From contig CAMJPC010000002.1 in NCBI GenBank assembly GCA_946407705.1, forward strand, positions 62,001-126,000: a stretch of DNA of 64,000 bases, read 5' to 3'. Numbering within the stretch: position 1 is the first letter of the stretch; each line of letters starts with the position of its first letter. The translations under genes and the position numbers were made by a program. This document shows positions 1-64,000 of the stretch, piece after piece. The notes below the pieces were generated by a model. It searched no databases. It had not been told where the DNA came from and worked only from the letters and a program-made list of their open reading frames with translations. Source of the DNA: an uncultured Clostridia bacterium (GTDB taxonomy: Bacteria > Bacillota > Clostridia > Saccharofermentanales > Saccharofermentanaceae).

Positions 1-2655
1 AAAGTAGATCTCATCGAAATGCATGTACTTTTCGACCTGATCGCGGATCCAGTCGGTCTCCTTTTTTGAAAGACCTACATAGGTTACGAACAGGATGCTC
101 GTATCGATCTTAGCCGCATTGCCGAGAACCGAGTTGATATATGCCTTCCAGGCACTTTCCCTCGCACCGAAATATGTCATGCCGACACCCATGTTGCCGT
201 TGCGGAGCCTTAATACCGGACGTCCCATGAGCGACTTGACGACATTGGCGATCCCGGGACCGACCTGTCCTGCTCTTGCGAGGAAGTCGAGGTTGTCAAC
301 AATGAAGCTCGTGTGGATCTTCTTTTTGTATGCTTCGAGTTCCTTTACGATCTCTTCGGCAGAAAGACCCGATTCTGCCATCTTTGCGGCGATTATGGCC
401 ATGATGCCCTGACCGCTCGATACGTGTCCGGAATCGATGATGAATACGTTATCGAACGACTTTGAAGCTTCAAGTTCGGGGGCGTATCCGCTGTGCTCGA
501 TCTTGCTTGATATCGAGATATGGACGACGTTATTGGCAAATGTAAGCTGCTTCGCGAAAAACTCCTCAGCCTCTCTTACCGTAGGACCCTGAGGGAGGAC
601 CGTATGGTTGGGATCTTCCATGTACTTGAGGACACCTAATGTCTCGATCTCCTTGCCGTCCTTGAAAAGACCTTCTTCGGTGCGGACCTTGTGAGGAATG
701 ACCGCGATCTGGTACTTCTCTATGATCTCGGGCGACAGATCGGCGACGCTTTCCGTTGTGATGACGATGCTCTTACGCTTCTTGGTGCCGCTCATCCAGG
801 AGATGGATTCCTGGGCGATCTCGCTCCTGTCGCCGGTGATGCGGACGATCTCCTTGGGCAGATGTGCATAGAGCTCGTTTTCGAGAGCTTCGCCGCTGAC
901 AGGCTTTGCAAGGTAACCGTCGAAATTTTCGCGCTCATAGAGAGCCCTGTTCTCTTCATCAGCATTCGCGGTAAGGATTATGATCGCCGTGTCGCGGCAT
1001 CTTCCGCCCGTCTGGTCCTTGATCCTTTTTCTGCACTCGACGCCGTCCATTTCAGGCATCAGGTGATCCATGAAGATGACATTATATTTGATGTTCAGCG
1101 TCTTCCTGAGTGCTTCCGCGCCGCTTGTGGCAGTATCGATCCTGACCTTGGTGTCACGCAGGAGCTTGCTTACGACCATGAGGTTGGCCTCGTTGTCATC
1201 AACGACAAGGATCCTTGCTTCAGGAGCTTCAAACTTGGGAGTATACGCTTTCTTCTTTGTGTTGGTTCCGGCCTTCGCGAAATCGTAATTGCCGACCGTT
1301 CCGTCTCTTTCGATACGCTGCGGGATCTCGATGATGAACGTGGAACCCTTCTTGTAGACGCTGTTGACGGTGATCTTACCGCCCATGAGATCAACGAGCT
1401 GCTTAACGATGGAAAGACCGAGACCGGTACCTTCGATATGCTTGGTTACGGTCTCATCAACTCTCTTGAATGCAGAGAACAGATAAGGGATGTCTTCGGA
1501 TTTGATGCCGATGCCGGTATCAGAGACCGTGTAGATCATGTTGCAGATCTTACCTTCAGTCCTTTCGCACTGTACGGTCAGCGAGACAGAACCTTCCTTT
1601 GTGTACTTGATCGCATTGTTGATTACGTTGATGAGGACCTGCTTGATCCTGACTTCATCGCCGACGAGTTCCGAAGGGATGTCAGGCGATACGTCGACAT
1701 TGAAATCAAGTTTCTTGTCCTTTGCCCTGATCCAGAGCATGCCGACGATGTCGGAGAGCATGTCGCCCGTATGATAAGGCTCGATGAGAAGCTGCATGCT
1801 TCCGGACTGGAACTTGCTCATGTCGAGGATATCGTTGATGAGGTTGAGCAGAAGCTTGCCTGCAGCTTTGATGTTGACGGCATCCTCAATGACCTCGTCA
1901 CTTACGTCTTCACGAAGGATCATCTCGTTAAGACCGATGATCGTGTTGATCGGAGTCCTGATCTCATGGCTCATGTTGGAAAAGAAGCTGTTCTGCGACT
2001 TGTTGAGCATGTAGATCTCCTGACGCTGCTTCTCTGCAGTTACGAGCTGCTCGTTGAGCCTGAATCTCGTATAGGACATGATCATTCCCATTACGACCTG
2101 GAAGACCGAGAAGATGAGGAAGTTCGCCATCTCGTTCGTCTCGATCGATCCGATGCTCGCGGCGTAATAAAGGAATGAGATCACTCCGATGTTGGACAAA
2201 ATGGCTATGCCGAAATAGACCAGCGGATTGAGGTAAACGCAGAGAGGAACGACCAGCGCGACCGTCATGAAAAGCGTCGTGTCAACGGTGCCTCTTGCCA
2301 TGTAATTGACGATCATGAGGGATACAACCCACAGATAGAGCGATACACCCATGAAATGATTCAATACGAAAACGGTCTTGTATCTCACTGCATAGTCCTT
2401 CATGGCGTGACGGACACCGAAGATCCAGATCAGCGCGATCAGGATTACCCATGCATAGCAGATCTGGTGATAAAGGACGGTCGTGCCGCCGAAGTAAGGC
2501 GGATACACAATGGTCAGGATCATGAACGTGACCGCTGCGATAAGGGTTATTATCATCGTGACAAACGTAGGCGCAACCGATTCATAATAAGCTGATTTCG
2601 TCGCCTCACGGTCATTGGACGCAGGTTTGAAAAGATATCTCAGAATGTTTTTCAT
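1..2655 (-). CDS. Hybrid sensor histidine kinase - receiver - DegV-like (fatty-acid-binding EDD) fusion; C-terminus cut by window edge
   Basis: Reverse translation from ATG at 2655 stays open to base 1: multi-TM N-terminus, HisKA (SFFSNMSHEIRTPINTIIGLNEM), HATPase (GTGLGLSIVKQLVDLMGG), REC (ILVVDDNEANLMVVSKLL...VIFMDHLMPEMDG), then a DegV-like module (KSIVITTESVADLSPEIIEKYQIAVIPHKV...HISISSKIEHSGYAPELEASKSFDNVFIIDSGHVSSGQG...VDNLDFLARAGQVGPGIANVVKSLMGRPVLRLRNG). Absent from the ORF track because it is open at the edge. Confidence 0.92.
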   Translation of the reverse strand, partial: MKNILRYLFKPASNDREATKSAYYESVAPTFVTMIITLIAAVTFMILTIVYPPYFGGTTVLYHQICYAWVILIALIWIFGVRHAMKDYAVRYKTVFVLNHFMGVSLYLWVVSLMIVNYMARGTVDTTLFMTVALVVPLCVYLNPLVYFGIAILSNIGVISFLYYAASIGSIETNEMANFLIFSVFQVVMGMIMSYTRFRLNEQLVTAEKQRQEIYMLNKSQNSFFSNMSHEIRTPINTIIGLNEMILREDVSDEVIEDAVNIKAAGKLLLNLINDILDMSKFQSGSMQLLIEPYHTGDMLSDIVGMLWIRAKDKKLDFNVDVSPDIPSELVGDEVRIKQVLINVINNAIKYTKEGSVSLTVQCERTEGKICNMIYTVSDTGIGIKSEDIPYLFSAFKRVDETVTKHIEGTGLGLSIVKQLVDLMGGKITVNSVYKKGSTFIIEIPQRIERDGTVGNYDFAKAGTNTKKKAYTPKFEAPEARILVVDDNEANLMVVSKLLRDTKVRIDTATSGAEALRKTLNIKYNVIFMDHLMPEMDGVECRKRIKDQTGGRCRDTAIIILTANADEENRALYERENFDGYLAKPVSGEALENELYAHLPKEIVRITGDRSEIAQESISWMSGTKKRKSIVITTESVADLSPEIIEKYQIAVIPHKVRTEEGLFKDGKEIETLGVLKYMEDPNHTVLPQGPTVREAEEFFAKQLTFANNVVHISISSKIEHSGYAPELEASKSFDNVFIIDSGHVSSGQGIMAIIAAKMAESGLSAEEIVKELEAYKKKIHTSFIVDNLDFLARAGQVGPGIANVVKSLMGRPVLRLRNGNMGVGMTYFGARESAWKAYINSVLGNAAKIDTSILFVTYVGLSKKETDWIRDQVEKYMHFDEIYF

Positions 2656-5201
2656 ACCTTATCACCTCCGTCTGTCTCAGGCTCAAACTCGAAAACATCG
2701 TTATCGGCATCGCTCTCGTCATTTAAGAGCTGATCCTTGATCTCCGCAGTGATGCGGCCGTAATCGCGGATCATGGCCTCATGGTTTTCGAGGATGTAAT
2801 TTTCTTCATTGTTCTTAGCGGAATGCTCCAGCGCCTTTGCCTTCTCGGACAGATCGGCTATTCCGATCATCTTGGCGGTGCTCTTCAGGGCATGAACGAG
2901 GATCTCGTAATTATGCCAGTCATGGAGACCGTAGTACTTTTTCATGTTGCCGATCTTGTCTGCGGATTCGGTCGCGAACTGGATCAGGAGTGACTTGTAG
3001 AATTCCTTGTCGCCAACGCAGTACTTGAGACCTGCGTCAGTATCGATGCCGCTCTTTCTGAGTTCCGTGAGGAAATCCTTCTCCTCAACGGGAGCAGGAG
3101 CCGGCTCGGGTTCGGGTTCTTCTGCTTCCTCGACAATGCCGTTTGCATCAACAAAAGACAGAGCGGACTTCGGGAGCACCTGCTTCAGAACACGCTCGAG
3201 TTCCTCTATCTCGACAGGTTTACTTACGAATCCGTCAAAGCCTTCGGCAAGGAACATCTGCTTTGCAGAGCTCATCGCGTTTGCCGTGAGCGCTACGATC
3301 GGGATCGATCCGTTCAGTCCGGCGACGTCTGTTCTGATGCGCTTCATTGCCTCGACGCCGTCCATTCCGCTCATCATGTGGTCCATGAATATGATGTCGA
3401 AAACCTTTTCGCGGCAGATCTCGATAGATTCCTGTCCGGAGGTTGCCGTAAAGACCTTCATTCCGTATCTTCCGAAGATGCTCTTCGCAACAACGAGGTT
3501 CATCGACTCGTCATCGACAACGAGTGCCCTGACGCCGTCGCAGCGCAGTTTCTTCACGATCTCTTCCCTGCTTCCGACCGTCGAATTAAGTATGGATACG
3601 ACAGGGAAACAATAAAACGGCTTCTCAAGGATCTTAACGTTGGTGTTCTTGGGAAGGATGAGTCCTTCGTTTGCGACGACCGCAACGACCATTTCCTTGG
3701 CGAGACTCTCGATGAAATCAACGTTATCGTTATATTCCTCTTCCGCAATGAACAGGTGTGTCAGTTTTACGGAGTTCCTGAGGAGCTTCAGGTTAGAAGC
3801 GTTGTTAACACGGTGCATCTGGACTCCAAGACCCTTTACGATGTTAAGTACCATCGCATTGTAGTAGTCTCGTACGGCCGGATGATCGTACTTCTCGAAA
3901 TGTAAGAACGCACCGATGCAAAGCTTGTCAGGTGCGGCAACAGACATACAGCTGATCGGATCGATGACTCTCTGGGGGATACTGACCGTTACCGTAGTTC
4001 CCACGTCTGGCTTGCTTCCGATCGTCATGAAGCCTCCGAGGAGGGACACGAAACCTGATGCGATGGCAAGACCGAGACCCAATCCGCCGCCCTGGCGCGT
4101 TCTTGAGGAGTCTGCCTGATAGAAGCTGTCGTAGACCTTTTCGAGTTCGTACTCGGTCATGCCCTTACCGGTATCGGTTACTTCGATGCAGAGATTGACG
4201 CCGTAATCATGACTTTCAGTCGTGATTCGAACGTAAACGCCGCCCTTCTGCGTGTACTTGAGACCGTTGGTGATGAGGGCTCTGAGGATCTTTTTGATCT
4301 TGGCGACATCTGAGTTCATTACCGCGGGGATAGAAGGATCGACGTCAATGATGAGCTCGATGTTCTTGGACTTGTACTGCTTGACGTCGGTAACGATGTC
4401 GTGGAGAACGGAAGACATCATGTAATCTTCGTTGTTGCATACGGCCTTTTTACGGTCGAGCTCGGAGTAGTCGAGTATGTCGCTGATCTGCTCTGCGACC
4501 TTACGTCCGGAATCCCTTACGGCGATGAGGTCACCTTCAACTTCGCGGTGTCTGGATTTGTCTATGCAGAGGCTCGTAAGACCAATGATCGCGTTTACAG
4601 GCGTCCTCAATTCGTGTGATACGTTTGCAAGGAAATCGTTCAGGTGTTCCGTAGCTTCGGTAAGCTGCTCGACTTCATCCTTGGACTGGTTGAGAACGTA
4701 CATCCACTGATCGATGATGGTCTTTGCAAACCAGCCGACGATGAAGACCATGACGACGTGGAGTATTATCCTCGATATGACCAGAGCATCGAAAGCCTCA
4801 CCGTTCTGGACCATGTTGACTATCTCATAAGCCATCGTACCGTAGAATGTAAACTGGCAGAGTATTATGAGCGGTTTTCTGCCCGTCATCGTATGGAGCA
4901 TTATTATCGCCGACATTACCAGTGCCAGGTCAAATGTGCTCGTCTGATGTATGCCGTAGAAAAAATAGCACCCCATCATGAGTATCGCGTATAACCAGAG
5001 GCGGACATTTGAAGGGGTGTTGTGTCTTATGTGAAGTACCCATGCGGCTATTATTCCGGTGATAATGAGAATAAGTGCCCATCGCTCCCAACCGAGGAGT
5101 AATGATTCCGCCACCAGGATCGCCGCGAAAACGGTATAACTGACCAATATCGTGAGGTGTGAAGATTGGAACAGATCGTTGTATTCTTTTTTCTTGCTCA
5201 T
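2652..5201 (-). CDS. Membrane hybrid histidine kinase with receiver and C-terminal Hpt domain
   Basis: HisKA NDFLANVSHELRTPVNAIIGL; HATPase GGGLGLGLAIASGFVSLLGG; REC DIIFMDHMMSGMDG; Hpt-like VHALKSTAKMIG; ATGA overlap with the next gene. Confidence 0.92.
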   Translation of the reverse strand: MSKKKEYNDLFQSSHLTILVSYTVFAAILVAESLLLGWERWALILIITGIIAAWVLHIRHNTPSNVRLWLYAILMMGCYFFYGIHQTSTFDLALVMSAIIMLHTMTGRKPLIILCQFTFYGTMAYEIVNMVQNGEAFDALVISRIILHVVMVFIVGWFAKTIIDQWMYVLNQSKDEVEQLTEATEHLNDFLANVSHELRTPVNAIIGLTSLCIDKSRHREVEGDLIAVRDSGRKVAEQISDILDYSELDRKKAVCNNEDYMMSSVLHDIVTDVKQYKSKNIELIIDVDPSIPAVMNSDVAKIKKILRALITNGLKYTQKGGVYVRITTESHDYGVNLCIEVTDTGKGMTEYELEKVYDSFYQADSSRTRQGGGLGLGLAIASGFVSLLGGFMTIGSKPDVGTTVTVSIPQRVIDPISCMSVAAPDKLCIGAFLHFEKYDHPAVRDYYNAMVLNIVKGLGVQMHRVNNASNLKLLRNSVKLTHLFIAEEEYNDNVDFIESLAKEMVVAVVANEGLILPKNTNVKILEKPFYCFPVVSILNSTVGSREEIVKKLRCDGVRALVVDDESMNLVVAKSIFGRYGMKVFTATSGQESIEICREKVFDIIFMDHMMSGMDGVEAMKRIRTDVAGLNGSIPIVALTANAMSSAKQMFLAEGFDGFVSKPVEIEELERVLKQVLPKSALSFVDANGIVEEAEEPEPEPAPAPVEEKDFLTELRKSGIDTDAGLKYCVGDKEFYKSLLIQFATESADKIGNMKKYYGLHDWHNYEILVHALKSTAKMIGIADLSEKAKALEHSAKNNEENYILENHEAMIRDYGRITAEIKDQLLNDESDADNDVFEFEPETDGGDKV

Positions 5202-5206
5202 ACAGT

Positions 5207-7567
5207 TCAGCCTCTCAGCTTAAATTCTTTATCTTCTTCAACGATTGCGAGCATGACCTCCGCAAACTTCGGATCAAACTGCGTTCCGCTGCAGTTCTTA
5301 AGTTCGTCTTTTATCGCTTCCTGCGTCAGATGAGCCCTGTAGCTTCTGTCGGAAGACATCGCGTCATAAGCGTCAGCCACCGCGATTATCCTTGCCTCTT
5401 CGGGAATGTCATTGCCCTTGATGCCCGAAGGATATCCGGTTCCGTCATATCTTTCGTGGTGATAAAGCGCGCACTTCTCGAACTTCGGATCGTTTTCGAT
5501 GTTCTTAAGGATCGATGCGCCAAGCTGTGAATGCTTCTTAACGACATCAAATTCCTCATCGGTAAGCGCGCCGGGTTTATTCAGGATTCCGTCGGGGATG
5601 CCGATCTTGCCTGCGTCATGCAGCAGGGCGATCATGTAGATCTCATCGAGCCTTGATTCAGGGAAGCCGCATCTCCTGGCGATCATCCTGGAGTATTCGG
5701 CGACGCGGTTCGAATGGCCTTTCGTGAAAGCATCCTTCATGTCTATCGCCGTTGAAAGAGCACTTACTACCTGGAGGAAAAGCGCCTTGTTCTCGTGTGT
5801 CTTCTCCTCAACTTCGCGGTAAAGCGTATTCTGCAATGTAACGAGTTCGATCAGGTTGTTGACTCTGAGACGGAGTACCTCGGGGACGAACGGCTTCCTG
5901 ATGAAATCCATCGCGCCCAGTGAAAGGCCCTCGCGCTCGGCGCCTTCACTCTCATCTGCAGTAAGGAAGATCACGGGTATCTTTGATGCAGCCGACTCGA
6001 GAGAATGCAGTTTCTTGATCGCTTCAAATCCGCTCATGCCGGGCATCTTGACGTCAAGCAGGATGAGATCCGGCAACTCGGTTTCTTTTGCCAGATACTC
6101 GAAAAGAGCGTCTCCCGACTTGAGCGCGCTTACATGGATACCGCCGGAACTTAAGATCTTTCCTGCGATCTGAAGGTTAAGTACATCGTCATCAACGACA
6201 ACGACTTTCTTTGTCTTGCGAAGATTAAGCTTATCGGTACAGTCACCGACAAGTTCTGTCTCGTGTGTGATGACGAGTTCCTTAGAGTCGTTGAAATTCC
6301 AGTCGTGTACAAGGTGCGTGATGACCTTTTCCACGGAATCTGCTCTTATGTCAGTGAGGAATACGAAATACTGGTTCTTGTTGTTCCTCATGAAGATGTC
6401 AGACTTACGGAGCGAACCTCTGATGCGCTTGCCGAATTCATCGACATTCTCGTAGAACTTGGCATCCTTCTCGCCGTTGGCGGGTTCGAGCGTGAAAAGC
6501 ACTTTGCATCCGCTGATGTGATGTCTGATTATGTATCTGATTACGTAACGGTAAACCGGTGAGAAGGACTCCTTGTCGAGCTGGAGCGCCACATCCTGGA
6601 TCGAACGTTCACCAAGGATCTCGGATATGGTATGGATGTCGAACATCGATGTCTCGCTGTCATCCTCAATGTCGTCACTATAGAGTCCGTAGCCGTGCTT
6701 GCCGTTCTTTTTTACGATGTAGAGCGACTTGTCGGCGAGCTTGATCAGAGTGTTGTAATCGTTTCCGAATCTCGGTACGAAGATTCCTCCGATCGATGCT
6801 CCGAGAGGAATGCTCATGTCATCTCCCATGAGTTCTTTTGCGCTCTTCGTGATGTCCGCGTTGATCTTTTCAGCGATGTCGGCAACAACGGATACGGAGG
6901 AAACTCCTACTGCAAATGTTGCAAACTCATCGCCGCCAAGTCTTCCGCAGGGGCTTCCCTCGGGAACGTTTTTCTTGATGATCTCAGCACATGCTATGAG
7001 CACCTTGTCGCCCATCGCATGTCCGTAAATGTCGTTTACGAGCTTGAATGAATCGAGGTCGATCATCATGAGGCAGCCGGTCTTCTCAGAGCACATCTTG
7101 GAGAGCTCAACTGCGGTCGCGCCCTTATTGAGGAAACCGGTGAGTTTATCTATCGTGGCCTCGCTCTTGAGGTCATGCATCTCCTGTGAGTTCGACATGA
7201 TGTTGTCGATCCTTCGGAGGAGAACGTCAGGATTGAAAGGCTTTCTGATGAAGTCAGATACGCCGACCTCAAAACCCCTGGTCTCGGTATCAACATCTTC
7301 ATCTGCCGTGAGGAAGATAACGGGCGTCTTCATGAGGCCTTTCTGCTTCTCGATCTGTCTTAACTTTTCGAGAGTCTCAAAACCGTCCATGACCGGCATC
7401 TTAATGTCCAAAAGGACAAGATCCGGCATACCGTTTTCATTAACATATTCAAGGAATGAACTGCCTGATTTGAGAGCAGTAACACGCATGTTATTCTTGC
7501 TCAGGATATGACCTGCCATCTTCAGATTGGCAGTGTCGTCATCTACGACGATTATCCATTTTGCCAT
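5207..7567 (-). CDS. REC-GGDEF-(degenerate GGDEF-like)-REC-HD-GYP protein
   Basis: Two REC modules (LVLLDIKMPVMDG, LILLDVKMPGMSG), GRLGGDEF, HD (LLHDAGKIGIPD) and HHERYDGTGYP. Confidence 0.93.
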   Translation of the reverse strand: MAKWIIVVDDDTANLKMAGHILSKNNMRVTALKSGSSFLEYVNENGMPDLVLLDIKMPVMDGFETLEKLRQIEKQKGLMKTPVIFLTADEDVDTETRGFEVGVSDFIRKPFNPDVLLRRIDNIMSNSQEMHDLKSEATIDKLTGFLNKGATAVELSKMCSEKTGCLMMIDLDSFKLVNDIYGHAMGDKVLIACAEIIKKNVPEGSPCGRLGGDEFATFAVGVSSVSVVADIAEKINADITKSAKELMGDDMSIPLGASIGGIFVPRFGNDYNTLIKLADKSLYIVKKNGKHGYGLYSDDIEDDSETSMFDIHTISEILGERSIQDVALQLDKESFSPVYRYVIRYIIRHHISGCKVLFTLEPANGEKDAKFYENVDEFGKRIRGSLRKSDIFMRNNKNQYFVFLTDIRADSVEKVITHLVHDWNFNDSKELVITHETELVGDCTDKLNLRKTKKVVVVDDDVLNLQIAGKILSSGGIHVSALKSGDALFEYLAKETELPDLILLDVKMPGMSGFEAIKKLHSLESAASKIPVIFLTADESEGAEREGLSLGAMDFIRKPFVPEVLRLRVNNLIELVTLQNTLYREVEEKTHENKALFLQVVSALSTAIDMKDAFTKGHSNRVAEYSRMIARRCGFPESRLDEIYMIALLHDAGKIGIPDGILNKPGALTDEEFDVVKKHSQLGASILKNIENDPKFEKCALYHHERYDGTGYPSGIKGNDIPEEARIIAVADAYDAMSSDRSYRAHLTQEAIKDELKNCSGTQFDPKFAEVMLAIVEEDKEFKLRG

Positions 7568-7711
7568 ATATAATCACCCCACCCAACAAACGAAATAAAG
7601 AGAAATATCCCACTCGTTTAAAATCATATCATAGGGTTTTAGTGATTTTAACTCTGAAATATTTGATATATAAGGAAGTCCCGGATCATGTCCGGGACTT
7701 CATATGTGATT

Positions 7712-8428
7712 TCACTTCCAGGGTCTTTCCTTATCAAGCCAGCCGTTGGCTTTCCAATACTTGAAATCCGTATATTCAGGATTTGCTTTTCCAAGATCAG
7801 TCTGAAGCATCCTGACGGCAAAGAATTTCATCTTCACGATAATGCCTGTATGCGCAGGTCTTGTGTAATCTATCGCTTTCATCTTTCTTGCAAGCGACGT
7901 AAGTTTGGAAGTCATTTCATTCCGCTTCTTGTCAGTGATCTTATTCCAGTCTATCTCGCTCATCAGTCTGAAGCTGCGTCTCTTTATGCAGGTGACGCCC
8001 CACCAGGAAAGGCTGTCTGCGATATCCTTTGCAGTCGACTTTCCGCCTGCTCCGAGGCACTGGGTGATGATGACCGCACGCTTTCCGAACATCTCTTTCG
8101 CGGGACGGTGAGGCATCCATCTGTATCCGAAATGGTCGAGCATCGCTTTCATCGCGCCTGTAGTGTGGAAAACATAAGCAGGTGACGTAAAGACCAGAAG
8201 ATCTGCTTCGAGCATTGCCTTCTCGATCTTCCTTATGCATTCCGCATCCTTACACATATCCTGATTATCACGGAAGCACTGTGTGCATCCGATGCAAAAA
8301 CCCGGGCCGTCCTTTGGCAGATAGAACTCCGTTATCTCCGCATTGTCCCTGAACGGCTCCAGGAAAGCTTCCTTGAGCTTATATGTGACACCCTTTTTCT
8401 CTGTTGCGTTTATTACCGTGATCTTCAT
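7712..8428 (-). CDS. Flavodoxin-fold NAD(P)H-dependent oxidoreductase
   Basis: MKITVINATEKKGVTYKLKEAF...CIGCTQCFR...DLLVFTSPAYVFHTTGAMKAMLDHFGYRWMPHRP, NADPH-dependent FMN reductase pattern. Confidence 0.85.
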   Translation of the reverse strand: MKITVINATEKKGVTYKLKEAFLEPFRDNAEITEFYLPKDGPGFCIGCTQCFRDNQDMCKDAECIRKIEKAMLEADLLVFTSPAYVFHTTGAMKAMLDHFGYRWMPHRPAKEMFGKRAVIITQCLGAGGKSTAKDIADSLSWWGVTCIKRRSFRLMSEIDWNKITDKKRNEMTSKLTSLARKMKAIDYTRPAHTGIIVKMKFFAVRMLQTDLGKANPEYTDFKYWKANGWLDKERPWK

Positions 8429-9048
8429 TTTGTTCTCCCGTAAAGCCTGTCGAACTGCATGATATGCTGATCGAGCTTATTCAGCATCTCCTCTTCCCTA
8501 TCCGGCTCCCTGTCGCATACCGTCAGCAGATAGTAGATCGGAGCATAGAAATGCAGCGTCATGATCTCCACATTGTCTGTCTTGAGTAATCCGGCAGCTG
8601 TCAGATAACCGAACAGCATTCCCTGATATGAGAGCGGGTCATCCACGTAAAGCTTTGAATATGCCTTTGCGAGTTCCTTGTCATGGAACTGCTCTAACGT
8701 GAGCATCTTGCGGATCTTTCTGTTGTAGTCGTCATGAAGGTAATAAAGGAAGAACTCCCTTCCCAGCTTCAAAAGCCGGTCCTCTGACAGATTCTCATAG
8801 ATCCCCGCGTCCTGTGCCGCATCCGTACCGTTGATCTGCATGGCCTTTGCCTGCTCGGCAAAACGTCTGTTCATCTCATCGATGATGGCATCAAAGATCG
8901 CCTTCTTACTCTTATAGTGTTTATAAAGCGACGGTGCCTTTATACCCACACGCTCGGCAATGTCACCCACAAACACATTGGCATATCCTTTCTCCGAAAA
9001 GAGCGTTAACGCTTCATCAAGGATCCGCTGTTTTGTGTCCATATCCAC
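8425..9048 (-). CDS. TetR family transcriptional regulator
   Basis: N-terminal HTH KQRILDEALTLFSEKGYANVFVGDIAERVGIKAPSLYKHYKSKKAIFDAI; 4-nt overlap with the oxidoreductase. Confidence 0.92.
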   Translation of the reverse strand: MDMDTKQRILDEALTLFSEKGYANVFVGDIAERVGIKAPSLYKHYKSKKAIFDAIIDEMNRRFAEQAKAMQINGTDAAQDAGIYENLSEDRLLKLGREFFLYYLHDDYNRKIRKMLTLEQFHDKELAKAYSKLYVDDPLSYQGMLFGYLTAAGLLKTDNVEIMTLHFYAPIYYLLTVCDREPDREEEMLNKLDQHIMQFDRLYGRTK

Positions 9049-9059
9049 CTCCCGGACAG

Positions 9060-9104
9060 TTGGCTAATCCAAATTAGCCAAATTATAGCTAATTCAAATT
9101 AGCC
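9060..9104. promoter_or_regulatory. Two palindromic operator candidates upstream of the TetR gene
   Basis: TTGGCTAAT-CCAA-ATTAGCCAA (9060-9081, perfect 9-bp arms) and AGCTAATT-CA-AATTAGCC (9087-9104, one mismatch), centres about 25 bp apart. Confidence 0.75.
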
Positions 9105-9357
9105 TGTCAATAAGGTGTTGCCAAGCCGAAGTTTGTGATATACTGATATGGTTTGTTAGAGAACAAACCGGAAGGGTGGGATCTATGTCTCTGACAGACA
9201 TTTTCAAAGTTATTTCCAATCAAAAGAAGACTGTTTTTGCTGCTGTTCGGGCGGCTGTTATTGCTGCCTCCGCGATGGTGGCTCCTCCCTGTTTACGGCA
9301 CGTTGTACCGGAGCCCGGACAGGCTTGAAATCTTTGACTTTTCAACAAAAAACAAAA

Positions 9358-9366
9358 TGATATAAT
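9358..9366 (+). promoter_or_regulatory. Extended -10 promoter (TGATATAAT) for FecR-like gene 1
   Basis: TGnTATAAT about 45 nt upstream of the start codon; -35 not clear. Confidence 0.55.
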
Positions 9367-9411
9367 CTCACAGGCTTAATTCAAGAAACACTAACAAGAG
9401 GGGTAAGAATT

Positions 9412-10446
9412 ATGACGGAAATCGACAAATCGAAAAACAAATCCGCAAAGAAACTCGGCATCATCATCGCAGCTTCACTGGCCGTTATCGCAGTGGCAGT
9501 CGTCTGCATCGTGCTTGCACATAACGGTTATCTCGCGACCACGATGAGACTTCTCAAAGTGGAAGGAACCGTAACGATCGAGGATTCCAAGGGCGGATCA
9601 AAGCCCGTTACCGACAACATCCGTTTCCAGTCAGGAGATGCTCTGATCACAGGTACTGACGGTATTGCTTCAGTCGGTCTCGATGATTCAAAGATCGTTA
9701 CCCTTCAGAACGACAGCCGTGCCGAATTCGCGAAAAAGAACAAGCAGCTCGAGTTAAAACTCACCAAAGGCGCAGTATTCTTCAACGTTACTCAAAAGCT
9801 CAAATCCGATGAGAAATTCGAAGTAAAGACATCCACCATGACCGCCGGCATCCGCGGAACTTCAGGCTTCGTTTACTATGATGCCGCTGACGAAGGAAGA
9901 GAGTCTCTCATCATTACGGACGGTGCCGTCGAAGTATCCGCTACCAACCCCGATACAGGCGAGACAAAGACCGCAAGGATCGAAGGCGGTCAGAGGATCA
10001 AGGTCTATCTGTACAGCGACAGAACCGAAAACAGCGTCGAGTTCGAAGTTGATAAAGTAACCGAAGAAGACCTTTCCGCATTCACTCTTTCCATGCTCGC
10101 CGAAAACGAAGAGCTCATGCAGAGAGTCTGCGACTATACCGGCTGGGATAAGGACAAGCTCAAGAAGCTCCTTAAGGAAGTCGATGATCTGAGCAAAGTA
10201 ACAGAGCCCTCCGATACGACAACCACAACTACCACCGCTCCCAAGTCTTCCACATCCGAGACTCCGGAGGATACAACGACCACATCCACGACTGCAAGAA
10301 GGCCTAAGAAAAAGCCGACCAGAAAACCGACGAGGAGGCCTACCAGAAAGCCCACGAGGAAGCCGAAGAAAAAGAAGACTTCAAAATCTTACAAGAGCAA
10401 CTCTTCCGTAAGCCAGACACCCAAATCGGTAATGTTCGTTCCGTAA
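9412..10446 (+). CDS. FecR-domain membrane-anchored protein with Thr-rich linker and Lys/Arg/Pro/Thr tail
   Basis: Single N-terminal TM, VEGTVTIED...FQSGDALITGTDGIASVGLDD...FEVKTSTMTAGIRGTSGFVYYD (FecR pattern), tail RRPKKKPTRKPTRRPTRKPTRKPKKKK. Confidence 0.82.
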   Translation: MTEIDKSKNKSAKKLGIIIAASLAVIAVAVVCIVLAHNGYLATTMRLLKVEGTVTIEDSKGGSKPVTDNIRFQSGDALITGTDGIASVGLDDSKIVTLQNDSRAEFAKKNKQLELKLTKGAVFFNVTQKLKSDEKFEVKTSTMTAGIRGTSGFVYYDAADEGRESLIITDGAVEVSATNPDTGETKTARIEGGQRIKVYLYSDRTENSVEFEVDKVTEEDLSAFTLSMLAENEELMQRVCDYTGWDKDKLKKLLKEVDDLSKVTEPSDTTTTTTTAPKSSTSETPEDTTTTSTTARRPKKKPTRKPTRRPTRKPTRKPKKKKTSKSYKSNSSVSQTPKSVMFVP

Positions 10447-10452
10447 ACATGT

Positions 10453-10458
10453 TATAAT
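10453..10458 (+). promoter_or_regulatory. -10 element (TGTTATAAT context) for FecR-like gene 2
   Basis: TATAAT preceded by TGT, 49 nt upstream of ATG 10507. Confidence 0.5.
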
Positions 10459-10506
10459 CAGAGAAGTCACAAAGTCATTATTTTAAGCATCTCAGGGGTG
10501 AAGACT

Positions 10507-11727
10507 ATGACAGGGACAGATACAGCCAGAAACTCCAACAAGAAAAAGATCATAATCGCGTGCGCAGCCGTGGCAGTTGTTGCCATCGCAGCAGTCTGCA
10601 TCATTTTCGCGAGAAGCGGATATCTTGCCACCACGATGAGGCTTCTTAAAGCCGAAGGCACCGTCAGCATCGAAGATGCGAAAGGCGGGACAAAACCCGT
10701 CAGCGACAACCTGAGATTCCAGTCCGGAGAAGCACTTAACACAGGTGCTGACGGACTTGCGTCCGTCGGTCTCGACGACGCAAAGATCGTAACCCTTGAT
10801 CACGACAGCAGAGCAGAATTCACCAAGAAGAAAAAGCAGCTGGAACTCAAGCTCACCAAGGGTGCTCTTTTCGTAAACGTTGCTCAGAAGCTCAAAGCTG
10901 ACGAGAAATTCGAGATCAAGACATCAACAATGACCGCAGGCATCAGAGGCACGACGATCGTTGTCTATCAGGATAAGCAAGACAATAACAGAGATACTCT
11001 TGCCCTTTTGGAAGGACAGACAGTGGTCACTGCCACAAATCCTGATACGCATGAGACCAAGTCGATCACTCTTAAGGCAGGCCAGCAGGTTAAAGTCTAT
11101 CTGTATTCAGACAGGACTGAAGACTCCGTCGAGTTCTTCCTCAAGCAGCTCACCGAGAAAGACCTCACCCATTTCATGTATGAAATGCTCAACATGTATC
11201 CCGGTCTTGTTGACCAGATCTGCAATGCTTCAGGCTGGAACAAGGGCGATCTCCAAAACATGCTTGCCGATCTTAAGAACGCAGGTGTCGACCTTGACAA
11301 GCCGCCTGTCGGCAAAGAACCCGAAAAGCCTGAGGAACCTGTAAATCCCGAGCCTCAAAAGCCGTCAGAGGCCGATCCGGAACAGCCCGGACAAAATGAA
11401 CCTGAGGCCAATCCTCCGGCAACTAAAAAGAAAGCAACCAAAAAAACCAGGAAGAAAACAACCAAGAAGACTTATAAAAAGACCACAACAAAGAAAAAGA
11501 AGAAAACATCTTCCGTTCCAAGTGTTCCCAGCGGCTGGAGCAAGTACAGCGCCGGTTGGAACAAGACTTACGGCCGCAGGAAGATCTATATAATCCACCA
11601 GCATAACGAGATATACAAAGGGTACATCAGCGGCAGATGGGTTGACCTGGAATACGAATGGGAAGATAGTGATAACGATGAGTATCTGGTCTTCTATTAC
11701 GGCGGAAAGGTCTTCTTCAAGCCATAA
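10507..11727 (+). CDS. FecR-domain membrane-anchored protein, paralogue of the preceding gene
   Basis: High identity over TM and FecR region (GYLATTMRLLKAEGTVSIEDAKGGTKPVSDNLRFQSGEAL); Pro/Glu linker, Lys/Thr-rich stretch, then a distinct C-terminal module. ATG 10507 preferred to GTG 10498 because of GGGGTG spacing. Confidence 0.82.
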   Translation: MTGTDTARNSNKKKIIIACAAVAVVAIAAVCIIFARSGYLATTMRLLKAEGTVSIEDAKGGTKPVSDNLRFQSGEALNTGADGLASVGLDDAKIVTLDHDSRAEFTKKKKQLELKLTKGALFVNVAQKLKADEKFEIKTSTMTAGIRGTTIVVYQDKQDNNRDTLALLEGQTVVTATNPDTHETKSITLKAGQQVKVYLYSDRTEDSVEFFLKQLTEKDLTHFMYEMLNMYPGLVDQICNASGWNKGDLQNMLADLKNAGVDLDKPPVGKEPEKPEEPVNPEPQKPSEADPEQPGQNEPEANPPATKKKATKKTRKKTTKKTYKKTTTKKKKKTSSVPSVPSGWSKYSAGWNKTYGRRKIYIIHQHNEIYKGYISGRWVDLEYEWEDSDNDEYLVFYYGGKVFFKP

Positions 11728-11751
11728 GAGCCTTATAAATCCAAGCATTTC

Positions 11752-11795
11752 ATGCCGGCCGGACCCGTCTTACGGGTTCAGCCGGTATTCTTTTG
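11752..11795 (+). terminator. Intrinsic terminator candidate after FecR-like gene 2
   Basis: CCGGCCGGACCCGTCTTACGGGTTCAGCCGG followed by TATTCTTTT. Confidence 0.6.
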
Positions 11796-11800
11796 TATGG

Positions 11801-11806
11801 TATAAT
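11801..11806 (+). promoter_or_regulatory. -10 element (TGGTATAAT context) for the CHASE2 cyclase
   Basis: TATAAT with upstream TGG, 65 nt before the start codon. Confidence 0.5.
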
Positions 11807-11870
11807 CGGAATGCCGGAACGCACTGTTTTGTTCATTCCGGCGGCAATCTTACGGGGATGGTGAGATAAC

Positions 11871-13679
11871 ATGAACAAAGGCCGCACCAAAAGCCTTCTG
11901 GCTTCTCTGATATTAGCAACGATAATCACCCTTTTATGTGCTCTGGACGTTTTCAGGAGCCCCGAACTCTGGCTTGAGGATACGCTCTACCAGCAGCCCG
12001 TATATGTCCCGGATGACATCGTCATCATCGGTATCGATGAAGAAGACATCAAGGAATTCGGTCCCTACCATTCATGGGACAGGACTGTCATCGCAAGTGC
12101 TTTGGAGAAACTGAATTCGGATCCGGAGAAGCGTCCCGCGGTTGTCGCGGTCGATATCCAGTTCTCGGGCAACATGGATCCCGCAAGTGATGAAAGACTC
12201 GTAAAGGCAGCTTCAGATCTCGGAAACGTAATCACTGCAACCCAGGCAACCTTCGGCACGAAGAGAACATTCGGAAACGCGATGCTCGTAGTCGAGGACT
12301 ATTTTGCAGTCCTTAACTATGAGGAACCCTACAAGGAACTCAAGGACGTTACGACCCAGGGCTGCATCAACATCATGTACGACCAGGACGGTATCGCGCG
12401 TCATTCGCTCCTCTATGTCCAGCCCGAGGAAGGCAAGCGCGTTTACTCCATGCCGTTCGAAGCGGCAAGGATCTATGCCCGATCGCAGGGCCGAACGATC
12501 CAGGAACCCGTGACTGACGAAAGAGGACACTTCTACGTAACTTATTCGGGAAGGCCCGGTGATTTCTACGATGACTTCAACTTGAGCAAGCTCATCAACG
12601 GAAAGATCGATCCGAAGCTCTACGCAGGCAAGATAGTCCTCATAGGACCTTTCACCACAGGTCTCCAGGACTCCTACATCACCCCCATCGAAAAGGGTGA
12701 GATGATGTACGGTATCGAAGTTCAGGCAAACGTTATCCAGTGTCTGTTAGACGGCAATTACAAGCATAAGGCTCCCGATTATTTCCAGATCGGTGCCCTT
12801 TGGCTCGTTTGCTTTGCGTTCTTCCTGTTCTGCTACAACAGAAAGCCCCTCTTCACCGTTCCTGCCCTGATCATATGCGAAGGCTTGTCCATAGCGATCT
12901 CCATGTGGCTCTTCTCGCTCGGCATAATAACCCACGCTTTGTGGATCCCTCTGGGTCTTTTCGTACTTTTCATCATAAGCGTCGGTCTCAACTACATCAG
13001 CGCGGCACTCGCCAAGCAGAACGTTACGAAGACTTTCGAAAGATATGTTGCGCCCAACGTCGTAGAGGAGATCCTTAAGGAGGGAACCGACAGCCTGAAA
13101 CTCGGCGGCAAGACCGTTGATATCGCGGTCCTTTTCGTTGATATCAGAGGCTTCACGACAATGTCAGAAAGACTCTCTCCTGAAGAAGTCGTTCACATCC
13201 TTAACCAGTATCTGTCCATGACGAGCGCCTGTGTTGAAAGATACAACGGCACGCTCGATAAGTTCATCGGTGACGCCACCATGGCTTTCTGGGGCGCTCC
13301 GATCAAGGATGACGACGCGGTCTATCACGCGTGCATGGCAGCCCTCGACATCGTCAAAGGCGCAGATGAACTGTCAGCCAAGCTCAAGGCCGAGGTAGGC
13401 GAAGAGATCCACGTCGGCGTTGGCGTCAACTACGGTCCTGCCGTCGTCGGCAACATGGGTTCCGAAAGACGAATGGACTACACGGCCATCGGCGATACGG
13501 TCAACACATCCGCGAGACTCGAGGCTAACGCTCCGGGCGGAACGGTCTATGTCAGCCGTTCGGTAGTCGATGCAGTTGAAGGAAGAATGACCTACGAACC
13601 GCTCGAAAAGCCCATTAAGCTTAAGGGTAAAGCTGACGGATTCGAGATTCTCCGCCTTATCGGACCTGTTGAATCTTAA
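11871..13679 (+). CDS. CHASE2-domain class III adenylate cyclase
   Basis: Extracytoplasmic CHASE2-like region (DDIVIIGIDEEDIKEFGPY...VAVDIQFSG...IVLIGPFTTGLQDSYITPI), three TMs, cyclase (VLFVDIRGFTTMSERLSPEEVV...LDKFIGDATMAFWGAP...RMDYTAIGDTVNTSARLE). The Lys/Asp pair fits ATP specificity. Confidence 0.9.
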   Translation: MNKGRTKSLLASLILATIITLLCALDVFRSPELWLEDTLYQQPVYVPDDIVIIGIDEEDIKEFGPYHSWDRTVIASALEKLNSDPEKRPAVVAVDIQFSGNMDPASDERLVKAASDLGNVITATQATFGTKRTFGNAMLVVEDYFAVLNYEEPYKELKDVTTQGCINIMYDQDGIARHSLLYVQPEEGKRVYSMPFEAARIYARSQGRTIQEPVTDERGHFYVTYSGRPGDFYDDFNLSKLINGKIDPKLYAGKIVLIGPFTTGLQDSYITPIEKGEMMYGIEVQANVIQCLLDGNYKHKAPDYFQIGALWLVCFAFFLFCYNRKPLFTVPALIICEGLSIAISMWLFSLGIITHALWIPLGLFVLFIISVGLNYISAALAKQNVTKTFERYVAPNVVEEILKEGTDSLKLGGKTVDIAVLFVDIRGFTTMSERLSPEEVVHILNQYLSMTSACVERYNGTLDKFIGDATMAFWGAPIKDDDAVYHACMAALDIVKGADELSAKLKAEVGEEIHVGVGVNYGPAVVGNMGSERRMDYTAIGDTVNTSARLEANAPGGTVYVSRSVVDAVEGRMTYEPLEKPIKLKGKADGFEILRLIGPVES

Positions 13680-13757
13680 GATTTTATTAATCGTTCAATA
13701 AGTCTATAATAGAAGTTGAGCAAATTTTTTTTAGAGTTCTGCTCACGGGAGGAAATT

Positions 13758-15470
13758 ATGCTGACATTTTTGGGCAGAGGTTCTGCATTTACTGACGAGC
13801 AGAACAGCGCGTACTTCGTCGAGAACGATGACCTTATCCTGATCGATTGTCCGATGAGTTCTTTCGAGAAACTCAACGATATGAATATGACGCTGTTTAA
13901 CCGCGTATATGTTCTGGTCACTCACACACACGGTGACCACATCAGCGGGATCGGGATGCTCATCGATCTTCTGCAGTTTTCAGTAAAGACTCCCATCACC
14001 ATCATCGCACCCTCAAAGGAAGTCGAAGATGATCTCAGATACTACTTCTCAAAGCTGGAAGGCTGCGGGGATTCCTGGTATGAACTTACCCGCGTGGAGA
14101 ACTTCAAAAAGGATTGGCTGGTCTGCGCAATTCCCACCACCCACACCGAGCAGCTTGACGGCAAGTGCTTCGGCTACTGCCTGAACGTAGGCGGCAAGAG
14201 AGTCGTCTATACCGGCGATACAAATACGATCGAACCTTTCGAGCCTTACATCGAAGACGGATGCTACGCTTATCTCGAGATGTCGGCTTACCGTTCACCC
14301 GTTCACCTTTACTGCGTCGACATGCTCGACAAGGTCAGGGAATATACATCAAGAGGCATTCACGTTTATCTGATGCACATGGATGACGAGAAGAGGATCG
14401 CTGCAGTCATGAAGGATACCGGCGCGGAATTCGCTCCCCTCAGACGCGGCGGCTTCACCATGGAAGATACCGGCAGGATGCTCGACGGAATTTTCGATAT
14501 CACGGACAACCTTTACAGGGATATGTGCATGAACAGCAGCCCTGATCACAGGCTCCTGTTCACTCACCTTACGGAGCTTGGAAAGACCATCGTTGATGCT
14601 GACAGGGCAAGCTTCTGGAAGTGGGACAAGAGAAAGGAACAGCTCTGGACGATGTCTGCTACGGGAGTCGATAAGATCGTCATTCCCGATAACACCGGTC
14701 TGGTCGGCAAGGCATTGAGACTCAAGAAGACAGTCATCACTAATGATCCTTATTCGGATCCCGATTTCAATAAAGACATCGACATCAAGACCGGATACAA
14801 GACCAAGTCCATCCTCGTTCTTCCCGTCGCTGACATCAACGGCGATTTCATCGGCGCACTGCAACTCATCAACAAGAACGGCGAAGGCGGTTTCGATGAA
14901 GAGATCGATCCCAAGAAGCTCTCGCTCGCAGCCCTCGTCTGCGGCATCGCTCTGGAGTCCGAGACATTCCTCGAGGATTCACACCACGACAGGCTTACGG
15001 GCCTCAAGAACAGAATGGGCTTCTACTACGATTTCGCCAAGAAATACAGGGAGTATCTCATTCCCGAATCAGGCAAAAAGATGTCTGTATTCATCTGCGA
15101 CATCGATAAGTTCAAGCGCGTCAACGACACGTACGGACATAACGCAGGTGACGATGTTCTCGTTTTCACCTCTCACCTCGTCGAGTCCTTCTGCAAGGAA
15201 ACGGACTGCGTTTACAGATGGGGCGGCGAGGAATTCGTAATGATCATGCGCGATACCGATCTCGAAGGCGCCGTTAAGAAAGCGGACGATATCAGGGTCA
15301 AGCTCATGAACTCGGACATCGAAGCTGACGGCAACACGCTCAACTGCACATTGAGCTTCGGCTGTGCCCTTTTCGATCCTTCCAAATCGATCGAAGAGAA
15401 TATCAGCAGAGCTGACGAATTCCTCTATCAGGCAAAGCAGACGGGACGCAACAAGGTCTGCTGGGAATAA
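13758..15470 (+). CDS. Metallo-beta-lactamase-fold / GAF / GGDEF diguanylate cyclase fusion
   Basis: MBL THTHGDH, GAF-like segment, GGDEF domain with RWGGEEF. ATG 13758 preceded by GGGAGGAAATT. Confidence 0.87.
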   Translation: MLTFLGRGSAFTDEQNSAYFVENDDLILIDCPMSSFEKLNDMNMTLFNRVYVLVTHTHGDHISGIGMLIDLLQFSVKTPITIIAPSKEVEDDLRYYFSKLEGCGDSWYELTRVENFKKDWLVCAIPTTHTEQLDGKCFGYCLNVGGKRVVYTGDTNTIEPFEPYIEDGCYAYLEMSAYRSPVHLYCVDMLDKVREYTSRGIHVYLMHMDDEKRIAAVMKDTGAEFAPLRRGGFTMEDTGRMLDGIFDITDNLYRDMCMNSSPDHRLLFTHLTELGKTIVDADRASFWKWDKRKEQLWTMSATGVDKIVIPDNTGLVGKALRLKKTVITNDPYSDPDFNKDIDIKTGYKTKSILVLPVADINGDFIGALQLINKNGEGGFDEEIDPKKLSLAALVCGIALESETFLEDSHHDRLTGLKNRMGFYYDFAKKYREYLIPESGKKMSVFICDIDKFKRVNDTYGHNAGDDVLVFTSHLVESFCKETDCVYRWGGEEFVMIMRDTDLEGAVKKADDIRVKLMNSDIEADGNTLNCTLSFGCALFDPSKSIEENISRADEFLYQAKQTGRNKVCWE

Positions 15471-15487
15471 GGTTTTATCATGTCATC

Positions 15488-15518
15488 AGAGACCTGTGCG
15501 GATGCGCAGGTCTTTTGA
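15488..15518 (+). terminator. Intrinsic terminator candidate
   Basis: AGACCTGTGCGGATGCGCAGGTCTTTT. Confidence 0.55.
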
Positions 15519-15551
15519 AATAAAAGGGATAGATTATATCGGGAGGTATTT

Positions 15552-16145
15552 ATGGCTAACCAGGAACTTATCGCCCGGCTTAAGGAGTACAGGGATCTTC
15601 TGGCAGAGACGGAAGAACTCGGTGCTTTCATCAAGTCGCCCGGCGATACTCACACAACGCCGCCTGCACCGCTCAAGAAGAAGACTTTCATGAGGTTTTT
15701 CTGGCCCTGGATGGTAGCGGCGATCATAGCATTTTACGTGGTCTACATGGCTACAGCTTTTATCGCCATGCAAAGCACCATAAGGACAGCGGGCACCGCC
15801 CGTCTCGCCTTTTCGCAGATGATGGGTGATACAATGGCGGGCATGATCTGTGCCGCCATCGTAGTTATCATCATAATACTGTTCGGCATCAGGGTCGCCA
15901 AGAGAAAGAGGAATTATTCCAACAGAGAGACCGAATACCTGAACAAGATCGCGGACGAGAAATACAACCGTGGCATGGCAAACCAAAAAGCCATCAAGAT
16001 CCTTGAGGAAGACATTATCAAGGCTCATGAATTCGAGCCTCTCGTACCTGCAGGCTACCGTACAAGCGAAAAGGTCGGCATCATCATAGATCTAATTAGT
16101 TCCGGAAAGGCAGAGACGGTCGAAGAAGCCTGTGCAATGTTCTGA
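15552..16145 (+). CDS. Uncharacterised membrane protein (2 TM)
   Basis: Open frame with good RBS (GGGAGGTATTT) and two hydrophobic segments; no recognised family. Confidence 0.7.
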   Translation: MANQELIARLKEYRDLLAETEELGAFIKSPGDTHTTPPAPLKKKTFMRFFWPWMVAAIIAFYVVYMATAFIAMQSTIRTAGTARLAFSQMMGDTMAGMICAAIVVIIIILFGIRVAKRKRNYSNRETEYLNKIADEKYNRGMANQKAIKILEEDIIKAHEFEPLVPAGYRTSEKVGIIIDLISSGKAETVEEACAMF

Positions 16146-16148
16146 CTC

Positions 16149-16631
16149 TTATCTGTTATCCACTTTCTCGGGATACATGTCGTGATTGAAGAGCCTGTCT
16201 TCGGCTACCTTCTCCCACTTTGTTCCGGGTTTGCCGTAATTGCAGTACGGGTCTATCGAGATGCCTCCGCGCGGAGTGAACTTGCCCCAGACCTCAATGT
16301 ACTTGGGATCCATGAGCTTTATCAGGTCCTTCATTATTATGTTCACGCAATCCTCATGGAAGTCGCCGTGATTCCTGAATGAGAAGAGATAGAGCTTGAG
16401 CGATTTGCTCTCGACCATCCTGACCGAAGGCACATAAGAGATCGTGATCGTCGCGAAATCAGGCTGCCCGGTGATCGGGCAGAGACTCGTGAATTCCGGA
16501 CAATTGAACTTTACGAAATAATCGTTATCCGGGTGCTTGTTGATAAACGTCTCGAGAACGGACGGATCGTAATCCTGACTGTAGACAGTGCCGTTGCTGC
16601 CGAGCTTTGTGAGTCCTTCTTTTTCGCGCAT
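16149..16631 (-). CDS. queF: NADPH-dependent 7-cyano-7-deazaguanine reductase
   Basis: [27 protein letters not shown]...[13 protein letters not shown]...[16 protein letters not shown]. Confidence 0.95.
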
Positions 16632-16635
16632 AGGA

Positions 16636-17316
16636 TCACCCCTTTATGAGATTGTACTTGAGGCCTTCGTCGTAAACGTCGATGCCCTCTGCCCTCTTGA
16701 CTGCCTTTACGACCAGATAGGTTACGGGCGTGAAGATGATCTCGTAAGCGACCTTGAACAGATACTGGAAAAGGATCATCTTCAGAACTATGGAATTCTC
16801 CATTGTTCCCCAGAACGAGATGACGATGAAGATGACGGAATCAAGGCCTTCGCCGATGATCGTCGAAAAGATCGTGCGGACCCAGAGCTTCTTTCCTTTT
16901 GTGGCAACTTTCAGTTTGGAAAGGATGATCGAATTGGAGAACTCTCCGAAAAGATAACCTGAGAAAGATGCAACTGCGACTCTGGGGGTGGTTCCCATGA
17001 CTATCGCATATGCCTCCTGGTTCTCCCAGTAACCCGGGTGCGGAAGCGCAATGGTTACAAGATAGACGAGTACGGCAAAGAAGCTGCACGCAAATCCCAG
17101 CCATATGATGGTCCTTGCTTTTCGGAAACCGTAAACCTCCGTGAAAACATCGCCGATGATGTAAGTTACCGGGAAAAGGATTACGGCCGCAGGAAGCGTA
17201 ATGTCAGGCGTAACAGCCCACATCTTCCCTGCAACGAGGTTTGAGAGCAGAAGGCATGTCACGAAGACAATCCCTATGCACATGAAAAGTCTTGATACGT
17301 TCTTTGATTCATTCAT
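16636..17316 (-). CDS. Queuosine precursor transporter, YhhQ family
   Basis: [16 protein letters not shown]...[19 protein letters not shown]...[18 protein letters not shown]; 4 nt upstream of queF. Confidence 0.9.
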
Positions 17317-17329
17317 GGTCCTAAACTCC

Positions 17330-17357
17330 AATAAAAAACGGCTCCTATCCAGGAGCC
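17330..17357 (-). terminator. Terminator ending 13 nt before the transporter start codon (riboswitch expression platform)
   Basis: Minus strand GGCTCCT-GGAT-AGGAGCC-GTTTTTTATT. Confidence 0.85.
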
Positions 17358-17403
17358 TTCTAAAACAATACAAGCATGCAAAACACGCCTGGTAATTATC
17401 TTT

Positions 17404-17450
17404 GAAGTCCTGGTTTTGTTTAACGGCAGGATGGCACTAACGAACTGCCG
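17404..17450 (-). ncRNA. preQ1-I-like riboswitch aptamer
   Basis: Minus-strand RNA CGGCAG-UUCGUUAGUGCCAUC-CUGCCG-UUAAACAAAACCAGGA: 6-bp stem, loop with ..AGU.CC, A-rich tail ending ACCAGG, very similar to my recollection of the T. tengcongensis preQ1 aptamer tail (GUUAACAAAACAAGG); upstream of Q-precursor transporter/queF. Confidence 0.8.
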
Positions 17451-17587
17451 GCCCGGGAAGTCTTCCGCAGGCACGCAATAATCTATCATCTAAAGTCAGG
17501 ATGGTCAAGGAAATAACAGCCGGCGCGGTAATTATCATGATTCTTTTATGGTATATTTATTTTATGGAATAAGAAAGGATCTTCGCC

Positions 17588-18751
17588 ATGGCGGTATTAT
17601 GCAAAAACTGTGCAGGCAAGCTTATCTTCAATCCCGCTTCGCAGAAGCTGGAGTGCAATACATGCGGCAGTTCATACAGGCCACAGGACGTTGAAGATAT
17701 CTATGCTTCCTCTGACACGAAGTTCTACGACACCAGAGTATATACCTGCGGACACTGCGGCGCGGAAGTGATCACGAGCGACACCGAATCATCCACATTC
17801 TGCGTCTATTGCGGCAATCCGGCCATCGTTTTCAACAGGATATCCAGAGAATACAGACCCGACGGCATCATTCCGTTCAAGATAACCAAGCAGCAGGCGA
17901 TCGACAATATCAGGACGAAGTTCCTCAAGAACCCGATCATTCCCAAGGAAATAAAGAATAAACTTACTCCGGAAAATCTGCGAGGTATCTATATCCCCTA
18001 TTGGCTGATAAACGCAGACTTTACCGAAGCCGACTGGATCAAAGGTACGGTCAAGCGCGGAAAGAGCAGCGAGACCCGTTATTACTCAAGAGCCGGAGAG
18101 ATGACATGCAAGAACGTTCCCATCGACGGTTCAAGGATATTAAATGACGACACGAGCAGAAAACTCGAGCCTTTCTATCTCGAGGATTCCACGGAATTCG
18201 ATGAGGATTATCTGAACGGTTTCTATTCAAATATATCCGATCTGAGTTATTACGACCTGAGAAGATCAGCCGCCGGCAGATGCCACGCGCTCTATGCCGA
18301 AGATGTCGTTAATTCTGTCGACCGGAGCGCAAGAGACGTCAAGATCGTTGATTCGGTCTATCACATAGATATCCACGATGATCCCATCTACATGATGATG
18401 CCCGTATGGTTCTTCACGTTCAAGCACGACGGCAAGCCATACACGATCCTCGTAAACGGACAGACAGGAAAGGTCGTCGGCACCATGCCGTGGCAAAATA
18501 AGCGTATCTGGGCGGTCGCAATAACTGTATTTCTGATCATCCTCGCATTCATCGGATTCTTTTTCGGCGGGATCGCGTTCGGATTCCGTAAACATATCAA
18601 CACGTTCTATATGCATGTCATAGCGGGTCTTCTTGCCACGTCCATGCTGTGCTTCACCACCGGGACCGTCGGTCTTAAGAGGATATTCAAGAACTTAAGG
18701 CTTACGCAGTCTGAAGCCATCTTCAGATTCGTAAAGAAAAGGCAGGAATAA
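17588..18751 (+). CDS. Zinc-ribbon (two CxxC-type pairs) membrane protein
   Basis: CKNCAGKL...CNTCGSSY, CGHCGAEV...CVYCGNPA, C-terminal TMs. Confidence 0.75.
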   Translation: MAVLCKNCAGKLIFNPASQKLECNTCGSSYRPQDVEDIYASSDTKFYDTRVYTCGHCGAEVITSDTESSTFCVYCGNPAIVFNRISREYRPDGIIPFKITKQQAIDNIRTKFLKNPIIPKEIKNKLTPENLRGIYIPYWLINADFTEADWIKGTVKRGKSSETRYYSRAGEMTCKNVPIDGSRILNDDTSRKLEPFYLEDSTEFDEDYLNGFYSNISDLSYYDLRRSAAGRCHALYAEDVVNSVDRSARDVKIVDSVYHIDIHDDPIYMMMPVWFFTFKHDGKPYTILVNGQTGKVVGTMPWQNKRIWAVAITVFLIILAFIGFFFGGIAFGFRKHINTFYMHVIAGLLATSMLCFTTGTVGLKRIFKNLRLTQSEAIFRFVKKRQE

Positions 18752-18755
18752 GGCT

Positions 18756-19070
18756 ATGTCAAACAGTGATTCCGCACTTCTGGTCATATTGGTCTACAGC
18801 GGCATGATGATATTCACGGCCTTGTCTTATGCCGTGTTCGTCACCTACCTGATCTTAAGGAAATACAGCGACTTCGGAGATTCCTCGTGCAAGCTGGATG
18901 AATATTCCCAAAGAGGCATCGGTTATTACCGCACGGTCGATGATGCTCCTGCCATGGAGAAAAGATTTCTTTTTACGGAATACGGGGAAAACCCGTACGA
19001 GAATAATACACACAGTATTCCTGAGGTGCTGTTAAAGAATTCCGGAGATAATACGATTGAGGAACCGTGA
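18756..19070 (+). CDS. Small single-TM protein
   Basis: 104 aa ORF immediately after the zinc-ribbon protein. Confidence 0.6.
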   Translation: MSNSDSALLVILVYSGMMIFTALSYAVFVTYLILRKYSDFGDSSCKLDEYSQRGIGYYRTVDDAPAMEKRFLFTEYGENPYENNTHSIPEVLLKNSGDNTIEEP

Positions 19071-19077
19071 CAGGGAA

Positions 19078-19932
19078 TCAATGTCTTCCGATCAGATAAT
19101 CGGGTTTAACAGCTTCTTTATTCAGCTCCCATTCAGTGCCGTTGTAGCTGTAGCAGATGTAACCGACATCCGAAGACTGTATCCAGAGGTTATAGTTGTC
19201 ATACTCCCAGCTGATGCCCCAGAAATCACTCGCCCTGCAGGGCCTGAAAGTACTTACGCGTATGTTTGAATTGGTACTGATCTCAATGAGGACCATGCCG
19301 CTGTTTTGTACCGTGCACTCGGCGTAGTATTTCTTGTCGTGCGTGTAGGTCCGCTCTACCGTAAAGCTGCCGTAGTCCTTTTCTTTGGCTGCCCGGTCGT
19401 CTTCTCTGACCTTTTCGAGGATAGGACTCCAGTATTCCTGCATGTCCTCGGGCAGTTCCATGTAGTAGTAGCCTATCTCGTCGTCCTTGCTCCTTGAGCC
19501 CATGCAGAGCACGAAGAAATACAGTTTGGAATTATATTCATAAACTGAAACGCTGCTGAACCGGTCTTTTTCCATACCATCGTAGAGGATCTTGATATTT
19601 ATCTCGGAACGGTCGATCTTCTCGAACTCCTCAGGCTTTTCGCGGGTGTCGATCTTCAGGCTGCACTCGTCAAGATGATACTTGAGGTAGTTCGGGTTAT
19701 ACGATTCGCGCAGGTTAAAGAGCTCGATGAACTCTTCCTTGTCAAAGACCGTGTCGGTCATGACCTTATTCTTGGAAAACTGGGCACTATTGCCTATTCT
19801 AAATTCGCATTCTATGTCGCCTTTGATCTCATCGATCTTGAATTCAGATGTCTGCAGCCTGAAAAAGCAGCCCGCCAAAAGGCAGCTTGATAATACTGCA
19901 ATGACTATACACGTGATCTTTTCCCTGACCAT
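19078..19932 (-). CDS. Putative lipoprotein
   Basis: Signal peptide with lipobox SSCLLAGC. Confidence 0.75.
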   Translation of the reverse strand: MVREKITCIVIAVLSSCLLAGCFFRLQTSEFKIDEIKGDIECEFRIGNSAQFSKNKVMTDTVFDKEEFIELFNLRESYNPNYLKYHLDECSLKIDTREKPEEFEKIDRSEINIKILYDGMEKDRFSSVSVYEYNSKLYFFVLCMGSRSKDDEIGYYYMELPEDMQEYWSPILEKVREDDRAAKEKDYGSFTVERTYTHDKKYYAECTVQNSGMVLIEISTNSNIRVSTFRPCRASDFWGISWEYDNYNLWIQSSDVGYICYSYNGTEWELNKEAVKPDYLIGRH

Positions 19933-19987
19933 TTGTTTTTCCTACCTTCTTATTCCTTACAGGTGATTATACTCCGGGTTGCCCGGA

Positions 19988-20024
19988 AATGAAAAAACCT
20001 CCCGGGCAAAGCCTGAGAGGTTTG
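19988..20024 (-). terminator. Terminator after tRNA-Ser
   Basis: Minus strand AACCTCTCAGGC-TTT-GCCCGGGAGGTTTTTTC. Confidence 0.75.
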
Positions 20025-20027
20025 TTT

Positions 20028-20120
20028 TGGCGGAGAAGGAGGGATTCGAACCCTCGAAACCCTTTTGGGGTTTACACGATTTCCAGTCGTGCGCCCTCGA
20101 CCAGGCTAGGCGACTTCTCC
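20028..20120 (-). tRNA. tRNA-Ser (GGA)
   Basis: 93 nt GGAGAAGTCGCCTAGCC...CACGA-CTGGAAA-TCGTG...GGTTCGAATCCCTCCTTCTCCGCCA; long variable arm; encoded CCA. Confidence 0.95.
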
Positions 20121-20238
20121 ATGCGTTTCCAAAAAATGCTTAATGATTGTATAATCTTTACCTGGCTTTGTCAACTTGAAAGAGTTTTTCATGATATAAT
20201 TGAGCGGTTTAATTCTTAGCCCGATGGAGGAATGAGTA

Positions 20239-20829
20239 ATGAAAGCATTTTTAACCAGAAAGACGACGGCTGTGATCCTGGTCTTGGTCTCAGCTCTCAT
20301 GCTCTTCTCCGGATGCGGCAAAAAGATATATTCCGATCCCAACATGACCACCACCATCGCAACGACTCCGAGTCCTGCGGCACTCGCATATTCCGAGCTT
20401 TCCGCCGCTCTGGCGACATACGATGCCAAGCTCAACGATTACATGCACGAGCATCTGTCCGAATGCGGCATCAAGACTTTCGATGACAAGACTCTGGGCG
20501 GAATCTCATGCCACAGCAAGTTCACTGTCTCCCCTGACGGATATTACCGCATCCTCCAGCAGGAGAAGACATACGATGACAAGACGGTCATGGATGAGTA
20601 TTTCGACCTCAAGGATGCCCTTTTTATCGCAAGGACCACGGTCTACAAGGACGGAACATATGAGCCCGTCGAGAAGTACTACATTGCGAACAAGGTAGTA
20701 TATAAGCTCGATTACGAGGCGCAGTCGGTAGTCAAGGTCGTAGAGCTCGGTTCAGATACCGCGGCAGTTACCCAGAAGACGCTTGACCTTTATTTCACGA
20801 TGGACGAGATACTCGCAAAGTATGGCTGA
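20239..20829 (+). CDS. Putative lipoprotein
   Basis: Lipobox LFSGC; extended -10 TGATATAAT upstream (about 20194). Confidence 0.75.
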   Translation: MKAFLTRKTTAVILVLVSALMLFSGCGKKIYSDPNMTTTIATTPSPAALAYSELSAALATYDAKLNDYMHEHLSECGIKTFDDKTLGGISCHSKFTVSPDGYYRILQQEKTYDDKTVMDEYFDLKDALFIARTTVYKDGTYEPVEKYYIANKVVYKLDYEAQSVVKVVELGSDTAAVTQKTLDLYFTMDEILAKYG

Positions 20830-21592
20830 TCCCGAAAAGACAAACCATAATGCTTCAGTTCCCGCCGCAGCAAACGGCGGGACTTTTCACGAGGGACTAA
20901 AAGACGGTCTCCCGATAGGCCTCGGATACCTCTCCGTATCCTTCTCTTTCGGTATCCTTGCCGTAGCCTCGGGTCTTTCCTGGTGGCAGGCGTGCCTCGT
21001 ATCACTGACCAACATCACATCCGCAGGCCAGGTTGCAGGCGTCGGCATAATGGCATCCTCGGGCGGTCTCATCGAAATGATGGTCTCCCAGATAGTTATC
21101 AACCTTAGATATTCGCTCATGGCGATCTCGCTCTCCCAGAAGACCGACAAGTCGATGTCGACTCTTAAGCGTGCCCTGCTCTCCTATGGTCTGACCGACG
21201 AGATATTCGGCGTAGCCGTCAGCAAAAAGCATGACGTCGGCTCGAAATACTTTTTCGGCCTCACGGTCCTCCCGGTGATCGGATGGGTCCTGGGCACTTT
21301 ATTGGGCTCCATCCTTGGCGGGATCTTCCCCGTATTCCTGACGAATGCCCTTGCGGTAGGCATCTACGGAATGTTCATTTCGATCGTCATCCCCAAGGCA
21401 AAGCACAGCCGCATGATAATGGTATGCGCCCTGATCGCGTGTGCCATTTCGTGTCTGCTCTTCTATGTCCCGTGGCTCAAAGCCCATATCTCTTCGGGAT
21501 TCGCGATAATAATCGCGGCGGTCATCGCAGCACTCGTAGGAGTATTCTGCTTCCCTCACGACGATGAGGGCGGAAGGGAGGCTGAAGCATGA
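20822..21592 (+). CDS. azlC: AzlC family branched-chain amino acid exporter subunit
   Basis: GLKDGLPIGLGYLSVSFSFGILA...YSLMAISLSQK...LTDEIFGVA. Confidence 0.9.
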   Translation: MADPEKTNHNASVPAAANGGTFHEGLKDGLPIGLGYLSVSFSFGILAVASGLSWWQACLVSLTNITSAGQVAGVGIMASSGGLIEMMVSQIVINLRYSLMAISLSQKTDKSMSTLKRALLSYGLTDEIFGVAVSKKHDVGSKYFFGLTVLPVIGWVLGTLLGSILGGIFPVFLTNALAVGIYGMFISIVIPKAKHSRMIMVCALIACAISCLLFYVPWLKAHISSGFAIIIAAVIAALVGVFCFPHDDEGGREAEA

Positions 21593-21912
21593 ACGTATCA
21601 GTCTTCCTCACATATCTCTTCGTAATGGCATTTACAACCTATCTGGTCCGTGCCCTGCCCTTTACGCTTTTCAGAAGAAAGATCACCAGCAAGCGCGTCA
21701 AAGCGTTCTTTGACCTGATACCTTACACTGTCCTTTCGGCCATGACCTTCCCTGCAATCCTTTATGCTACGGGTTCTCTCCCGACGGCATGTGCAGGCCT
21801 CGTTGTCGCTCTGATCCTCAGCTTCTTTGAAAGATCGCTTCTCACGGTTGCCCTGGGCGCCTGCTTTGCAACGCTCGCCGCTACCGGAATCCTTATGCTC
21901 ATACAGAGATAA
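21589..21912 (+). CDS. azlD: AzlD family branched-chain amino acid exporter subunit
   Basis: Small multi-TM protein with TTYLVRALPFTLF, overlaps azlC by ATGA. Confidence 0.88.
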   Translation: MNVSVFLTYLFVMAFTTYLVRALPFTLFRRKITSKRVKAFFDLIPYTVLSAMTFPAILYATGSLPTACAGLVVALILSFFERSLLTVALGACFATLAATGILMLIQR

Positions 21913-21945
21913 AAAAATCCCGTCCGGCTTGACCGAACGGGATAA
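21911..21945 (-). terminator. Terminator after tRNA-Thr (may also serve azlCD)
   Basis: Minus strand ATCCCGTTCGGTCAAGCCGGACGGGATTTTTTTA. Confidence 0.75.
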
Positions 21946-21946
21946 T

Positions 21947-22022
21947 TGGAGCCCCCAGCCAGATTTGAACTGGCGACCTCATCCTTACCATGGATGCGCT
22001 CTACCTACTGAGCTATAGGGGC
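21947..22022 (-). tRNA. tRNA-Thr (GGT)
   Basis: GCCCCTATAGCTCAGTAGGTAGAGCGCATCC-ATGGTAA-GGATGAGGTCGCCAGTTCAAATCTGGCTGGGGGCTCCA; discriminator base U. Confidence 0.94.
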
Positions 22023-22145
22023 AGAACTTAAACAGCCTTAGAAGTATATCACAGACATTTTGCGTTGACAATAAATGCTTGAATTGATTATCGTCTTATT
22101 CTCTACTATAATGCACAGGTATTTATTTTATGAGGGGTTTATCCG

Positions 22146-22724
22146 ATGCGTAAGTTTTTCGCGCTCCTGATGACATTCATCATGACAGTTGCCGCGGTAA
22201 CGGGCTGCAATATGAGGTTCAGTGAACCTTCTGTCGATATGTCCTCCTTCGCTTTCTGCGGAGAGGATAAGTTCATCAGCGCTCTGGAGACCGTCGGCGT
22301 GCCCAAGGAAAAGCACGTGATCCACAGGGACCATGCCTTCAAGTTCACCGAAGAAGAGGAAATGTACACTTACGAGTACTGCCTCGAGGCCAATGCCGAC
22401 AACGAGAACTATTTCAGCTATGTAAGATGCACCGATGAGGCCATGGCGAAAAGCCTTTTCGAGCATTACTACACAAAATACAAGGAAGTCTGGACCGGCA
22501 AGGGATTCTTCGGCATCCATTCCGACAGCTCAACCGATACGAACGGCTATGTCCTGATCAGCGGAAGCCTCAGCCAGAGCGACGGAAAGACTTATATCGC
22601 TTATCACGACGTCCTTTATTTCAAGGACAAGACGGTAGTCATCATGATGGCAAGCGACAACAGGAGCGACATCGAAAGACAGATCGACAATCTCTGCAAA
22701 GAGATCGGCTGTCAGCACCCCTGA
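22146..22724 (+). CDS. Putative lipoprotein
   Basis: Signal peptide with AAVTGC lipobox. Confidence 0.7.
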   Translation: MRKFFALLMTFIMTVAAVTGCNMRFSEPSVDMSSFAFCGEDKFISALETVGVPKEKHVIHRDHAFKFTEEEEMYTYEYCLEANADNENYFSYVRCTDEAMAKSLFEHYYTKYKEVWTGKGFFGIHSDSSTDTNGYVLISGSLSQSDGKTYIAYHDVLYFKDKTVVIMMASDNRSDIERQIDNLCKEIGCQHP

Positions 22725-22753
22725 TATTTCAATTCAAAACTGAAGAAAAGATC

Positions 22754-23929
22754 TCAGCGTCTGGATACTTCGTCGATAACCTTGGCGTAAGCTACGGCGT
22801 AAGGCGTCTTGAAAGACTTATCCTTGCTTACGATAACAACGTAATAACCGGGCTTTAATGACTCGCCGCACTCGATGTTATAGTAAGCGGTTCCGTCCTT
22901 GTAGTAAGAAGGAGCGATCGTAGCGCTGGTTTCAGCATTCTTGAGGTCTTCCTTCGTGAAGTTATCGTCCTTGCTGTAGTAGAAAGCGTAATAGATCTTC
23001 TCGCCGGTGTTCTCGTCAACCTTGACGGAGAAAGCGATCTTATCGGCATCACAGTAATAAACGTTATCGTTCTTCAGCTTGCCGTCGTAATCCCACCACT
23101 TTACATCCTGGATGTTCTTCTCGAAATCCTTGTTGTAAATGGTGTAATACTTGCCTGAAGAATACTCTTCCATTACCTCAATGCGGTCAAGCACAGTGCC
23201 TGAACCTTTGCCGCCCATGAACACATAGGCGCCGAAGATGGCGATTCCGATGAATGCGAGGAGTGCGACAACGCCGCAGATGATTCCAACGATAAGACCC
23301 GTATGCTTCTTCTTTTTGGGAGCGGCAGCCGGGAAAGCAGGTGCTGCAGCAGGTGCTGTCTGAGCAGCAGGAGCTGCGGGAACTGCCGGAGCGACAAGTA
23401 CTGCAGGAACAGAAGAAACGGAAGACTCTGAAGGAACGACTTCCAACGCCTGAACGGGTTCAGCCGCGGGAACCATTGCCGGTGCCTGAATAAGTGCTTC
23501 GGGCGGAAGCTGTTCAGTTACAGATTCTTCGGGATGATATGTGACAACAGTCTGCATGGGCTGAGGCATTGCAGGTGCTACAGCTGCGATCTCTGATTCG
23601 GTTGCCGTCTCAGAGACAGGCTCTGATGCGGGAACTGCAGCGATTACGGGTTCTGCGACTGTTGCTGCGGGAGCAGGTGCAGGTGCCGCGGGAACAACAG
23701 GTGCTGCAACGGGTACTGCCTGGGCAGCGGGTACTACGGGAGCGACAGGCACTGCCTGAGCTGCCGGTGCTGCAGGAGCAACAGGTACTACGGGAGCCGC
23801 TGCAACGGGTGCTGCCATTATGGGAGCAGGTGCCTGCTCACGTCTTACGACCATGGTTCCGCAATTACCGCAGAACGATTTACCTTCTGTTAATCTTGCA
23901 CCGCAGTTACGGCAGAAATTAGACGCCAT
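22754..23929 (-). CDS. Zinc-ribbon protein with long Ala/Pro/Val-rich linker and single TM
   Basis: CRNCGARLTEGKSFCGNCG, low-complexity segment, TM GLIVGIICGVVALLAFIGIAIFGAYVF, extracytoplasmic domain. Confidence 0.8.
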   Translation of the reverse strand: MASNFCRNCGARLTEGKSFCGNCGTMVVRREQAPAPIMAAPVAAAPVVPVAPAAPAAQAVPVAPVVPAAQAVPVAAPVVPAAPAPAPAATVAEPVIAAVPASEPVSETATESEIAAVAPAMPQPMQTVVTYHPEESVTEQLPPEALIQAPAMVPAAEPVQALEVVPSESSVSSVPAVLVAPAVPAAPAAQTAPAAAPAFPAAAPKKKKHTGLIVGIICGVVALLAFIGIAIFGAYVFMGGKGSGTVLDRIEVMEEYSSGKYYTIYNKDFEKNIQDVKWWDYDGKLKNDNVYYCDADKIAFSVKVDENTGEKIYYAFYYSKDDNFTKEDLKNAETSATIAPSYYKDGTAYYNIECGESLKPGYYVVIVSKDKSFKTPYAVAYAKVIDEVSRR

Positions 23930-24003
23930 ATAGAGCCTCCAATAAAATAATCAATAAATAAATACTTTGAGAATTCTATCACATATTGTTGTAGAATTCT
24001 GCC

Positions 24004-24705
24004 ATGGATATGAATTACCGCTATCTTCTGCTCGATATGGACATGACGCTTCTTGATTTCAAGAAGTCTGAAAAAGCTGCGTTTGCAGGGGTTATGGAGA
24101 GCCTTGACCTCAAGTTTACCGAATACGATTATTCCCGCTTCAGCCACACCAATGACGAGCTTTGGAAAAGACTCGAGAAGGGTCTCATCAACCGCGAACA
24201 GCTCCTGGCATGCCGTTTCGGCATCTTCAGCGAAGACTGGGGCGTGGATTCTCCCAGGCTCAATGAGATGTTTATCAACAATCTTGCAGGTAGAAACGAC
24301 TGGCTTCCGGGCGCGGAAGATTTCTTAAAGGCGCTTCACGGTTCAGGCAAGTATAAGGTTTACATAGCCACCAACGGTCCCGTATTCACGGTTATGGGAA
24401 GGATCAATGCTTCAGGTCTCGAAAAGTACGTTGACGGCATTTTCATAAGCGAGAAGATCGGCGCGTCAAAACCTTCACCCAAGTTCTTTGAATATGCTTT
24501 TAACGAGATCTGCGATCACGATGTCTCAAACTACCTGCTAGTCGGTGACCGCCTGTCATCCGATATCCTCGGGGCAAACAACATGGGCATGGACTGCGTG
24601 CTTTTCGCGCATGACGGCATTTTCCCCGAAAACACCCGGGGCTATAAGATCAACTATTTTGCGGGAAGCTATAAAGAACTTCAGGGATTGCTTGAGATTC
24701 CGTAA
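24004..24705 (+). CDS. HAD hydrolase, YjjG-like nucleotidase
   Basis: LLLDMDMTLLDFKKSE...YIATNGP...GASKPSPKFFEYAF...LLVGDRLSSDILGANNMGMD. Confidence 0.88.
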   Translation: MDMNYRYLLLDMDMTLLDFKKSEKAAFAGVMESLDLKFTEYDYSRFSHTNDELWKRLEKGLINREQLLACRFGIFSEDWGVDSPRLNEMFINNLAGRNDWLPGAEDFLKALHGSGKYKVYIATNGPVFTVMGRINASGLEKYVDGIFISEKIGASKPSPKFFEYAFNEICDHDVSNYLLVGDRLSSDILGANNMGMDCVLFAHDGIFPENTRGYKINYFAGSYKELQGLLEIP

Positions 24706-25130
24706 TTCTCCTCAAGAAGATCGATCGCTTCGATGTATCCGTCAAAGCCTTTTCCCATAATCGTCTTGAAGCAATAGCAGGACACGTATGAGATCTGTCT
24801 GAACTCTTCGCGCTCGCTGACCTGTGAGATATGGACCTCAACGGCAGGAATGGACACTGCCTTTAGAGCGTCCAAAAGTGCTACCGACGTGTGGGTATAT
24901 GCGCCCGGATTGATGACGATACCGTCGACCTTGTCGAAATATGCCTGCTGGATCATGTCGACCAGATCGCCCTCGTGGTTGCTCTGGCTGCATTCGACGT
25001 CTATTCCCTTGGCACTGCAGTGACTGACGATCATTGCTACAAGGTCGTCATAGGTGGAACTTCCGTAGATGCCCGGTTCTCTGATACCGAGCATGTTGAG
25101 GTTGGGGCCGTTTAATACGAGTATCTTCAT
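24681..25130 (-). CDS. aroQ: Type II 3-dehydroquinate dehydratase
   Basis: ILVLNGPNLNMLGIREPGIYG...CSQSNHEGDLVDMIQ...GIVINPGAYTHTSVALLDAL...VEVHISQVSEREEFR. Confidence 0.96.
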   Translation of the reverse strand: MKILVLNGPNLNMLGIREPGIYGSSTYDDLVAMIVSHCSAKGIDVECSQSNHEGDLVDMIQQAYFDKVDGIVINPGAYTHTSVALLDALKAVSIPAVEVHISQVSEREEFRQISYVSCYCFKTIMGKGFDGYIEAIDLLEENYGISSNP

Positions 25131-26668
25131 GCGTCTCTCTCGATCTTTTCGATTAGTTTCATTGCTTCGAGCGGCGCGTTGTCTATATAAGACTGCTTGT
25201 CAGGATAGGTATCCAGCTGAAGCCTGTAATCACACCATGTCTCGTACTTCTCCTTGCGCTGGCTGAAGAGCTTTTCGACGCCGTGCTGGATCGATACCGG
25301 GCGGTTGTGGTCGGAAAGCGTCTCCAAAGGCCTCTCAAGATAGATGACGTAGGAATTGCATCTTACGAAGAACTTGTTCTCGGGGCGAGTTACGATGCCG
25401 CCTCCGCAGGAGATGACGAGTCCGCTCTCAGGAAGGATCTCGGCTGCGACCTCACACTCATTGTCACGGAAGGCATCCTCTCCGAGACCTGAGATCGCCT
25501 CGGCAGAAGTCATTCCGTACTTGTCCCTGTATGCGTAGTCAAGGTCGACGAGTTTTCTTCCCGTGATGGCGGAAATGCGCTTGGCCATCGTGGTCTTGCC
25601 GCATCCCGGCATTCCGATGAGGGTAATGTTTCTCATCTTGAGCTTCAGCGATCTGATTATCTGCTCGATCGTCTCGTTCTTCTCATATCCGAGCTTAGCT
25701 GCTGCATCCGTCTCGCCCTTGAAGAGCAGTGAAGCCTTGTAAGCCTGGGCCACGAGCATCGAAAGTCCGCCACAGAACTTAAGACCAAGGTCTTCCGCAT
25801 CCTGCAGGAATCTCGTGCGTGAAGGATTATAGATAAGGTCGCAGCATGCCTCAAGCCTGGGGAATCCCGACAGGTCGATGAGCCTCTCACTGACGTTCGG
25901 ATACATTCCGACCGGAGTGGTATTTACGATGACCTGGACGTTGCACGCCATGTCATAAACGTTATCGTAGTTGATGTCCGAAGTACGGCCGCAGGAAAGG
26001 ATATTGGCAGCGCCTAAAGTCTTGAGCGCGTATCTGACCGCGGCAGCGGCTCCGCCCGTTCCGAGAACGAGGACGTCCTTGCCGGAGATCTCTATGCCCT
26101 TGCGGTTGACCATGTAGATGAATCCGTAGTAATCGGTGTTATAGCCGTAAGTCTTTCCGTCGCTTCCGAAAACAACGGTATTTACGCTTCCGCATTCTTC
26201 AGCCGCCTCATCGAGCTCGTCGCAGCGTGCCGCGGCTTCTTTCTTATAGGGAATGGTTACGTTGAAGCCCTTGAATACCTTGCCCCCGAAAAGCTCGTCA
26301 AGCTCGGTCGGCTCTCTTTCTATAACCGAATATGTATATGAGGGATCCAGGAGATTGTGGATCTCCGGAGAATACGTGTGCCCCAGTGAACGGCCTAAAA
26401 CGCCGTAAGCGGGTTTGTTCTGGTGAGCCTTGGAAAGCTTAAGAATCTCGCGGTAAAGATCTTCAACATACGGTCTGCTCTCAAAGCCTGCAGACTTTTT
26501 GAGCTTTGCGAACAGTGCTTCTTCCCTGGCACCGTCAACGACGGCCATTCCTTCGGCACGCTTCAGATTGCCGATCCTGCGCGAGACCGCCGTCCTTCTC
26601 TCGAAGGCATCGAGGATATCACGGTCAATGGAATCAATTTCGCTGCGAAGCTTATCAAGATCATCCAT
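25127..26668 (-). CDS. Chorismate mutase - shikimate dehydrogenase - shikimate kinase trifunctional fusion
   Basis: CM: LDKLRSEIDSIDRDILDAFERRTAVSRRIGNLK; AroE: YGVLGRSLGHTYSPEIHNLL...GFNVTIPYKKEA...VLGTGGAAAAVRYAL; AroK: NITLIGMPGCGKTTMAKRI...LVISCGGGIVTRPEN...YLERPLETL. RBS GGAGG before ATG 26668. Confidence 0.95.
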   Translation of the reverse strand: MDDLDKLRSEIDSIDRDILDAFERRTAVSRRIGNLKRAEGMAVVDGAREEALFAKLKKSAGFESRPYVEDLYREILKLSKAHQNKPAYGVLGRSLGHTYSPEIHNLLDPSYTYSVIEREPTELDELFGGKVFKGFNVTIPYKKEAAARCDELDEAAEECGSVNTVVFGSDGKTYGYNTDYYGFIYMVNRKGIEISGKDVLVLGTGGAAAAVRYALKTLGAANILSCGRTSDINYDNVYDMACNVQVIVNTTPVGMYPNVSERLIDLSGFPRLEACCDLIYNPSRTRFLQDAEDLGLKFCGGLSMLVAQAYKASLLFKGETDAAAKLGYEKNETIEQIIRSLKLKMRNITLIGMPGCGKTTMAKRISAITGRKLVDLDYAYRDKYGMTSAEAISGLGEDAFRDNECEVAAEILPESGLVISCGGGIVTRPENKFFVRCNSYVIYLERPLETLSDHNRPVSIQHGVEKLFSQRKEKYETWCDYRLQLDTYPDKQSYIDNAPLEAMKLIEKIERDA

Positions 26669-26829
26669 GGCTATTACCTCCATATGAAAGAATAATATCA
26701 TTTTTCGAACCCGTTTTGACGAATAGCGGAATTATTATCGGTAAAAAAATACGATATACTCCTGTAAGAAAAGTGCATCCTGAATCGTTATATAGGTGAG
26801 ATCTCAAATAACACCGGAGGCAGAGAATT

Positions 26830-27309
26830 TTGAAAAACGAAGATGTAGTCAGATTATTTGATGCTTATTCTGATGATCTTTACAGGTTCGCCGTTTATTA
26901 TTCGGGTTCCAAACACGACGCTGAAGACATAGTTCAGGACGTGTTTTTGAAACTCCTCGGTAATCATGTCGAATTAAAACCTAACAAGGAGAAAACGTAT
27001 CTCCTTACCATGACGGCCAACAAATGCAAGGATTATCTCAAGTCAGCATCACGTCAGACCGGAGTCGATCTCGAGTCTGCGGAAAACGAACTTCAGTATT
27101 TCGATGATTTCAACGAAAGAAACAAGGCTGTATTTGATGAGCTCATGAACCTGGACGGTCAGTTCAGGATGCCTATCTACCTGTATTACTACGCAGGTTA
27201 CTCTTACAAAGACATCGCAGGAATACTGAAAATATCCGAATCAGCAGTTGGTGTAAGGATCAACAGAGGCAAAGCGCTGATGAGGATAGGACTGGAGGAA
27301 TATCTATGA
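26830..27309 (+). CDS. ECF-type RNA polymerase sigma factor (TTG start)
   Basis: Sigma2 VRLFDAYSDDLYRFAVYYSGSKHDAEDIVQDVFLKLL; sigma4 YSYKDIAGILKISESAVGVRINRGKALMRI. Confidence 0.88.
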   Translation: MKNEDVVRLFDAYSDDLYRFAVYYSGSKHDAEDIVQDVFLKLLGNHVELKPNKEKTYLLTMTANKCKDYLKSASRQTGVDLESAENELQYFDDFNERNKAVFDELMNLDGQFRMPIYLYYYAGYSYKDIAGILKISESAVGVRINRGKALMRIGLEEYL

Positions 27310-28235
27310 GAGACACCTCGAACAAAATAAGAATGGATGGAACCAGAAAAATGGAAATGAGAAATTTGCTTATGTCCGCTCCTGCGGAAGTTACACAGAT
27401 GCCTAAGAAAAGCACGAAGAAGAAAGCCGTAACGGTTCTCCTGGTCGCAGCAGTAGTGTCTGCATTGGGACTCTCGGTCTATGCGGCAATAAGAGGACTT
27501 GAAAGCCTGACCTTCGGCAAGGTTACATACGGGCCTTCGATCGAGGAAGACATAAAGAACTCAATGCCTACTCACGAGTACATCTCGCTTCAGGGTTATT
27601 CCGATTCGCCCGAATACAAAGCCACTGATGAGTGGTTAAGATTCGAGAACAGCTACGATACCGACATGTCGATAATGGAAGCATACGACAAGGAATGCAA
27701 GAAAACCAAAAAGGACCCGTTCGGTGAGAAATACGGCAATTACGGCATTTACTCACAGGAGATGGCAGACAAGCTCGAAGAGATAACCGCAAAATACAGC
27801 CTTAAGCTGCATACCGGATTTGCCGACTGCAACGAGAAGATCCTCAAGGATAAAGGCATAGACGTCTTTTCAGGCAGCGCTTCCGGAGCCGGATACATGT
27901 ATGCTGACGGAACATTCCATATGGATTCGACCTTTAGCGGCATGCATTTCCAGCTGATAAGAAACATGAGAGGTTATTTCGATAACACCTATCTCAACAT
28001 CGGAGACAGGACCGGCTATGAGCAGTGGACTTACAAGACAAAGAGCGGAGTAACCGTCAACATCGCATACAGCATTAAAGACGGCGAATTCCAGAAGGCA
28101 TTCATCTCCGCAGATCTCGAAAAGAGCTTTGTGTCCGTAAACGTCCTTCCATGGAACGACGACCTCGAACTAAACAACCTGACGAAAGCGGATATCGAGA
28201 AGCTGGCAGATCAGATCAACTTCGCAGCGCTCTGA
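27306..28235 (+). CDS. Putative anti-sigma-like single-TM protein
   Basis: ATGA overlap with the sigma gene; cytoplasmic N-terminus, TM AVTVLLVAAVVSALGLSVYAAI, large extracytoplasmic domain. Confidence 0.7.
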   Translation: MRDTSNKIRMDGTRKMEMRNLLMSAPAEVTQMPKKSTKKKAVTVLLVAAVVSALGLSVYAAIRGLESLTFGKVTYGPSIEEDIKNSMPTHEYISLQGYSDSPEYKATDEWLRFENSYDTDMSIMEAYDKECKKTKKDPFGEKYGNYGIYSQEMADKLEEITAKYSLKLHTGFADCNEKILKDKGIDVFSGSASGAGYMYADGTFHMDSTFSGMHFQLIRNMRGYFDNTYLNIGDRTGYEQWTYKTKSGVTVNIAYSIKDGEFQKAFISADLEKSFVSVNVLPWNDDLELNNLTKADIEKLADQINFAAL

Positions 28236-28261
28236 CGATCTGAGGTCATAACTCAACAATG

Positions 28262-28292
28262 AGAAGAGCCGGGATTGTCCCGGCTCTTTTTT
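28262..28292. terminator. Intrinsic terminator between convergent genes
   Basis: AGAGCCGGGATTGTCCCGGCTCTTTTTTC. Confidence 0.8.
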
Positions 28293-28297
28293 CAACT

Positions 28298-29389
28298 TTA
28301 CTTTTTGGAAAGGATCATGTCGTAAAGCGCTATCGCTGAGGCTGCTTCCACGACAGGCACCGCTCTCGGCGCGACACAGGGATCGTGCCTGCCTTCAATG
28401 CTGATCGTCGTATTCTTTTTCGCCGCAAGGTCAACAGTCTCCTGCGTTTTGGAGATGGAAGGCGTAGGCTTTAAAGCGCAATCGAAAACGACAGGAGCTG
28501 CTTCACCGACGCTGATCCCGCCAAGTATTCCTCCGCAGCGGTTTGTCTTAAGCCTGACTTTTTCTTCTTCATCAAAGACAAAAGCATCGTTGTTCTCGGA
28601 GCCCTTGAGGATGGTGCTGTCATAACCTGCACCGAACTCGACCGCTTTAACTGCCGGGATCGCGAAGATCATCTGCGAGATCTTACCCTCTATTCCGTCG
28701 AAGATCGGACCTCCGATGCCTGCGGGAAGTCCTGATATCACGCACTCGATGACTCCGCCCACGGAATCCTGATCCATGCGTGCTTCTTCTATCCTAGCCT
28801 TCATCTTCTCTGCTGCCTCGTCAGAGATCGCAGGGAAATCCTTTTTCGCGCATGCTGCAAGGTCTTCCAAAAACTTCTCATCACGAGGTCCGTGAGCGAA
28901 ATAAGTATCGTCTTCAACATCGAAAACAGACTTCAGATGCGCATGTATCTCAATACCCATCTTCTTCAGTTCCGTCAGGGCGATTGCTCCTGCGATGCAA
29001 AGAGGAGCGGTCATTCTTCCTGAGAAAATACCGCCGCCTGAAGCTGAAGCCTCTTCTCCGTAAAGAATTCCAGCCGTGTAATCGGCATGTGAAGGCCTCG
29101 GGCAGTTCATTATCGAAGCATAGTCCTTCGGCTTTGTATTAGTGTTGTATATGAATCCGTGAAGCACGCCATCCTCAGTTTCAAAAATGACCTCATCGGC
29201 TTCTTTTCGTGGAGTAGACCAGGCGTTCTTTCCGGGTGCTCTTCTCGCCATGAATTCCTTAATGAATCCGGCATCGGGTGTTACGTCTGAAGGCAGCCCC
29301 TTGATATACACGCCGATGGTCTCGCTGTGAGATTCGCCGTGTATCAGAAGTTCCAGTCTGCTGCCGTGATAAGTGCTTTGCATGCTCAT
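28298..29389 (-). CDS. aroC: Chorismate synthase
   Basis: GESHSETIGVYIKGLP...ASGGGIFSGRMTAPLCIAGAIA...QDSVGGVIECVISGLPAGIG...CGGILGGISVGEAAPVVFDCALKPTPSI. Confidence 0.96.
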   Translation of the reverse strand: MSMQSTYHGSRLELLIHGESHSETIGVYIKGLPSDVTPDAGFIKEFMARRAPGKNAWSTPRKEADEVIFETEDGVLHGFIYNTNTKPKDYASIMNCPRPSHADYTAGILYGEEASASGGGIFSGRMTAPLCIAGAIALTELKKMGIEIHAHLKSVFDVEDDTYFAHGPRDEKFLEDLAACAKKDFPAISDEAAEKMKARIEEARMDQDSVGGVIECVISGLPAGIGGPIFDGIEGKISQMIFAIPAVKAVEFGAGYDSTILKGSENNDAFVFDEEEKVRLKTNRCGGILGGISVGEAAPVVFDCALKPTPSISKTQETVDLAAKKNTTISIEGRHDPCVAPRAVPVVEAASAIALYDMILSKK

Positions 29390-30645
29390 AAGATCGCCAT
29401 TCCGTTTTCGATTATCGTTTTAAATTCAGGGAAGGATTTTGAAAGGCAGGAGATATCATCTATCTGAACCTTTCTTCCCGTTCCCGCCGCGCAGAGGACA
29501 GCAGCCATTGCCATGCGGTGATCGTTTGAAGAAGTCAGCGAGATCTCTTCGGGGATATCGCTTCTGACCGCCCCGTAGACCGTGATGGAATCCTCTTCGA
29601 GTTCCGTTTTGATGCCGCATGCCGCAAGCATTTCGCAGACCGCGGATGCCCTGTCTGATTCCTTCACGCGGAGACGCTTTGTTCCGGTAAGGATCGTTTT
29701 CTTTGCTTTGAAAGCTCCCGTAACCGCCATGTAAGGAACGATGTCAGGGATGTCATTGCAGCTCATTTCTATCTCATCGACCGGAGGCTCGCCGTCAGGT
29801 CCCATTACGGATACCGCGCCGTCTTCCGTATCAACTTCCACTCCAAGGCCTTCAAGGAAACCGGTTATGGCCCTGTCGCCCTGGACCGATTCAGTATCAA
29901 GGCCGGTGATCATGGCACCGCCGTTCTTCATGAGAGAACCGAGACAGAGGAGGAACGCTCCGTTGCTCCAGTCGCCTTCGACTGTGAACCTGCCTGAAGG
30001 GACAGCGATTCCGGCACGTCCGGGAACGGTGAAAACATTGCCTTCCCTGGTTACTTCAATGCCGTATTTCCTTAAGACTGATACCGTGAGTTCGATGTAA
30101 TGGATGGAACTCATCTCGCCCGTAACCGTTACCGTTGAAGGCTTGTTGAAATTGGAAAGAGCCATCAGAAGTCCTGAAATGTACTGTGATGAGACGCTTC
30201 CGTCGATCGTGTAGTTGCCCGCCATGAGAAAACCTGCTGCGGTAACTGTACGCTTTTCGAGGTCCTTTTCGATGGTGACACCGAAAGGTGCAAGGCAGGA
30301 AGCAAGATCTTCGACCGGGCGTTCAACCAGACGTCCCTTTGTCGTGAAGACCATCTTTCTCTCGGGAGAGCCCTTGAGCGCGAGTGCCAGAGGGATCATG
30401 AAACGCAGTGTGGAACCGCTCTCATTTGCGGGAAGAATTATGTCATCATCGCCTGTTTCGGAAGCCGCGGAAAGCTCTGCCAGACACCTTTTCGTCGCGA
30501 TGACGTCATCGTTGTCGTCCTTCCTGATGTTCAGGTAATCACCCCTCGCACCAAGTACGAAATTGACTATAAGTTCTCTGTGATATGCCGATTTGGATGC
30601 CGGAGCCTTGAGGTCAAGCATCAGGTTCTTGCAGGCTATGATCAT
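29386..30645 (-). CDS. aroA: 3-phosphoshikimate 1-carboxyvinyltransferase (EPSP synthase)
   Basis: APASKSAYHRELIV...ANESGSTLRFMIPLAL...GSVSSQYISGLLMAL...LRVKESDRASAVCEML...SSNDHRMAMAAVLCA. Confidence 0.95.
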   Translation of the reverse strand: MIIACKNLMLDLKAPASKSAYHRELIVNFVLGARGDYLNIRKDDNDDVIATKRCLAELSAASETGDDDIILPANESGSTLRFMIPLALALKGSPERKMVFTTKGRLVERPVEDLASCLAPFGVTIEKDLEKRTVTAAGFLMAGNYTIDGSVSSQYISGLLMALSNFNKPSTVTVTGEMSSIHYIELTVSVLRKYGIEVTREGNVFTVPGRAGIAVPSGRFTVEGDWSNGAFLLCLGSLMKNGGAMITGLDTESVQGDRAITGFLEGLGVEVDTEDGAVSVMGPDGEPPVDEIEMSCNDIPDIVPYMAVTGAFKAKKTILTGTKRLRVKESDRASAVCEMLAACGIKTELEEDSITVYGAVRSDIPEEISLTSSNDHRMAMAAVLCAAGTGRKVQIDDISCLSKSFPEFKTIIENGMAIL

Positions 30646-31709
30646 GTTGAAAGGAACCTCATGAATTCTTCGGGTGTCATCTTCCTGATCTCGGCTTCGC
30701 CGATCTTGTTAACAAGTATAACCGAAATGGTGCCGCCGCGCTTCTTCTTGTCGTTCATCGCGCCTTTGACGATCGCCTCAGGAGTGATGCCGTCACTTAC
30801 CGGAAGCTTGTAGAGCTTCATGAGATCCTTCATCCTCTCAGCGGTCTTAACGTCAAGCGTGCCTGCCCTGACACATGCGTCGATCATAATGCCCATTCCC
30901 TTGGCAACGCAGAGTCCGTGCGGCTTTGTGTATCCGCTGTCACGCTCTATTACGTGACCGATCGTATGTCCGTAATTGAGGATCTGGCGTCTTCCGTTAT
31001 CATTCTCGTCTTCCCTGACGACACTTGCCTTGTCAGCGACGTTCATGGCAACGATGTCTTCAAGAAGATCTTCGTCATCCCTGATGTTGCCGTTTGCTTT
31101 TTCGAGTCTTTCAAGTAAATCAGGATCGACGATGAAAGCGTGCTTTACGACTTCGCCCATTCCCTCGGTGAAAACCTCTTCAGGCAGTGTCTTAAGAAAA
31201 GAAATATCCTCTATAACTACTGCAGGCTGCCAGAAAGCGCCGACCTGATTCTTGCCCATGGCAATGTCTATTCCGGTCTTGCCTCCGATCGACGCATCGA
31301 CCATCGCAAGAAGCGAAGTGGGAACCTGAATGACGTTAATTCCGCGGAGGAACGTTGCCGCGGCAAAGCCTGCCATGTCGGTGGTCACGCCACCGCCAAG
31401 GCCGACTACGATGTCAGTTCTCGTAAAGCCTGCTTCAGCCATCTTGTTCCACATGGCGGCAACGGCTTCGATTCCCTTGGATCTCTCGCCCGCCTCGAAA
31501 ACATAGTCAATGGCTTCGATCCCTGCACCAACCAATTCTTCCTTTACCCTTTCAAGATAAAGAGGAGCGACATTAGTCTCTGATACGATCAAAGCCTTGA
31601 CCGTGCCCGGGCAGAGTTTCTTAACTTCGGAACCGATTGCTTTGGAAGCGCCCTTCCCGATGATAACGTCGTACTCTTTTGAAGCTGCCGGAAAACGGAC
31701 TGTCCTCAT
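30642..31709 (-). CDS. aroB: 3-dehydroquinate synthase
   Basis: VVGLGGGVTTDMAGFAAATFLRGINVIQVPTSLLAMVDASIGGKTGIDIAMGKNQVGAFWQP. Confidence 0.96.
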   Translation of the reverse strand: MRTVRFPAASKEYDVIIGKGASKAIGSEVKKLCPGTVKALIVSETNVAPLYLERVKEELVGAGIEAIDYVFEAGERSKGIEAVAAMWNKMAEAGFTRTDIVVGLGGGVTTDMAGFAAATFLRGINVIQVPTSLLAMVDASIGGKTGIDIAMGKNQVGAFWQPAVVIEDISFLKTLPEEVFTEGMGEVVKHAFIVDPDLLERLEKANGNIRDDEDLLEDIVAMNVADKASVVREDENDNGRRQILNYGHTIGHVIERDSGYTKPHGLCVAKGMGIMIDACVRAGTLDVKTAERMKDLMKLYKLPVSDGITPEAIVKGAMNDKKKRGGTISVILVNKIGEAEIRKMTPEEFMRFLST

Positions 31710-32548
31710 ATTCCGTCAACCTCCTCCTTGATCTTCCTGCCTTCATCGAGCAGGCTGCGGAGGCCGTCGAAATCCTCATCTTCCAAAGCCTTTTTGTACT
31801 TGGCAAGTTCTTCCTGAAGATGGTCGATCTCGAAAATGAGATTGTCCCTGTTCTCAAGGAAAAGCTGTGTCCACATTGTCGGATTGAGCCATGCGACTCT
31901 TGTCATGTCCTTGTATGAACCTGCTGAGAATCCCTTGTGGTTTCTTGCAGAGGGGCTCTTGATGTATGCGTTGGAGACAAGATGCGCCATCTGTGAAGTG
32001 AAGGCGATCATCTTGTCGTGCTCGTCAGCATGAGCAAGATGGAAGCTTCCGAACTGACAAGGTTCAAGAAGTTCCTTGACCCTGTCCAAAAGGAACATGT
32101 CGTCAAATACCGGAGGCACAACGACCATCGGCGCGTCCTTGTACATGTCGCCTTTTGCGTATGCCATGCCTGAGAACTTCGTGCCTGCCATGGGGTGGCA
32201 GCCGACGAATAAGAAGCCTGCTTCTTTGGCTATCTCAAAGCCCTTTTCGCATACGAATCTCTTGGTGCCGCATGCATCGATTACCAGACCGTCTTTGTTG
32301 AAGTGATCCTTGTGGTCTTCCATCCACTTGATGGTCGCCTCGGGATAGAGTGAGAGGATAACGAGATCGCATTTGCCCAGATTCTCATCAGTGAGTTCAT
32401 CATCGATGATGCCCTGCATCTTAGCCATCTGTGTCGTGCTGTTTGTACGGTTCCAGCCATAGACCGTTGACTCTGAATTCTCTTTGTAGGCCTTCGCGAA
32501 AGATGCGCCTATCAGACCTAATCCGACTACACCGACTGTTATCTTCAT
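31706..32548 (-). CDS. tyrA: Prephenate dehydrogenase
   Basis: VGVVGLGLIGASFAKAYKE...GCHPMAGTKFSGMAYA...MIAFTSQMAHLVSNAYI. Confidence 0.92.
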   Translation of the reverse strand: MKITVGVVGLGLIGASFAKAYKENSESTVYGWNRTNSTTQMAKMQGIIDDELTDENLGKCDLVILSLYPEATIKWMEDHKDHFNKDGLVIDACGTKRFVCEKGFEIAKEAGFLFVGCHPMAGTKFSGMAYAKGDMYKDAPMVVVPPVFDDMFLLDRVKELLEPCQFGSFHLAHADEHDKMIAFTSQMAHLVSNAYIKSPSARNHKGFSAGSYKDMTRVAWLNPTMWTQLFLENRDNLIFEIDHLQEELAKYKKALEDEDFDGLRSLLDEGRKIKEEVDGI

Positions 32549-32572
32549 ATAATGCACTTCCTTTTCGGTAAG

Positions 32573-32602
32573 ATAAAAAAGACGCCGTAATTCCGGCGTC
32601 TG
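32573..32602 (-). terminator. Intrinsic terminator between the DAHP synthase gene and tyrA
   Basis: Minus strand AGACGCCG-GAATTA-CGGCGTCTTTTTTATC. Confidence 0.82.
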
Positions 32603-32606
32603 GTGA

Positions 32607-33605
32607 TTACAGAATACTCCTTGCCTTTCCGATCGCGTCCATTACATCAGTGAACTGAGCCGGAGTAAGCTGCTGTGCCGCATCCGAAAGAGCCTTCTCG
32701 GGGCAGGTATGCACTTCGATCTCGAGAGCATCCGCGCCTGATACGACCGCTGCCATGGACATCGGCTTGATGAGGTTGGACTTGCCTGTCGCGTGAGAAG
32801 GATCTCCAACGACGGGAAGGTGCGTGATCTGCTTGAGAACGGAAATCGCACTTACATCGAAAGTGTTTCTCGTGTAAGTCTCGTATGTTCTGATTCCGCG
32901 CTCGCAAAGGATAACGTTAGGATTGCCTTCGCTCATGATGTACTCAGCGCTCATGAGGAGCTCCTTGATGGTAGCGGAAAGACCGCGCTTGAGAAGGATA
33001 GGCTTGCCTGTCTTGCCCAAAGCTTTGAGAAGGTCGAAGTTCTGCATGTTGCGTGCGCCGACCTGAAGGAAATCGACATCCTCAAAGACCGGAATCTGCT
33101 CGGGGCTCATGATCTCGGAGCAGATGGGAAGTCCCGTCTCTTTCTTTGCTTCAAGAAGGAGTCTGATTCCTTCTTCATGAAGTCCCTGGAAATCGTAAGG
33201 AGAAGTCCTCGGCTTGAATGCGCCGCCTCTGAGGATCGTTGCGCCTGCCGCCTTAACTGCCTTTGCGCAGCTCATGATCTGCTCTTCGCTTTCAACGGAG
33301 CAGGGTCCTGCGATGACCGCGAAATTGCCTCCGCCGATCTTTACGCCGCTGACATCGACAACCGTATCTTCAGGATGGAACTTTCTGTTTGCCTTCTTGA
33401 ATGTCTCAGATACTCTCGTAACGCTTTCAACGATCTCAAGACCCTGAAGGAGGTTGATGTCGATTGCGGATGTATCTCCGATAAGGCCCAATACCGTGCA
33501 ATATTCACCCTTTGACTCATTGACCTTGAGGCCTATGCTCTCAAACCATGAAACAAGATTCTTTATCTGTTCCTTCGTAGCTGTGTTCTTAAGTACTGCA
33601 ATCAT
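32607..33605 (-). CDS. aroF: 3-deoxy-7-phosphoheptulonate (DAHP) synthase with N-terminal regulatory-type domain
   Basis: [49 protein letters not shown]...[20 protein letters not shown]...[20 protein letters not shown]. Confidence 0.95.
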
Positions 33606-33634
33606 TTCCTGTTCTCCTTCTTTCTCTTGAAATC

Positions 33635-33672
33635 AAAAACGCTGCCCGGGCTTTGCGTACCCTTGCAGCGTT
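33635..33672 (-). terminator. Attenuator terminator upstream of aroF
   Basis: Minus strand AACGCTGC-AAGGGTACGCAAAGCCCGG-GCAGCGTT-TTTGATTT; perfect 8-bp arms plus inner GGG/CCC. Confidence 0.83.
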
Positions 33673-33721
33673 GATTCTTAACTTGGTTTAATTAAGGTTT
33701 TCTCGCGCAACAAAAGCCGCT

Positions 33722-33784
33722 TCAGACTTTATCTCCGAAGTAGTAATAATAGTTATACGCAAAAAAGAAAACCGCAGTCTTCAA
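33722..33784 (-). CDS. Putative aromatic amino acid attenuator leader peptide MKTAVFFFAYNYYYYFGDKV
   Basis: TTG start at 33784, GGAG 10 nt upstream, 20 codons with 4 Phe and 5 Tyr, stop immediately before the predicted antiterminator arm. Confidence 0.82.
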   Translation of the reverse strand: MKTAVFFFAYNYYYYFGDKV

Positions 33785-33850
33785 TTTGAGATGTCTCCTT
33801 TTGAAAAACTGCGGTAATTAAAACACACAAACGTAAGTGCTGTCAAGGTG

Positions 33851-34381
33851 TCAGGCGAAATCCACTTCACCCGTCTTCTCATTGATAAGCTCGACAACAT
33901 TCTCGGGCTGGATATCGAGCGCCAATGCGATCTCATTGTTCATCCTGACCTTCGCGTCATTCAGTGCGCGCTCGTCCTGGGCATTGAGGTGCTTGCCTTC
34001 TCCGGAGAGCTTTCTCGCATGCATCTTGATCAGGTGGATCATGCTCATGATATCCTCGCGTGAACCGTTGACGATGATGTCAGCAAACGCATCCTTACGG
34101 TCGTTCCTGTCCTCGATCCACTCGAGCTTGTCATAAGGGATCTTGTCTATAAGAGCCATTGCTTCTTTCTTTGACAGTACCGGACGGATCTTGTCGACCT
34201 GCGCCTGATTCTCGAAAGGCACGTATACGACCTGTGACTGTCTTACGAAAAGAGGCTTCAAAACATAATATTTCTGCGGTTTTTCTTTGAAAAAACTGAT
34301 GTCCTTGATAGCATCGATCTGGCACACACCGCTGCCAGCGTAAACAATGTTGTCTCCAACCTTAAAGCTCATATAGACCAC
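33851..34381 (-). CDS. CarD/CdnL-type transcription factor
   Basis: FKVGDNIVYAGSGVCQIDAIKDI...YYVLKPLFVRQSQVVYVPFEN. Start may be the internal ATG at MSFKVGDN. Confidence 0.88.
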   Translation of the reverse strand: MVYMSFKVGDNIVYAGSGVCQIDAIKDISFFKEKPQKYYVLKPLFVRQSQVVYVPFENQAQVDKIRPVLSKKEAMALIDKIPYDKLEWIEDRNDRKDAFADIIVNGSREDIMSMIHLIKMHARKLSGEGKHLNAQDERALNDAKVRMNNEIALALDIQPENVVELINEKTGEVDFA

Positions 34382-34558
34382 CTTTCTTATATATTTTTGA
34401 CAATTTCAGAAAAAACTATTTGTAAATCCAAATTTTAGGGGTATAATAACTAATTTTTATTGTATCACGGCAATCGAATAATGCCCGTGGGCAATTTGTC
34501 AAAAAAACACCCCGGGCATCACTATTCTGTTGACATTCTGGTCTCTGAGGACCCTTAT

Positions 34559-36037
34559 TTACTTAGAATCGCAAGCTTTTTTGAGTTGTTCGACCACGAT
34601 CTCGAGTGCCTTGATCCTCGCATACTTCTTATCGACCGATTCGAGGATGTACCAGGGAGCAAAATCAGTCGATGTCTTCTGGATCATTTCATCGATCGCC
34701 TGCTCGTACTGGTTCCACTTTTCGCGGTTGCGCCAGTCCTCATCGGTGATCTTCCACTGCTTCTCAGGAGTAGCCTGACGTTCCTTGAAACGCTTGAGCT
34801 GCGTTCTCTTGTCGATCTGTACCCAGAACTTGATGACGACTGCGCCCCAGTCGGTGAGCTCCTTTTCGAACTCGTTGATCTCATTATATGCGCGCTGCCA
34901 GTCATTCTCGCTGCAAAATCCCTCGATCCTTTCAACCATGACGCGCCCGTACCAGGTACGGTCGAATATCGCGATGTGACCGGTCTTCGGAAGCCTCGTC
35001 CAGAATCTCCAGAGGAAGTGTCTCGCCTTCTCGTGAGGCTCGGGGCTTGCGATCGGCTGTACCTCGAATCCTCTCGGATCCAGAGCGCCGGTGATCCTCT
35101 TTATGTTGCCGCCCTTGCCTGCGGCATCCCAGCCTTCGTAAGCGATGATGACCGGGATCTTCTTTCTATAGAGCTTATAGTGAAGCTGTGAGAGCTCATC
35201 CTGAAGATCATCAAGCTTCTTATCGTACTCTTCATCAGTTAAAGTCTTGCCCTTGAGATCGATCTCCTTTAAGAGCGGAGTCTTCTTCAGAGGGAACGTA
35301 TTCTGCAGGATAGGTGCAGCAAGTCCCTTGTTCTTGAGTGCGGTCTCGATGCCCTGATTCAGGAATTCCAAAACCTGGAGTTCGGCAAGCTTCTTATCCT
35401 TGGCGTCAATGATGTACCAAGGCGCAGTCGGGCTGTTCGTATCCTTCAGGTACTTGTCGTAAACTTCAATGCTCTCATCGTAATGCTTGTTCTCGTGCAG
35501 GTCGTACTTGTCGACTCTCCACTTCGTATCCTTGTCGGAAAGAAGGAGATCCAGTCTTCTCTTCTGTTCCTTCTTACCGATCTGGAAGAAGAACTTCATT
35601 ATGAGATAACCGTTATCCACGAGCGACCTTTCGGTCCTTGCGATCGAATCGATCTTCTCCTCGTAGTCCTTGTCGTCCATCTTCCCGCTTATCCTGGCAT
35701 CGGTGATCTCTTCCATCCAATAGGTATCATAGAAGACGAACTTGCCCTTCTCGGGGATGTCCTTGAGGTATCTGTAGAGGAACGGATATCTCTTGTCTTC
35801 AGCGGTTGGAGCAGCATAGGTCTTAACTTTAAAGAATCTGGGATCGATGTTCTTGATTATCTTTCCGAGGACACTTCCTTTTCCGGCCGCGCCCCATCCT
35901 TCAAAGATGACCATTACGGGAAGTCCCGCATCTTTTATCTTCATCTGGCTTGCGAAAAGCCTTGATCTCTCATCCGCAATTCTTGCCGTAAACTCTTCAT
36001 CCGCAGGTCTTTGCGCTTTGATCATATTCTTGAGCAT
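34559..36037 (-). CDS. pap: Polyphosphate:AMP phosphotransferase (two tandem PPK2 domains)
   Basis: Walker A in both halves (FEGWGAAGKGS; YEGWDAAGKGG), FDRTWYGRVMVERIEGF. Confidence 0.92.
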   Translation of the reverse strand: MLKNMIKAQRPADEEFTARIADERSRLFASQMKIKDAGLPVMVIFEGWGAAGKGSVLGKIIKNIDPRFFKVKTYAAPTAEDKRYPFLYRYLKDIPEKGKFVFYDTYWMEEITDARISGKMDDKDYEEKIDSIARTERSLVDNGYLIMKFFFQIGKKEQKRRLDLLLSDKDTKWRVDKYDLHENKHYDESIEVYDKYLKDTNSPTAPWYIIDAKDKKLAELQVLEFLNQGIETALKNKGLAAPILQNTFPLKKTPLLKEIDLKGKTLTDEEYDKKLDDLQDELSQLHYKLYRKKIPVIIAYEGWDAAGKGGNIKRITGALDPRGFEVQPIASPEPHEKARHFLWRFWTRLPKTGHIAIFDRTWYGRVMVERIEGFCSENDWQRAYNEINEFEKELTDWGAVVIKFWVQIDKRTQLKRFKERQATPEKQWKITDEDWRNREKWNQYEQAIDEMIQKTSTDFAPWYILESVDKKYARIKALEIVVEQLKKACDSK

Positions 36038-36144
36038 GGATCTTCCCTCCTATAAAGAAACTGATAATTAAACTATAAGAGCGGAAGACGTCGATTTAAA
36101 GACTTTAATTGCAAACTTTTAAAGAATTTTGATTATTAATTTGA

Positions 36145-36173
36145 AAAGGGGCCGCACGAGGCTGCCCCTTTTC
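36145..36173 (-). terminator. Terminator after LRR protein 1
   Basis: Minus strand AAAAGGGGCAGCCTCGTGCGGCCCCTTTTC. Confidence 0.7.
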
Positions 36174-36194
36174 CAGTTTTACGAAAGGTCCGGA

Positions 36195-38270
36195 TTACTT
36201 TTTAACCTTAACCTTCCTGCCAGAATTGGATTTTTTGAATATCTTTTTGTACTTTCTGACCTTTGACTTCTTAACCTTTACGGTCTTGATCCTCGATCCC
36301 TTAAGAGATCTCTTGACGCCTGCTTTTGTAAGCTTTGTCGTCTTCTTTATGTAGATGGTCTTAAGACTCTTATCTCCATAGAATGCATACGGACTGATCT
36401 TCCTGAGGATCGCCGAACCGATCGAGAAAGCCCTGAGCCTCGGACATCCTCCGAACGCCATCTGGCCTATCGTGACAAGCCTTGCGCCGCCCGATACCTT
36501 AACAAGCTGAGTGCATCCGTAGAATGCCTTCGTGTCGATGACCGCGACGTAAGCGCCGATGCTGACCGATCTTATGGTCGTATCGCCAAAGAATGCCTGT
36601 TCGCAGATCCTGTTGACTTTATAGTAACTGCCGTTGATCTCGACCACGTTCGGAATGGCGACATATTCGGAAGGAACCGCAATGCCAGTGACAGAAACGA
36701 TGCCCGCACCGTCGGTATTCGAATTCACCACCTTGTATTCAACATCGTTTACGGTTACCTGATCACCGATGCTCGGCGAACCGATCTTCTTGAAGAAAGC
36801 TTTTATCGTAACATTAGCAGCAGGCATGGTGAACTTGTTGCCTTCCAGCTTTGTTCCGTTCACGGTGATGAGATCGACCTCATAGCCTTCGTCAGGCTGT
36901 GGCGTTATGGTGATCTCTTCACCCTCATAAGCCTTGTCCTTGGAAAGTGTTACCTTGCCGTGCGACTGTTCTGCAACGGTAATGTTCCTTATGCAATGGA
37001 AGCTCTTGTCCGTCGTATCGATATAACTGAAGATCGTGGAACTGCCTCTGACATACCAGATTATCCTGTTTCCTTTGAGTACCGGCTGACAGTCGGAAAG
37101 AGAACCCGCGGCTGATTTAACACCGCCCTGGATATTTCCGTTGCCGTCGATAAATGCGTAGTAAAGCGTGCTGCTCCTGCTCCATATGACGGCAAAGCTC
37201 GAAGAGCTTACCTTGACGATATAGGGATTACTGTAGCTTCCTTTGCTTGCCGCATCGGATGTCAGCCACTTTGTTGTCTTGCTTCCCGAAGATTTGTTGA
37301 CCGAGGTGACAAAGATGTTCTTGTTCTTAGACGATGAACTGCCCTGAACGATGCTGCTTCCCACGATCAGATACGATGAATCGGAGACCTCCAGTCCGCC
37401 GAGCGTAGCGCCGGTATAGTTGTTTCCGGTCGCGCCATTTATGGCAAATGCCTCATAGTACGTAACGCCTTTGGTCAAAAGCTTTCCCGTGGTCAGATCC
37501 GTCTTGTAATACCATACGCCCATGGCTCTCGGATAAGCATCACCGTGATCGGCACCGATAATGTGATTGCTGTCGATCTTTACATACTGATTGAATGAAT
37601 GGCTGCTGTATCCCACGCTCGCGTTCATGACGATGTGATAGGAATCGAGGATCGTCATCGACTGTGTGTTGACGAGGATCGTGACATTTGCCTGATGGTG
37701 TAATCCGTCACTGCCCGCATACATCGTATGGCACGTCCTTATTACCAGGTAATCTCCGGACGAGGCTATGCTGGCAGCACCGGCATCGAAAGGCTGATAG
37801 GTATTGCAGTCTTTTAATCCGCACGAACCCTTTCGGTTCCATAACTTATCGTATTTTGTCAGACGGTAGCACTCAACGCTTGCGGACTCACCGGTATTAT
37901 TCTGACCGGTAAGGATGTAGTATCCTGTAGCATCAGAATAGAACGCACCGAAGCGGGCAAGCTCGATGGCGATCTTCTTGGTGCCGGTCAGATTATAGTT
38001 TTTGTCAAAGTATTCAACGGTATAACCGTTAGTTCCCGAGACCACAGAGAAAGTCATGTATCCGCCGTCATCGAGAGGAACGATATAAGACTTGTCAGGG
38101 ATGCTCCAGTTGCCGCTGTAATTTCTTCCGTCAGTCACGGTCTGTTTTACGGGATCAGCCAGAACATCCGCCTGCCGGTATGCGCCAACCGAAGTAAATG
38201 AGACCGCACATGCGATCAGACCAACTGCTGCCAGTCTGATGCTTCTTTTTATGTAACTGAAGTCAAGCAT
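36195..38270 (-). CDS. Secreted BspA-like LRR protein with beta-propeller-like N-terminus and InlB-B-repeat-like module
   Basis: Signal peptide; VTLSKDKAYEGEEITITPQPDEGYEVDLITVNGT; LRR_5-type repeats; Lys-rich C-terminus. Confidence 0.78.
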   Translation of the reverse strand: MLDFSYIKRSIRLAAVGLIACAVSFTSVGAYRQADVLADPVKQTVTDGRNYSGNWSIPDKSYIVPLDDGGYMTFSVVSGTNGYTVEYFDKNYNLTGTKKIAIELARFGAFYSDATGYYILTGQNNTGESASVECYRLTKYDKLWNRKGSCGLKDCNTYQPFDAGAASIASSGDYLVIRTCHTMYAGSDGLHHQANVTILVNTQSMTILDSYHIVMNASVGYSSHSFNQYVKIDSNHIIGADHGDAYPRAMGVWYYKTDLTTGKLLTKGVTYYEAFAINGATGNNYTGATLGGLEVSDSSYLIVGSSIVQGSSSSKNKNIFVTSVNKSSGSKTTKWLTSDAASKGSYSNPYIVKVSSSSFAVIWSRSSTLYYAFIDGNGNIQGGVKSAAGSLSDCQPVLKGNRIIWYVRGSSTIFSYIDTTDKSFHCIRNITVAEQSHGKVTLSKDKAYEGEEITITPQPDEGYEVDLITVNGTKLEGNKFTMPAANVTIKAFFKKIGSPSIGDQVTVNDVEYKVVNSNTDGAGIVSVTGIAVPSEYVAIPNVVEINGSYYKVNRICEQAFFGDTTIRSVSIGAYVAVIDTKAFYGCTQLVKVSGGARLVTIGQMAFGGCPRLRAFSIGSAILRKISPYAFYGDKSLKTIYIKKTTKLTKAGVKRSLKGSRIKTVKVKKSKVRKYKKIFKKSNSGRKVKVKK

Positions 38271-38282
38271 ATATTCCTCCGA

Positions 38283-40454
38283 TCACTTCTTAACCTTGAC
38301 TTTTCTTCCGCAGTTTTTCTTGGTGAAGTATTTCTTATACTTTTTGACCTTGGCCTTCTTAACTTTGACGGTCTTGACCTTAGATCCCTTGAGAGACTTC
38401 TTTACACCTGCTTTTGTAAGCTTCGTCGTCTTCTGGATGTAGATGGTCTTGAGACTCTTATCACCATAGAAAGCATACGGACTTATCTTCTTCAGAACAG
38501 GCGAACCGATCGAGAATACCTTTAATCTCGGACAGCCTCCAAATGCCGTCTGGCCTATCGTTACGACCTTTGCTCCGCCCGAAACTTTTACAAGATACGA
38601 GCATCCGTAAAACGCCTTGGCATCAATGACCACAACATTCGCTCCGATCACGACCGTCTTCACCGTTGTGTCTTTCATGAACGCCTGCGCCGCGATCCTG
38701 TTGACCGTATAGGTGCATTCGTTGATGACAACAGTATTTGGTATGATCACATTTTCGGTCTGGTTGGCAACGCCGGAGACCGCTACGGTTCCATAGCCGT
38801 CGGTATCGGAATTCATTACCGTATAAACCAGATCATCAACGGTTACCGTATCGCCGATGCTCGGAGCCCCCTCCTTCTTGAAAAAGACTTTTACATCGGC
38901 AAAGTCATTGGGCATCTTGAATCCGGTACCCTCGATCTTTGTTCCGTTAACCGTTATGAGATCAAGTTCGTATCCGTCATCAGGTTTGACGTTGACCGTG
39001 ATGTCGGTTCCCGGAGAAGCCTTGAGCCTTGATAACGTTGCCGTTCCGTGTTTTGAACAGGTCACATCCGTTTCAAACAGACCCTTGGAACTGAAACTCT
39101 TATCAGAAACATTGATGCTGTATAAAAACGTGCGGTATTCAAAGTCATCCCATCTCCATTGATACATGTTGTTAATTTCATCACCGAACCAGATTATCCT
39201 GTTCCCTGACAATACGGGCTGGCATTTTGTGATGAACCCGGATCCGGACAAAATGGATCCCTGGAGATTTCCGTTACCATCGATGAATGCATAGTAGACC
39301 GTATTCTCTATGCCGGTCTTACTCCAGATGACACAAAAGCTGTTGTCGTTAACTTTGACTATGTAGGGATTGTAATAACCCGATGTCCTCGTTGCATTCG
39401 TTGTAAGCCATGTCGTCTTGCATTCACCGGAAGACTTGTTAACCGTGCTGACAAATATGTTCCTTCCACACGCGGTATCATCATAGTCCTCATCGATATC
39501 GGAACTGAAATTGTTCTGATCGGCACTGTTTCCGACAATGATGTATGAGGTACTTGAGACCTCCAATCCGCCGAGGCAGGCGCCTGTATAATTCCTGTCG
39601 TTCTCATAGGAACCGCCAAATTCTAACGGATAATAATAATCATGTTTTGCATTGAAGTTTTTATATGTAGTAATGTCTCCCTGATAGCTTACGATCTGCA
39701 TGGCCCTCGGGAAGCAGTCTCCCTGGTCGGCAGCTATAAGACGGTTGCCGTCGATCTTTACATATGAGTTGAAGCAGTGCCCACAGGTCTGACCTTCGTA
39801 CGCAATCGGTTTCATCGTTGATGTATCAGCCAGAAACGTTGCGTTTGACTGGTGATTCAGACCGTCAGTGGACTTATACATTTGGCGGGACACCCTGATG
39901 ACCATGCGGTCTCCGTAAGACACCATGTCGGCCGCGCCAAAAATAAACGGGCCAATCGTATTACAATTATAGAATCCGCACGAACCGAGCCTTTTCCAAT
40001 CCTTGTCGTATTTCGTCAAGCGGAAACACTCAACATCGGCTGACTCTTTTGGGTTTTCCTGACCGGTAAAAACATAGTAGTAATTTGAATCCGCGTAAAA
40101 GCATCCGAAATACGGGAGTTCCTCATCAATTTCCTTGATACTGACAAGGTTAAACGATGAATCGTAGTATTCAACGATATAAGGTTCTTCACTGTTATAC
40201 CATTCCCTTATCTTGAAGGTCATGTATCCGCCGTCATCGAGCCTGACTATGCCGGACGTTGTTGGAGCGACAGCATACCAATCATCAAAATAGGAATGTT
40301 TATCGATATCAGGCTGACTGACAGATGCTCCTGATACGTTTTCATAAGTAAAGCTCGAGACTGCCGTGAACGCGATCGTGCACGCGAACATGCCCGCTGC
40401 GGCAAGTTTCAGACCTCTTTTTGCCAAACCGAAACTAAGCACAAACCCCTCCAA
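38283..40454 (-). CDS. Paralogue of 36195-38270
   Basis: Same order of modules; near-identical LRR and Lys-rich C-terminal block (KTIYIQKTTKLTKAGVKKSLKGSKVKTVKVKKAKVKKYKKYF). Confidence 0.78.
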   Translation of the reverse strand: MEGFVLSFGLAKRGLKLAAAGMFACTIAFTAVSSFTYENVSGASVSQPDIDKHSYFDDWYAVAPTTSGIVRLDDGGYMTFKIREWYNSEEPYIVEYYDSSFNLVSIKEIDEELPYFGCFYADSNYYYVFTGQENPKESADVECFRLTKYDKDWKRLGSCGFYNCNTIGPFIFGAADMVSYGDRMVIRVSRQMYKSTDGLNHQSNATFLADTSTMKPIAYEGQTCGHCFNSYVKIDGNRLIAADQGDCFPRAMQIVSYQGDITTYKNFNAKHDYYYPLEFGGSYENDRNYTGACLGGLEVSSTSYIIVGNSADQNNFSSDIDEDYDDTACGRNIFVSTVNKSSGECKTTWLTTNATRTSGYYNPYIVKVNDNSFCVIWSKTGIENTVYYAFIDGNGNLQGSILSGSGFITKCQPVLSGNRIIWFGDEINNMYQWRWDDFEYRTFLYSINVSDKSFSSKGLFETDVTCSKHGTATLSRLKASPGTDITVNVKPDDGYELDLITVNGTKIEGTGFKMPNDFADVKVFFKKEGAPSIGDTVTVDDLVYTVMNSDTDGYGTVAVSGVANQTENVIIPNTVVINECTYTVNRIAAQAFMKDTTVKTVVIGANVVVIDAKAFYGCSYLVKVSGGAKVVTIGQTAFGGCPRLKVFSIGSPVLKKISPYAFYGDKSLKTIYIQKTTKLTKAGVKKSLKGSKVKTVKVKKAKVKKYKKYFTKKNCGRKVKVKK

Positions 40455-40469
40455 ATAACCCGCTTTTTG

Positions 40470-41405
40470 TTATTTCTTTACGCTTACTTTCTTACCAGAG
40501 TTAGACTTCTTGAAGATCTTCTTGTAAGCCTTAACGCTTGCTTTCCTTACTCTTACGCGCTTGATCCTTGAACCCTTGAGAGACTTTTCGACGCCGTCTT
40601 TTGTTAACTTTGAAGTCTTTCTGATGTTTAAGACCTTGAGACTCTTGTCCTGATTGAATGCGTAATGACCGATCTTGCTCAGAACGGTTGAATTGATCGA
40701 AAACATCTTGAGCTTGGTGCAGTAAGCAAAAGCGCTTGCGCCGATCGTCTCCAATCCTGCTCCGCCTGAGACTCTCACAAGAGACTTGCATCTGTAGAAG
40801 GCGAAGTTCTCGATCGTTGTTACGCTATTAGGGATGTTGATGCTCCTGAGCTTTGCGCAATCCATGAAAGCGCCCCAGCCTATCGTTTTAACGCCTTCTG
40901 AAATGACGACGCTTACGAGCGTGGATCCGTTAAAAGCATTCTTGCCGATCTCTTTTACGGTTCCGGGAATGACAACCCTGATGCCGCCTGAAAAGCCGCT
41001 GTCTTCAAAAGCGCCTTCACCGATCTCGGTCACGCCTTCAGGAATGTTAACTGTCTTGAGATTCTTGAATGCGGCAAACGCATGATTGCCGATGGTTGTC
41101 ACGCCGCTTGAGATTACGACTTCCGTGATGTCATCCCTGTAGGAATTCCACGGGTTGCTGTAATGGTAAACATATTCCTCGTTTCCGGACCTTGTGATGG
41201 TGTCTTCGATCTCCTCGAAGTTATCCATCGTTCCCGATCCAAGACCCGTATAGGTAATGACAAGTTTATCTCCTGCGCATTCCCACTTCAGTCCGTCACC
41301 GCAGGTGCCTTTGTTGGCAGCGGCAGAGAGTATCCCGGCAGGATACAGACTGATGCAGAAGCACATCGAAAGCAATACTACAAAACCCCTCAACGTATTA
41401 CGCAT
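40470..41405 (-). CDS. Secreted BspA-like LRR protein (shorter)
   Basis: Repeats VTTIGNHAFAAFKNLKTVNIPEGVTEIGEGAFEDS..., same Lys-rich C-terminus; ATG 41405 follows GGAGG. Confidence 0.82.
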   Translation of the reverse strand: MRNTLRGFVVLLSMCFCISLYPAGILSAAANKGTCGDGLKWECAGDKLVITYTGLGSGTMDNFEEIEDTITRSGNEEYVYHYSNPWNSYRDDITEVVISSGVTTIGNHAFAAFKNLKTVNIPEGVTEIGEGAFEDSGFSGGIRVVIPGTVKEIGKNAFNGSTLVSVVISEGVKTIGWGAFMDCAKLRSINIPNSVTTIENFAFYRCKSLVRVSGGAGLETIGASAFAYCTKLKMFSINSTVLSKIGHYAFNQDKSLKVLNIRKTSKLTKDGVEKSLKGSRIKRVRVRKASVKAYKKIFKKSNSGKKVSVKK

Positions 41406-41515
41406 AACAACCTCCAAGCTGAACTGGTTAGACCATCTCGCATTTTGATTGTATTGCTCTTATTACTTCTTTTTTTGTTTTTGACCTATTCTTAATCAAC
41501 TTGTAACCGCTATGC

Positions 41516-41545
41516 AAAAAACCTCCGGAAATTCCGGAGGTTTTA
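41516..41545 (-). terminator. Terminator after small ORF
   Basis: AAACCTCCGGAATTTCCGGAGGTTTTTT on the minus strand. Confidence 0.8.
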
Positions 41546-41591
41546 GTGGTTTCAGTTTTAGATTTTGATCGACCGGTCTGAGACTTCTCTG

Positions 41592-41738
41592 TCAGATTCT
41601 TATCTCCTCGAGCATCGTCTCAAAATCGACCTTGTCGAGTTCTACTTCCTCGGTAAGGGAAACAACTATAGCGCGTGTACCGCCTGTGGAGCCCTGCTCA
41701 CTTTCATGGTTATTGTAAGAATTCGTGATCTCTTCCAT
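41592..41738 (-). CDS. 48-aa small protein of unknown function
   Basis: MEEITNSYNNHESEQGSTGGTRAIVVSLTEEVELDKVDFETMLEEIRI; SD-like GGGGTGATG upstream, own terminator downstream; below the ORF-track size cutoff. Confidence 0.6.
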   Translation of the reverse strand: MEEITNSYNNHESEQGSTGGTRAIVVSLTEEVELDKVDFETMLEEIRI

Positions 41739-41850
41739 AACTCATCACCCCTGTGGCGTTTTCAGTATTCTACTACTAAAAATCTGAAATTCTTGAATTG
41801 TTTCAGAAAAATAATATTACTGTTTGATTACAAGATTACTTTTTCGTGAC

Positions 41851-41886
41851 AAAAAAGGCTGTCCCGAACCGGTCGGAACAGCCCCT
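41851..41886 (-). terminator. Terminator after serine hydrolase
   Basis: GGGGCTGTTCCGACCGGTTCGGGACAGCCTTTTTTG. Confidence 0.75.
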
Positions 41887-41906
41887 TCTTCAAGGTTTTA
41901 TCAGGT

Positions 41907-43667
41907 TCAATGCCAGAGGTTCAGATATATGACGAAGACCACATTCAGCACGGCGAAAAGGATTGCGGCGATGTTATAGATCTTTCGTATGACAGAAGAA
42001 TCCTTCTTTGGTGTCTTAATGAACTTAACGATTGAGAAGACCGTCAGCACGGCAAGCACGAGCGCCAGAACGCCGCACGCCGGGAACGCCCACGTGTATG
42101 TGGGATATGGGAACCACATCGTAACGAGCGTCATTATGATTAGTCCCATGAGACCGAGAATCAGTATGATAAGTGACATAAAACCGGTCTCTTTGCCCAG
42201 GACTATCTTCTTTGTGCTCTTCTTTACCTTGCGGACTATCGCCCTGATCCCCTTTAATATCAGGCTTATGAACGCGAACACGAGCGAGACCGCCCAGCCG
42301 TAGATAAGTACGCACTCGAAGATGGCATGAGCCGGTGAAGCAAGATAGTAGTCGCCATACATTTCCTCGATCTTCGGAATGCCGTCCTTCTCGTTATATG
42401 TCCAGTACCATTCCTTAAACGAATCCTTGGAGAGGTAGCTTGCGCCCATTATCTGAAAGTGTCCCTTGAGCACGGACCTTGCCGGATGATAGAATCCGTC
42501 CTTGACCTTGGATTCGGCAGAAGGATCCTCCCAAACATTTTTCCCGTAGATATGTTCGAACATCTTGATATTGAAGTTCTGTTCCCCCGCCTGGTTCGTC
42601 ATGACAACGCATCCTATCTTAGTCTTCAGGTCGAAAGTGATGTAAGACGAGCATGCCTGAGTGTTTCCGCCGTGACCGTAGACCGATTCACCGTACGGCA
42701 GCGCCCAGAATCCGTGTGCGTTTTTCGCGATCTTCGAATCGGCATAATAAGAAGTCGCGGACATCATGACGTCAAATGTCTCCTGCTTTTCGAACAGCGG
42801 GAACTTGTCCTTTACAAAGCACGAACCGTATTTTATGTAGTCCTTGAGCGTCGATACGCAGGCACCCGCAGGATACATGGAAATGTAGTAGAAAGCATTG
42901 CCGGCAGGTACGGTGCCCTGATAGCAGACGAGCTTGTCGCGCCTTTCTCTGACGGACGGATTATCCATGAGATCCGGGGCAAGTGCGGAATCATTCATTC
43001 CCAAAGGCTCGAAAATATGCTTATGAACATAATCAGCAAAGCTCTGTCCCGATATGCGCTCAACGATGTACGCCGCAAGTGAGACGCCCCAGTTGGAGTA
43101 AGCCGTGATCGTGTCAGGTTCAAATACCTGCTCGGGCTGATCGAGTGTAAGCGCCTCCTCAAGCGTATGGAACTTGCTGCCGACCCGAAGGAACATGTCA
43201 GTGTAGTATTCCTGGAAGCCTGCCCTGTGGTTCATCAGGTCGATCATGCGGACAGGCTTGTCGTATCTCAGATTCTTAAGGAACCCCTCAGGAAGGTACT
43301 CTCTGACATCCTTTTCGAGATCGATCTTTCCATGCTCCCAGAGCTGCATGACACTTACCCAGACCATCGTCTTCGTGGTCGAGCCCCAGTCGATTACCGT
43401 GTTCTCATCGACCTTGATGCCTTCAGCGATGTTGGAATAACCGTAGTAGCCTTCATAGACCGTGCCGTTCTTGTCGAATACTCCGACCATCAAGCCTGCT
43501 GCCGTATCCTTGTGATCCTCATAGAAGGCATTGATTATTTGCTCATGAGTACCCTCGTAGGTCTTCTCTTCTTCCTTCTTTTCAGGTGCAGTTGAACACG
43601 AGGCAAGAAGTGACAGTGACATCATCAGCGTGAATATCAGCACCGCGGTTTTTCTGAAGATCTCCAT
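41907..43667 (-). CDS. Beta-lactamase/PBP4-type serine hydrolase lipoprotein with C-terminal TM bundle
   Basis: LLASC lipobox; STTK, YSNWG, HGGN motifs; about four C-terminal TMs. Confidence 0.88.
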   Translation of the reverse strand: MEIFRKTAVLIFTLMMSLSLLASCSTAPEKKEEEKTYEGTHEQIINAFYEDHKDTAAGLMVGVFDKNGTVYEGYYGYSNIAEGIKVDENTVIDWGSTTKTMVWVSVMQLWEHGKIDLEKDVREYLPEGFLKNLRYDKPVRMIDLMNHRAGFQEYYTDMFLRVGSKFHTLEEALTLDQPEQVFEPDTITAYSNWGVSLAAYIVERISGQSFADYVHKHIFEPLGMNDSALAPDLMDNPSVRERRDKLVCYQGTVPAGNAFYYISMYPAGACVSTLKDYIKYGSCFVKDKFPLFEKQETFDVMMSATSYYADSKIAKNAHGFWALPYGESVYGHGGNTQACSSYITFDLKTKIGCVVMTNQAGEQNFNIKMFEHIYGKNVWEDPSAESKVKDGFYHPARSVLKGHFQIMGASYLSKDSFKEWYWTYNEKDGIPKIEEMYGDYYLASPAHAIFECVLIYGWAVSLVFAFISLILKGIRAIVRKVKKSTKKIVLGKETGFMSLIILILGLMGLIIMTLVTMWFPYPTYTWAFPACGVLALVLAVLTVFSIVKFIKTPKKDSSVIRKIYNIAAILFAVLNVVFVIYLNLWH

Positions 43668-43748
43668 ATAAAACTCCCTTTTTCCAATTAAGATAACTTG
43701 AATATAATATCACTATTGTTATTTTACTTTGTGAATCCGGAGGATCCG

Positions 43749-44465
43749 ATGAGAGGAATAGTATTCGACATCGATGATACGCTCTACTGCAGACAGACCA
43801 TGCTGATCAAGGCAGCTGAGACCGTACTTGGCGTAAAGATTCCCGACTGGCAGGAGTTCATGCGCATCTACTACGAGAAGAGCGACGTCAACATGCAGAT
43901 GCTCGAATCAGGTGAAGTCTCCACCCACGACATAAACGGCTGGCGCTACAACGAGACTTTCCGCATACTCGGTCTCCCTTACAAGCAGGAGTACGGCGGA
44001 AAAGCAGCTGACACTTACCTCGAACTTCAGACGCACATGGAAGTAAGTGATGACATGACCGGTGTCCTCGATAAGCTCTCACGCGATCCGTCAACAGTCA
44101 TCGGAATCCTCACTGCCGGCGAATCCAAGCACCAGTGGAACAAAGTGGACATGCTCGGCTTAGACCGATGGTTCGACCGCGAAAACATAGTCGTCTCCGG
44201 CGACACTCCGTACATGAAGCCCGACATAGAACTGTTCCACATGTTCGAAAAGAAATTCGGCCTTAATCCTGACGACCTCTGGATGATCGGCGACTCCTAT
44301 AAGCATGACATCAAAGGTGCACTCGATGCCGGCTGGCACGCACTGTGGATCAACCGGAGGTTCCTGGGTCCTCAAGAGATCACGCCTGACATCACGGTCA
44401 CTTCAGATGAAGAACTGACCGAAGCGCTGATCCGGACATTCTGCCGTACTGATTCCCTTTCCTGA
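43749..44465 (+). CDS. HAD superfamily hydrolase
   Basis: GIVFDIDDTLYCRQTML...ILTAGESKHQWNKV...MIGDSYKHDIKGALDAGWHALWINR; ATG 43749 preceded by GGAGG. Confidence 0.88.
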   Translation: MRGIVFDIDDTLYCRQTMLIKAAETVLGVKIPDWQEFMRIYYEKSDVNMQMLESGEVSTHDINGWRYNETFRILGLPYKQEYGGKAADTYLELQTHMEVSDDMTGVLDKLSRDPSTVIGILTAGESKHQWNKVDMLGLDRWFDRENIVVSGDTPYMKPDIELFHMFEKKFGLNPDDLWMIGDSYKHDIKGALDAGWHALWINRRFLGPQEITPDITVTSDEELTEALIRTFCRTDSLS

Positions 44466-44475
44466 ATATCAATTC

Positions 44476-44582
44476 CCTGAAAAGTGTCCTAAATCGGCCA
44501 AATCAGAACACTTTTTAGGACACTTTGGGCATTTTTGCTCTATTTTTTGCTCAAAAACACTTCTTTCAGAACACTTTTCAGG
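44476..44582. repeat. Nested inverted/direct repeat block in convergent intergenic region
   Basis: AAAGTGTCCTAAA (44481-44493) / TTTAGGACACTTT (44514-44526), perfect 13 bp; CCTGAAAAGTGTCCT (44476-44490) / AGAACACTTTTCAGG (44568-44582), 14/15; TCAGAACACTTTT occurs twice. Confidence 0.8.
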
Positions 44583-44639
44583 TACAAGCTCATCTGCCTC
44601 AAAGAATCCTCTTCTTCAGTGATCCATCCGCCAACCAAT

Positions 44640-44672
44640 AAAAAAGGAACTGCTCGAGGCAGTTCCTTTTTA
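44640..44672. terminator. Bidirectional terminator
   Basis: AAAAAGGAACTGCTCGAGGCAGTTCCTTTTT. Confidence 0.8.
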
Positions 44673-44691
44673 ATCCAATACAGATAACTTA

Positions 44692-47094
44692 TCAGGCCTT
44701 GATGCCCTTGCAGTCATTCATGTACTGCCTGATGGCGGGTACATCCGTGTACTTGTTCACTCCGTCCGTGGTCGGAATTACGAGAGTGGGTACGTTAACG
44801 ATATCGAGCTTCTGTGCAAGCTCAGGTGTGTCGTCTGCATAGATCAGATCGTAATCGAAGCTCTGCTCATCGAACATTGCCTTAACGACTTTGCACTTGG
44901 GGCATGTATGTGTCGTGAAGAGCATCGGCTTCATTGTGCCGTTCTCGAGAGGCATGAGATCAGGAACATCCTTCTCTGCTGCAGGAGTAACGGTTACGGT
45001 AGCCGTTCTCGGGCGCATGTTGGAGTGCTCGATGTCGTATGTCTGTCTGTCCTTGAACTCCTGAGTCTTACCGTCGTTCCAGTTCTTGATAGGACGGTAG
45101 TAACCGGTAATACGGCTGTATGTCTCTGTCGGGTTGCCGCATACGGGGCAAGCCTTTACTTCGCCTGCGAGGTATCCGTGAGCGGAGCAGATGGAGTATG
45201 TAGGAGACATCGTGTAGTAAGGAAGCTTGTAGTTCTCAGCGATCTTACGTACAAGGGAGGCAGCTGCCTTCCAGTCAGGGAGTCTCTCTCCGAGGAATGC
45301 ATGGAAAACGGTTCCTGATGTGTACAGTGTCTGGAGTTCATCCTGAACGTCGAGAGCATCGAAAATATCAGCTGTGTATCCGACGGGCAGGTGTGAGCTG
45401 TTGGTGTAATAGTATACGCCGGAAGCATCGTTTGCCGTGATGATGTCGGGGAACTTAGCCTTGTCGTGTTTGGCAAGACGGAAGGATGTTGACTCTGCAG
45501 GTGTAGCCTCGAGGTTGTAGAGGTCGCCGTACTTCTCCTGATAGTCGGAGAGCTTGTTTCTCATGTGGTTGAGAACGTCCTGTGCGAACTTCTGTGACTC
45601 TTCGTGAGTGAGATCCTTGCGGAGCCACTTAGCGTTGAGGCATGCCTCGTTCATACCTACGAGACCGATCGTTGAGAAGTGGTTGTTGAATGTTCCGAGG
45701 TAGTGCTTCGTGTAAGGATAGAGACCTTCCTCGAGGAGCTTGGTGATGGTGTTTCTCTTGATCTTGAGAGATCTTGCACCGATGTCCATGAGATGGTCGA
45801 GTCTCTTGTAGAAGTCATCAACATCGCTTGCAAGATATGCGATACGGGGAATATTGATGGTAACAACGCCTACGGAACCTGTTGATTCGCCTGAACCGAA
45901 GAATCCGCCGGACTTCTTTCTGAGCTCACGGAGGTCAAGTCTCAATCTGCAGCACATTGAACGTACATCGGAAGGCTCCATGTCGGAGTTGATGTAGTTG
46001 GAGAAGTAAGGGATACCGTACTTGGCTGTCATCTCGAAAAGAAGCTTGTTGTTCTCAGTCTCTGACCAGTCGAAATCCTTTGTGATCGAATATGTCGGGA
46101 TAGGATACTGGAATCCGCGGCCGTTGGCGTCGCCTTCGATCATGATCTCGATGAAAGCTCTGTTGACCATGTCCATCTCGGCCTTGCAGTCCTTGTACTT
46201 GAAGTCCATTTCCTTGCCGCCGACGATGCAGTTCTGCTCAGCGAGGTCGTTCGGAACAGTCCAGTCGAGCGTGATGTTCGTGAACGGAGACTGTGTGCCC
46301 CATCTTGAAGGTGTGTTAACGCCGTAGATGAAGGACTGGATGTCCTGCTTAACCTGCTTGTAGCTTAAGTTGTCGATCTTTACGAAAGGTGCGAGGTAAG
46401 TATCGAAGGATGAGAAAGCCTGTGCGCCTGCCCACTCGTTCTGCATGATGCCGAGGAAGTTGACCATCTGGTTGCAGAGGGTTGAGAGGTGCTTTGCAGG
46501 TGCTGAAGTGATCTTGCCGACGATTCCGCCCAAGCCTTCCTGAATGAGCTGCTTGAGTGACCATCCTGCACAGTAACCTGTGAGCATGGAAAGATCGTGG
46601 ATGTGGAGGTCTGCGTTCCTGTGAGCGTCAGCGATCTCCTTGTCATAGATCTCGGAAAGCCAGTAGTTTGCTGTAATTGCACCGGAATTTGAAAGGATGA
46701 GTCCGCCTACGGAATATGTAACCGTGGAGTTCTCCTTAACACGCCAGTCCTCGACTTTAACATAGCTGTCAACGAGGTTCTTGTAGTTGAGGAGCGCGGA
46801 ATTCATGTTACGGATCTTCTCACGCTGGTTTCTGTAGAGGATGTATGCCTTTGCAACGTCCTCATAACCCATTCTCTGGAGCGTAGTCTCAACGCTGTCC
46901 TGGATAGACTCGACGTCTACCTTTCCGTCAACGGCCTTGGCCTCTGAATCGGATACTGCGTTAAGAGCGAGCATATCGATGATCTGTCTGTTATACTCTC
47001 TCTTCTGTGCTACGAAAGCCTTCTCGATGGCTCCTGAGATCTTGCTCAAGTCGAAATCTACGACTTTTCCGTCCCTCTTGATGATACTGTACAT
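44692..47094 (-). CDS. nrdD: Anaerobic ribonucleoside-triphosphate reductase with C-terminal thioredoxin/glutaredoxin-like domain
   Basis: ATP-cone MYSIIKRDGKVVDFDLSKI; Zn site CSAHGYLAGEVKACPVCG; glycyl-radical region SRITGYYRP; tail PMLFTTHTCPKCKVVKAMFDEQ...VPTLVIPTTDG. Confidence 0.95.
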   Translation of the reverse strand: MYSIIKRDGKVVDFDLSKISGAIEKAFVAQKREYNRQIIDMLALNAVSDSEAKAVDGKVDVESIQDSVETTLQRMGYEDVAKAYILYRNQREKIRNMNSALLNYKNLVDSYVKVEDWRVKENSTVTYSVGGLILSNSGAITANYWLSEIYDKEIADAHRNADLHIHDLSMLTGYCAGWSLKQLIQEGLGGIVGKITSAPAKHLSTLCNQMVNFLGIMQNEWAGAQAFSSFDTYLAPFVKIDNLSYKQVKQDIQSFIYGVNTPSRWGTQSPFTNITLDWTVPNDLAEQNCIVGGKEMDFKYKDCKAEMDMVNRAFIEIMIEGDANGRGFQYPIPTYSITKDFDWSETENNKLLFEMTAKYGIPYFSNYINSDMEPSDVRSMCCRLRLDLRELRKKSGGFFGSGESTGSVGVVTINIPRIAYLASDVDDFYKRLDHLMDIGARSLKIKRNTITKLLEEGLYPYTKHYLGTFNNHFSTIGLVGMNEACLNAKWLRKDLTHEESQKFAQDVLNHMRNKLSDYQEKYGDLYNLEATPAESTSFRLAKHDKAKFPDIITANDASGVYYYTNSSHLPVGYTADIFDALDVQDELQTLYTSGTVFHAFLGERLPDWKAAASLVRKIAENYKLPYYTMSPTYSICSAHGYLAGEVKACPVCGNPTETYSRITGYYRPIKNWNDGKTQEFKDRQTYDIEHSNMRPRTATVTVTPAAEKDVPDLMPLENGTMKPMLFTTHTCPKCKVVKAMFDEQSFDYDLIYADDTPELAQKLDIVNVPTLVIPTTDGVNKYTDVPAIRQYMNDCKGIKA

Positions 47095-47108
47095 GATTCC
47101 TCTCCTTC

Positions 47109-47807
47109 TTATTTTTCCCCGCGGATCTCTGCCTGCGGGTTAAAATCCTTAGCCTTTGCGAGCGCTTTGTTTAACTCTTCTTCGGTGAGTCCGCTCATTC
47201 CCTCACCGTTTATCAGATTCCCCGAATCAACGAAATTCTGCAGGAAGTACCTGGGAGAACCCTTGACCATCTCTGCTGCCCCCGCAATGCTCTCGGCATC
47301 GTGAAGCGGTGACACGACGGTGGTCCGGAATTCGTACTCAACGCCTGAAGCCTTAATGATCTCGATGCTCCTTTGTATCTTTGAGACATCGAAGCCCGGG
47401 ATCCCCACGGTCTCAGCGTACTTTTCCGGCGAGTTCTTGATGTCCATTGCGACGTAATCCACGTTGCCGGACTTTAAGATCTCTTCGAGTCTGTCCGGGA
47501 AGGATCCGTTGGTGTCAAGCTTTACCTTGAAGCCCATGGCCTTGATCTTGGCGATAAATTCGCCGGCGTCGCTCTGCAGCAGCGGTTCGCCTCCGGTGAC
47601 GCATACTCCGTCAAGGATCCCGCGGCGCTTGCCGAGGAATGCGAAAAAATCTTCTTCGGGATACACATCTGCCTCTTCGGTCTTTGTCACAAGAAGAGCG
47701 TTATGGCAGAAAGGGCATCTCATGTTGCAGCCAAGGGTGAACACCGTGCAGGCGACGGTACCGGGGTAATCCAAAAGTGTAAGTTTCTGAATTCCGCCGA
47801 GTCTCAT
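47109..47807 (-). CDS. nrdG: Anaerobic RNR activating protein (radical SAM)
   Basis: TLLDYPGTVACTVFTLGCNMRCPFCHNALL...VTGGEPLLQ. Confidence 0.93.
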   Translation of the reverse strand: MRLGGIQKLTLLDYPGTVACTVFTLGCNMRCPFCHNALLVTKTEEADVYPEEDFFAFLGKRRGILDGVCVTGGEPLLQSDAGEFIAKIKAMGFKVKLDTNGSFPDRLEEILKSGNVDYVAMDIKNSPEKYAETVGIPGFDVSKIQRSIEIIKASGVEYEFRTTVVSPLHDAESIAGAAEMVKGSPRYFLQNFVDSGNLINGEGMSGLTEEELNKALAKAKDFNPQAEIRGEK

Positions 47808-47889
47808 TTCCTACCGATTCCTTCCTTCGCAAAACCCTGTTTTTTAGGTGCGAAACGCCTCGCTTTTCACCCGAGGCGCTCCTAAAGGA

Positions 47890-47937
47890 TACCCATATCT
47901 TGTGGTCAAGTCAAGCCAAAACCCCTACATTTTGTGG
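47890..47937. promoter_or_regulatory. Two NrdR-like boxes upstream of nrdD/nrdG transcription unit
   Basis: TACCCATATCTTGTGG (47890-47905) and CCCCTACATTTTGTGG (47922-47937), starts 32 bp apart. Confidence 0.62.
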
Positions 47938-48113
47938 CTGTAGTCTATTTGTAACAAGAATGAAATATTTTCGCAAAATTCATTGATACAGGGCGTTTCA
48001 AGGAAATTTTACCCTCTTAACGCCCTGAATATGCGGACAATATTTATGGATTTTTGGGGTCTTTTTTCACTTCACCGGCCCATATTTGGGACCGGGATCT
48101 TGTGGTAAAAAGA

Positions 48114-50507
48114 TCACACCTCGAGCACGTCGACCCTGACAACTCCCGTCACATCCCTTTCGGGAAGCGTGACCTTGATGTCGGCTCTGCCCCAACCGTC
48201 CTTGACGGTCCTTACATAGAAGCCTCCGAGACCTCCGAAAATGTCACAGTCACAGGAACTGCCTCCGGCCGTTCCTCCTCCGATGAGCTCGACAGGGCCC
48301 TTGCAGGTGACTTTCGCAGGCGTGTTATAGAACGGCATGACGTTTCCGTACTCGTCCGTTACCCTGACTCTTACTTCCATGGCGTCATATGTGGCGCCTT
48401 CCCTCAGTGCATCCGCGCTCGGAATGAGTTCGAGCCTTATCTCCTTCGAAGGGGTTTTCGTGACGGTGACAACAGTATTGCCGTCCTTGATCCCCTCGAA
48501 TCTGAAGGCCTGCTTCTTGCTGCCCTTTGCTTCGACATACTTTCTGTAGAGCCTGTCCATGTCGTCAGGCGTGAGCTTCAGGCGGTTCATTGCCATGCCC
48601 AGCTTCAGCTTGAAGCCGAAAGGCATCTTGTCCTTCACGCCTGCCATGAAGTTCAGCGCATCCTTGATCACGTCTGCACGCTTCTCATCGAACTTCTCTT
48701 CTTTGACGAGTCTGTCACCGATATAGTCGTCGATCAGGATGGGCGCGTTCTTCAGGTTCTGATAAAGATCCGTGCCGTGCTTATATTCTTTAATAAAAAC
48801 ATCTTCCTTATACATCTTTACGCTATCGCAGTTCGTGAAGATGTAGATCTTGCCGCGGTTCTCGGCGGGATGCTCGCCGGCATCCATGGAGGAGCTGACC
48901 GTAACGAAAGGCCTTTCCGTTCCCCTTGCCGCATAGACCGATGCCGCGAGCTTGGGATTTCTGAACATGTCGCAGACGCCGTGGTAGCAGATCTTGTCTC
49001 CGCTTCCGAATTCCGCGTGGGTGTTGTAATCGAAGAAGCACCATCCAATGGCACCTGCCACTCCCTCAGCGCCCATCGCCGCGTCAAGGACGTTGCTGTG
49101 GCGCAGGGCATGCTCGATGCGGATGTATTCGGGATCGAAAGACTTGCAGGGGAACATGTGGCCGCCGAACTCCGTGATCAGATAACCCTTCTCCGGATCC
49201 GAGGTCACGCTGCTCTTCTCCTTTACGCCGGGGTTATAGCCCGAATGCGAGAAATCGTTGAACGCGTAAACATCCTCGAGGAGGGAACTTTTCGCGAAGT
49301 TTCTTACGCCCGTCGTCTGCCTTGTCGGATCGCACTCGTGAGCGACCTCGTTGGTCTTCTTGTAAAACTTGTCATCGTCAGCGGACTCGTTGATCCTGAC
49401 GCCCCATACGATTATCGACGGATGGTTTCTGTACTGCTCGACCATCTCGCGGCAGTTTGTTACGGCCTGCTTTTTCCAGCTGTCGTCGCCGATGTTCTGC
49501 CAGCCGGGCATCTCGGTAACTACCAGGAGTCCTTTTCTGTCGCACTCATCAATGAAATGCTGTGACTGCGGATAGTGCGAAGTCCTTACGACGTTGACGC
49601 CCAGTTCTTCCTTGAGGATCTTAACGTCCAGACGCTGGATGTTCTCAGGCATCGCGTAGCCTACATAGGGATAGCTCTGATGGCGGTTGAGTCCTACGAG
49701 TTTCAACAGCTTGCCGTTGAGATAGAAGCCGTCAGATCTGAACTCTGCGGTCCTGCAGCCGAAGGTCACGTCCTTCGCGTCAGCCTTTTCGCCGTTAACG
49801 ATGAGCGCGCATTCGATCGCGTAAAGATTCGGGGATTCGGTATCCCAGAGTTTTACGTTGTTTATCGTGAACTCTGCGGTGCCCTCCTCGAAAAGTCCCT
49901 GGTTTACGGCCTCATCCGTTCCGAGGTCCCTGACCAGGTATTTGACCTTGACGTCCTTGCCGTCAGCGCCGTCCAGGTTGACCGCGGCTTTTACGTTTCC
50001 GTTCATGTCGCCTGTCACGAAAACATCCTTGATGAAAGGTCCGTCATAGACATCGAGATGGACTTCCCTGTAGACTCCGCCATATGTCAGATAGTCTGTC
50101 AGACCTCCGAACGGAGGGATGTTGTTGCTCTCCCTGGAGTCGCACTTGACGGTAATTATGTTTTCTCTTCCGAAGGTGATAAGATCCGTGATCTCGCATC
50201 TGAAGGCAGTATATCCGCAGTGGTGCTCCGTTACATAGGAGCCGTTGACCCTGATTTCGGCGCTGTGAGCAACGCCGTCAAAAGTAAGGAACAGGCGCTT
50301 TCCTTCCCACTCTCTCGGGAACAAAAGGACCTTGCGGTAGCCGGAGACCATCTCGTATTCAGAACTGTCGAAGTGGCTGAACGGAGTGATCTTCACGCTG
50401 TGGGGTATGCGGACCTCTACTGCGTCGCCGACCTTGTAAATGGGAGCGCTGAGCTCATCGTTGTAGTTCGGGGTGAATTCCCAGCCGTCGTTAAGTTCAA
50501 TTCTCAT
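48114..50507 (-). CDS. Glycoside hydrolase family 2 (beta-galactosidase/glucuronidase-like)
   Basis: NVVRTSHYPQSQHFIDECDRKGLLVVTEMPGW...HPSIIVWGVRINES...YLITEFGGHMFP. Confidence 0.92.
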   Translation of the reverse strand: MRIELNDGWEFTPNYNDELSAPIYKVGDAVEVRIPHSVKITPFSHFDSSEYEMVSGYRKVLLFPREWEGKRLFLTFDGVAHSAEIRVNGSYVTEHHCGYTAFRCEITDLITFGRENIITVKCDSRESNNIPPFGGLTDYLTYGGVYREVHLDVYDGPFIKDVFVTGDMNGNVKAAVNLDGADGKDVKVKYLVRDLGTDEAVNQGLFEEGTAEFTINNVKLWDTESPNLYAIECALIVNGEKADAKDVTFGCRTAEFRSDGFYLNGKLLKLVGLNRHQSYPYVGYAMPENIQRLDVKILKEELGVNVVRTSHYPQSQHFIDECDRKGLLVVTEMPGWQNIGDDSWKKQAVTNCREMVEQYRNHPSIIVWGVRINESADDDKFYKKTNEVAHECDPTRQTTGVRNFAKSSLLEDVYAFNDFSHSGYNPGVKEKSSVTSDPEKGYLITEFGGHMFPCKSFDPEYIRIEHALRHSNVLDAAMGAEGVAGAIGWCFFDYNTHAEFGSGDKICYHGVCDMFRNPKLAASVYAARGTERPFVTVSSSMDAGEHPAENRGKIYIFTNCDSVKMYKEDVFIKEYKHGTDLYQNLKNAPILIDDYIGDRLVKEEKFDEKRADVIKDALNFMAGVKDKMPFGFKLKLGMAMNRLKLTPDDMDRLYRKYVEAKGSKKQAFRFEGIKDGNTVVTVTKTPSKEIRLELIPSADALREGATYDAMEVRVRVTDEYGNVMPFYNTPAKVTCKGPVELIGGGTAGGSSCDCDIFGGLGGFYVRTVKDGWGRADIKVTLPERDVTGVVRVDVLEV

Positions 50508-50514
50508 CGGCTCA

Positions 50515-51210
50515 TCATCCTTTCTGCTTCTTCTCTACGCGGTTAAGCTGCGGTCTGACTTCGATCTCGGTGACTGCCGCGCCGTCCCTCATGTTAAGGA
50601 CGCTTCTCACGCACTCTGCGGTATCTTCCGGAAGAAGAAAGCATCCGTCATCGTCTGAAGGTTCGAAATCGGCATTCCTGTAGAGTCCTGTCCCTCTCGT
50701 AAGATCCGGGCAGATGGTCACGACCTTAACACCGTGCTTCCTCGCTTCCTCGAAAAGGCTTCTTCCGAAGCTTCTAAGTCCCGCCTTCAGCGCGCCGTAG
50801 CACGCCCCGTGGGTATTGATCCTGGTGGAAGTCACCGATGCTATATTAATAATATAACCTTTTGTGTCCTTAATTTTCGAAAGAAGTGCAGAAGTTATTA
50901 TCATGGGAGCTTCCAGGTCAGTCCTGCACATCTCGCTAATCTGCTCGGGCGTCATGAACTCGGTCAGTCCGTAATAAGCGCTCCCCGCGGCATTGACCAG
51001 AACATCGACCTTCTTGAATGAAGAGAGTTTCTTAATCAGGACGTCCGTATCCCTGATGTCCATCGAGATGCGTTCTTCAAAGAAAGACACGTCCCCTTTG
51101 AAGATCCTGCCTATTCCGTAAACCTTATAACCTTCTTCGGAAAGCATCTTCGATATCGCGTATCCGATACCCGACGATGCGCCTGTAACTATAGCGGTCT
51201 TCAGTTCCAT
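50515..51210 (-). CDS. SDR family NAD(P)-dependent oxidoreductase
   Basis: AIVTGASSGIGYAISKML...LVNAAGSAYYG...YGALKAGLRSF. Confidence 0.92.
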   Translation of the reverse strand: MELKTAIVTGASSGIGYAISKMLSEEGYKVYGIGRIFKGDVSFFEERISMDIRDTDVLIKKLSSFKKVDVLVNAAGSAYYGLTEFMTPEQISEMCRTDLEAPMIITSALLSKIKDTKGYIINIASVTSTRINTHGACYGALKAGLRSFGRSLFEEARKHGVKVVTICPDLTRGTGLYRNADFEPSDDDGCFLLPEDTAECVRSVLNMRDGAAVTEIEVRPQLNRVEKKQKG

Positions 51211-52175
51211 GTAAATATCTTCTCCTCTGCGATATGGCGGACGAGCCGCTTGTACATGAATTCCTGCATCTTTTTGTCGGTGTCCTCCTCATATTGGGCG
51301 ACACCGTTCCTTATAACATAAGGGTACCACGCAATCTCAGAATCCAAGCATCTTTTTCGCATTGAAGAAAGATATTCTTTCGATATCCTGAAACATCCGA
51401 CGCTCACGTCGGTGAGTTTATTCATGTCGATCTTCGAAGCGACCTGATCGGCCAGTCTTCCGTATATGTCTTCCCAGCCATCCGTGAGGATCATGGGATC
51501 AAAGCAGATCCTTACTTTGCAGCCCGACTCTATCGCACGGGACACGGCATCTATCCTGGCTCCGGGAGAGGGTACGTTCCTCTCATATTTTCCGGCTATC
51601 TCATCAGGCGATATGGTGAACGCATATATGATGTTATCTACGTTTTCGAACTTCTGCAGAGCAGCCTTTGTCCTGAGTTCGACCAGAAGGTCTTCGTGTT
51701 TTCTCGCAAGTCCGGTCCAACGGTCAGCAAGTCCCGTAAGGCCGTTTAACGCGATGAGGTCAGTGTCGTAAGAAGCGCAGACATAAAGCGGACCTTCTTC
51801 GAGGAGCTTTAACACGTCATTCTCGTAGTCTTCGAAGTTCACGAAAACAACGATGTTCGATGACGGATACATGCCCTTCAGATAGCAGTATTCGCAGTCG
51901 AAAAGACAGTTCATCATGGAACTCGAATAGTAGAAATTTCTCTGTCCGAAAGACTGGCAGACGGGTGCGCCCCTGAATATCCTCGCACCTTCACGGACCG
52001 CCAGTATCAGTGCAGGAGCGTTCTTCTGGCAGACCGTGTCCTGCCTCGGCCTGTCAAAGACATCCTTGTAGTGTTCTATCGAAATTACGGAAGCAGAACC
52101 GGTCTTTGAGAGGATCGTTTCTGTCAGAGGATACTTCCTTGCTTTTTCCTCAACGTAAACGTGCGAAAATCTCAT
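51201..52175 (-). CDS. Spore-photoproduct-lyase-like radical SAM protein
   Basis: CLFDCEYCYLKGMYPSSNIVVFVNFED, SplB-like; start ATG 52175 inside the upstream gene. Confidence 0.87.
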   Translation of the reverse strand: MRFSHVYVEEKARKYPLTETILSKTGSASVISIEHYKDVFDRPRQDTVCQKNAPALILAVREGARIFRGAPVCQSFGQRNFYYSSSMMNCLFDCEYCYLKGMYPSSNIVVFVNFEDYENDVLKLLEEGPLYVCASYDTDLIALNGLTGLADRWTGLARKHEDLLVELRTKAALQKFENVDNIIYAFTISPDEIAGKYERNVPSPGARIDAVSRAIESGCKVRICFDPMILTDGWEDIYGRLADQVASKIDMNKLTDVSVGCFRISKEYLSSMRKRCLDSEIAWYPYVIRNGVAQYEEDTDKKMQEFMYKRLVRHIAEEKIFTWN

Positions 52176-52875
52176 CGAGCACCCTCCTTCCCTGCCTTTT
52201 GTCATTAACCGGGAGCCGCCCGTCCGCGCGCATTTGGTCAAGTGCGGAATTGAGTTTTTCCAGCTTTCCCGATACCACGCAATAGTGCACGAGGTCTTCA
52301 AATTCGCACCTCATGTACTGCGTCAGCTTAAGTTCATCCATAACTGATTCCGGAAGCGGCATGTAGTCTTTCCGTAAATTCTCGCGGTCAAGTTCTTCGA
52401 TCAGCCTGCCTATCTCTTCACGGTAACCTCTTATCAGAGTGGTGACTTCATTTGCGGAAGGCCTTCTGCTGCCGTCGTCTGAGACTATCTTTACGACAGC
52501 GGTCCTTGAAGGAGCGGTCTTTCTCATCGCGTGATCTAATATCAGAGAAGCTTCCATGTCGTAAAGGAAACCTTCTTTGGGATCTGTAACTATAGCCGGC
52601 GAAGTGATCAGCGGCATCTCGGGAAGCTTTGAATCAAGTAGCATGTCAGGATAGTACCTGCGGCCCGTCTCAAGATCCGTTACGGAATTTACCAGATAGC
52701 ATCCGCCGGTCCTGCCTGCCGCAGCCCCGACATTCAGGATGCTGTCGTCAGGACCAAGTTCTATCTTCTGAAGTGCTGATTGCGCGGACTTTCCCACGCC
52801 CGTGACGATATGCTTTCCCGGCAGGCCGTCAAGCGCGGCCGCTTCGCATTTAAGCGCGGTCAGCACATAAAGCAT
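52150..52875 (-). CDS. Nucleoside phosphorylase/nucleosidase-superfamily-like protein
   Basis: MLYVLTALKCEAAALDGL...HIVTGVGKSAQSALQKI...ILNVGAAAG...YDMEASLILD; overlaps the SPL-like gene by 26 bp. Confidence 0.75.
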   Translation of the reverse strand: MLYVLTALKCEAAALDGLPGKHIVTGVGKSAQSALQKIELGPDDSILNVGAAAGRTGGCYLVNSVTDLETGRRYYPDMLLDSKLPEMPLITSPAIVTDPKEGFLYDMEASLILDHAMRKTAPSRTAVVKIVSDDGSRRPSANEVTTLIRGYREEIGRLIEELDRENLRKDYMPLPESVMDELKLTQYMRCEFEDLVHYCVVSGKLEKLNSALDQMRADGRLPVNDKRQGRRVLDEIFARLR

Positions 52876-52880
52876 GGCTC

Positions 52881-55712
52881 TTACTGAGCTGCTTCAGCAG
52901 CTTTTGCGTCTTTAGCCTTCTTGCGGCGGGCAATGAAGAGCATGATGCAGATCGCAGCGCCCATCTCGGTAATGCCTGTGCCCATCTGGCTTCCGGGTGT
53001 CCTGTATACGAGTTCGATCTCGTGGGTGCCCTTATCGAGAGGGAGACCCATGTACATCGAATTTGCTTCGTAGATCTTTGTCTGCTGTCCGTCAACGAAG
53101 GCCGTCCAGCCGCTTGAATAAGGGATGGAGAGGCAAAGGACCTTTGCCTTGTCCAGGGTTATCTTTCCGGTGACTCTTCTTGTTGAGCTTCCGACCTGGT
53201 GGAGGTCCACGTTTTCGAGGACGTTCTCACGGAGTTTTTCAGCCTGGGAATCGATGTTCGTCATAGGCTGTGAGAAGACGTAGAGTTCGTCAAACGTATA
53301 TTTACCGCGCTCAGGGAGCGTCAGGGTGATCATGTTCTTGGACTTCTCAGAGTATCCCGTGTTGATGAAGAAATCGGTACGGCCGTTATATCTCTGGTAC
53401 TTGCGGGTAACGAAATTGAAGATCCTCATCGAGATGCCTGATCCTCCGATCGTCTGGACCGTCATCATCTGCGCGGTCGGCTCGATGTAGTATCTGTTGT
53501 CGCTTAAGATCTTCTTCTGCTGCTCGGGCGTCTTCGAATCCCACTTTCCGTTGATCTGGAGAGCCTGGTACTCGCTGATTCCCATGTACTTCATGCCCCT
53601 GATGCCGAGGTATGTCTCGCATTTCTCGGGCACCTTAACGGTAAGGCTGATCGTAGCGTTCTTGCTGAGCGCAACGTAAGATCCGTCCTGATCCATTACG
53701 ATTCCGTTCAGTCCGGAAACGGTGTACTTGATCTTCTCGCCCGTCAGAGTGAAGTTGTCCTTGGCAAAGCCCAGAGCGTTATCGTAGCCGTCGAGGACCA
53801 CGCCCTGGAGCATGGCTTCCTGTCTTGCGGGCACGTCAAGGCTGTCGAACTTCTCTCTTGTGATGAGCGTGTCGTATGTGTAGCCGAGAGGCAGATAGTT
53901 CTTGTTCTCGTAGATCGCGTAGTTCTTTCCGGTATTCTGTCCTGCGCCCTCGAAAACCTTCTCATAGCCGTAAGGAACGAGCATCGGATTGCTTGCGACA
54001 ACGTATCTGACGGAACCCAGTTTCTCAAGCGCGGTCCTGGAGTCAGGTCCCAGGAATCTCGAGACCATCTTGAGCTCAACGAGGTTCTCGGCAAATGACT
54101 TGGAGACCGCGGGGCTTACCATGCTCATGTAGTAGCCGGTGCTGTAGAGACCGTACATCATGGCGTCGTTGCAGGATACGATGATGTCTCCGTCAACATA
54201 GGTGTATCTCGAGAAGGTCGACCTGTCAGTGTTGTTTGCAACGATTGCAGCCTCTTCGGGAGCGATGCTGTTTGCCACCTGGTCAATGTTAAGCGTTGTG
54301 GGCGCGATGTTCGGATCGAAGAACTCGATGAATCCGAATACGGCGTTAACCGCTATCGATGCGATGCAGAGCGTGAGGGTTACGATCTCAGCCGTCTTGT
54401 GCTTCTTTTCGCCGTCCTTTGCGGAAAGCAGGAAGCATGCTGCGACCGTGATCAGGGCAACGCCGATCTGGATCGCCACGTTAAGAGTCCTCGACATGGG
54501 AAGGATCATGCAGACCGCGAGGTATGCAGCAAGTCCGATGGCGAGTATTACGGCAGTCTTTTTCGCAAGAGAGGTAAGCTCGGGCCACATGTAGGTCAGA
54601 ATGTAAGCGACCAGGAGGCTGTATCCGAAGTGCCATCTCGCAGAAGGATATGACAGGCCGTTAAAGACATACTGTACGATGGGGATCATGAAGAACAGCG
54701 TAAGTACCGCAAAGGATACGCGCAGTCTCTTCTTCTCATCCTCATCTGTCTTACCCTTGTAGAGCAGGAAGATCGCCACAAGCGCGGGTGAAGCATAACC
54801 GAGGTTTGCCCATTCGCCGCCTTCGACCGCATGGAACGAGAGGAATGACGAAAGGAAGTTCTCGTAGTAGATGACCGGGTAGATCATGTCGAAAATGACC
54901 TTGTTCTCAGTCCTCGAATCGCCCGAGAATGACATGATGACCGGCAGGAGCAGCGCGGCGCTCATCATTACGCCGATGATCGCGTAGCCTGCGAGCTTTC
55001 CTATGTTCTTAAGCACTTCCTTAATGTCGATCTTCTTAACAGGAATGAACAGCTCGAATGCCGCATAGAGAACCGTAAGGAATACGATCATGTAGAAGAA
55101 ATAGAAGCTCGATACCGCGGAGAAGAAGACTCCGAAAATGAATACCCATGGGCACTTTTTCGTAAGGAGCCTGTCGACTCCGATGAGAACGACCGGAAGG
55201 AATACCATCGGCGTCAGGAAGAAGATGTGCTTGACGCTGTTTACGAGCGCGAATGCGCAGAAGATGTATGTGAAAGCGCCAGCCATAACTGAGCAGTAAG
55301 TCATCTTTGAATTGTTCTTGCCCAGGCAGAAATAAGAGAACGCAAGTCCCGCGCACCAGAGTCTCAGATAGATGGAGAGCTCATAGAAAATACGCATGTG
55401 CTGTGCCGGGAAGAACACGCAGAGAAGCGCGAACGGGTCGCCTACCGCATAGTAATGGAGCGACGTCGGAATGTCCGCGCCGTATCCTATAGAGAACGAC
55501 CATGCAGGGAACTCAAACCGGTGATCCACGAAGATGTTCTTCAGGAGCGATCTGAGCCAGTCCGAGTAATAGATGAGAGCCTTGATGTGCTGGCCGTCAC
55601 CGTCGAAATTACAGATCTGTGTCTTGCCGTTAAGGTAGACGGTTAAAGCGAAAGCCGCTGACATCACGGCAAATATTAAGGTATAAAGGGCTACATACTT
55701 CTTATTTTTCAT
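52881..55712 (-). CDS. YfhO-like multi-TM membrane protein
   Basis: Many TMs; DGDGQHIKALIYYSDWL...FSIGYGADIPTSLHYYAVGDPFALL; SIPYSSGWTAFVDGQ. Confidence 0.88.
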   Translation of the reverse strand: MKNKKYVALYTLIFAVMSAAFALTVYLNGKTQICNFDGDGQHIKALIYYSDWLRSLLKNIFVDHRFEFPAWSFSIGYGADIPTSLHYYAVGDPFALLCVFFPAQHMRIFYELSIYLRLWCAGLAFSYFCLGKNNSKMTYCSVMAGAFTYIFCAFALVNSVKHIFFLTPMVFLPVVLIGVDRLLTKKCPWVFIFGVFFSAVSSFYFFYMIVFLTVLYAAFELFIPVKKIDIKEVLKNIGKLAGYAIIGVMMSAALLLPVIMSFSGDSRTENKVIFDMIYPVIYYENFLSSFLSFHAVEGGEWANLGYASPALVAIFLLYKGKTDEDEKKRLRVSFAVLTLFFMIPIVQYVFNGLSYPSARWHFGYSLLVAYILTYMWPELTSLAKKTAVILAIGLAAYLAVCMILPMSRTLNVAIQIGVALITVAACFLLSAKDGEKKHKTAEIVTLTLCIASIAVNAVFGFIEFFDPNIAPTTLNIDQVANSIAPEEAAIVANNTDRSTFSRYTYVDGDIIVSCNDAMMYGLYSTGYYMSMVSPAVSKSFAENLVELKMVSRFLGPDSRTALEKLGSVRYVVASNPMLVPYGYEKVFEGAGQNTGKNYAIYENKNYLPLGYTYDTLITREKFDSLDVPARQEAMLQGVVLDGYDNALGFAKDNFTLTGEKIKYTVSGLNGIVMDQDGSYVALSKNATISLTVKVPEKCETYLGIRGMKYMGISEYQALQINGKWDSKTPEQQKKILSDNRYYIEPTAQMMTVQTIGGSGISMRIFNFVTRKYQRYNGRTDFFINTGYSEKSKNMITLTLPERGKYTFDELYVFSQPMTNIDSQAEKLRENVLENVDLHQVGSSTRRVTGKITLDKAKVLCLSIPYSSGWTAFVDGQQTKIYEANSMYMGLPLDKGTHEIELVYRTPGSQMGTGITEMGAAICIMLFIARRKKAKDAKAAEAAQ

Positions 55713-55801
55713 AGGGCAGAGTATAGCAAACTTCAATTTGCTTGTAAAACTTATAATCAGAGTATAATATTATCCTTGTTTTAAATTCGGAGGCTATAAT
55801 T

Positions 55802-56791
55802 ATGGACAGACTTCTTACGGGACTGCAGCCCAGCGGCGCCCTTACCATAGGAAATTACGCAGGCGGCATCAGCCAGATCGTAAACTATCAGAACGACTAC
55901 GAGACATTCCTCTTCGTTCCCGACATGCACGCGATCACGGTACCTCAGGATCCTGAGGCTCTTCACCGCAACATCATCAACGCCATCGCAATGTACATCG
56001 CCTGCGGCGTTGACCCTGATCTGCCCAACATGCACATCTACATCCAGTCAGAGAACCTCTATCACGCAAACCTCTCCTGGATCTTCGAGTGCCACACGCC
56101 CCACGGCGATCTCACGAGAATGCACCAGTTCAAGGCCAAGTCAGCCCTGCACGAGACTTTCACCGAAGGTCTTGTCACCTACCCTGACCTCATGGCTGCA
56201 GACATCCTTCTCTACGATCCGAAGTACGTTCCCACCGGAATCGACCAGAAGCAGCACGTTGAGCTCGCAAGAAACATCGCCATCAGGTTCAACAACCGTT
56301 ACGGTGAACTCTTCAAGATCCCGGAGCCTTTGATCCCCACGATCGGCGCAAAGATCCGCGACCTCCAGAACCCCGAGCAGAAAATGAGCAAGTCCACTGA
56401 TAATCCGAAGGCTTCCGTCTTCCTTTCTGACCCCGAAAAGGTCATCCGCAAGAAGATCATGTCCGCAGTTACGGACTCTGACGGCGTCATCAAGTTCGAC
56501 GAAGAGAACAAGCCCGGCGTATCCAACCTCCTCACCATCTATTCCGTCTTCTCAGGCAGCTCCATCGAGGACGCTGTTGCCAAGTTCGAAGGCGGCGGTT
56601 ACGGCGATCTCAAGAAGGCAACCGCAGACGCAGTTGTTGAGAAGATCATGCCCATGCAGGAGAAATATAACGAGATATTAAGCAGCGGAAGGATCAACGA
56701 CATCCTTGATGCAGGACGCGATTATTCCATCGCCATCGCTGCCGAAAAATACGAAAAAGTCAGAAAGGCAGTAGGATTCGGAAGGATCTGA
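55802..56791 (+). CDS. trpS: Tryptophanyl-tRNA synthetase
   Basis: LLTGLQPSGALTIGNYAGGI...PTGIDQKQHVELARNIAIRFN...KMSKS. Confidence 0.97.
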   Translation: MDRLLTGLQPSGALTIGNYAGGISQIVNYQNDYETFLFVPDMHAITVPQDPEALHRNIINAIAMYIACGVDPDLPNMHIYIQSENLYHANLSWIFECHTPHGDLTRMHQFKAKSALHETFTEGLVTYPDLMAADILLYDPKYVPTGIDQKQHVELARNIAIRFNNRYGELFKIPEPLIPTIGAKIRDLQNPEQKMSKSTDNPKASVFLSDPEKVIRKKIMSAVTDSDGVIKFDEENKPGVSNLLTIYSVFSGSSIEDAVAKFEGGGYGDLKKATADAVVEKIMPMQEKYNEILSSGRINDILDAGRDYSIAIAAEKYEKVRKAVGFGRI

Positions 56792-56810
56792 TGCCCCAAG
56801 GGAGTATTTC

Positions 56811-58952
56811 ATGAAAAAGATCGGAAAGGTCCTTACCAAGATACTTTTCATTTTGGCCCTGTTTCTTTTGGCCCTTCTTTCATTCTCGGTATTCTGGACC
56901 ATGTATGTCTGGCCTGATGTTTCTTTCGACCAGATAGTATTCCACATCACCTCACCCATCGCGGGAACCGGTTCAAACCTTCTCGTCGATTATTGCCTCA
57001 GGGCTCTCCTGCCCTCCGCGGTTATCACCGCAGCGGCAGTGGTCCTCAAGGTCATCCTCAAGAAAAAGGATGAGAAAAAGGTCAAAAAGGCAAACATCAT
57101 CATGGTTCTGGCTCTTGCCGTACTGTTCGTTGTCTCAGCTTCCATTTTCGCAAGCAGATACAAGGTCATCCAGTACTTCACCGCAAAGAGCGAGAACTCA
57201 GACTTCATCAGAGAGAACTATGCGGATCCTTCAAAGGTATCCGTTACCTTCCCCGAGAAAAAGCGCAACCTCGTCTACATCTTCCTCGAATCCGTGGAGA
57301 TGACCTATGCCGACAAGAAGTCGGGCGGCGCCCTCGATTACAACTGCATCCCTGAGCTTACGAAGCTCGCCATGGAAAACGACTGCTTCTCGGGAGACAA
57401 GAACACCCTTAACGGCGCTAGGGTCTCCTTCGGAACGACCTACACGATGGGCGGAATGGTTGCTCAGTCTTCAGGTCTTCCCGTTGTCGGAGGAATCGGC
57501 AATGCCGCATCCCAGCAGGATTCCTTCTATCCCGGAGCAACCGTATTGGGTGACATCCTCAAGCGCGAAGGCTACACAAATGAGCTCATGGTCGGCTCCC
57601 CCGTTGAATTCGGCGGCAGAGGCGTTTACTACACCACTCACGGCGACCACAAGATCTTCGACTACAATTTCGCTCTGAAGGGCGGCAAGCTTCCCACAAG
57701 CGACTACTATGTCTGGTGGGGATTTGAAGACAAGAAGCTCTTCGATTTCGCAAAGGAAGAACTGAAGGACCTCTCTTCAAAGGATGCTCCTTTCAATCTC
57801 ACGCTCCTCACGGTAGACACCCACTTCGAGGACGGCTATCCCTGCGAAGACTGCAAGAACGAATTCGATACCCAGTATGCAAACGTAATTGCCTGCTCTT
57901 CAAAGCGCGTCAAGGAGTTCATCGACTGGATAAAGCAGCAGGATTTCTATGAGAACACCACCATTGTCCTGAACGGCGACCACCTTACGATGGACAAGGA
58001 CTTCCTTAACAGCATTGACGCAAAGTACGACAGGAAGACGTTTACAGCAATTATCAACCCGGCATGCGAGAGAGAAGAAAAAGGAAGCCGCCTCTTCTGC
58101 ACACTCGACCTGTTCCCCACGACGCTTGCCGCCATGGGATGCAAGATCGAAGGCGACAGACTGGGTCTCGGAACAAACCTCTATTCTTCCAAGAAAACAC
58201 TGTTCGAAGAATTCGGCGAGGATTTCGTAAACGCCGAGCTCTCCAAGAACTCCGAGTTCGTAAACACACAGATAAGCAGATGGGATCCTTTCGATTTCAA
58301 CACTCTTACCTATTCACACGCTCTCAATACCGACATCAAGTTCGGCGTTGACGGCAACAAGAAATATGTCCTCGTCGGTCTTTTCGGTGCCGAGAACATC
58401 AACGCAAAGACAAGAGGCTACGTTGCACGCATCAAGGGCGCTGACGGATCCGTAATCGATTCCTGCGAGATGCAGCTTGATGACAGCAGGATCTACAACG
58501 CCACGCTCGAAGTGACCAATCTCGCTTCAGGCGCTCCCGGCACACTCGAGATCTACGCAAGGGATTCCAAGAAGACCGAGCATCTCGTTTATTCAGAGTC
58601 AGGCTTCTTCTCGAACAACGTTCTTTTCGAGAGATCGAGAAAGGTCGACAAGAGCCAGAAGTGCAACTCCGGCGTCAGCTTCTCTGCCGACGGCAAGACC
58701 ATGACCATAACAGCTTCGGGCTTCAAGAACCCGAACGACATCGGCGTTGTCTATGTATATGTATGGGATAAGCGTTCCCTCAACAATCCTGAGTACTACG
58801 CTCTGACAAGGGTCAGCGAAGACAACGGCGCAACATACTCCGTTGACATCGACATATCCAAGTACGACAGAAAGACGCTCAAGGTTCACCTCTATCAGAG
58901 GGCGAGCGGCGGATGGACCAAGATCTGGAAGGAGATCAAAACTTCAGATTAA
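56811..58952 (+). CDS. LTA synthase/sulfatase-family phosphoglycerol transferase
   Basis: N-terminal TMs; RNLVYIFLESVEMTYADKKSGG...VLNGDHLTM. Confidence 0.88.
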   Translation: MKKIGKVLTKILFILALFLLALLSFSVFWTMYVWPDVSFDQIVFHITSPIAGTGSNLLVDYCLRALLPSAVITAAAVVLKVILKKKDEKKVKKANIIMVLALAVLFVVSASIFASRYKVIQYFTAKSENSDFIRENYADPSKVSVTFPEKKRNLVYIFLESVEMTYADKKSGGALDYNCIPELTKLAMENDCFSGDKNTLNGARVSFGTTYTMGGMVAQSSGLPVVGGIGNAASQQDSFYPGATVLGDILKREGYTNELMVGSPVEFGGRGVYYTTHGDHKIFDYNFALKGGKLPTSDYYVWWGFEDKKLFDFAKEELKDLSSKDAPFNLTLLTVDTHFEDGYPCEDCKNEFDTQYANVIACSSKRVKEFIDWIKQQDFYENTTIVLNGDHLTMDKDFLNSIDAKYDRKTFTAIINPACEREEKGSRLFCTLDLFPTTLAAMGCKIEGDRLGLGTNLYSSKKTLFEEFGEDFVNAELSKNSEFVNTQISRWDPFDFNTLTYSHALNTDIKFGVDGNKKYVLVGLFGAENINAKTRGYVARIKGADGSVIDSCEMQLDDSRIYNATLEVTNLASGAPGTLEIYARDSKKTEHLVYSESGFFSNNVLFERSRKVDKSQKCNSGVSFSADGKTMTITASGFKNPNDIGVVYVYVWDKRSLNNPEYYALTRVSEDNGATYSVDIDISKYDRKTLKVHLYQRASGGWTKIWKEIKTSD

Positions 58953-59569
58953 TATTTGTTCGGATAAACAAGACGTCTGTCAGTATCGAACCATTCGGCA
59001 AGATTTCTGAAAATTGAAACTATGAAGCGGCCCCTTTCGGTAATCGAATAGGTGCCGTCTTCATTTTGTTTGATCGTACCGGTTACGACCTGCTCATTGA
59101 AACGCTTCTCGAAAGCGCCGTAATCGTTGACGTATTTAGAAGTGAATATCTCTCCGACCGAATCCTGGGTGAAAGTCTTGTCGGAATTCTCGTCCATGTA
59201 GCTGAGCATGAAAACGGATACCGAACGCTCAACGGTAACGGGTACCAGCGTAAAGATGACCGTGTTCACGCAGCAGAAGATGACGAACATCATGATGATG
59301 TCCCTGATCGTAACGAACTTCCAGAATTTTCTGACGACGCCCATTACTATAGCGGATACGATTCCGGTAAGGATTATGAAAGCAATGCCCCTGTACATAA
59401 GGACATTCATTCCTTTCAAAAGACCCGTATGGAAAAGTGCCACGAACATCAGTGAGCAGACGATGTAGATCACGGCGTAGATGAGTATCAGCTTGATAAC
59501 GTCGCCGGCGGAAGTCTTTTTGCTTCCCTGTTTCTTAGTGTCCGCTTCCTTAACTGATGATTCGCTCAT
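58949..59569 (-). CDS. Multi-TM membrane protein of unknown function
   Basis: Three to four hydrophobic segments; overlaps 59566-59952 by 4 nt. Confidence 0.72.
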   Translation of the reverse strand: MSESSVKEADTKKQGSKKTSAGDVIKLILIYAVIYIVCSLMFVALFHTGLLKGMNVLMYRGIAFIILTGIVSAIVMGVVRKFWKFVTIRDIIMMFVIFCCVNTVIFTLVPVTVERSVSVFMLSYMDENSDKTFTQDSVGEIFTSKYVNDYGAFEKRFNEQVVTGTIKQNEDGTYSITERGRFIVSIFRNLAEWFDTDRRLVYPNKY

Positions 59570-59952
59570 TTCTTCTCTTCGCCGTCCTTTTTACGGATAT
59601 CTTCTTCCACTTTGGCCTGAGCGCGGTTAAGCGGGCTCGCGACATATGCGATGCCCTGCATGCTGACTCTTATGGCCGTTCCGCAATATGAGCAGTTAGC
59701 CGCAGATCCGAGCCTGATCCTTGTATTGGTGGAACCGCAGTTCGGGCACTCAACGGCAACGCTCTCTCTGGCGATCTTCTGCTCATAAGCAGTTCTCTTA
59801 TAACTGGCGGTCTCCGCCTTTGCGCGCTGGGACTGGGCCATCGCCTCGCTGCGCGCCTGCGCTTCGAGTGCATGAGCCCTCTCTATCTCTTGCTGTGCTC
59901 TGATATTTTCGCTAATAGACAAACCCAGCCTGATAAGCCAACCGAGATTCAT
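59566..59952 (-). CDS. Zinc-ribbon small protein
   Basis: CPNCGSTNTRIRLGSAANCSYCG. Confidence 0.72.
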   Translation of the reverse strand: MNLGWLIRLGLSISENIRAQQEIERAHALEAQARSEAMAQSQRAKAETASYKRTAYEQKIARESVAVECPNCGSTNTRIRLGSAANCSYCGTAIRVSMQGIAYVASPLNRAQAKVEEDIRKKDGEEKK

Positions 59953-59997
59953 CTTTCTACCCCCTTTGTCTTCTTAAAAGACCCTTAAACCTGCATA

Positions 59998-60603
59998 TCA
60001 GTTTATCACAGATTCCATCTCGCGTGCCAGTCTCGACACAGGGAGTCCGACGACATTCGAAAAGTCGCCGTCGATCTTTTTGACAAGGAGTGCGCCGCCG
60101 CCCTGGATCCCATATGCGCCGGCCTTATCGTAGGGTTCTCCGGAGCTGCAGTATCTCTCGATCAGGTCCTTCTGGTACTGATCGTATCCGCAGAATTCCA
60201 CCGGGGTTTCTTCAGTAAAGCATTTAACCGTTTCAGAGGTGATGAGGGCCACGCCGGTTGCCACGATGTGCGTCCTTCCGGACATCCTGGTAAGCATCGA
60301 GACGGCCTCTTCTTTGTCCTTCGGCTTACCGAAGATCTCGTTGTCCAGGATGACCGAAGTGTCCGCTCCGATTACCAGGACATTTTTCTTTTCTTCTTCG
60401 GGAAGCTCATCGAAAACAGCTTTCGCCTTTATGAGCGCGAGTCCCTCGCTGACCTTCAGTACAGGCGTGCCGTTCTTTTCCATTTCGATCTCGGCCGAAC
60501 GCTCGTCGACCTCTTTTGTGATTATCTCGAAATCATCAGTAATTATAGACAGCAATTCGCGCCGCCTGGGCGACGCGCTTGCTAGGATAAGCTTTTTACT
60601 CAA
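59998..60603 (-). CDS. maf: Maf-like nucleotide pyrophosphatase
   Basis: LILASASPRRRELL...VIGADTSVILDNEIFGKPKDKEEA...GAYGIQGGGALLVKKIDGDFSNVVGLPV. Confidence 0.95.
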   Translation of the reverse strand: MSKKLILASASPRRRELLSIITDDFEIITKEVDERSAEIEMEKNGTPVLKVSEGLALIKAKAVFDELPEEEKKNVLVIGADTSVILDNEIFGKPKDKEEAVSMLTRMSGRTHIVATGVALITSETVKCFTEETPVEFCGYDQYQKDLIERYCSSGEPYDKAGAYGIQGGGALLVKKIDGDFSNVVGLPVSRLAREMESVIN

Positions 60604-61931
60604 GCCTGGCTTCCTCCTTCGGGAGCCTTCGGCGGCTCGGCCGGTTTCTTTGCCGGAATGTCAGGAATGATGCTCTTGGAGGGAGCGGGTGCAGCCGGCT
60701 TTTCTTCGGGTGCCTTGGGCGCAGGTGCATCCTTGCCGGGGATGATGCTCTTGGCAGGAGCCGGAGCCGCAGGTTTGGCTGCGGGAGCAGGTGCCTTCGG
60801 CGCAGCTGCTGCGGGTCTTGCGGCAGGAGCCTTGGGTTCAGCGGAAGCTTCAGCGCCGTCCTTCTTGAGCTTGGCAGACATCGCGACGGCAGACATCTTG
60901 GGTTCTGCGGAAGCTTTTCCGTCTCCTGCAACCTGGCTTACTCCGCTGACGCCGTTGATCGTGTCGCTGATCGATGACTTAAAGTCGAAGTTGCTCTCAG
61001 GAATCACGCCCTCACTGTTGTCAGAGAACTTCTTTTCGGGGTTGTCCCTGAACAATGTGTAGACTTCTCTCGGATTCTCCTTGTGTGTGATCTTGAAATA
61101 GAAATCAACGAACTTCTTCATGGACTCGCTCATTACAAACTTGGATGCTGTCTTGACCGGAGCATCGATTCCCTGAGTTTTGTTGATGTCCGCGAAGAAC
61201 TCGGAACTGGTCTTGTATTCGCCCTTGATGATGTATCCGGAACCCGGATCAACGCTCTTGTCAGCGAGAGCGATCATTGCGTTGGCAACGTCTCTTACGT
61301 CTACGAATGCGTGGCCGCCTTCCTTCGGAGGAAGTGTGCCGTTCTTGAGGTAGCTGGTGATGATCCTGTTGATCTCATAGTCCTCGGAATAGCCGGGACC
61401 GATGATGAATGTCGGAAGGACCATGACCGCATTAAGTCTGTTGAGCGTAACACGCTCCATGATGTAGGCTGCCGCGTCAGCTTTGGATTTGGCATATTCG
61501 CCTTCGACCAGGTTACGGTTGAAGTTCATCTTGAGTCCGTCAGGTACGGCTTCGGGATTGATGGCGTATGCGGAACTCAGATAAACGAGTTTGCCGATCT
61601 TACGCTTAAGGCACATGTCCGCAACGTTTTCGGCACCGATGACGTTAACTCTTCTCATTGTGAGATTCGTCTTATCCGTAAGTGAGATATATTCATCCGT
61701 ATGGAACAAGATCGCGCTTCTCGGATCCTCAAGATCGAAGAACTCCTTCATGGAATCCTTGTCTGTTGAGATACCGTATTTGATCTCGATGTTCGGGTTG
61801 CCCCTGTATATCGATGTGTCTGAGAGTTCGCTCGCAAGCACTCTTACCTTTTCACCACGTTCCAGAAGGAGACTTACGATAACTTTACCGAGTGCACCTT
61901 CTCCGCCTGATACCAGATACTTTACTGACAT
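60600..61931 (-). CDS. NAD(P)-dependent epimerase/dehydratase with Ala/Pro/Lys-rich C-terminal tail
   Basis: YLVSGGEGALGKVIVSLLLERG...YLSSAYAINP...EGEYAKSKADA; tail with repeated KSIIP. Confidence 0.85.
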   Translation of the reverse strand: MSVKYLVSGGEGALGKVIVSLLLERGEKVRVLASELSDTSIYRGNPNIEIKYGISTDKDSMKEFFDLEDPRSAILFHTDEYISLTDKTNLTMRRVNVIGAENVADMCLKRKIGKLVYLSSAYAINPEAVPDGLKMNFNRNLVEGEYAKSKADAAAYIMERVTLNRLNAVMVLPTFIIGPGYSEDYEINRIITSYLKNGTLPPKEGGHAFVDVRDVANAMIALADKSVDPGSGYIIKGEYKTSSEFFADINKTQGIDAPVKTASKFVMSESMKKFVDFYFKITHKENPREVYTLFRDNPEKKFSDNSEGVIPESNFDFKSSISDTINGVSGVSQVAGDGKASAEPKMSAVAMSAKLKKDGAEASAEPKAPAARPAAAAPKAPAPAAKPAAPAPAKSIIPGKDAPAPKAPEEKPAAPAPSKSIIPDIPAKKPAEPPKAPEGGSQA

Positions 61932-62107
61932 GCAGATTTCCTCTCTTCCTTTATGAATATGCAAACAGAATTGCTTTAGCCTACAATTTATTGTATTTCA
62001 CGAATAAAAGCTCCGTAAATCTTTTTAGGAACTTTTTTATTAAATATGTGTTACATATTTCTTCTTAAATCATTGAAAAACATGGAAATCAGGCTGGAAA
62101 TTGCTTA

Positions 62108-62136
62108 TTGACAATCCGGTTTTTCAAGTCTATCCT
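62108..62136 (+). promoter_or_regulatory. Sigma-A-type promoter
   Basis: TTGACA (62108-62113), 17-nt spacer, TATCCT (62131-62136). Confidence 0.72.
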
Positions 62137-62159
62137 TTAGGAACGTTCCCTCGGGAACT

Positions 62160-62448
62160 CACAACTGAATATTATCACAAAGGCTGTGACGAAGAGGTCT
62201 GCAGATCTATTGATCTTACAGAGAGCCGGGTTAGCTGAGAAACGGTGCTTCGATAACTGCAATAGACTATCACTTCCGAGCCGGCATTCCGAAAGGGTTT
62301 TCCCGAGTAGACAGTGCCCGTTATGCTGCGTTAATGTAAAGGAGTTGTTAGACTTCGAAAGTGGCAGCCGCAAGGCTTGCAAATTGAGTGGTACCGCGGA
62401 TTTTATTCGTCTCAATGTCCAGGAAGGATGTTGGGGCGCTTTTTTTTG
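62160..62448 (+). ncRNA. T-box leader (tRNA-sensing)
   Basis: Stem I-type motif ACAGAGAGCCGGGTTAGCTGAGA, T-box GAGTGGTACCGCGG (62386-62399), terminator CGTCTCAATGTCC-AGGA-AGGATGTTGGGGCG-CTTTTTTTT (62408-62447). Confidence 0.93.
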
Positions 62449-62492
62449 CCCCGACGAGGCACAAACAAGATTGACAGAAAAGGAGAAAACGT

Positions 62493-64000
62493 ATGTCAGA
62501 TCAGAACAGCAACGTAGAGTTAAGACTACAGGAAGTTGCAGACAGAGTTCACGGCCTTAGACTCGACATGGGTCTCACACCTGAAGAAGTTGCTTCCAAG
62601 CTTGATATTTCGACTGAAGAATATCTCAAGTTTGAAGAAGGAACCCAGGATTTCAACTTTACGTTCATTTACAAGTTCGCTAACCTCGCAGGCGTTGAGA
62701 TCTCAGACATCATGGAAGGATCTTCTCCTTCCCTCAAGGAATATGCCGTAACGAGAAACGGCCAAGGAAGCCCTATCACAAGACGTACGGGCTATAAGTA
62801 CCAGCGTCTTGCATCACGTTTCAAGAATAAGCTCTGCGAGCCTTTCCGTGTCGTAGTGCCTTATTCCGAGGAAGCTCTTAACCCTCCGTATCACCTCGTT
62901 TCACACAACTATCAGGAGATGAACATCGTCGTTAAGGGTACTCTCAAGGTAATCATCGGCGATTCCTCCGAGGTCCTTCACGAAGGCGACTCCATCTATT
63001 TCGACTCCACACAGCCTCACGGCGAGTTTGCATTGGGCGGCGAGGACTGCGTATTCTATGCGATCATCCTCAACCCTGAGGCATGGGGCAAGGGCGAGAA
63101 CTACACCACTCCTTACAACTCCGAAGAGCTCCGCACCGACAACGTTACCAACGTTGACGCTGCCAATCTTGAAGATCCGGTCTATGCTCATTATCTCAAC
63201 GGCATCCTTGATGAGAACGGCACGATGGTCGATGTCGACGTAAACGTTCCCGCATGCAAGAAGTTCAACTTCGCATTCGACTGCGTTGACGTCATAGCAG
63301 ACAAGAACCCCAACAAGCTCGCAATGCTCTGGGTCGCAAAAGACTGCGTAACCGAGAGGAGATTCACATTCGGAGACATCAAGAAGTATTCCAACATGAC
63401 AGCGAACTACTTCAAATCCTTGGGCATCGGCAAGGGCGACAAGGTCGTACTCGTACTCAAGAGACACTATCAGTTCTGGTTCGCCATGATGGGTCTCGAA
63501 AAGCTCGGTGCCATCGCGATCCCCGCTACCCACCTTCTCCGTGACCACGACTACGAGTACCGCTTCAACGCCGCAGGCGTTAAGGCTGTCTTCTGCACCG
63601 CTGACGACGATGCTGCTGACGAAGCCGAGAAGGCGGCAAAGGCATGCGGAGTTGAGACTCTCATCCTCTGCAACGGTTCAAGACCCGGATGGCACGACTT
63701 CAACGAAGAGTTTAAGAGTTTCTCTGATGTCTTCGAGCGTCCCGCCGATTATGCATGCGGCTACGATCCGATGGTCATGTTCTTCACATCAGGAACATCA
63801 GGCTATCCTAAGATGGCTCTGCACTCCTACATGTATGCGATCGGCCACATCCCTACAGCTAAGTACTGGCAGAACGTAGACCCTAACGGTCTCCACTTCT
63901 CCATCTCCGATACAGGCTGGGGTAAAGCTCTCTGGGGCAAGCTCTACGGTCAGTGGCTCTGCGAAGCTCCCGTCTTCACATTCGACTTTGACCGCTTCAA
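62493..64000 (+). CDS. XRE HTH - cupin - AMP-binding (acyl-CoA synthetase) fusion; 3' end outside window
   Basis: HTH LRLQEVADRVHGLRLDMGLTPEEVASKLDISTEEYLKFEEG; cupin MNIVVKGTLKVIIGDSSEVLHEGDSIYFDSTQPHGEF; AMP-binding MVMFFTSGTSGYPKMALHSY. ATG 62493 after AAAAGGAG; frame open to window end. Confidence 0.92.
   Translation, partial: MSDQNSNVELRLQEVADRVHGLRLDMGLTPEEVASKLDISTEEYLKFEEGTQDFNFTFIYKFANLAGVEISDIMEGSSPSLKEYAVTRNGQGSPITRRTGYKYQRLASRFKNKLCEPFRVVVPYSEEALNPPYHLVSHNYQEMNIVVKGTLKVIIGDSSEVLHEGDSIYFDSTQPHGEFALGGEDCVFYAIILNPEAWGKGENYTTPYNSEELRTDNVTNVDAANLEDPVYAHYLNGILDENGTMVDVDVNVPACKKFNFAFDCVDVIADKNPNKLAMLWVAKDCVTERRFTFGDIKKYSNMTANYFKSLGIGKGDKVVLVLKRHYQFWFAMMGLEKLGAIAIPATHLLRDHDYEYRFNAAGVKAVFCTADDDAADEAEKAAKACGVETLILCNGSRPGWHDFNEEFKSFSDVFERPADYACGYDPMVMFFTSGTSGYPKMALHSYMYAIGHIPTAKYWQNVDPNGLHFSISDTGWGKALWGKLYGQWLCEAPVFTFDFDRF

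Follow-up and report, generated by a model that had tools for sequence, protein, structure and literature searches.

What sets the output of a shikimate-pathway operon when the short stretch ahead of its first gene encodes a small peptide crowded with phenylalanine and tyrosine? The locus lies in a 64,000-nt window, the whole stretch of DNA analyzed here, which covers positions 62,001-126,000 of contig CAMJPC010000002.1 (GCA_946407705.1) from an uncultured Clostridia bacterium of the Saccharofermentanaceae. The host is a gut bacterium of the class Clostridia. Behind the leader the operon runs in the order aroF-tyrA-aroB-aroA-aroC, and a carD-like gene is the neighbor on the 5' side:

33851-34381: carD-like gene, 5' neighbor of the leader (Pfam CarD domain)
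32607-33605, minus strand: aroF, DAHP (3-deoxy-7-phosphoheptulonate) synthase, first gene of the operon (NCBIfam NF006421, 483 bits, cutoff 335; second profile match TIGR01361, 394 bits, cutoff 268)
31706-32557, minus strand: tyrA-like prephenate dehydrogenase (Pfam PF02153 and PF20463 above cut-off; NCBIfam matches under cut-off)
30642-31709, minus strand: aroB, 3-dehydroquinate synthase (TIGR01357, 353 bits, cutoff 305)
29386-30645, minus strand: aroA, 3-phosphoshikimate 1-carboxyvinyltransferase (TIGR01356, E 3.6e-72, under the curated cut-off)
28298-29389, minus strand: aroC, chorismate synthase (TIGR00033, 313 bits, cutoff 212)

The start codon of aroF is the ATG at 33605, ~30 nt 3' of a terminator hairpin. 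No second DAHP synthase of this family was found in the window's genome, in which aroF is the sole match.

The original prediction placed a 20-codon ORF in the gap between the carD-like gene and aroF, with a GGAG 10 nt ahead of a TTG start and nine Phe/Tyr codons within 13 positions. Reading the sequence, we found the ORF and its ribosome-binding site just there; the nine aromatic codons stand as well, but their span shrinks from 13 codons to 11 consecutive ones:

33795-33798, minus strand: Shine-Dalgarno GGAG of the leader ORF, 10 nt 5' of the TTG at 33784
33722-33784, minus strand: leader peptide ORF MKTAVFFFAYNYYYYFGDKV, 20 codons, TTG start, TGA stop (33724-33722)
33737-33769, minus strand: control codons, nine Phe/Tyr in codons 6-16

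The observation of the leader itself is confirmed as real. Dinucleotide-preserving shuffling of the 320 nt upstream, repeated 20,000 times, never gave a Shine-Dalgarno-preceded ORF with eight or more Phe/Tyr codons per 12; the leader has nine. Among the 653 Shine-Dalgarno-preceded ORFs of 10-45 amino acids on both strands of the 64 kb, the leader ranks first and the runner-up has six in 12. Phe/Tyr enrichment across the genus is confined to the ORF frame (8.9 codons per leader versus 1.8 and 1.4 in the other frames). The control cluster is built from TAC, TAT, TTT and TTC, all four of which are used, with frequent exchange between Phe and Tyr and synonymous change too; Trp occurs in none of the genus leaders. 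We used this frame-specific content as coding evidence in place of pairwise codon-position counts. Within the A20 clade, differences at codon positions 1, 2 and 3 number 130, 346 and 333, and such counts alone do not prove coding, partly because a Phe-Tyr exchange is a change at position 2. A search of viral contigs with a 26-nt piece of the leader returned nothing.

Downstream of the leader, a terminator had been described with arms at 33672-33665 and 33645-33638 and a T run ahead of aroF, and this structure is indeed present. Part of it can be drawn into a second, competing fold:

33639-33671, minus strand: intrinsic terminator hairpin ACGCUGC AA GGGU ACGCAAA GCCC GG GCAGCGU, predicted at -19.4 kcal/mol
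33635-33639, minus strand: U run of the terminator
33706-33720, minus strand: arm 2, the antiterminator 5' arm GCG-GCUUUUGU-U-GCG, starting 16 nt past the last Phe codon
33655-33670, minus strand: arm 3, CGC-U-GCAAGGGU-A-CGC, common to the antiterminator and the terminator by pairing

The best pairing of arm 2 with arm 3 (33720-33706 with 33670-33655) has 14 pairs at -17.9 kcal/mol versus -19.4 for the terminator. The two folds differ so little in energy here that kinetics, the timing of events, must decide which one forms. Of the antiterminator as originally drawn, the mutual exclusion and both RNA segments hold up; its register, GCGGC/GCUGC plus GUUG/CAAC, does not, and was set aside for the stronger 14-pair alignment. 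Other clades of the genus carry GUGGUUUGUGC/GCACGGAUCAC-type arms with 11-14 pairs. In the 31 distinct arm pairs of that type, the fixed register is 86% paired versus 27-48% for slid registers, and compensatory changes (U-A/C-G, A-U/G-C and G-C/A-U) fall at three arm 2:arm 3 positions.

Cognate arms pair better than the swapped-arm mean at 70/74 genus and 39/40 wider loci. Mononucleotide shuffles of arm 2 give a mean z of -3.0 in the genus and -2.3 in the wider set, and genus arms are the best of 100 shuffles in 45%; for about half of the sequences, composition-only shuffles are nearly as good, the arms being short and rich in G and U. Read from sequence, the case for the antiterminator is carried by covariation and spacing, and the shuffle contrast is weaker. 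Our first automatic terminator caller picked up hairpins inside the leader at some wider loci; the statistics come from a stricter one, with which 40 of 52 wider loci are kept. Under the strict rules, a terminator lies between leader and aroF at 78/80 genus loci.

How general is this arrangement? Of 87 same-genus genomes, 83 yielded a DAHP synthase, and we compared the regions upstream of it. A Phe/Tyr-rich leader, beginning with ATG, GTG or TTG, occurs at every intact, fully readable orthologous aroF of the genus, with aroF identity down to 68%, and GGAG-like sites lie 5' of most homologous leaders. The control codons are kept in all 78 intact genus leaders analyzed. Between clades the peptides vary (MKTAVFFYAYSYYYYFREKN, MNRNFYAFAYNYYYYFTNVK, MKSEVFTFAYFYFYFGNDSQSDLCA, MNKNFYFGTYYFFTYFAKSKA) and the aromatic cluster is kept. 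Exceptions are one locus that sits at a contig end and another that encodes a second DAHP synthase, 48% identical. Homologs that keep the hairpins and lose the Phe/Tyr codons would count against the original prediction; sought throughout the genus, this pattern turned up only at L022 (G062:C27), where the leader start is followed by what looks like a 29-nt frameshifting deletion, which leaves ATG CTA TTA CTA CTA CTT TAG and spares the hairpins. This deletion may be a natural knock-out or an assembly error.

Beyond the genus we assembled 80 named loci, mostly MAGs titled Clostridia, Oscillospiraceae, Ruminococcus, Lachnospiraceae and the like, of which 73 outside the genus were usable. Most of the 80 carry such leaders, and the named strain Aminicella lysinilytica DSM 28287 is in the set. 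A cluster of at least six Phe/Tyr codons is present in 84% of the genus and 71% of the 73 usable wider Clostridia loci, with shuffles at ~0.5% per upstream region. In a class-wide draw of aroF at looser settings, aromatic-rich uORFs appeared at 46/78 loci and in 31/47 families (shuffles 7%), and Trp codons join the cluster in some families. The cross-genome comparison suggested with the original prediction has in this way returned both covarying arms and conserved Phe/Tyr runs. The leader ORF, its Phe/Tyr content, Shine-Dalgarno site, terminator and antiterminator are all conserved within the genus, and conservation extends in looser form across the class.

The wider set also yielded two side observations. 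An FYFSxGYF...CCxK-like leader, sometimes with Trp, recurs at eleven loci and in five families of the class-wide draw, possibly as a separate sub-lineage that counts Trp too. Six contigs titled Treponema, Bacteroidaceae, Lentisphaerae, Thermoguttaceae or Kiritimatiellae carry a Clostridia-like aroF, some with a leader; these titles are probably binning or naming errors, and we did not count them as presence in those phyla.

The spacing of the elements speaks to what the leader might do. In the genus, the median distance from the last Phe/Tyr codon to the start of arm 2 is 16 nt (5th-95th percentile 15-18); in the wider set it is 17 nt. The end of the stop codon lies 12-33 nt after that codon in the genus and 9-66 nt in the wider set, before or beyond arm 2. 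The start of arm 2 is locked to the last aromatic codon and not to the stop codon, whose position shifts by more than 50 nt across the class. In toeprints, the leading edge of the ribosome lies ~10 nt past the A-site codon. The ~16-nt spacing fits this footprint, since a ribosome stalled at the last aromatic codon would leave arm 2 just free and a ribosome at the stop codon would cover it partly or fully.

We put this into a masking model, with a footprint reaching ~10 nt past the A-site codon, that gives the probability of arm 3 pairing with arm 2 ahead of the synthesis of arm 4. The modeled mean for the genus is 0.76 for a ribosome on Phe/Tyr codons, 0.28 for one at the stop codon and 0.32 ribosome-free; the window's own values are 0.77, 0.41 and 0.37. 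At 78/78 genus and 36/40 wider loci, a ribosome on Phe/Tyr gives a higher modeled probability than one at the stop codon. The direction originally claimed, ON when stalled on Phe/Tyr and OFF at the stop, is thereby the one that the masking calculation predicts. In some clades the ribosome-free value is itself high (L057, 0.76; L062, 0.69), and these leaders are predicted to antiterminate without a ribosome, so default termination would not be uniform. In attenuators of this class a 1:2 pause/protector hairpin causes termination on an untranslated leader, and on that feature the modeled values differ by clade.

We consider it very probable, on sequence and modeling grounds, that a ribosome-mediated leader-peptide attenuator adjusts transcription of aroF-tyrA-aroB-aroA-aroC to the available charged tRNA-Phe and tRNA-Tyr. 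The leader shows four features of this class: a Shine-Dalgarno-preceded uORF, a cluster of codons for pathway amino acids, a terminator, and an antiterminator placed for a stall/stop switch. Transcription would start near 33810, and a ribosome would load at the leader ORF at 33784. When Phe or Tyr is scarce, the ribosome would stall in codons 6-16 with its leading edge ~10 nt past the stalled codon, leaving arm 2 (33720-33706) free to pair with arm 3 (33670-33655) before arm 4 exists; the terminator would then be blocked and the operon read. When Phe and Tyr are plentiful, the ribosome would reach the stop codon at 33722 and cover the first part of arm 2, whereupon arm 3 would pair with arm 4 (33645-33639) and RNA polymerase would halt at the U run. 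The elements, their conservation, the covariation of the arms, the spacing and the predicted pairing switch are computed. We infer the use of the promoter, translation of the leader, the timing of ribosome and polymerase, and which way the cell responds.

A candidate promoter lies directly 3' of the carD-like stop codon, and a further hairpin surrounds the start of the leader:

33841-33846, minus strand: TTGACA, -35 element of the candidate leader/aroF promoter
33817-33822, minus strand: TTTAAT, its -10 element, with an 18-nt spacer to the -35
33771-33815, minus strand: 5' hairpin of ACCGCAGT (33815-33808) and ACTGCGGT (33778-33771) around the leader Shine-Dalgarno site and start codon, from the MFE structure

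A consensus promoter scan of the window did not report this promoter because the scan requires A at -10 position 2, which here is T. Under a permissive pattern, TTGACA-like and TTTAAT-like boxes ~15-20 nt apart lie 5' of the leader start in 75/76 testable genus members. The stem of the 5' hairpin is a perfect 8 bp, followed by UUUUCUUUUUU. In the MKTAV clade only, CTGCGG is found in the leader of 40/43 genus sequences that have the 5' arm CCGCAG, and the hairpin is absent from the other genus clades. It may serve as a polymerase pause, as protection of the 5' end or as a brake on leader translation.

A second leader in the same genome bears on what is being counted. Outside the window (contig C3 of G000, ~119 kb), the pheA gene of the window's genome is preceded by a leader of its own, MRNFWFTSFAFTFFALTKSE. 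After it comes UUUUCACUGC, whose pairing partner, GCAGUGAAAA, belongs to the 5' half of a terminator. The 22 pheA leaders of the genus hold on average 7.3 Phe and 0.05 Tyr codons, versus 3.2 Phe and 5.8 Tyr in the aroF leaders. Since pheA leaders are rich in Phe and nearly free of Tyr while aroF leaders have both, the amino acids counted follow the pathway branch that is controlled. These leaders come from 30 PDT loci examined, eight of which lack a leader: six seem for the most part to be another copy of the PDT gene or a wrongly assigned ORF, one has an apparently truncated start and one is without an intact ORF.

Could the peptide itself be the sensor? In a TnaC-type arrest, the nascent leader peptide would stall the ribosome in response to free Phe, Tyr or a pathway metabolite instead of a lack of charged tRNA. 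The peptide is conserved within clades (MKTAVFFYAYSYYYYF...) and an Ala recurs in the middle of the cluster, which speaks for such an arrest. Across clades, however, the N-terminus, length, residue order and C-terminus all vary, and only the Phe/Tyr content and the distance to arm 2 are kept; the pheA leaders, of quite different sequence, track Phe. Stalling on an excess amino acid would also switch a biosynthetic operon in the wrong direction, unless the RNA folds worked the other way round. We regard peptide arrest as very improbable beside stalling for want of charged tRNA.

The uORF might instead merely tune another sensor on the same leader RNA, such as a metabolite aptamer, a T-box or an RNA-binding protein. 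In favor of this stand the 5' hairpin over the leader Shine-Dalgarno site and start, which is conserved in one clade, and the T-boxes, which are common in the window's genome: they precede trpE, a trpB-like gene and pheS. None of the six T-boxes of this genome lies at the aroF leader, and the T-box covariance model RF00230 gave no match at 33560-33860 with E up to 10. A scan of the aroF leader region with 4227 Rfam models found no family at E up to 10, only chance scores to eukaryotic snoRNAs and lncRNAs far under cut-off. Nine class-wide leaders likewise matched no Rfam family, and the Rfam Phe, Trp, His, Leu and Thr leader families did not match the aroF leader. Conservation covers the uORF, arms 2-4 and the promoter, which leave scant room for a further domain 5' of the ORF. 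A separate sensor strikes us as very improbable. T-boxes were present in every genome of the family sample, so that the leader peptide is no substitute for a lost T-box system. Elsewhere in the window, a T-box-like leader lies at 62177-62417 on the plus strand (75 bits, under the Rfam gathering score).

There is next to no prospect that a U-rich stretch is being misread as Phe codons beside an ordinary, regulatorily unconnected terminator: the 5' hairpin and UUUUCUUUUUU could resemble a terminator of the carD-like gene, the U tract supplying three Phe codons, but a sister clade has UUUUCUUUUAU there, a weaker terminator tail, and keeps its Phe/Tyr codons nonetheless, and the shuffle controls, recurrence across genus and class, frame-specific Phe/Tyr, covariation and constant spacing together argue that comparative sequence data already refute it.

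Attenuation by charged tRNA supply, the reading we prefer, raises a broader issue. Leader-peptide attenuation has long been viewed as a trait of Proteobacteria and Actinobacteria (PMC2965389). Bacillota are classed at phylum level as having runaway transcription, with RNA polymerase outrunning the ribosome (PMC13323073; reviewed in PMC7858274), and ribosome-timed attenuation would for that reason be expected to work poorly here. This classification is both the chief theoretical objection to our proposal and the chief reason for interest in it. We suggest tentatively, at somewhat less than an even chance, that Clostridia as a class have long controlled aromatic biosynthesis by ribosome-timed attenuation, the sensor being split by branch and the ribosome either close behind the polymerase or synchronized with it by a pause. 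The split would assign Phe and Tyr to the leader at aroF, Phe to that at pheA, and Trp and pheS to T-boxes. If this is true, the ribosome must trail RNA polymerase closely at these leaders, contrary to the phylum-level class, or a dedicated pause must synchronize the two. A widespread E. coli-style attenuator in Clostridia makes coupling in Bacillota directly testable: either it holds at these leaders or a pause restores it. Such an attenuator would also supply a concrete regulatory rule for the shikimate-pathway operons of many gut and rumen bacteria, and a signature for annotation: an aromatic uORF, ~16 nt, arm 2 and a terminator.

Several known systems resemble the aroF leader in part. In open-licence papers we found no account that places Phe/Tyr leaders ahead of aroF or pheA in Clostridia; the aromatic genes of low-GC Gram-positive bacteria have been compared earlier (Panina et al. 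2003, as cited in PMC1262725). The closest in arrangement is the AroR leader of C. glutamicum (Neshat et al. 2014), which, as described in PMC11802643, contains Phe-Tyr-Phe and lies 5' of the aroF operon, where stalling at the Phe/Tyr codons under Phe limitation enhances transcription. By that description both are leader peptides with Phe/Tyr ahead of an aroF DAHP synthase operon. AroR, however, belongs to Actinobacteria, has three aromatic codons and is reported to answer Phe and not Tyr, whereas the present leader belongs to Clostridia, has ~9 and is dominated by Tyr codons in the genus. The Acholeplasma aroF uORF, uORFC-13-1, comes with Phe codon(s), a promoter, an RBS and a terminator, and attenuation was proposed for it (Brewer et al. 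2021, PMC8632094). It is known from 24 examples, only in Acholeplasma and environmental sequences, with at least one Phe codon and a candidate mechanism (PMC8632094); compared by description only, it has no described Tyr run, unlike the present leader.

E. coli pheL-pheA (PMC11802643) shares the aromatic codons, the arm beside the control codons and the mutually exclusive antiterminator and terminator, and would operate in the same manner. It differs in counting Phe only, in controlling pheA and in its gammaproteobacterial host, and it has no recognizable sequence relation to the aroF leader (no Rfam match). Leader-peptide attenuation is also known in Bacillota, from Listeria Rli60 at ilv (PMC5864092), the S. 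aureus ilv leader (PMC5794164) and the His leader of hisS/hisZ in bacilli (PMC2965389). These concern branched-chain amino acids or histidine in the class Bacilli, and the present leader carries Phe/Tyr codons and belongs to Clostridia. The T-box (RF00230) likewise senses tRNA charging and switches between terminator and antiterminator; it binds uncharged tRNA directly, without leader translation, and the aroF leader has none. The original remark that T-box or TRAP control is better known for aromatic genes in this phylum is fair, given the T-boxes at trpE, the trpB-like gene and pheS, but leader peptides, too, have precedents in Bacillota and at aroF. Set against these systems, the aroF leader is a taxonomically broad new case of a known attenuation design, with precedents at aroF in Corynebacterium and, as a candidate, in Acholeplasma.

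Follow-up and report, generated by a model that had tools for sequence, protein, structure and literature searches.

Genes and regulatory features at the locus

The window, the whole 64,000-nucleotide stretch of DNA analysed here, comes from an uncultured Clostridia bacterium and ends inside a gene that encodes a helix-turn-helix (HTH)–cupin–acyl-CoA synthetase (ACS) fusion. As the preliminary description had set out, promoter (62108-62136), T-box leader (62177-62417), terminator hairpin (62408-62438) and fusion gene (62493 onward) are contiguous. The features are as follows:

62108-62136 (+), sigma-70-like promoter TTGACA-17-TATCCT, 10/12 in a consensus scan
62177-62417 (+), T-box leader from Stem I to the antiterminator, RF00230 match
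62269-62271 (+), specifier AUC (Ile), from the Rfam alignment column, five internal controls and its invariance in orthologues
62383-62416 (+), antiterminator, 62383-62388 pairing with 62411-62416, from model pairs and the fold of the isolated stretch
62389-62392 (+), UGGU in the T-box bulge, complementary to an ACCA 3′ end (discriminator A), read from the sequence
62408-62447 (+), intrinsic terminator, 13 pairs at 62408-62438 followed by 8 T, from hairpin analysis
62480-62485 (+), ribosome binding site AAGGAG, read from the sequence
62493-64000 in the window (+), HTH–cupin–ACS gene with ATG start, from Pfam HTH_3, Cupin_2 and AMP-binding; nearest structure 3ETC

A covariance-model scan matched the T-box family RF00230 to 62177-62417 (+) over all 219 model positions with 75.4 bits (E 1.8e-16), which is lower than the Rfam gathering score of 93 bits; a default scan misses the leader and an e-value scan detects it. 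Five other T-boxes were found in the genome, each upstream of an amino-acid gene, and four of these likewise score under 93 bits (66.1 to 92.9): leuA (127.6 bits), trpB-like (92.9), pheST (83.1), trpE (77.2) and aspS (66.1), where the identity of leuA was confirmed and the other four genes were named by eye from the sequence. The leader is conserved before orthologues in related species and in other gut Clostridia, and the UGGU core is present in all related leaders seen. Folding of isolated stretches gave no striking excess of stability over shuffled sequences (z-scores of 0.44 for Stem I, -1.64 for the terminator and -0.49 for the antiterminator), and the case for the T-box therefore rests on the covariance model and on conservation. 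The T-box leader in front of the ACS gene, proposed in the preliminary description, is confirmed as real. A AATTGAATA-like conserved stretch 5′ of Stem I was seen in only 37 of 121 leaders, with a mononucleotide-shuffle rate of 8%.

Bases 62411-62416 are common to the 5′ arm of the terminator and the 3′ arm of the antiterminator, so the two structures are mutually exclusive. A consensus scan found no second promoter-like site on the plus strand between the leader and the ACS gene, where a separate promoter would have spoken against control by the leader. The ACS gene comprises 781 codons and extends past the end of the window (C2:124493-126838 in the genome); because the next gene lies on the opposite strand, it appears to be transcribed alone.

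The preliminary description had pointed to the right specifier loop, GACUAUCAC, and had left it ambiguous between AUC (Ile) and UAU (Tyr). With the Stem I alignment to the T-box model that it had suggested, the specifier columns fall on AUC (62269-62271), with A as the next base, and the same columns fit all five control T-boxes of the genome, giving CUC for leuA, UUC for pheST, UGG for both trpB-like and trpE, and AAC for aspS. An AAC (Asn) specifier ahead of aspS is plausible if the enzyme is non-discriminating. Among orthologous Ile-type leaders AUC is constant and its flanking bases vary (for example, CCAUCA and UCAUCG), and Val-type leaders carry GUA at the equivalent position. The Tyr reading was rejected: the frame is set by the five controls, and the base 5′ of AUC varies in orthologues such that UAU is not kept. 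According to PMC7583486, a purine is usually conserved directly 3′ of the specifier; the focal leader has A there, but 36 of the 122 related leaders have C. For the helix adjoining the specifier, more than one paired version was seen (GAAG:CUUC, GGAG:CUCC and GAGG:CCUC), of which only the variety is informative because the caller demanded pairing.

UGGU at 62389-62392 bears out the expectation that the leader prefers a tRNA with discriminator A, the usual base in tRNA-Ile and tRNA-Val. A rough pattern search of the genome did not recover a tRNA-Ile(GAU) gene; such genes often lie inside rRNA operons, which draft assemblies lose, and this would account for the miss. Overall, the leader reads as a transcriptional T-box predicted to bind tRNA-Ile.

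The synthetase and its acyl-pocket residue

Pfam searches assign residues 22-72 of the protein to HTH_3, residues 137-191 to Cupin_2 and the remainder to the AMP-binding family; the N-terminal HTH–cupin part is probably a ligand-sensing regulator. The nearest solved structure of the ACS half is 3ETC (664 bits versus 351 for the next), which is MacsMa of Methanosarcina acetivorans. At the six positions reportedly listed for the MacsMa acyl pocket in a 2010 paper (W237, W254, K256, W259, C298 and G351), all six residues are identical here (numbering offset 23). W259 and a pocket glycine of MacsMa are named in PMC10455477, which gives 2-methylbutyrate as the preferred substrate of that enzyme. 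The best NCBIfam model is MbcS (NF047394), which acts selectively on 2-methylbutyrate and isobutyrate (PMC10026030); with 405 bits against a curated cut-off of 850, the protein is not filed as MbcS. Judging from these likenesses, the ACS is most likely an AMP-forming acyl-CoA synthetase that prefers 2-methylbutyrate.

Scanning GTDB genomes yielded 80 homologous loci from Clostridia of the rumen and gut, some of them under the names Saccharofermentans or Ruminococcus. The T-box lies directly upstream of the gene in 65 of them, with an AUC specifier in 47, GUA, GUC or GUG in 18, and a codon for no other amino acid. Several of the loci that have no upstream T-box are truncated by contig ends or represent the second gene of a tandem pair. 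In a tree of 90 ACS domains, the Val-codon enzymes all fall in one clade nested among Ile-codon enzymes, corresponding to one state change. Residue 477 is the only ACS-domain column that fully separates the two types, with Gly in 52/52 Ile-type and Ala in 21/21 Val-type enzymes, a split that is phylogenetically close to one event. A wider count, covering every ACS gene in the loci and including tandem partners and genus members absent from the discovery set, gave Gly with Ile in 81/81 and Ala with Val in 22/22. Residue 477 sits between the equivalents of MacsMa W254 and K256, where MacsMa has Gly; a larger side chain would be expected to go with the smaller acid, presumably through a steric effect.

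Ala is likewise found at 477 in the lone and split paralogues that do not belong to the fused family. Because the split paralogue of the focal genome (L047 8554-10260) has Ala, it is a predicted isobutyrate user. In such loci the HTH–cupin is a separate gene directly 5′ of the synthetase (L047 8554-10830 (-), L059 1621-3969 (-), L053 and L054); the fusion thus has a split counterpart, and the focal genome carries both forms. We found no T-box at the split paralogue in L047.

In a six-member Ruminococcus group (L077, L079 and L081-L084), the region 5′ of the ACS start contains no T-box core. In several of these loci the leader starts with GTAAGC soon after TATAAT, and the start region reads GGAG..GGCTTRC; the two could pair with each other, possibly as another kind of control in this clade.

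Genes of isoleucine synthesis in the genome and in related operons

The genome (2.67 Mb, draft, 97.5% complete) has an incomplete standard isoleucine pathway. IlvD and IlvC are absent from it, although the same searches found each of them in 14 of 14 control genomes. As the genome is a draft, this absence rests partly on losses in congeners, where IlvD is missing in 45 of 59 genomes and IlvC in 46 of 59. No CimA was found in the genome or in any of the 59 genomes of the genus. What remains of the standard pathway is ilvA and, as read by eye, ilvBN. The retention of ilvB and ilvN (G000 contig 11: L065 11388 to L047 1569) despite the missing ilvC and ilvD makes them either a relic or an acetolactate synthase with another role.

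The genome also encodes a three-subunit branched-chain 2-oxoacid:ferredoxin oxidoreductase (VOR; L045 7547-9998), whose VorB scores 543 bits against a cut-off of 399 and whose beta subunit scores under its cut-offs, and the branched-chain aminotransferase IlvE (362.9 bits, cut-off 250). VorB is present in 51 of the 59 genomes of the genus. The preliminary description had advised looking downstream for oxoacid:ferredoxin oxidoreductases. In relatives the vor genes are indeed found there; in the focal genome they lie on another contig, unlinked to the ACS gene.

Among the homologous loci, vorB falls within the flank of 24. The fullest operons (L100 and L104) consist of an Ile-T-box ACS, a Val-T-box ACS, a ParA/MinD-like ATPase, ferredoxin, vorB, vorA, vorC and ilvE, and the L137 operon has the same order minus the second ACS; IlvE of L137 and that of L119 score far over its cut-offs. 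The operon genes are the set needed to convert 2-methylbutyrate to isoleucine and isobutyrate to valine. The ParA/MinD-like P-loop ATPase between synthetases and vor genes (7306-7968 in L137) recurs in 24 other loci. CUC (Leu) T-boxes ahead of 2-isopropylmalate-synthase-like genes adjoin an Ile-T-box synthetase at L085 ~633 (+) and L142 ~4295 (-).

A second ACS, counted as either the Val-T-box type or the type with a separate HTH–cupin gene and with fragments scored as present, occurs in 39 of 45 genomes that have no IlvD versus 1 of 14 that have it (Fisher p 8e-8; p 6e-5 among genomes at least 90% complete), the p values ignoring the relatedness of the genomes. This distribution fits a second ACS that supplies the valine branch where IlvD has been lost.

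Proposed function and relation to known systems

We propose that the ACS very probably serves starvation-induced activation of 2-methylbutyrate under control of a tRNA-Ile T-box, for reductive carboxylation by VOR and conversion to isoleucine via IlvE. Under isoleucine shortage, the anticodon of uncharged tRNA-Ile would pair with the AUC of Stem I, and the ACCA at its 3′ end with UGGU; the bound tRNA would let the antiterminator form and the ACS gene be transcribed, whereas charged tRNA-Ile would allow the terminator to form. The ACS would then join environmental 2-methylbutyrate to CoA, with ATP converted to AMP. VOR would combine 2-methylbutyryl-CoA, CO2 and reduced ferredoxin into 2-oxo-3-methylvalerate, from which IlvE would make isoleucine. 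For the Val paralogue, the same role with isobutyrate is the best explanation. Both acids are established precursors in the rumen, 2-methylbutyrate of isoleucine and isobutyrate of valine (PMC7356843), and 2-methylbutyrate is converted to isoleucine in methanogens as well (PMC10658910). The argument is computational throughout. The sequences themselves show the T-box with its specifier and terminator, the family of the enzyme, a genome that has VOR and IlvE but neither IlvC nor IlvD, and the operon linkage in relatives; the substrate, the direction of flux, tRNA binding and the role of the HTH–cupin part are inferred. Counting against the proposal are the distance between the ACS and vor genes in the focal genome, its retained ilvA and ilvBN, and the C that follows the specifier in a minority of related leaders.

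The preliminary description had held that the enzyme acts on an acid derived from an amino acid, for example isoleucine or an aromatic one. The link to an amino acid, with isoleucine as a candidate, stands, and the direction is reversed: since shortage is what switches T-box genes on, and since making acyl-CoA with an AMP-forming synthetase consumes ATP, the acid would be a precursor of isoleucine rather than a product of its breakdown. It follows that the ACS would be an amino acid biosynthesis gene and so no unusual target of a T-box. An aromatic substrate does not agree with the AUC specifier, nor with the presence of a different gene for the aromatic ligase. That gene, which is phenylacetate-CoA ligase-like, lies in a cluster at L046 5975-10515 (+) together with iorAB (indolepyruvate:ferredoxin oxidoreductase), a small gene and an ACT-domain-like gene; for aromatic acids, the cluster forms a parallel set.

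VOR is reversible and is known in amino acid fermentation, and the operons could in principle run the other way, with VOR oxidising the 2-oxo acids of isoleucine and valine to acyl-CoA for energy and the ACS handling the acids. Such catabolism appears highly unlikely, as a gene induced under isoleucine shortage would be regulated in the wrong direction, AMP-forming activation consumes ATP, the T-box sits on the synthetase itself and IlvE lies within the operon in relatives. Somewhat less improbable, though still unlikely, is a main role in supplying the branched-chain acyl-CoA that primes membrane fatty acids, where isoleucine control would merely report a shortage of the usual source of anteiso primers. 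The similarity of the ACS to MbcS of Staphylococcus aureus, which passes 2-methylbutyryl-CoA and isobutyryl-CoA to FabH (PMC10026030), speaks for that role; VOR, ferredoxin and IlvE in the operons of relatives, the pairing of one synthetase under an Ile T-box with another under a Val T-box, which fits amino acid supply, and the missing IlvC and IlvD speak against it. Primer supply may be a side role of the enzyme. An extremely improbable alternative is a Tyr specifier or an aromatic acid as substrate, suggested by a UAU readable one base upstream and by the indolepyruvate oxidoreductase–paaK cluster in the genome, and opposed by the control-set frame, by the conservation of AUC but not UAU in orthologues, by GUA at the same place in Val-type leaders and by the separate aromatic ligase gene.

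The 2-methylbutyrate salvage proposed here resembles several known systems in part. With Ile-specifier transcriptional T-boxes (RF00230), the leader shares the Stem I specifier loop, the UGGN bulge, the choice between antiterminator and terminator, and a gene for amino acid supply, and differs in controlling an acyl-CoA synthetase. With MacsMa (3ETC), the protein shares the ACS domain over its whole length, the acyl-pocket residues and the Gly between the W254 and K256 equivalents; MacsMa has no HTH–cupin part (its chain of 580 residues is aligned from residue 52 onward), and the focal ACS is under bacterial T-box control. The protein's best NCBIfam model describes S. aureus MbcS, which acts on the same two branched acids (PMC10026030), but its score falls short of the cut-off given above, and MbcS serves membrane fatty acids. 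The rumen branched-chain-acid route has the same sequence of acid, acyl-CoA, 2-oxo acid and amino acid in the same habitat (PMC7356843; PMC10658910) and is known at the precursor level, whereas the present analysis assigns to it candidate genes, an operon and RNA control specific for the amino acid.

The RNA class, the enzyme class and the pathway are already known; in the literature searched we did not find the assignment of the gene, a control matched to Ile or Val, or the fusion. Neither that literature nor the main texts of T-box surveys, the TBDB paper and a review described an acyl-CoA synthetase gene under a T-box; the gene may still appear without comment in some published T-box list. 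It is known that microbes of the rumen build amino acids from branched-chain volatile fatty acids, and ruminants are given isoacids in their feed. For the first step of this use, the loci offer a defined set of genes that carry their own labels: the T-box codon identifies the amino acid that a synthetase serves, and one residue of the acyl-pocket motif predicts the acid that it takes. With codon and residue as labels, dependence on branched acids would be predictable from the genomes of uncultured gut Clostridia.

More tentatively, and with the balance somewhat against it, the fused protein could be a two-input regulatory enzyme, in which the T-box reports a shortage of isoleucine or valine and the HTH–cupin part senses the branched acid, or the acyl-CoA made from it, and controls either its own promoter or the VOR genes. 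On this view the family would form a salvage system built of modules, with codon and pocket re-specified together (Ile-Gly477, Val-Ala477).
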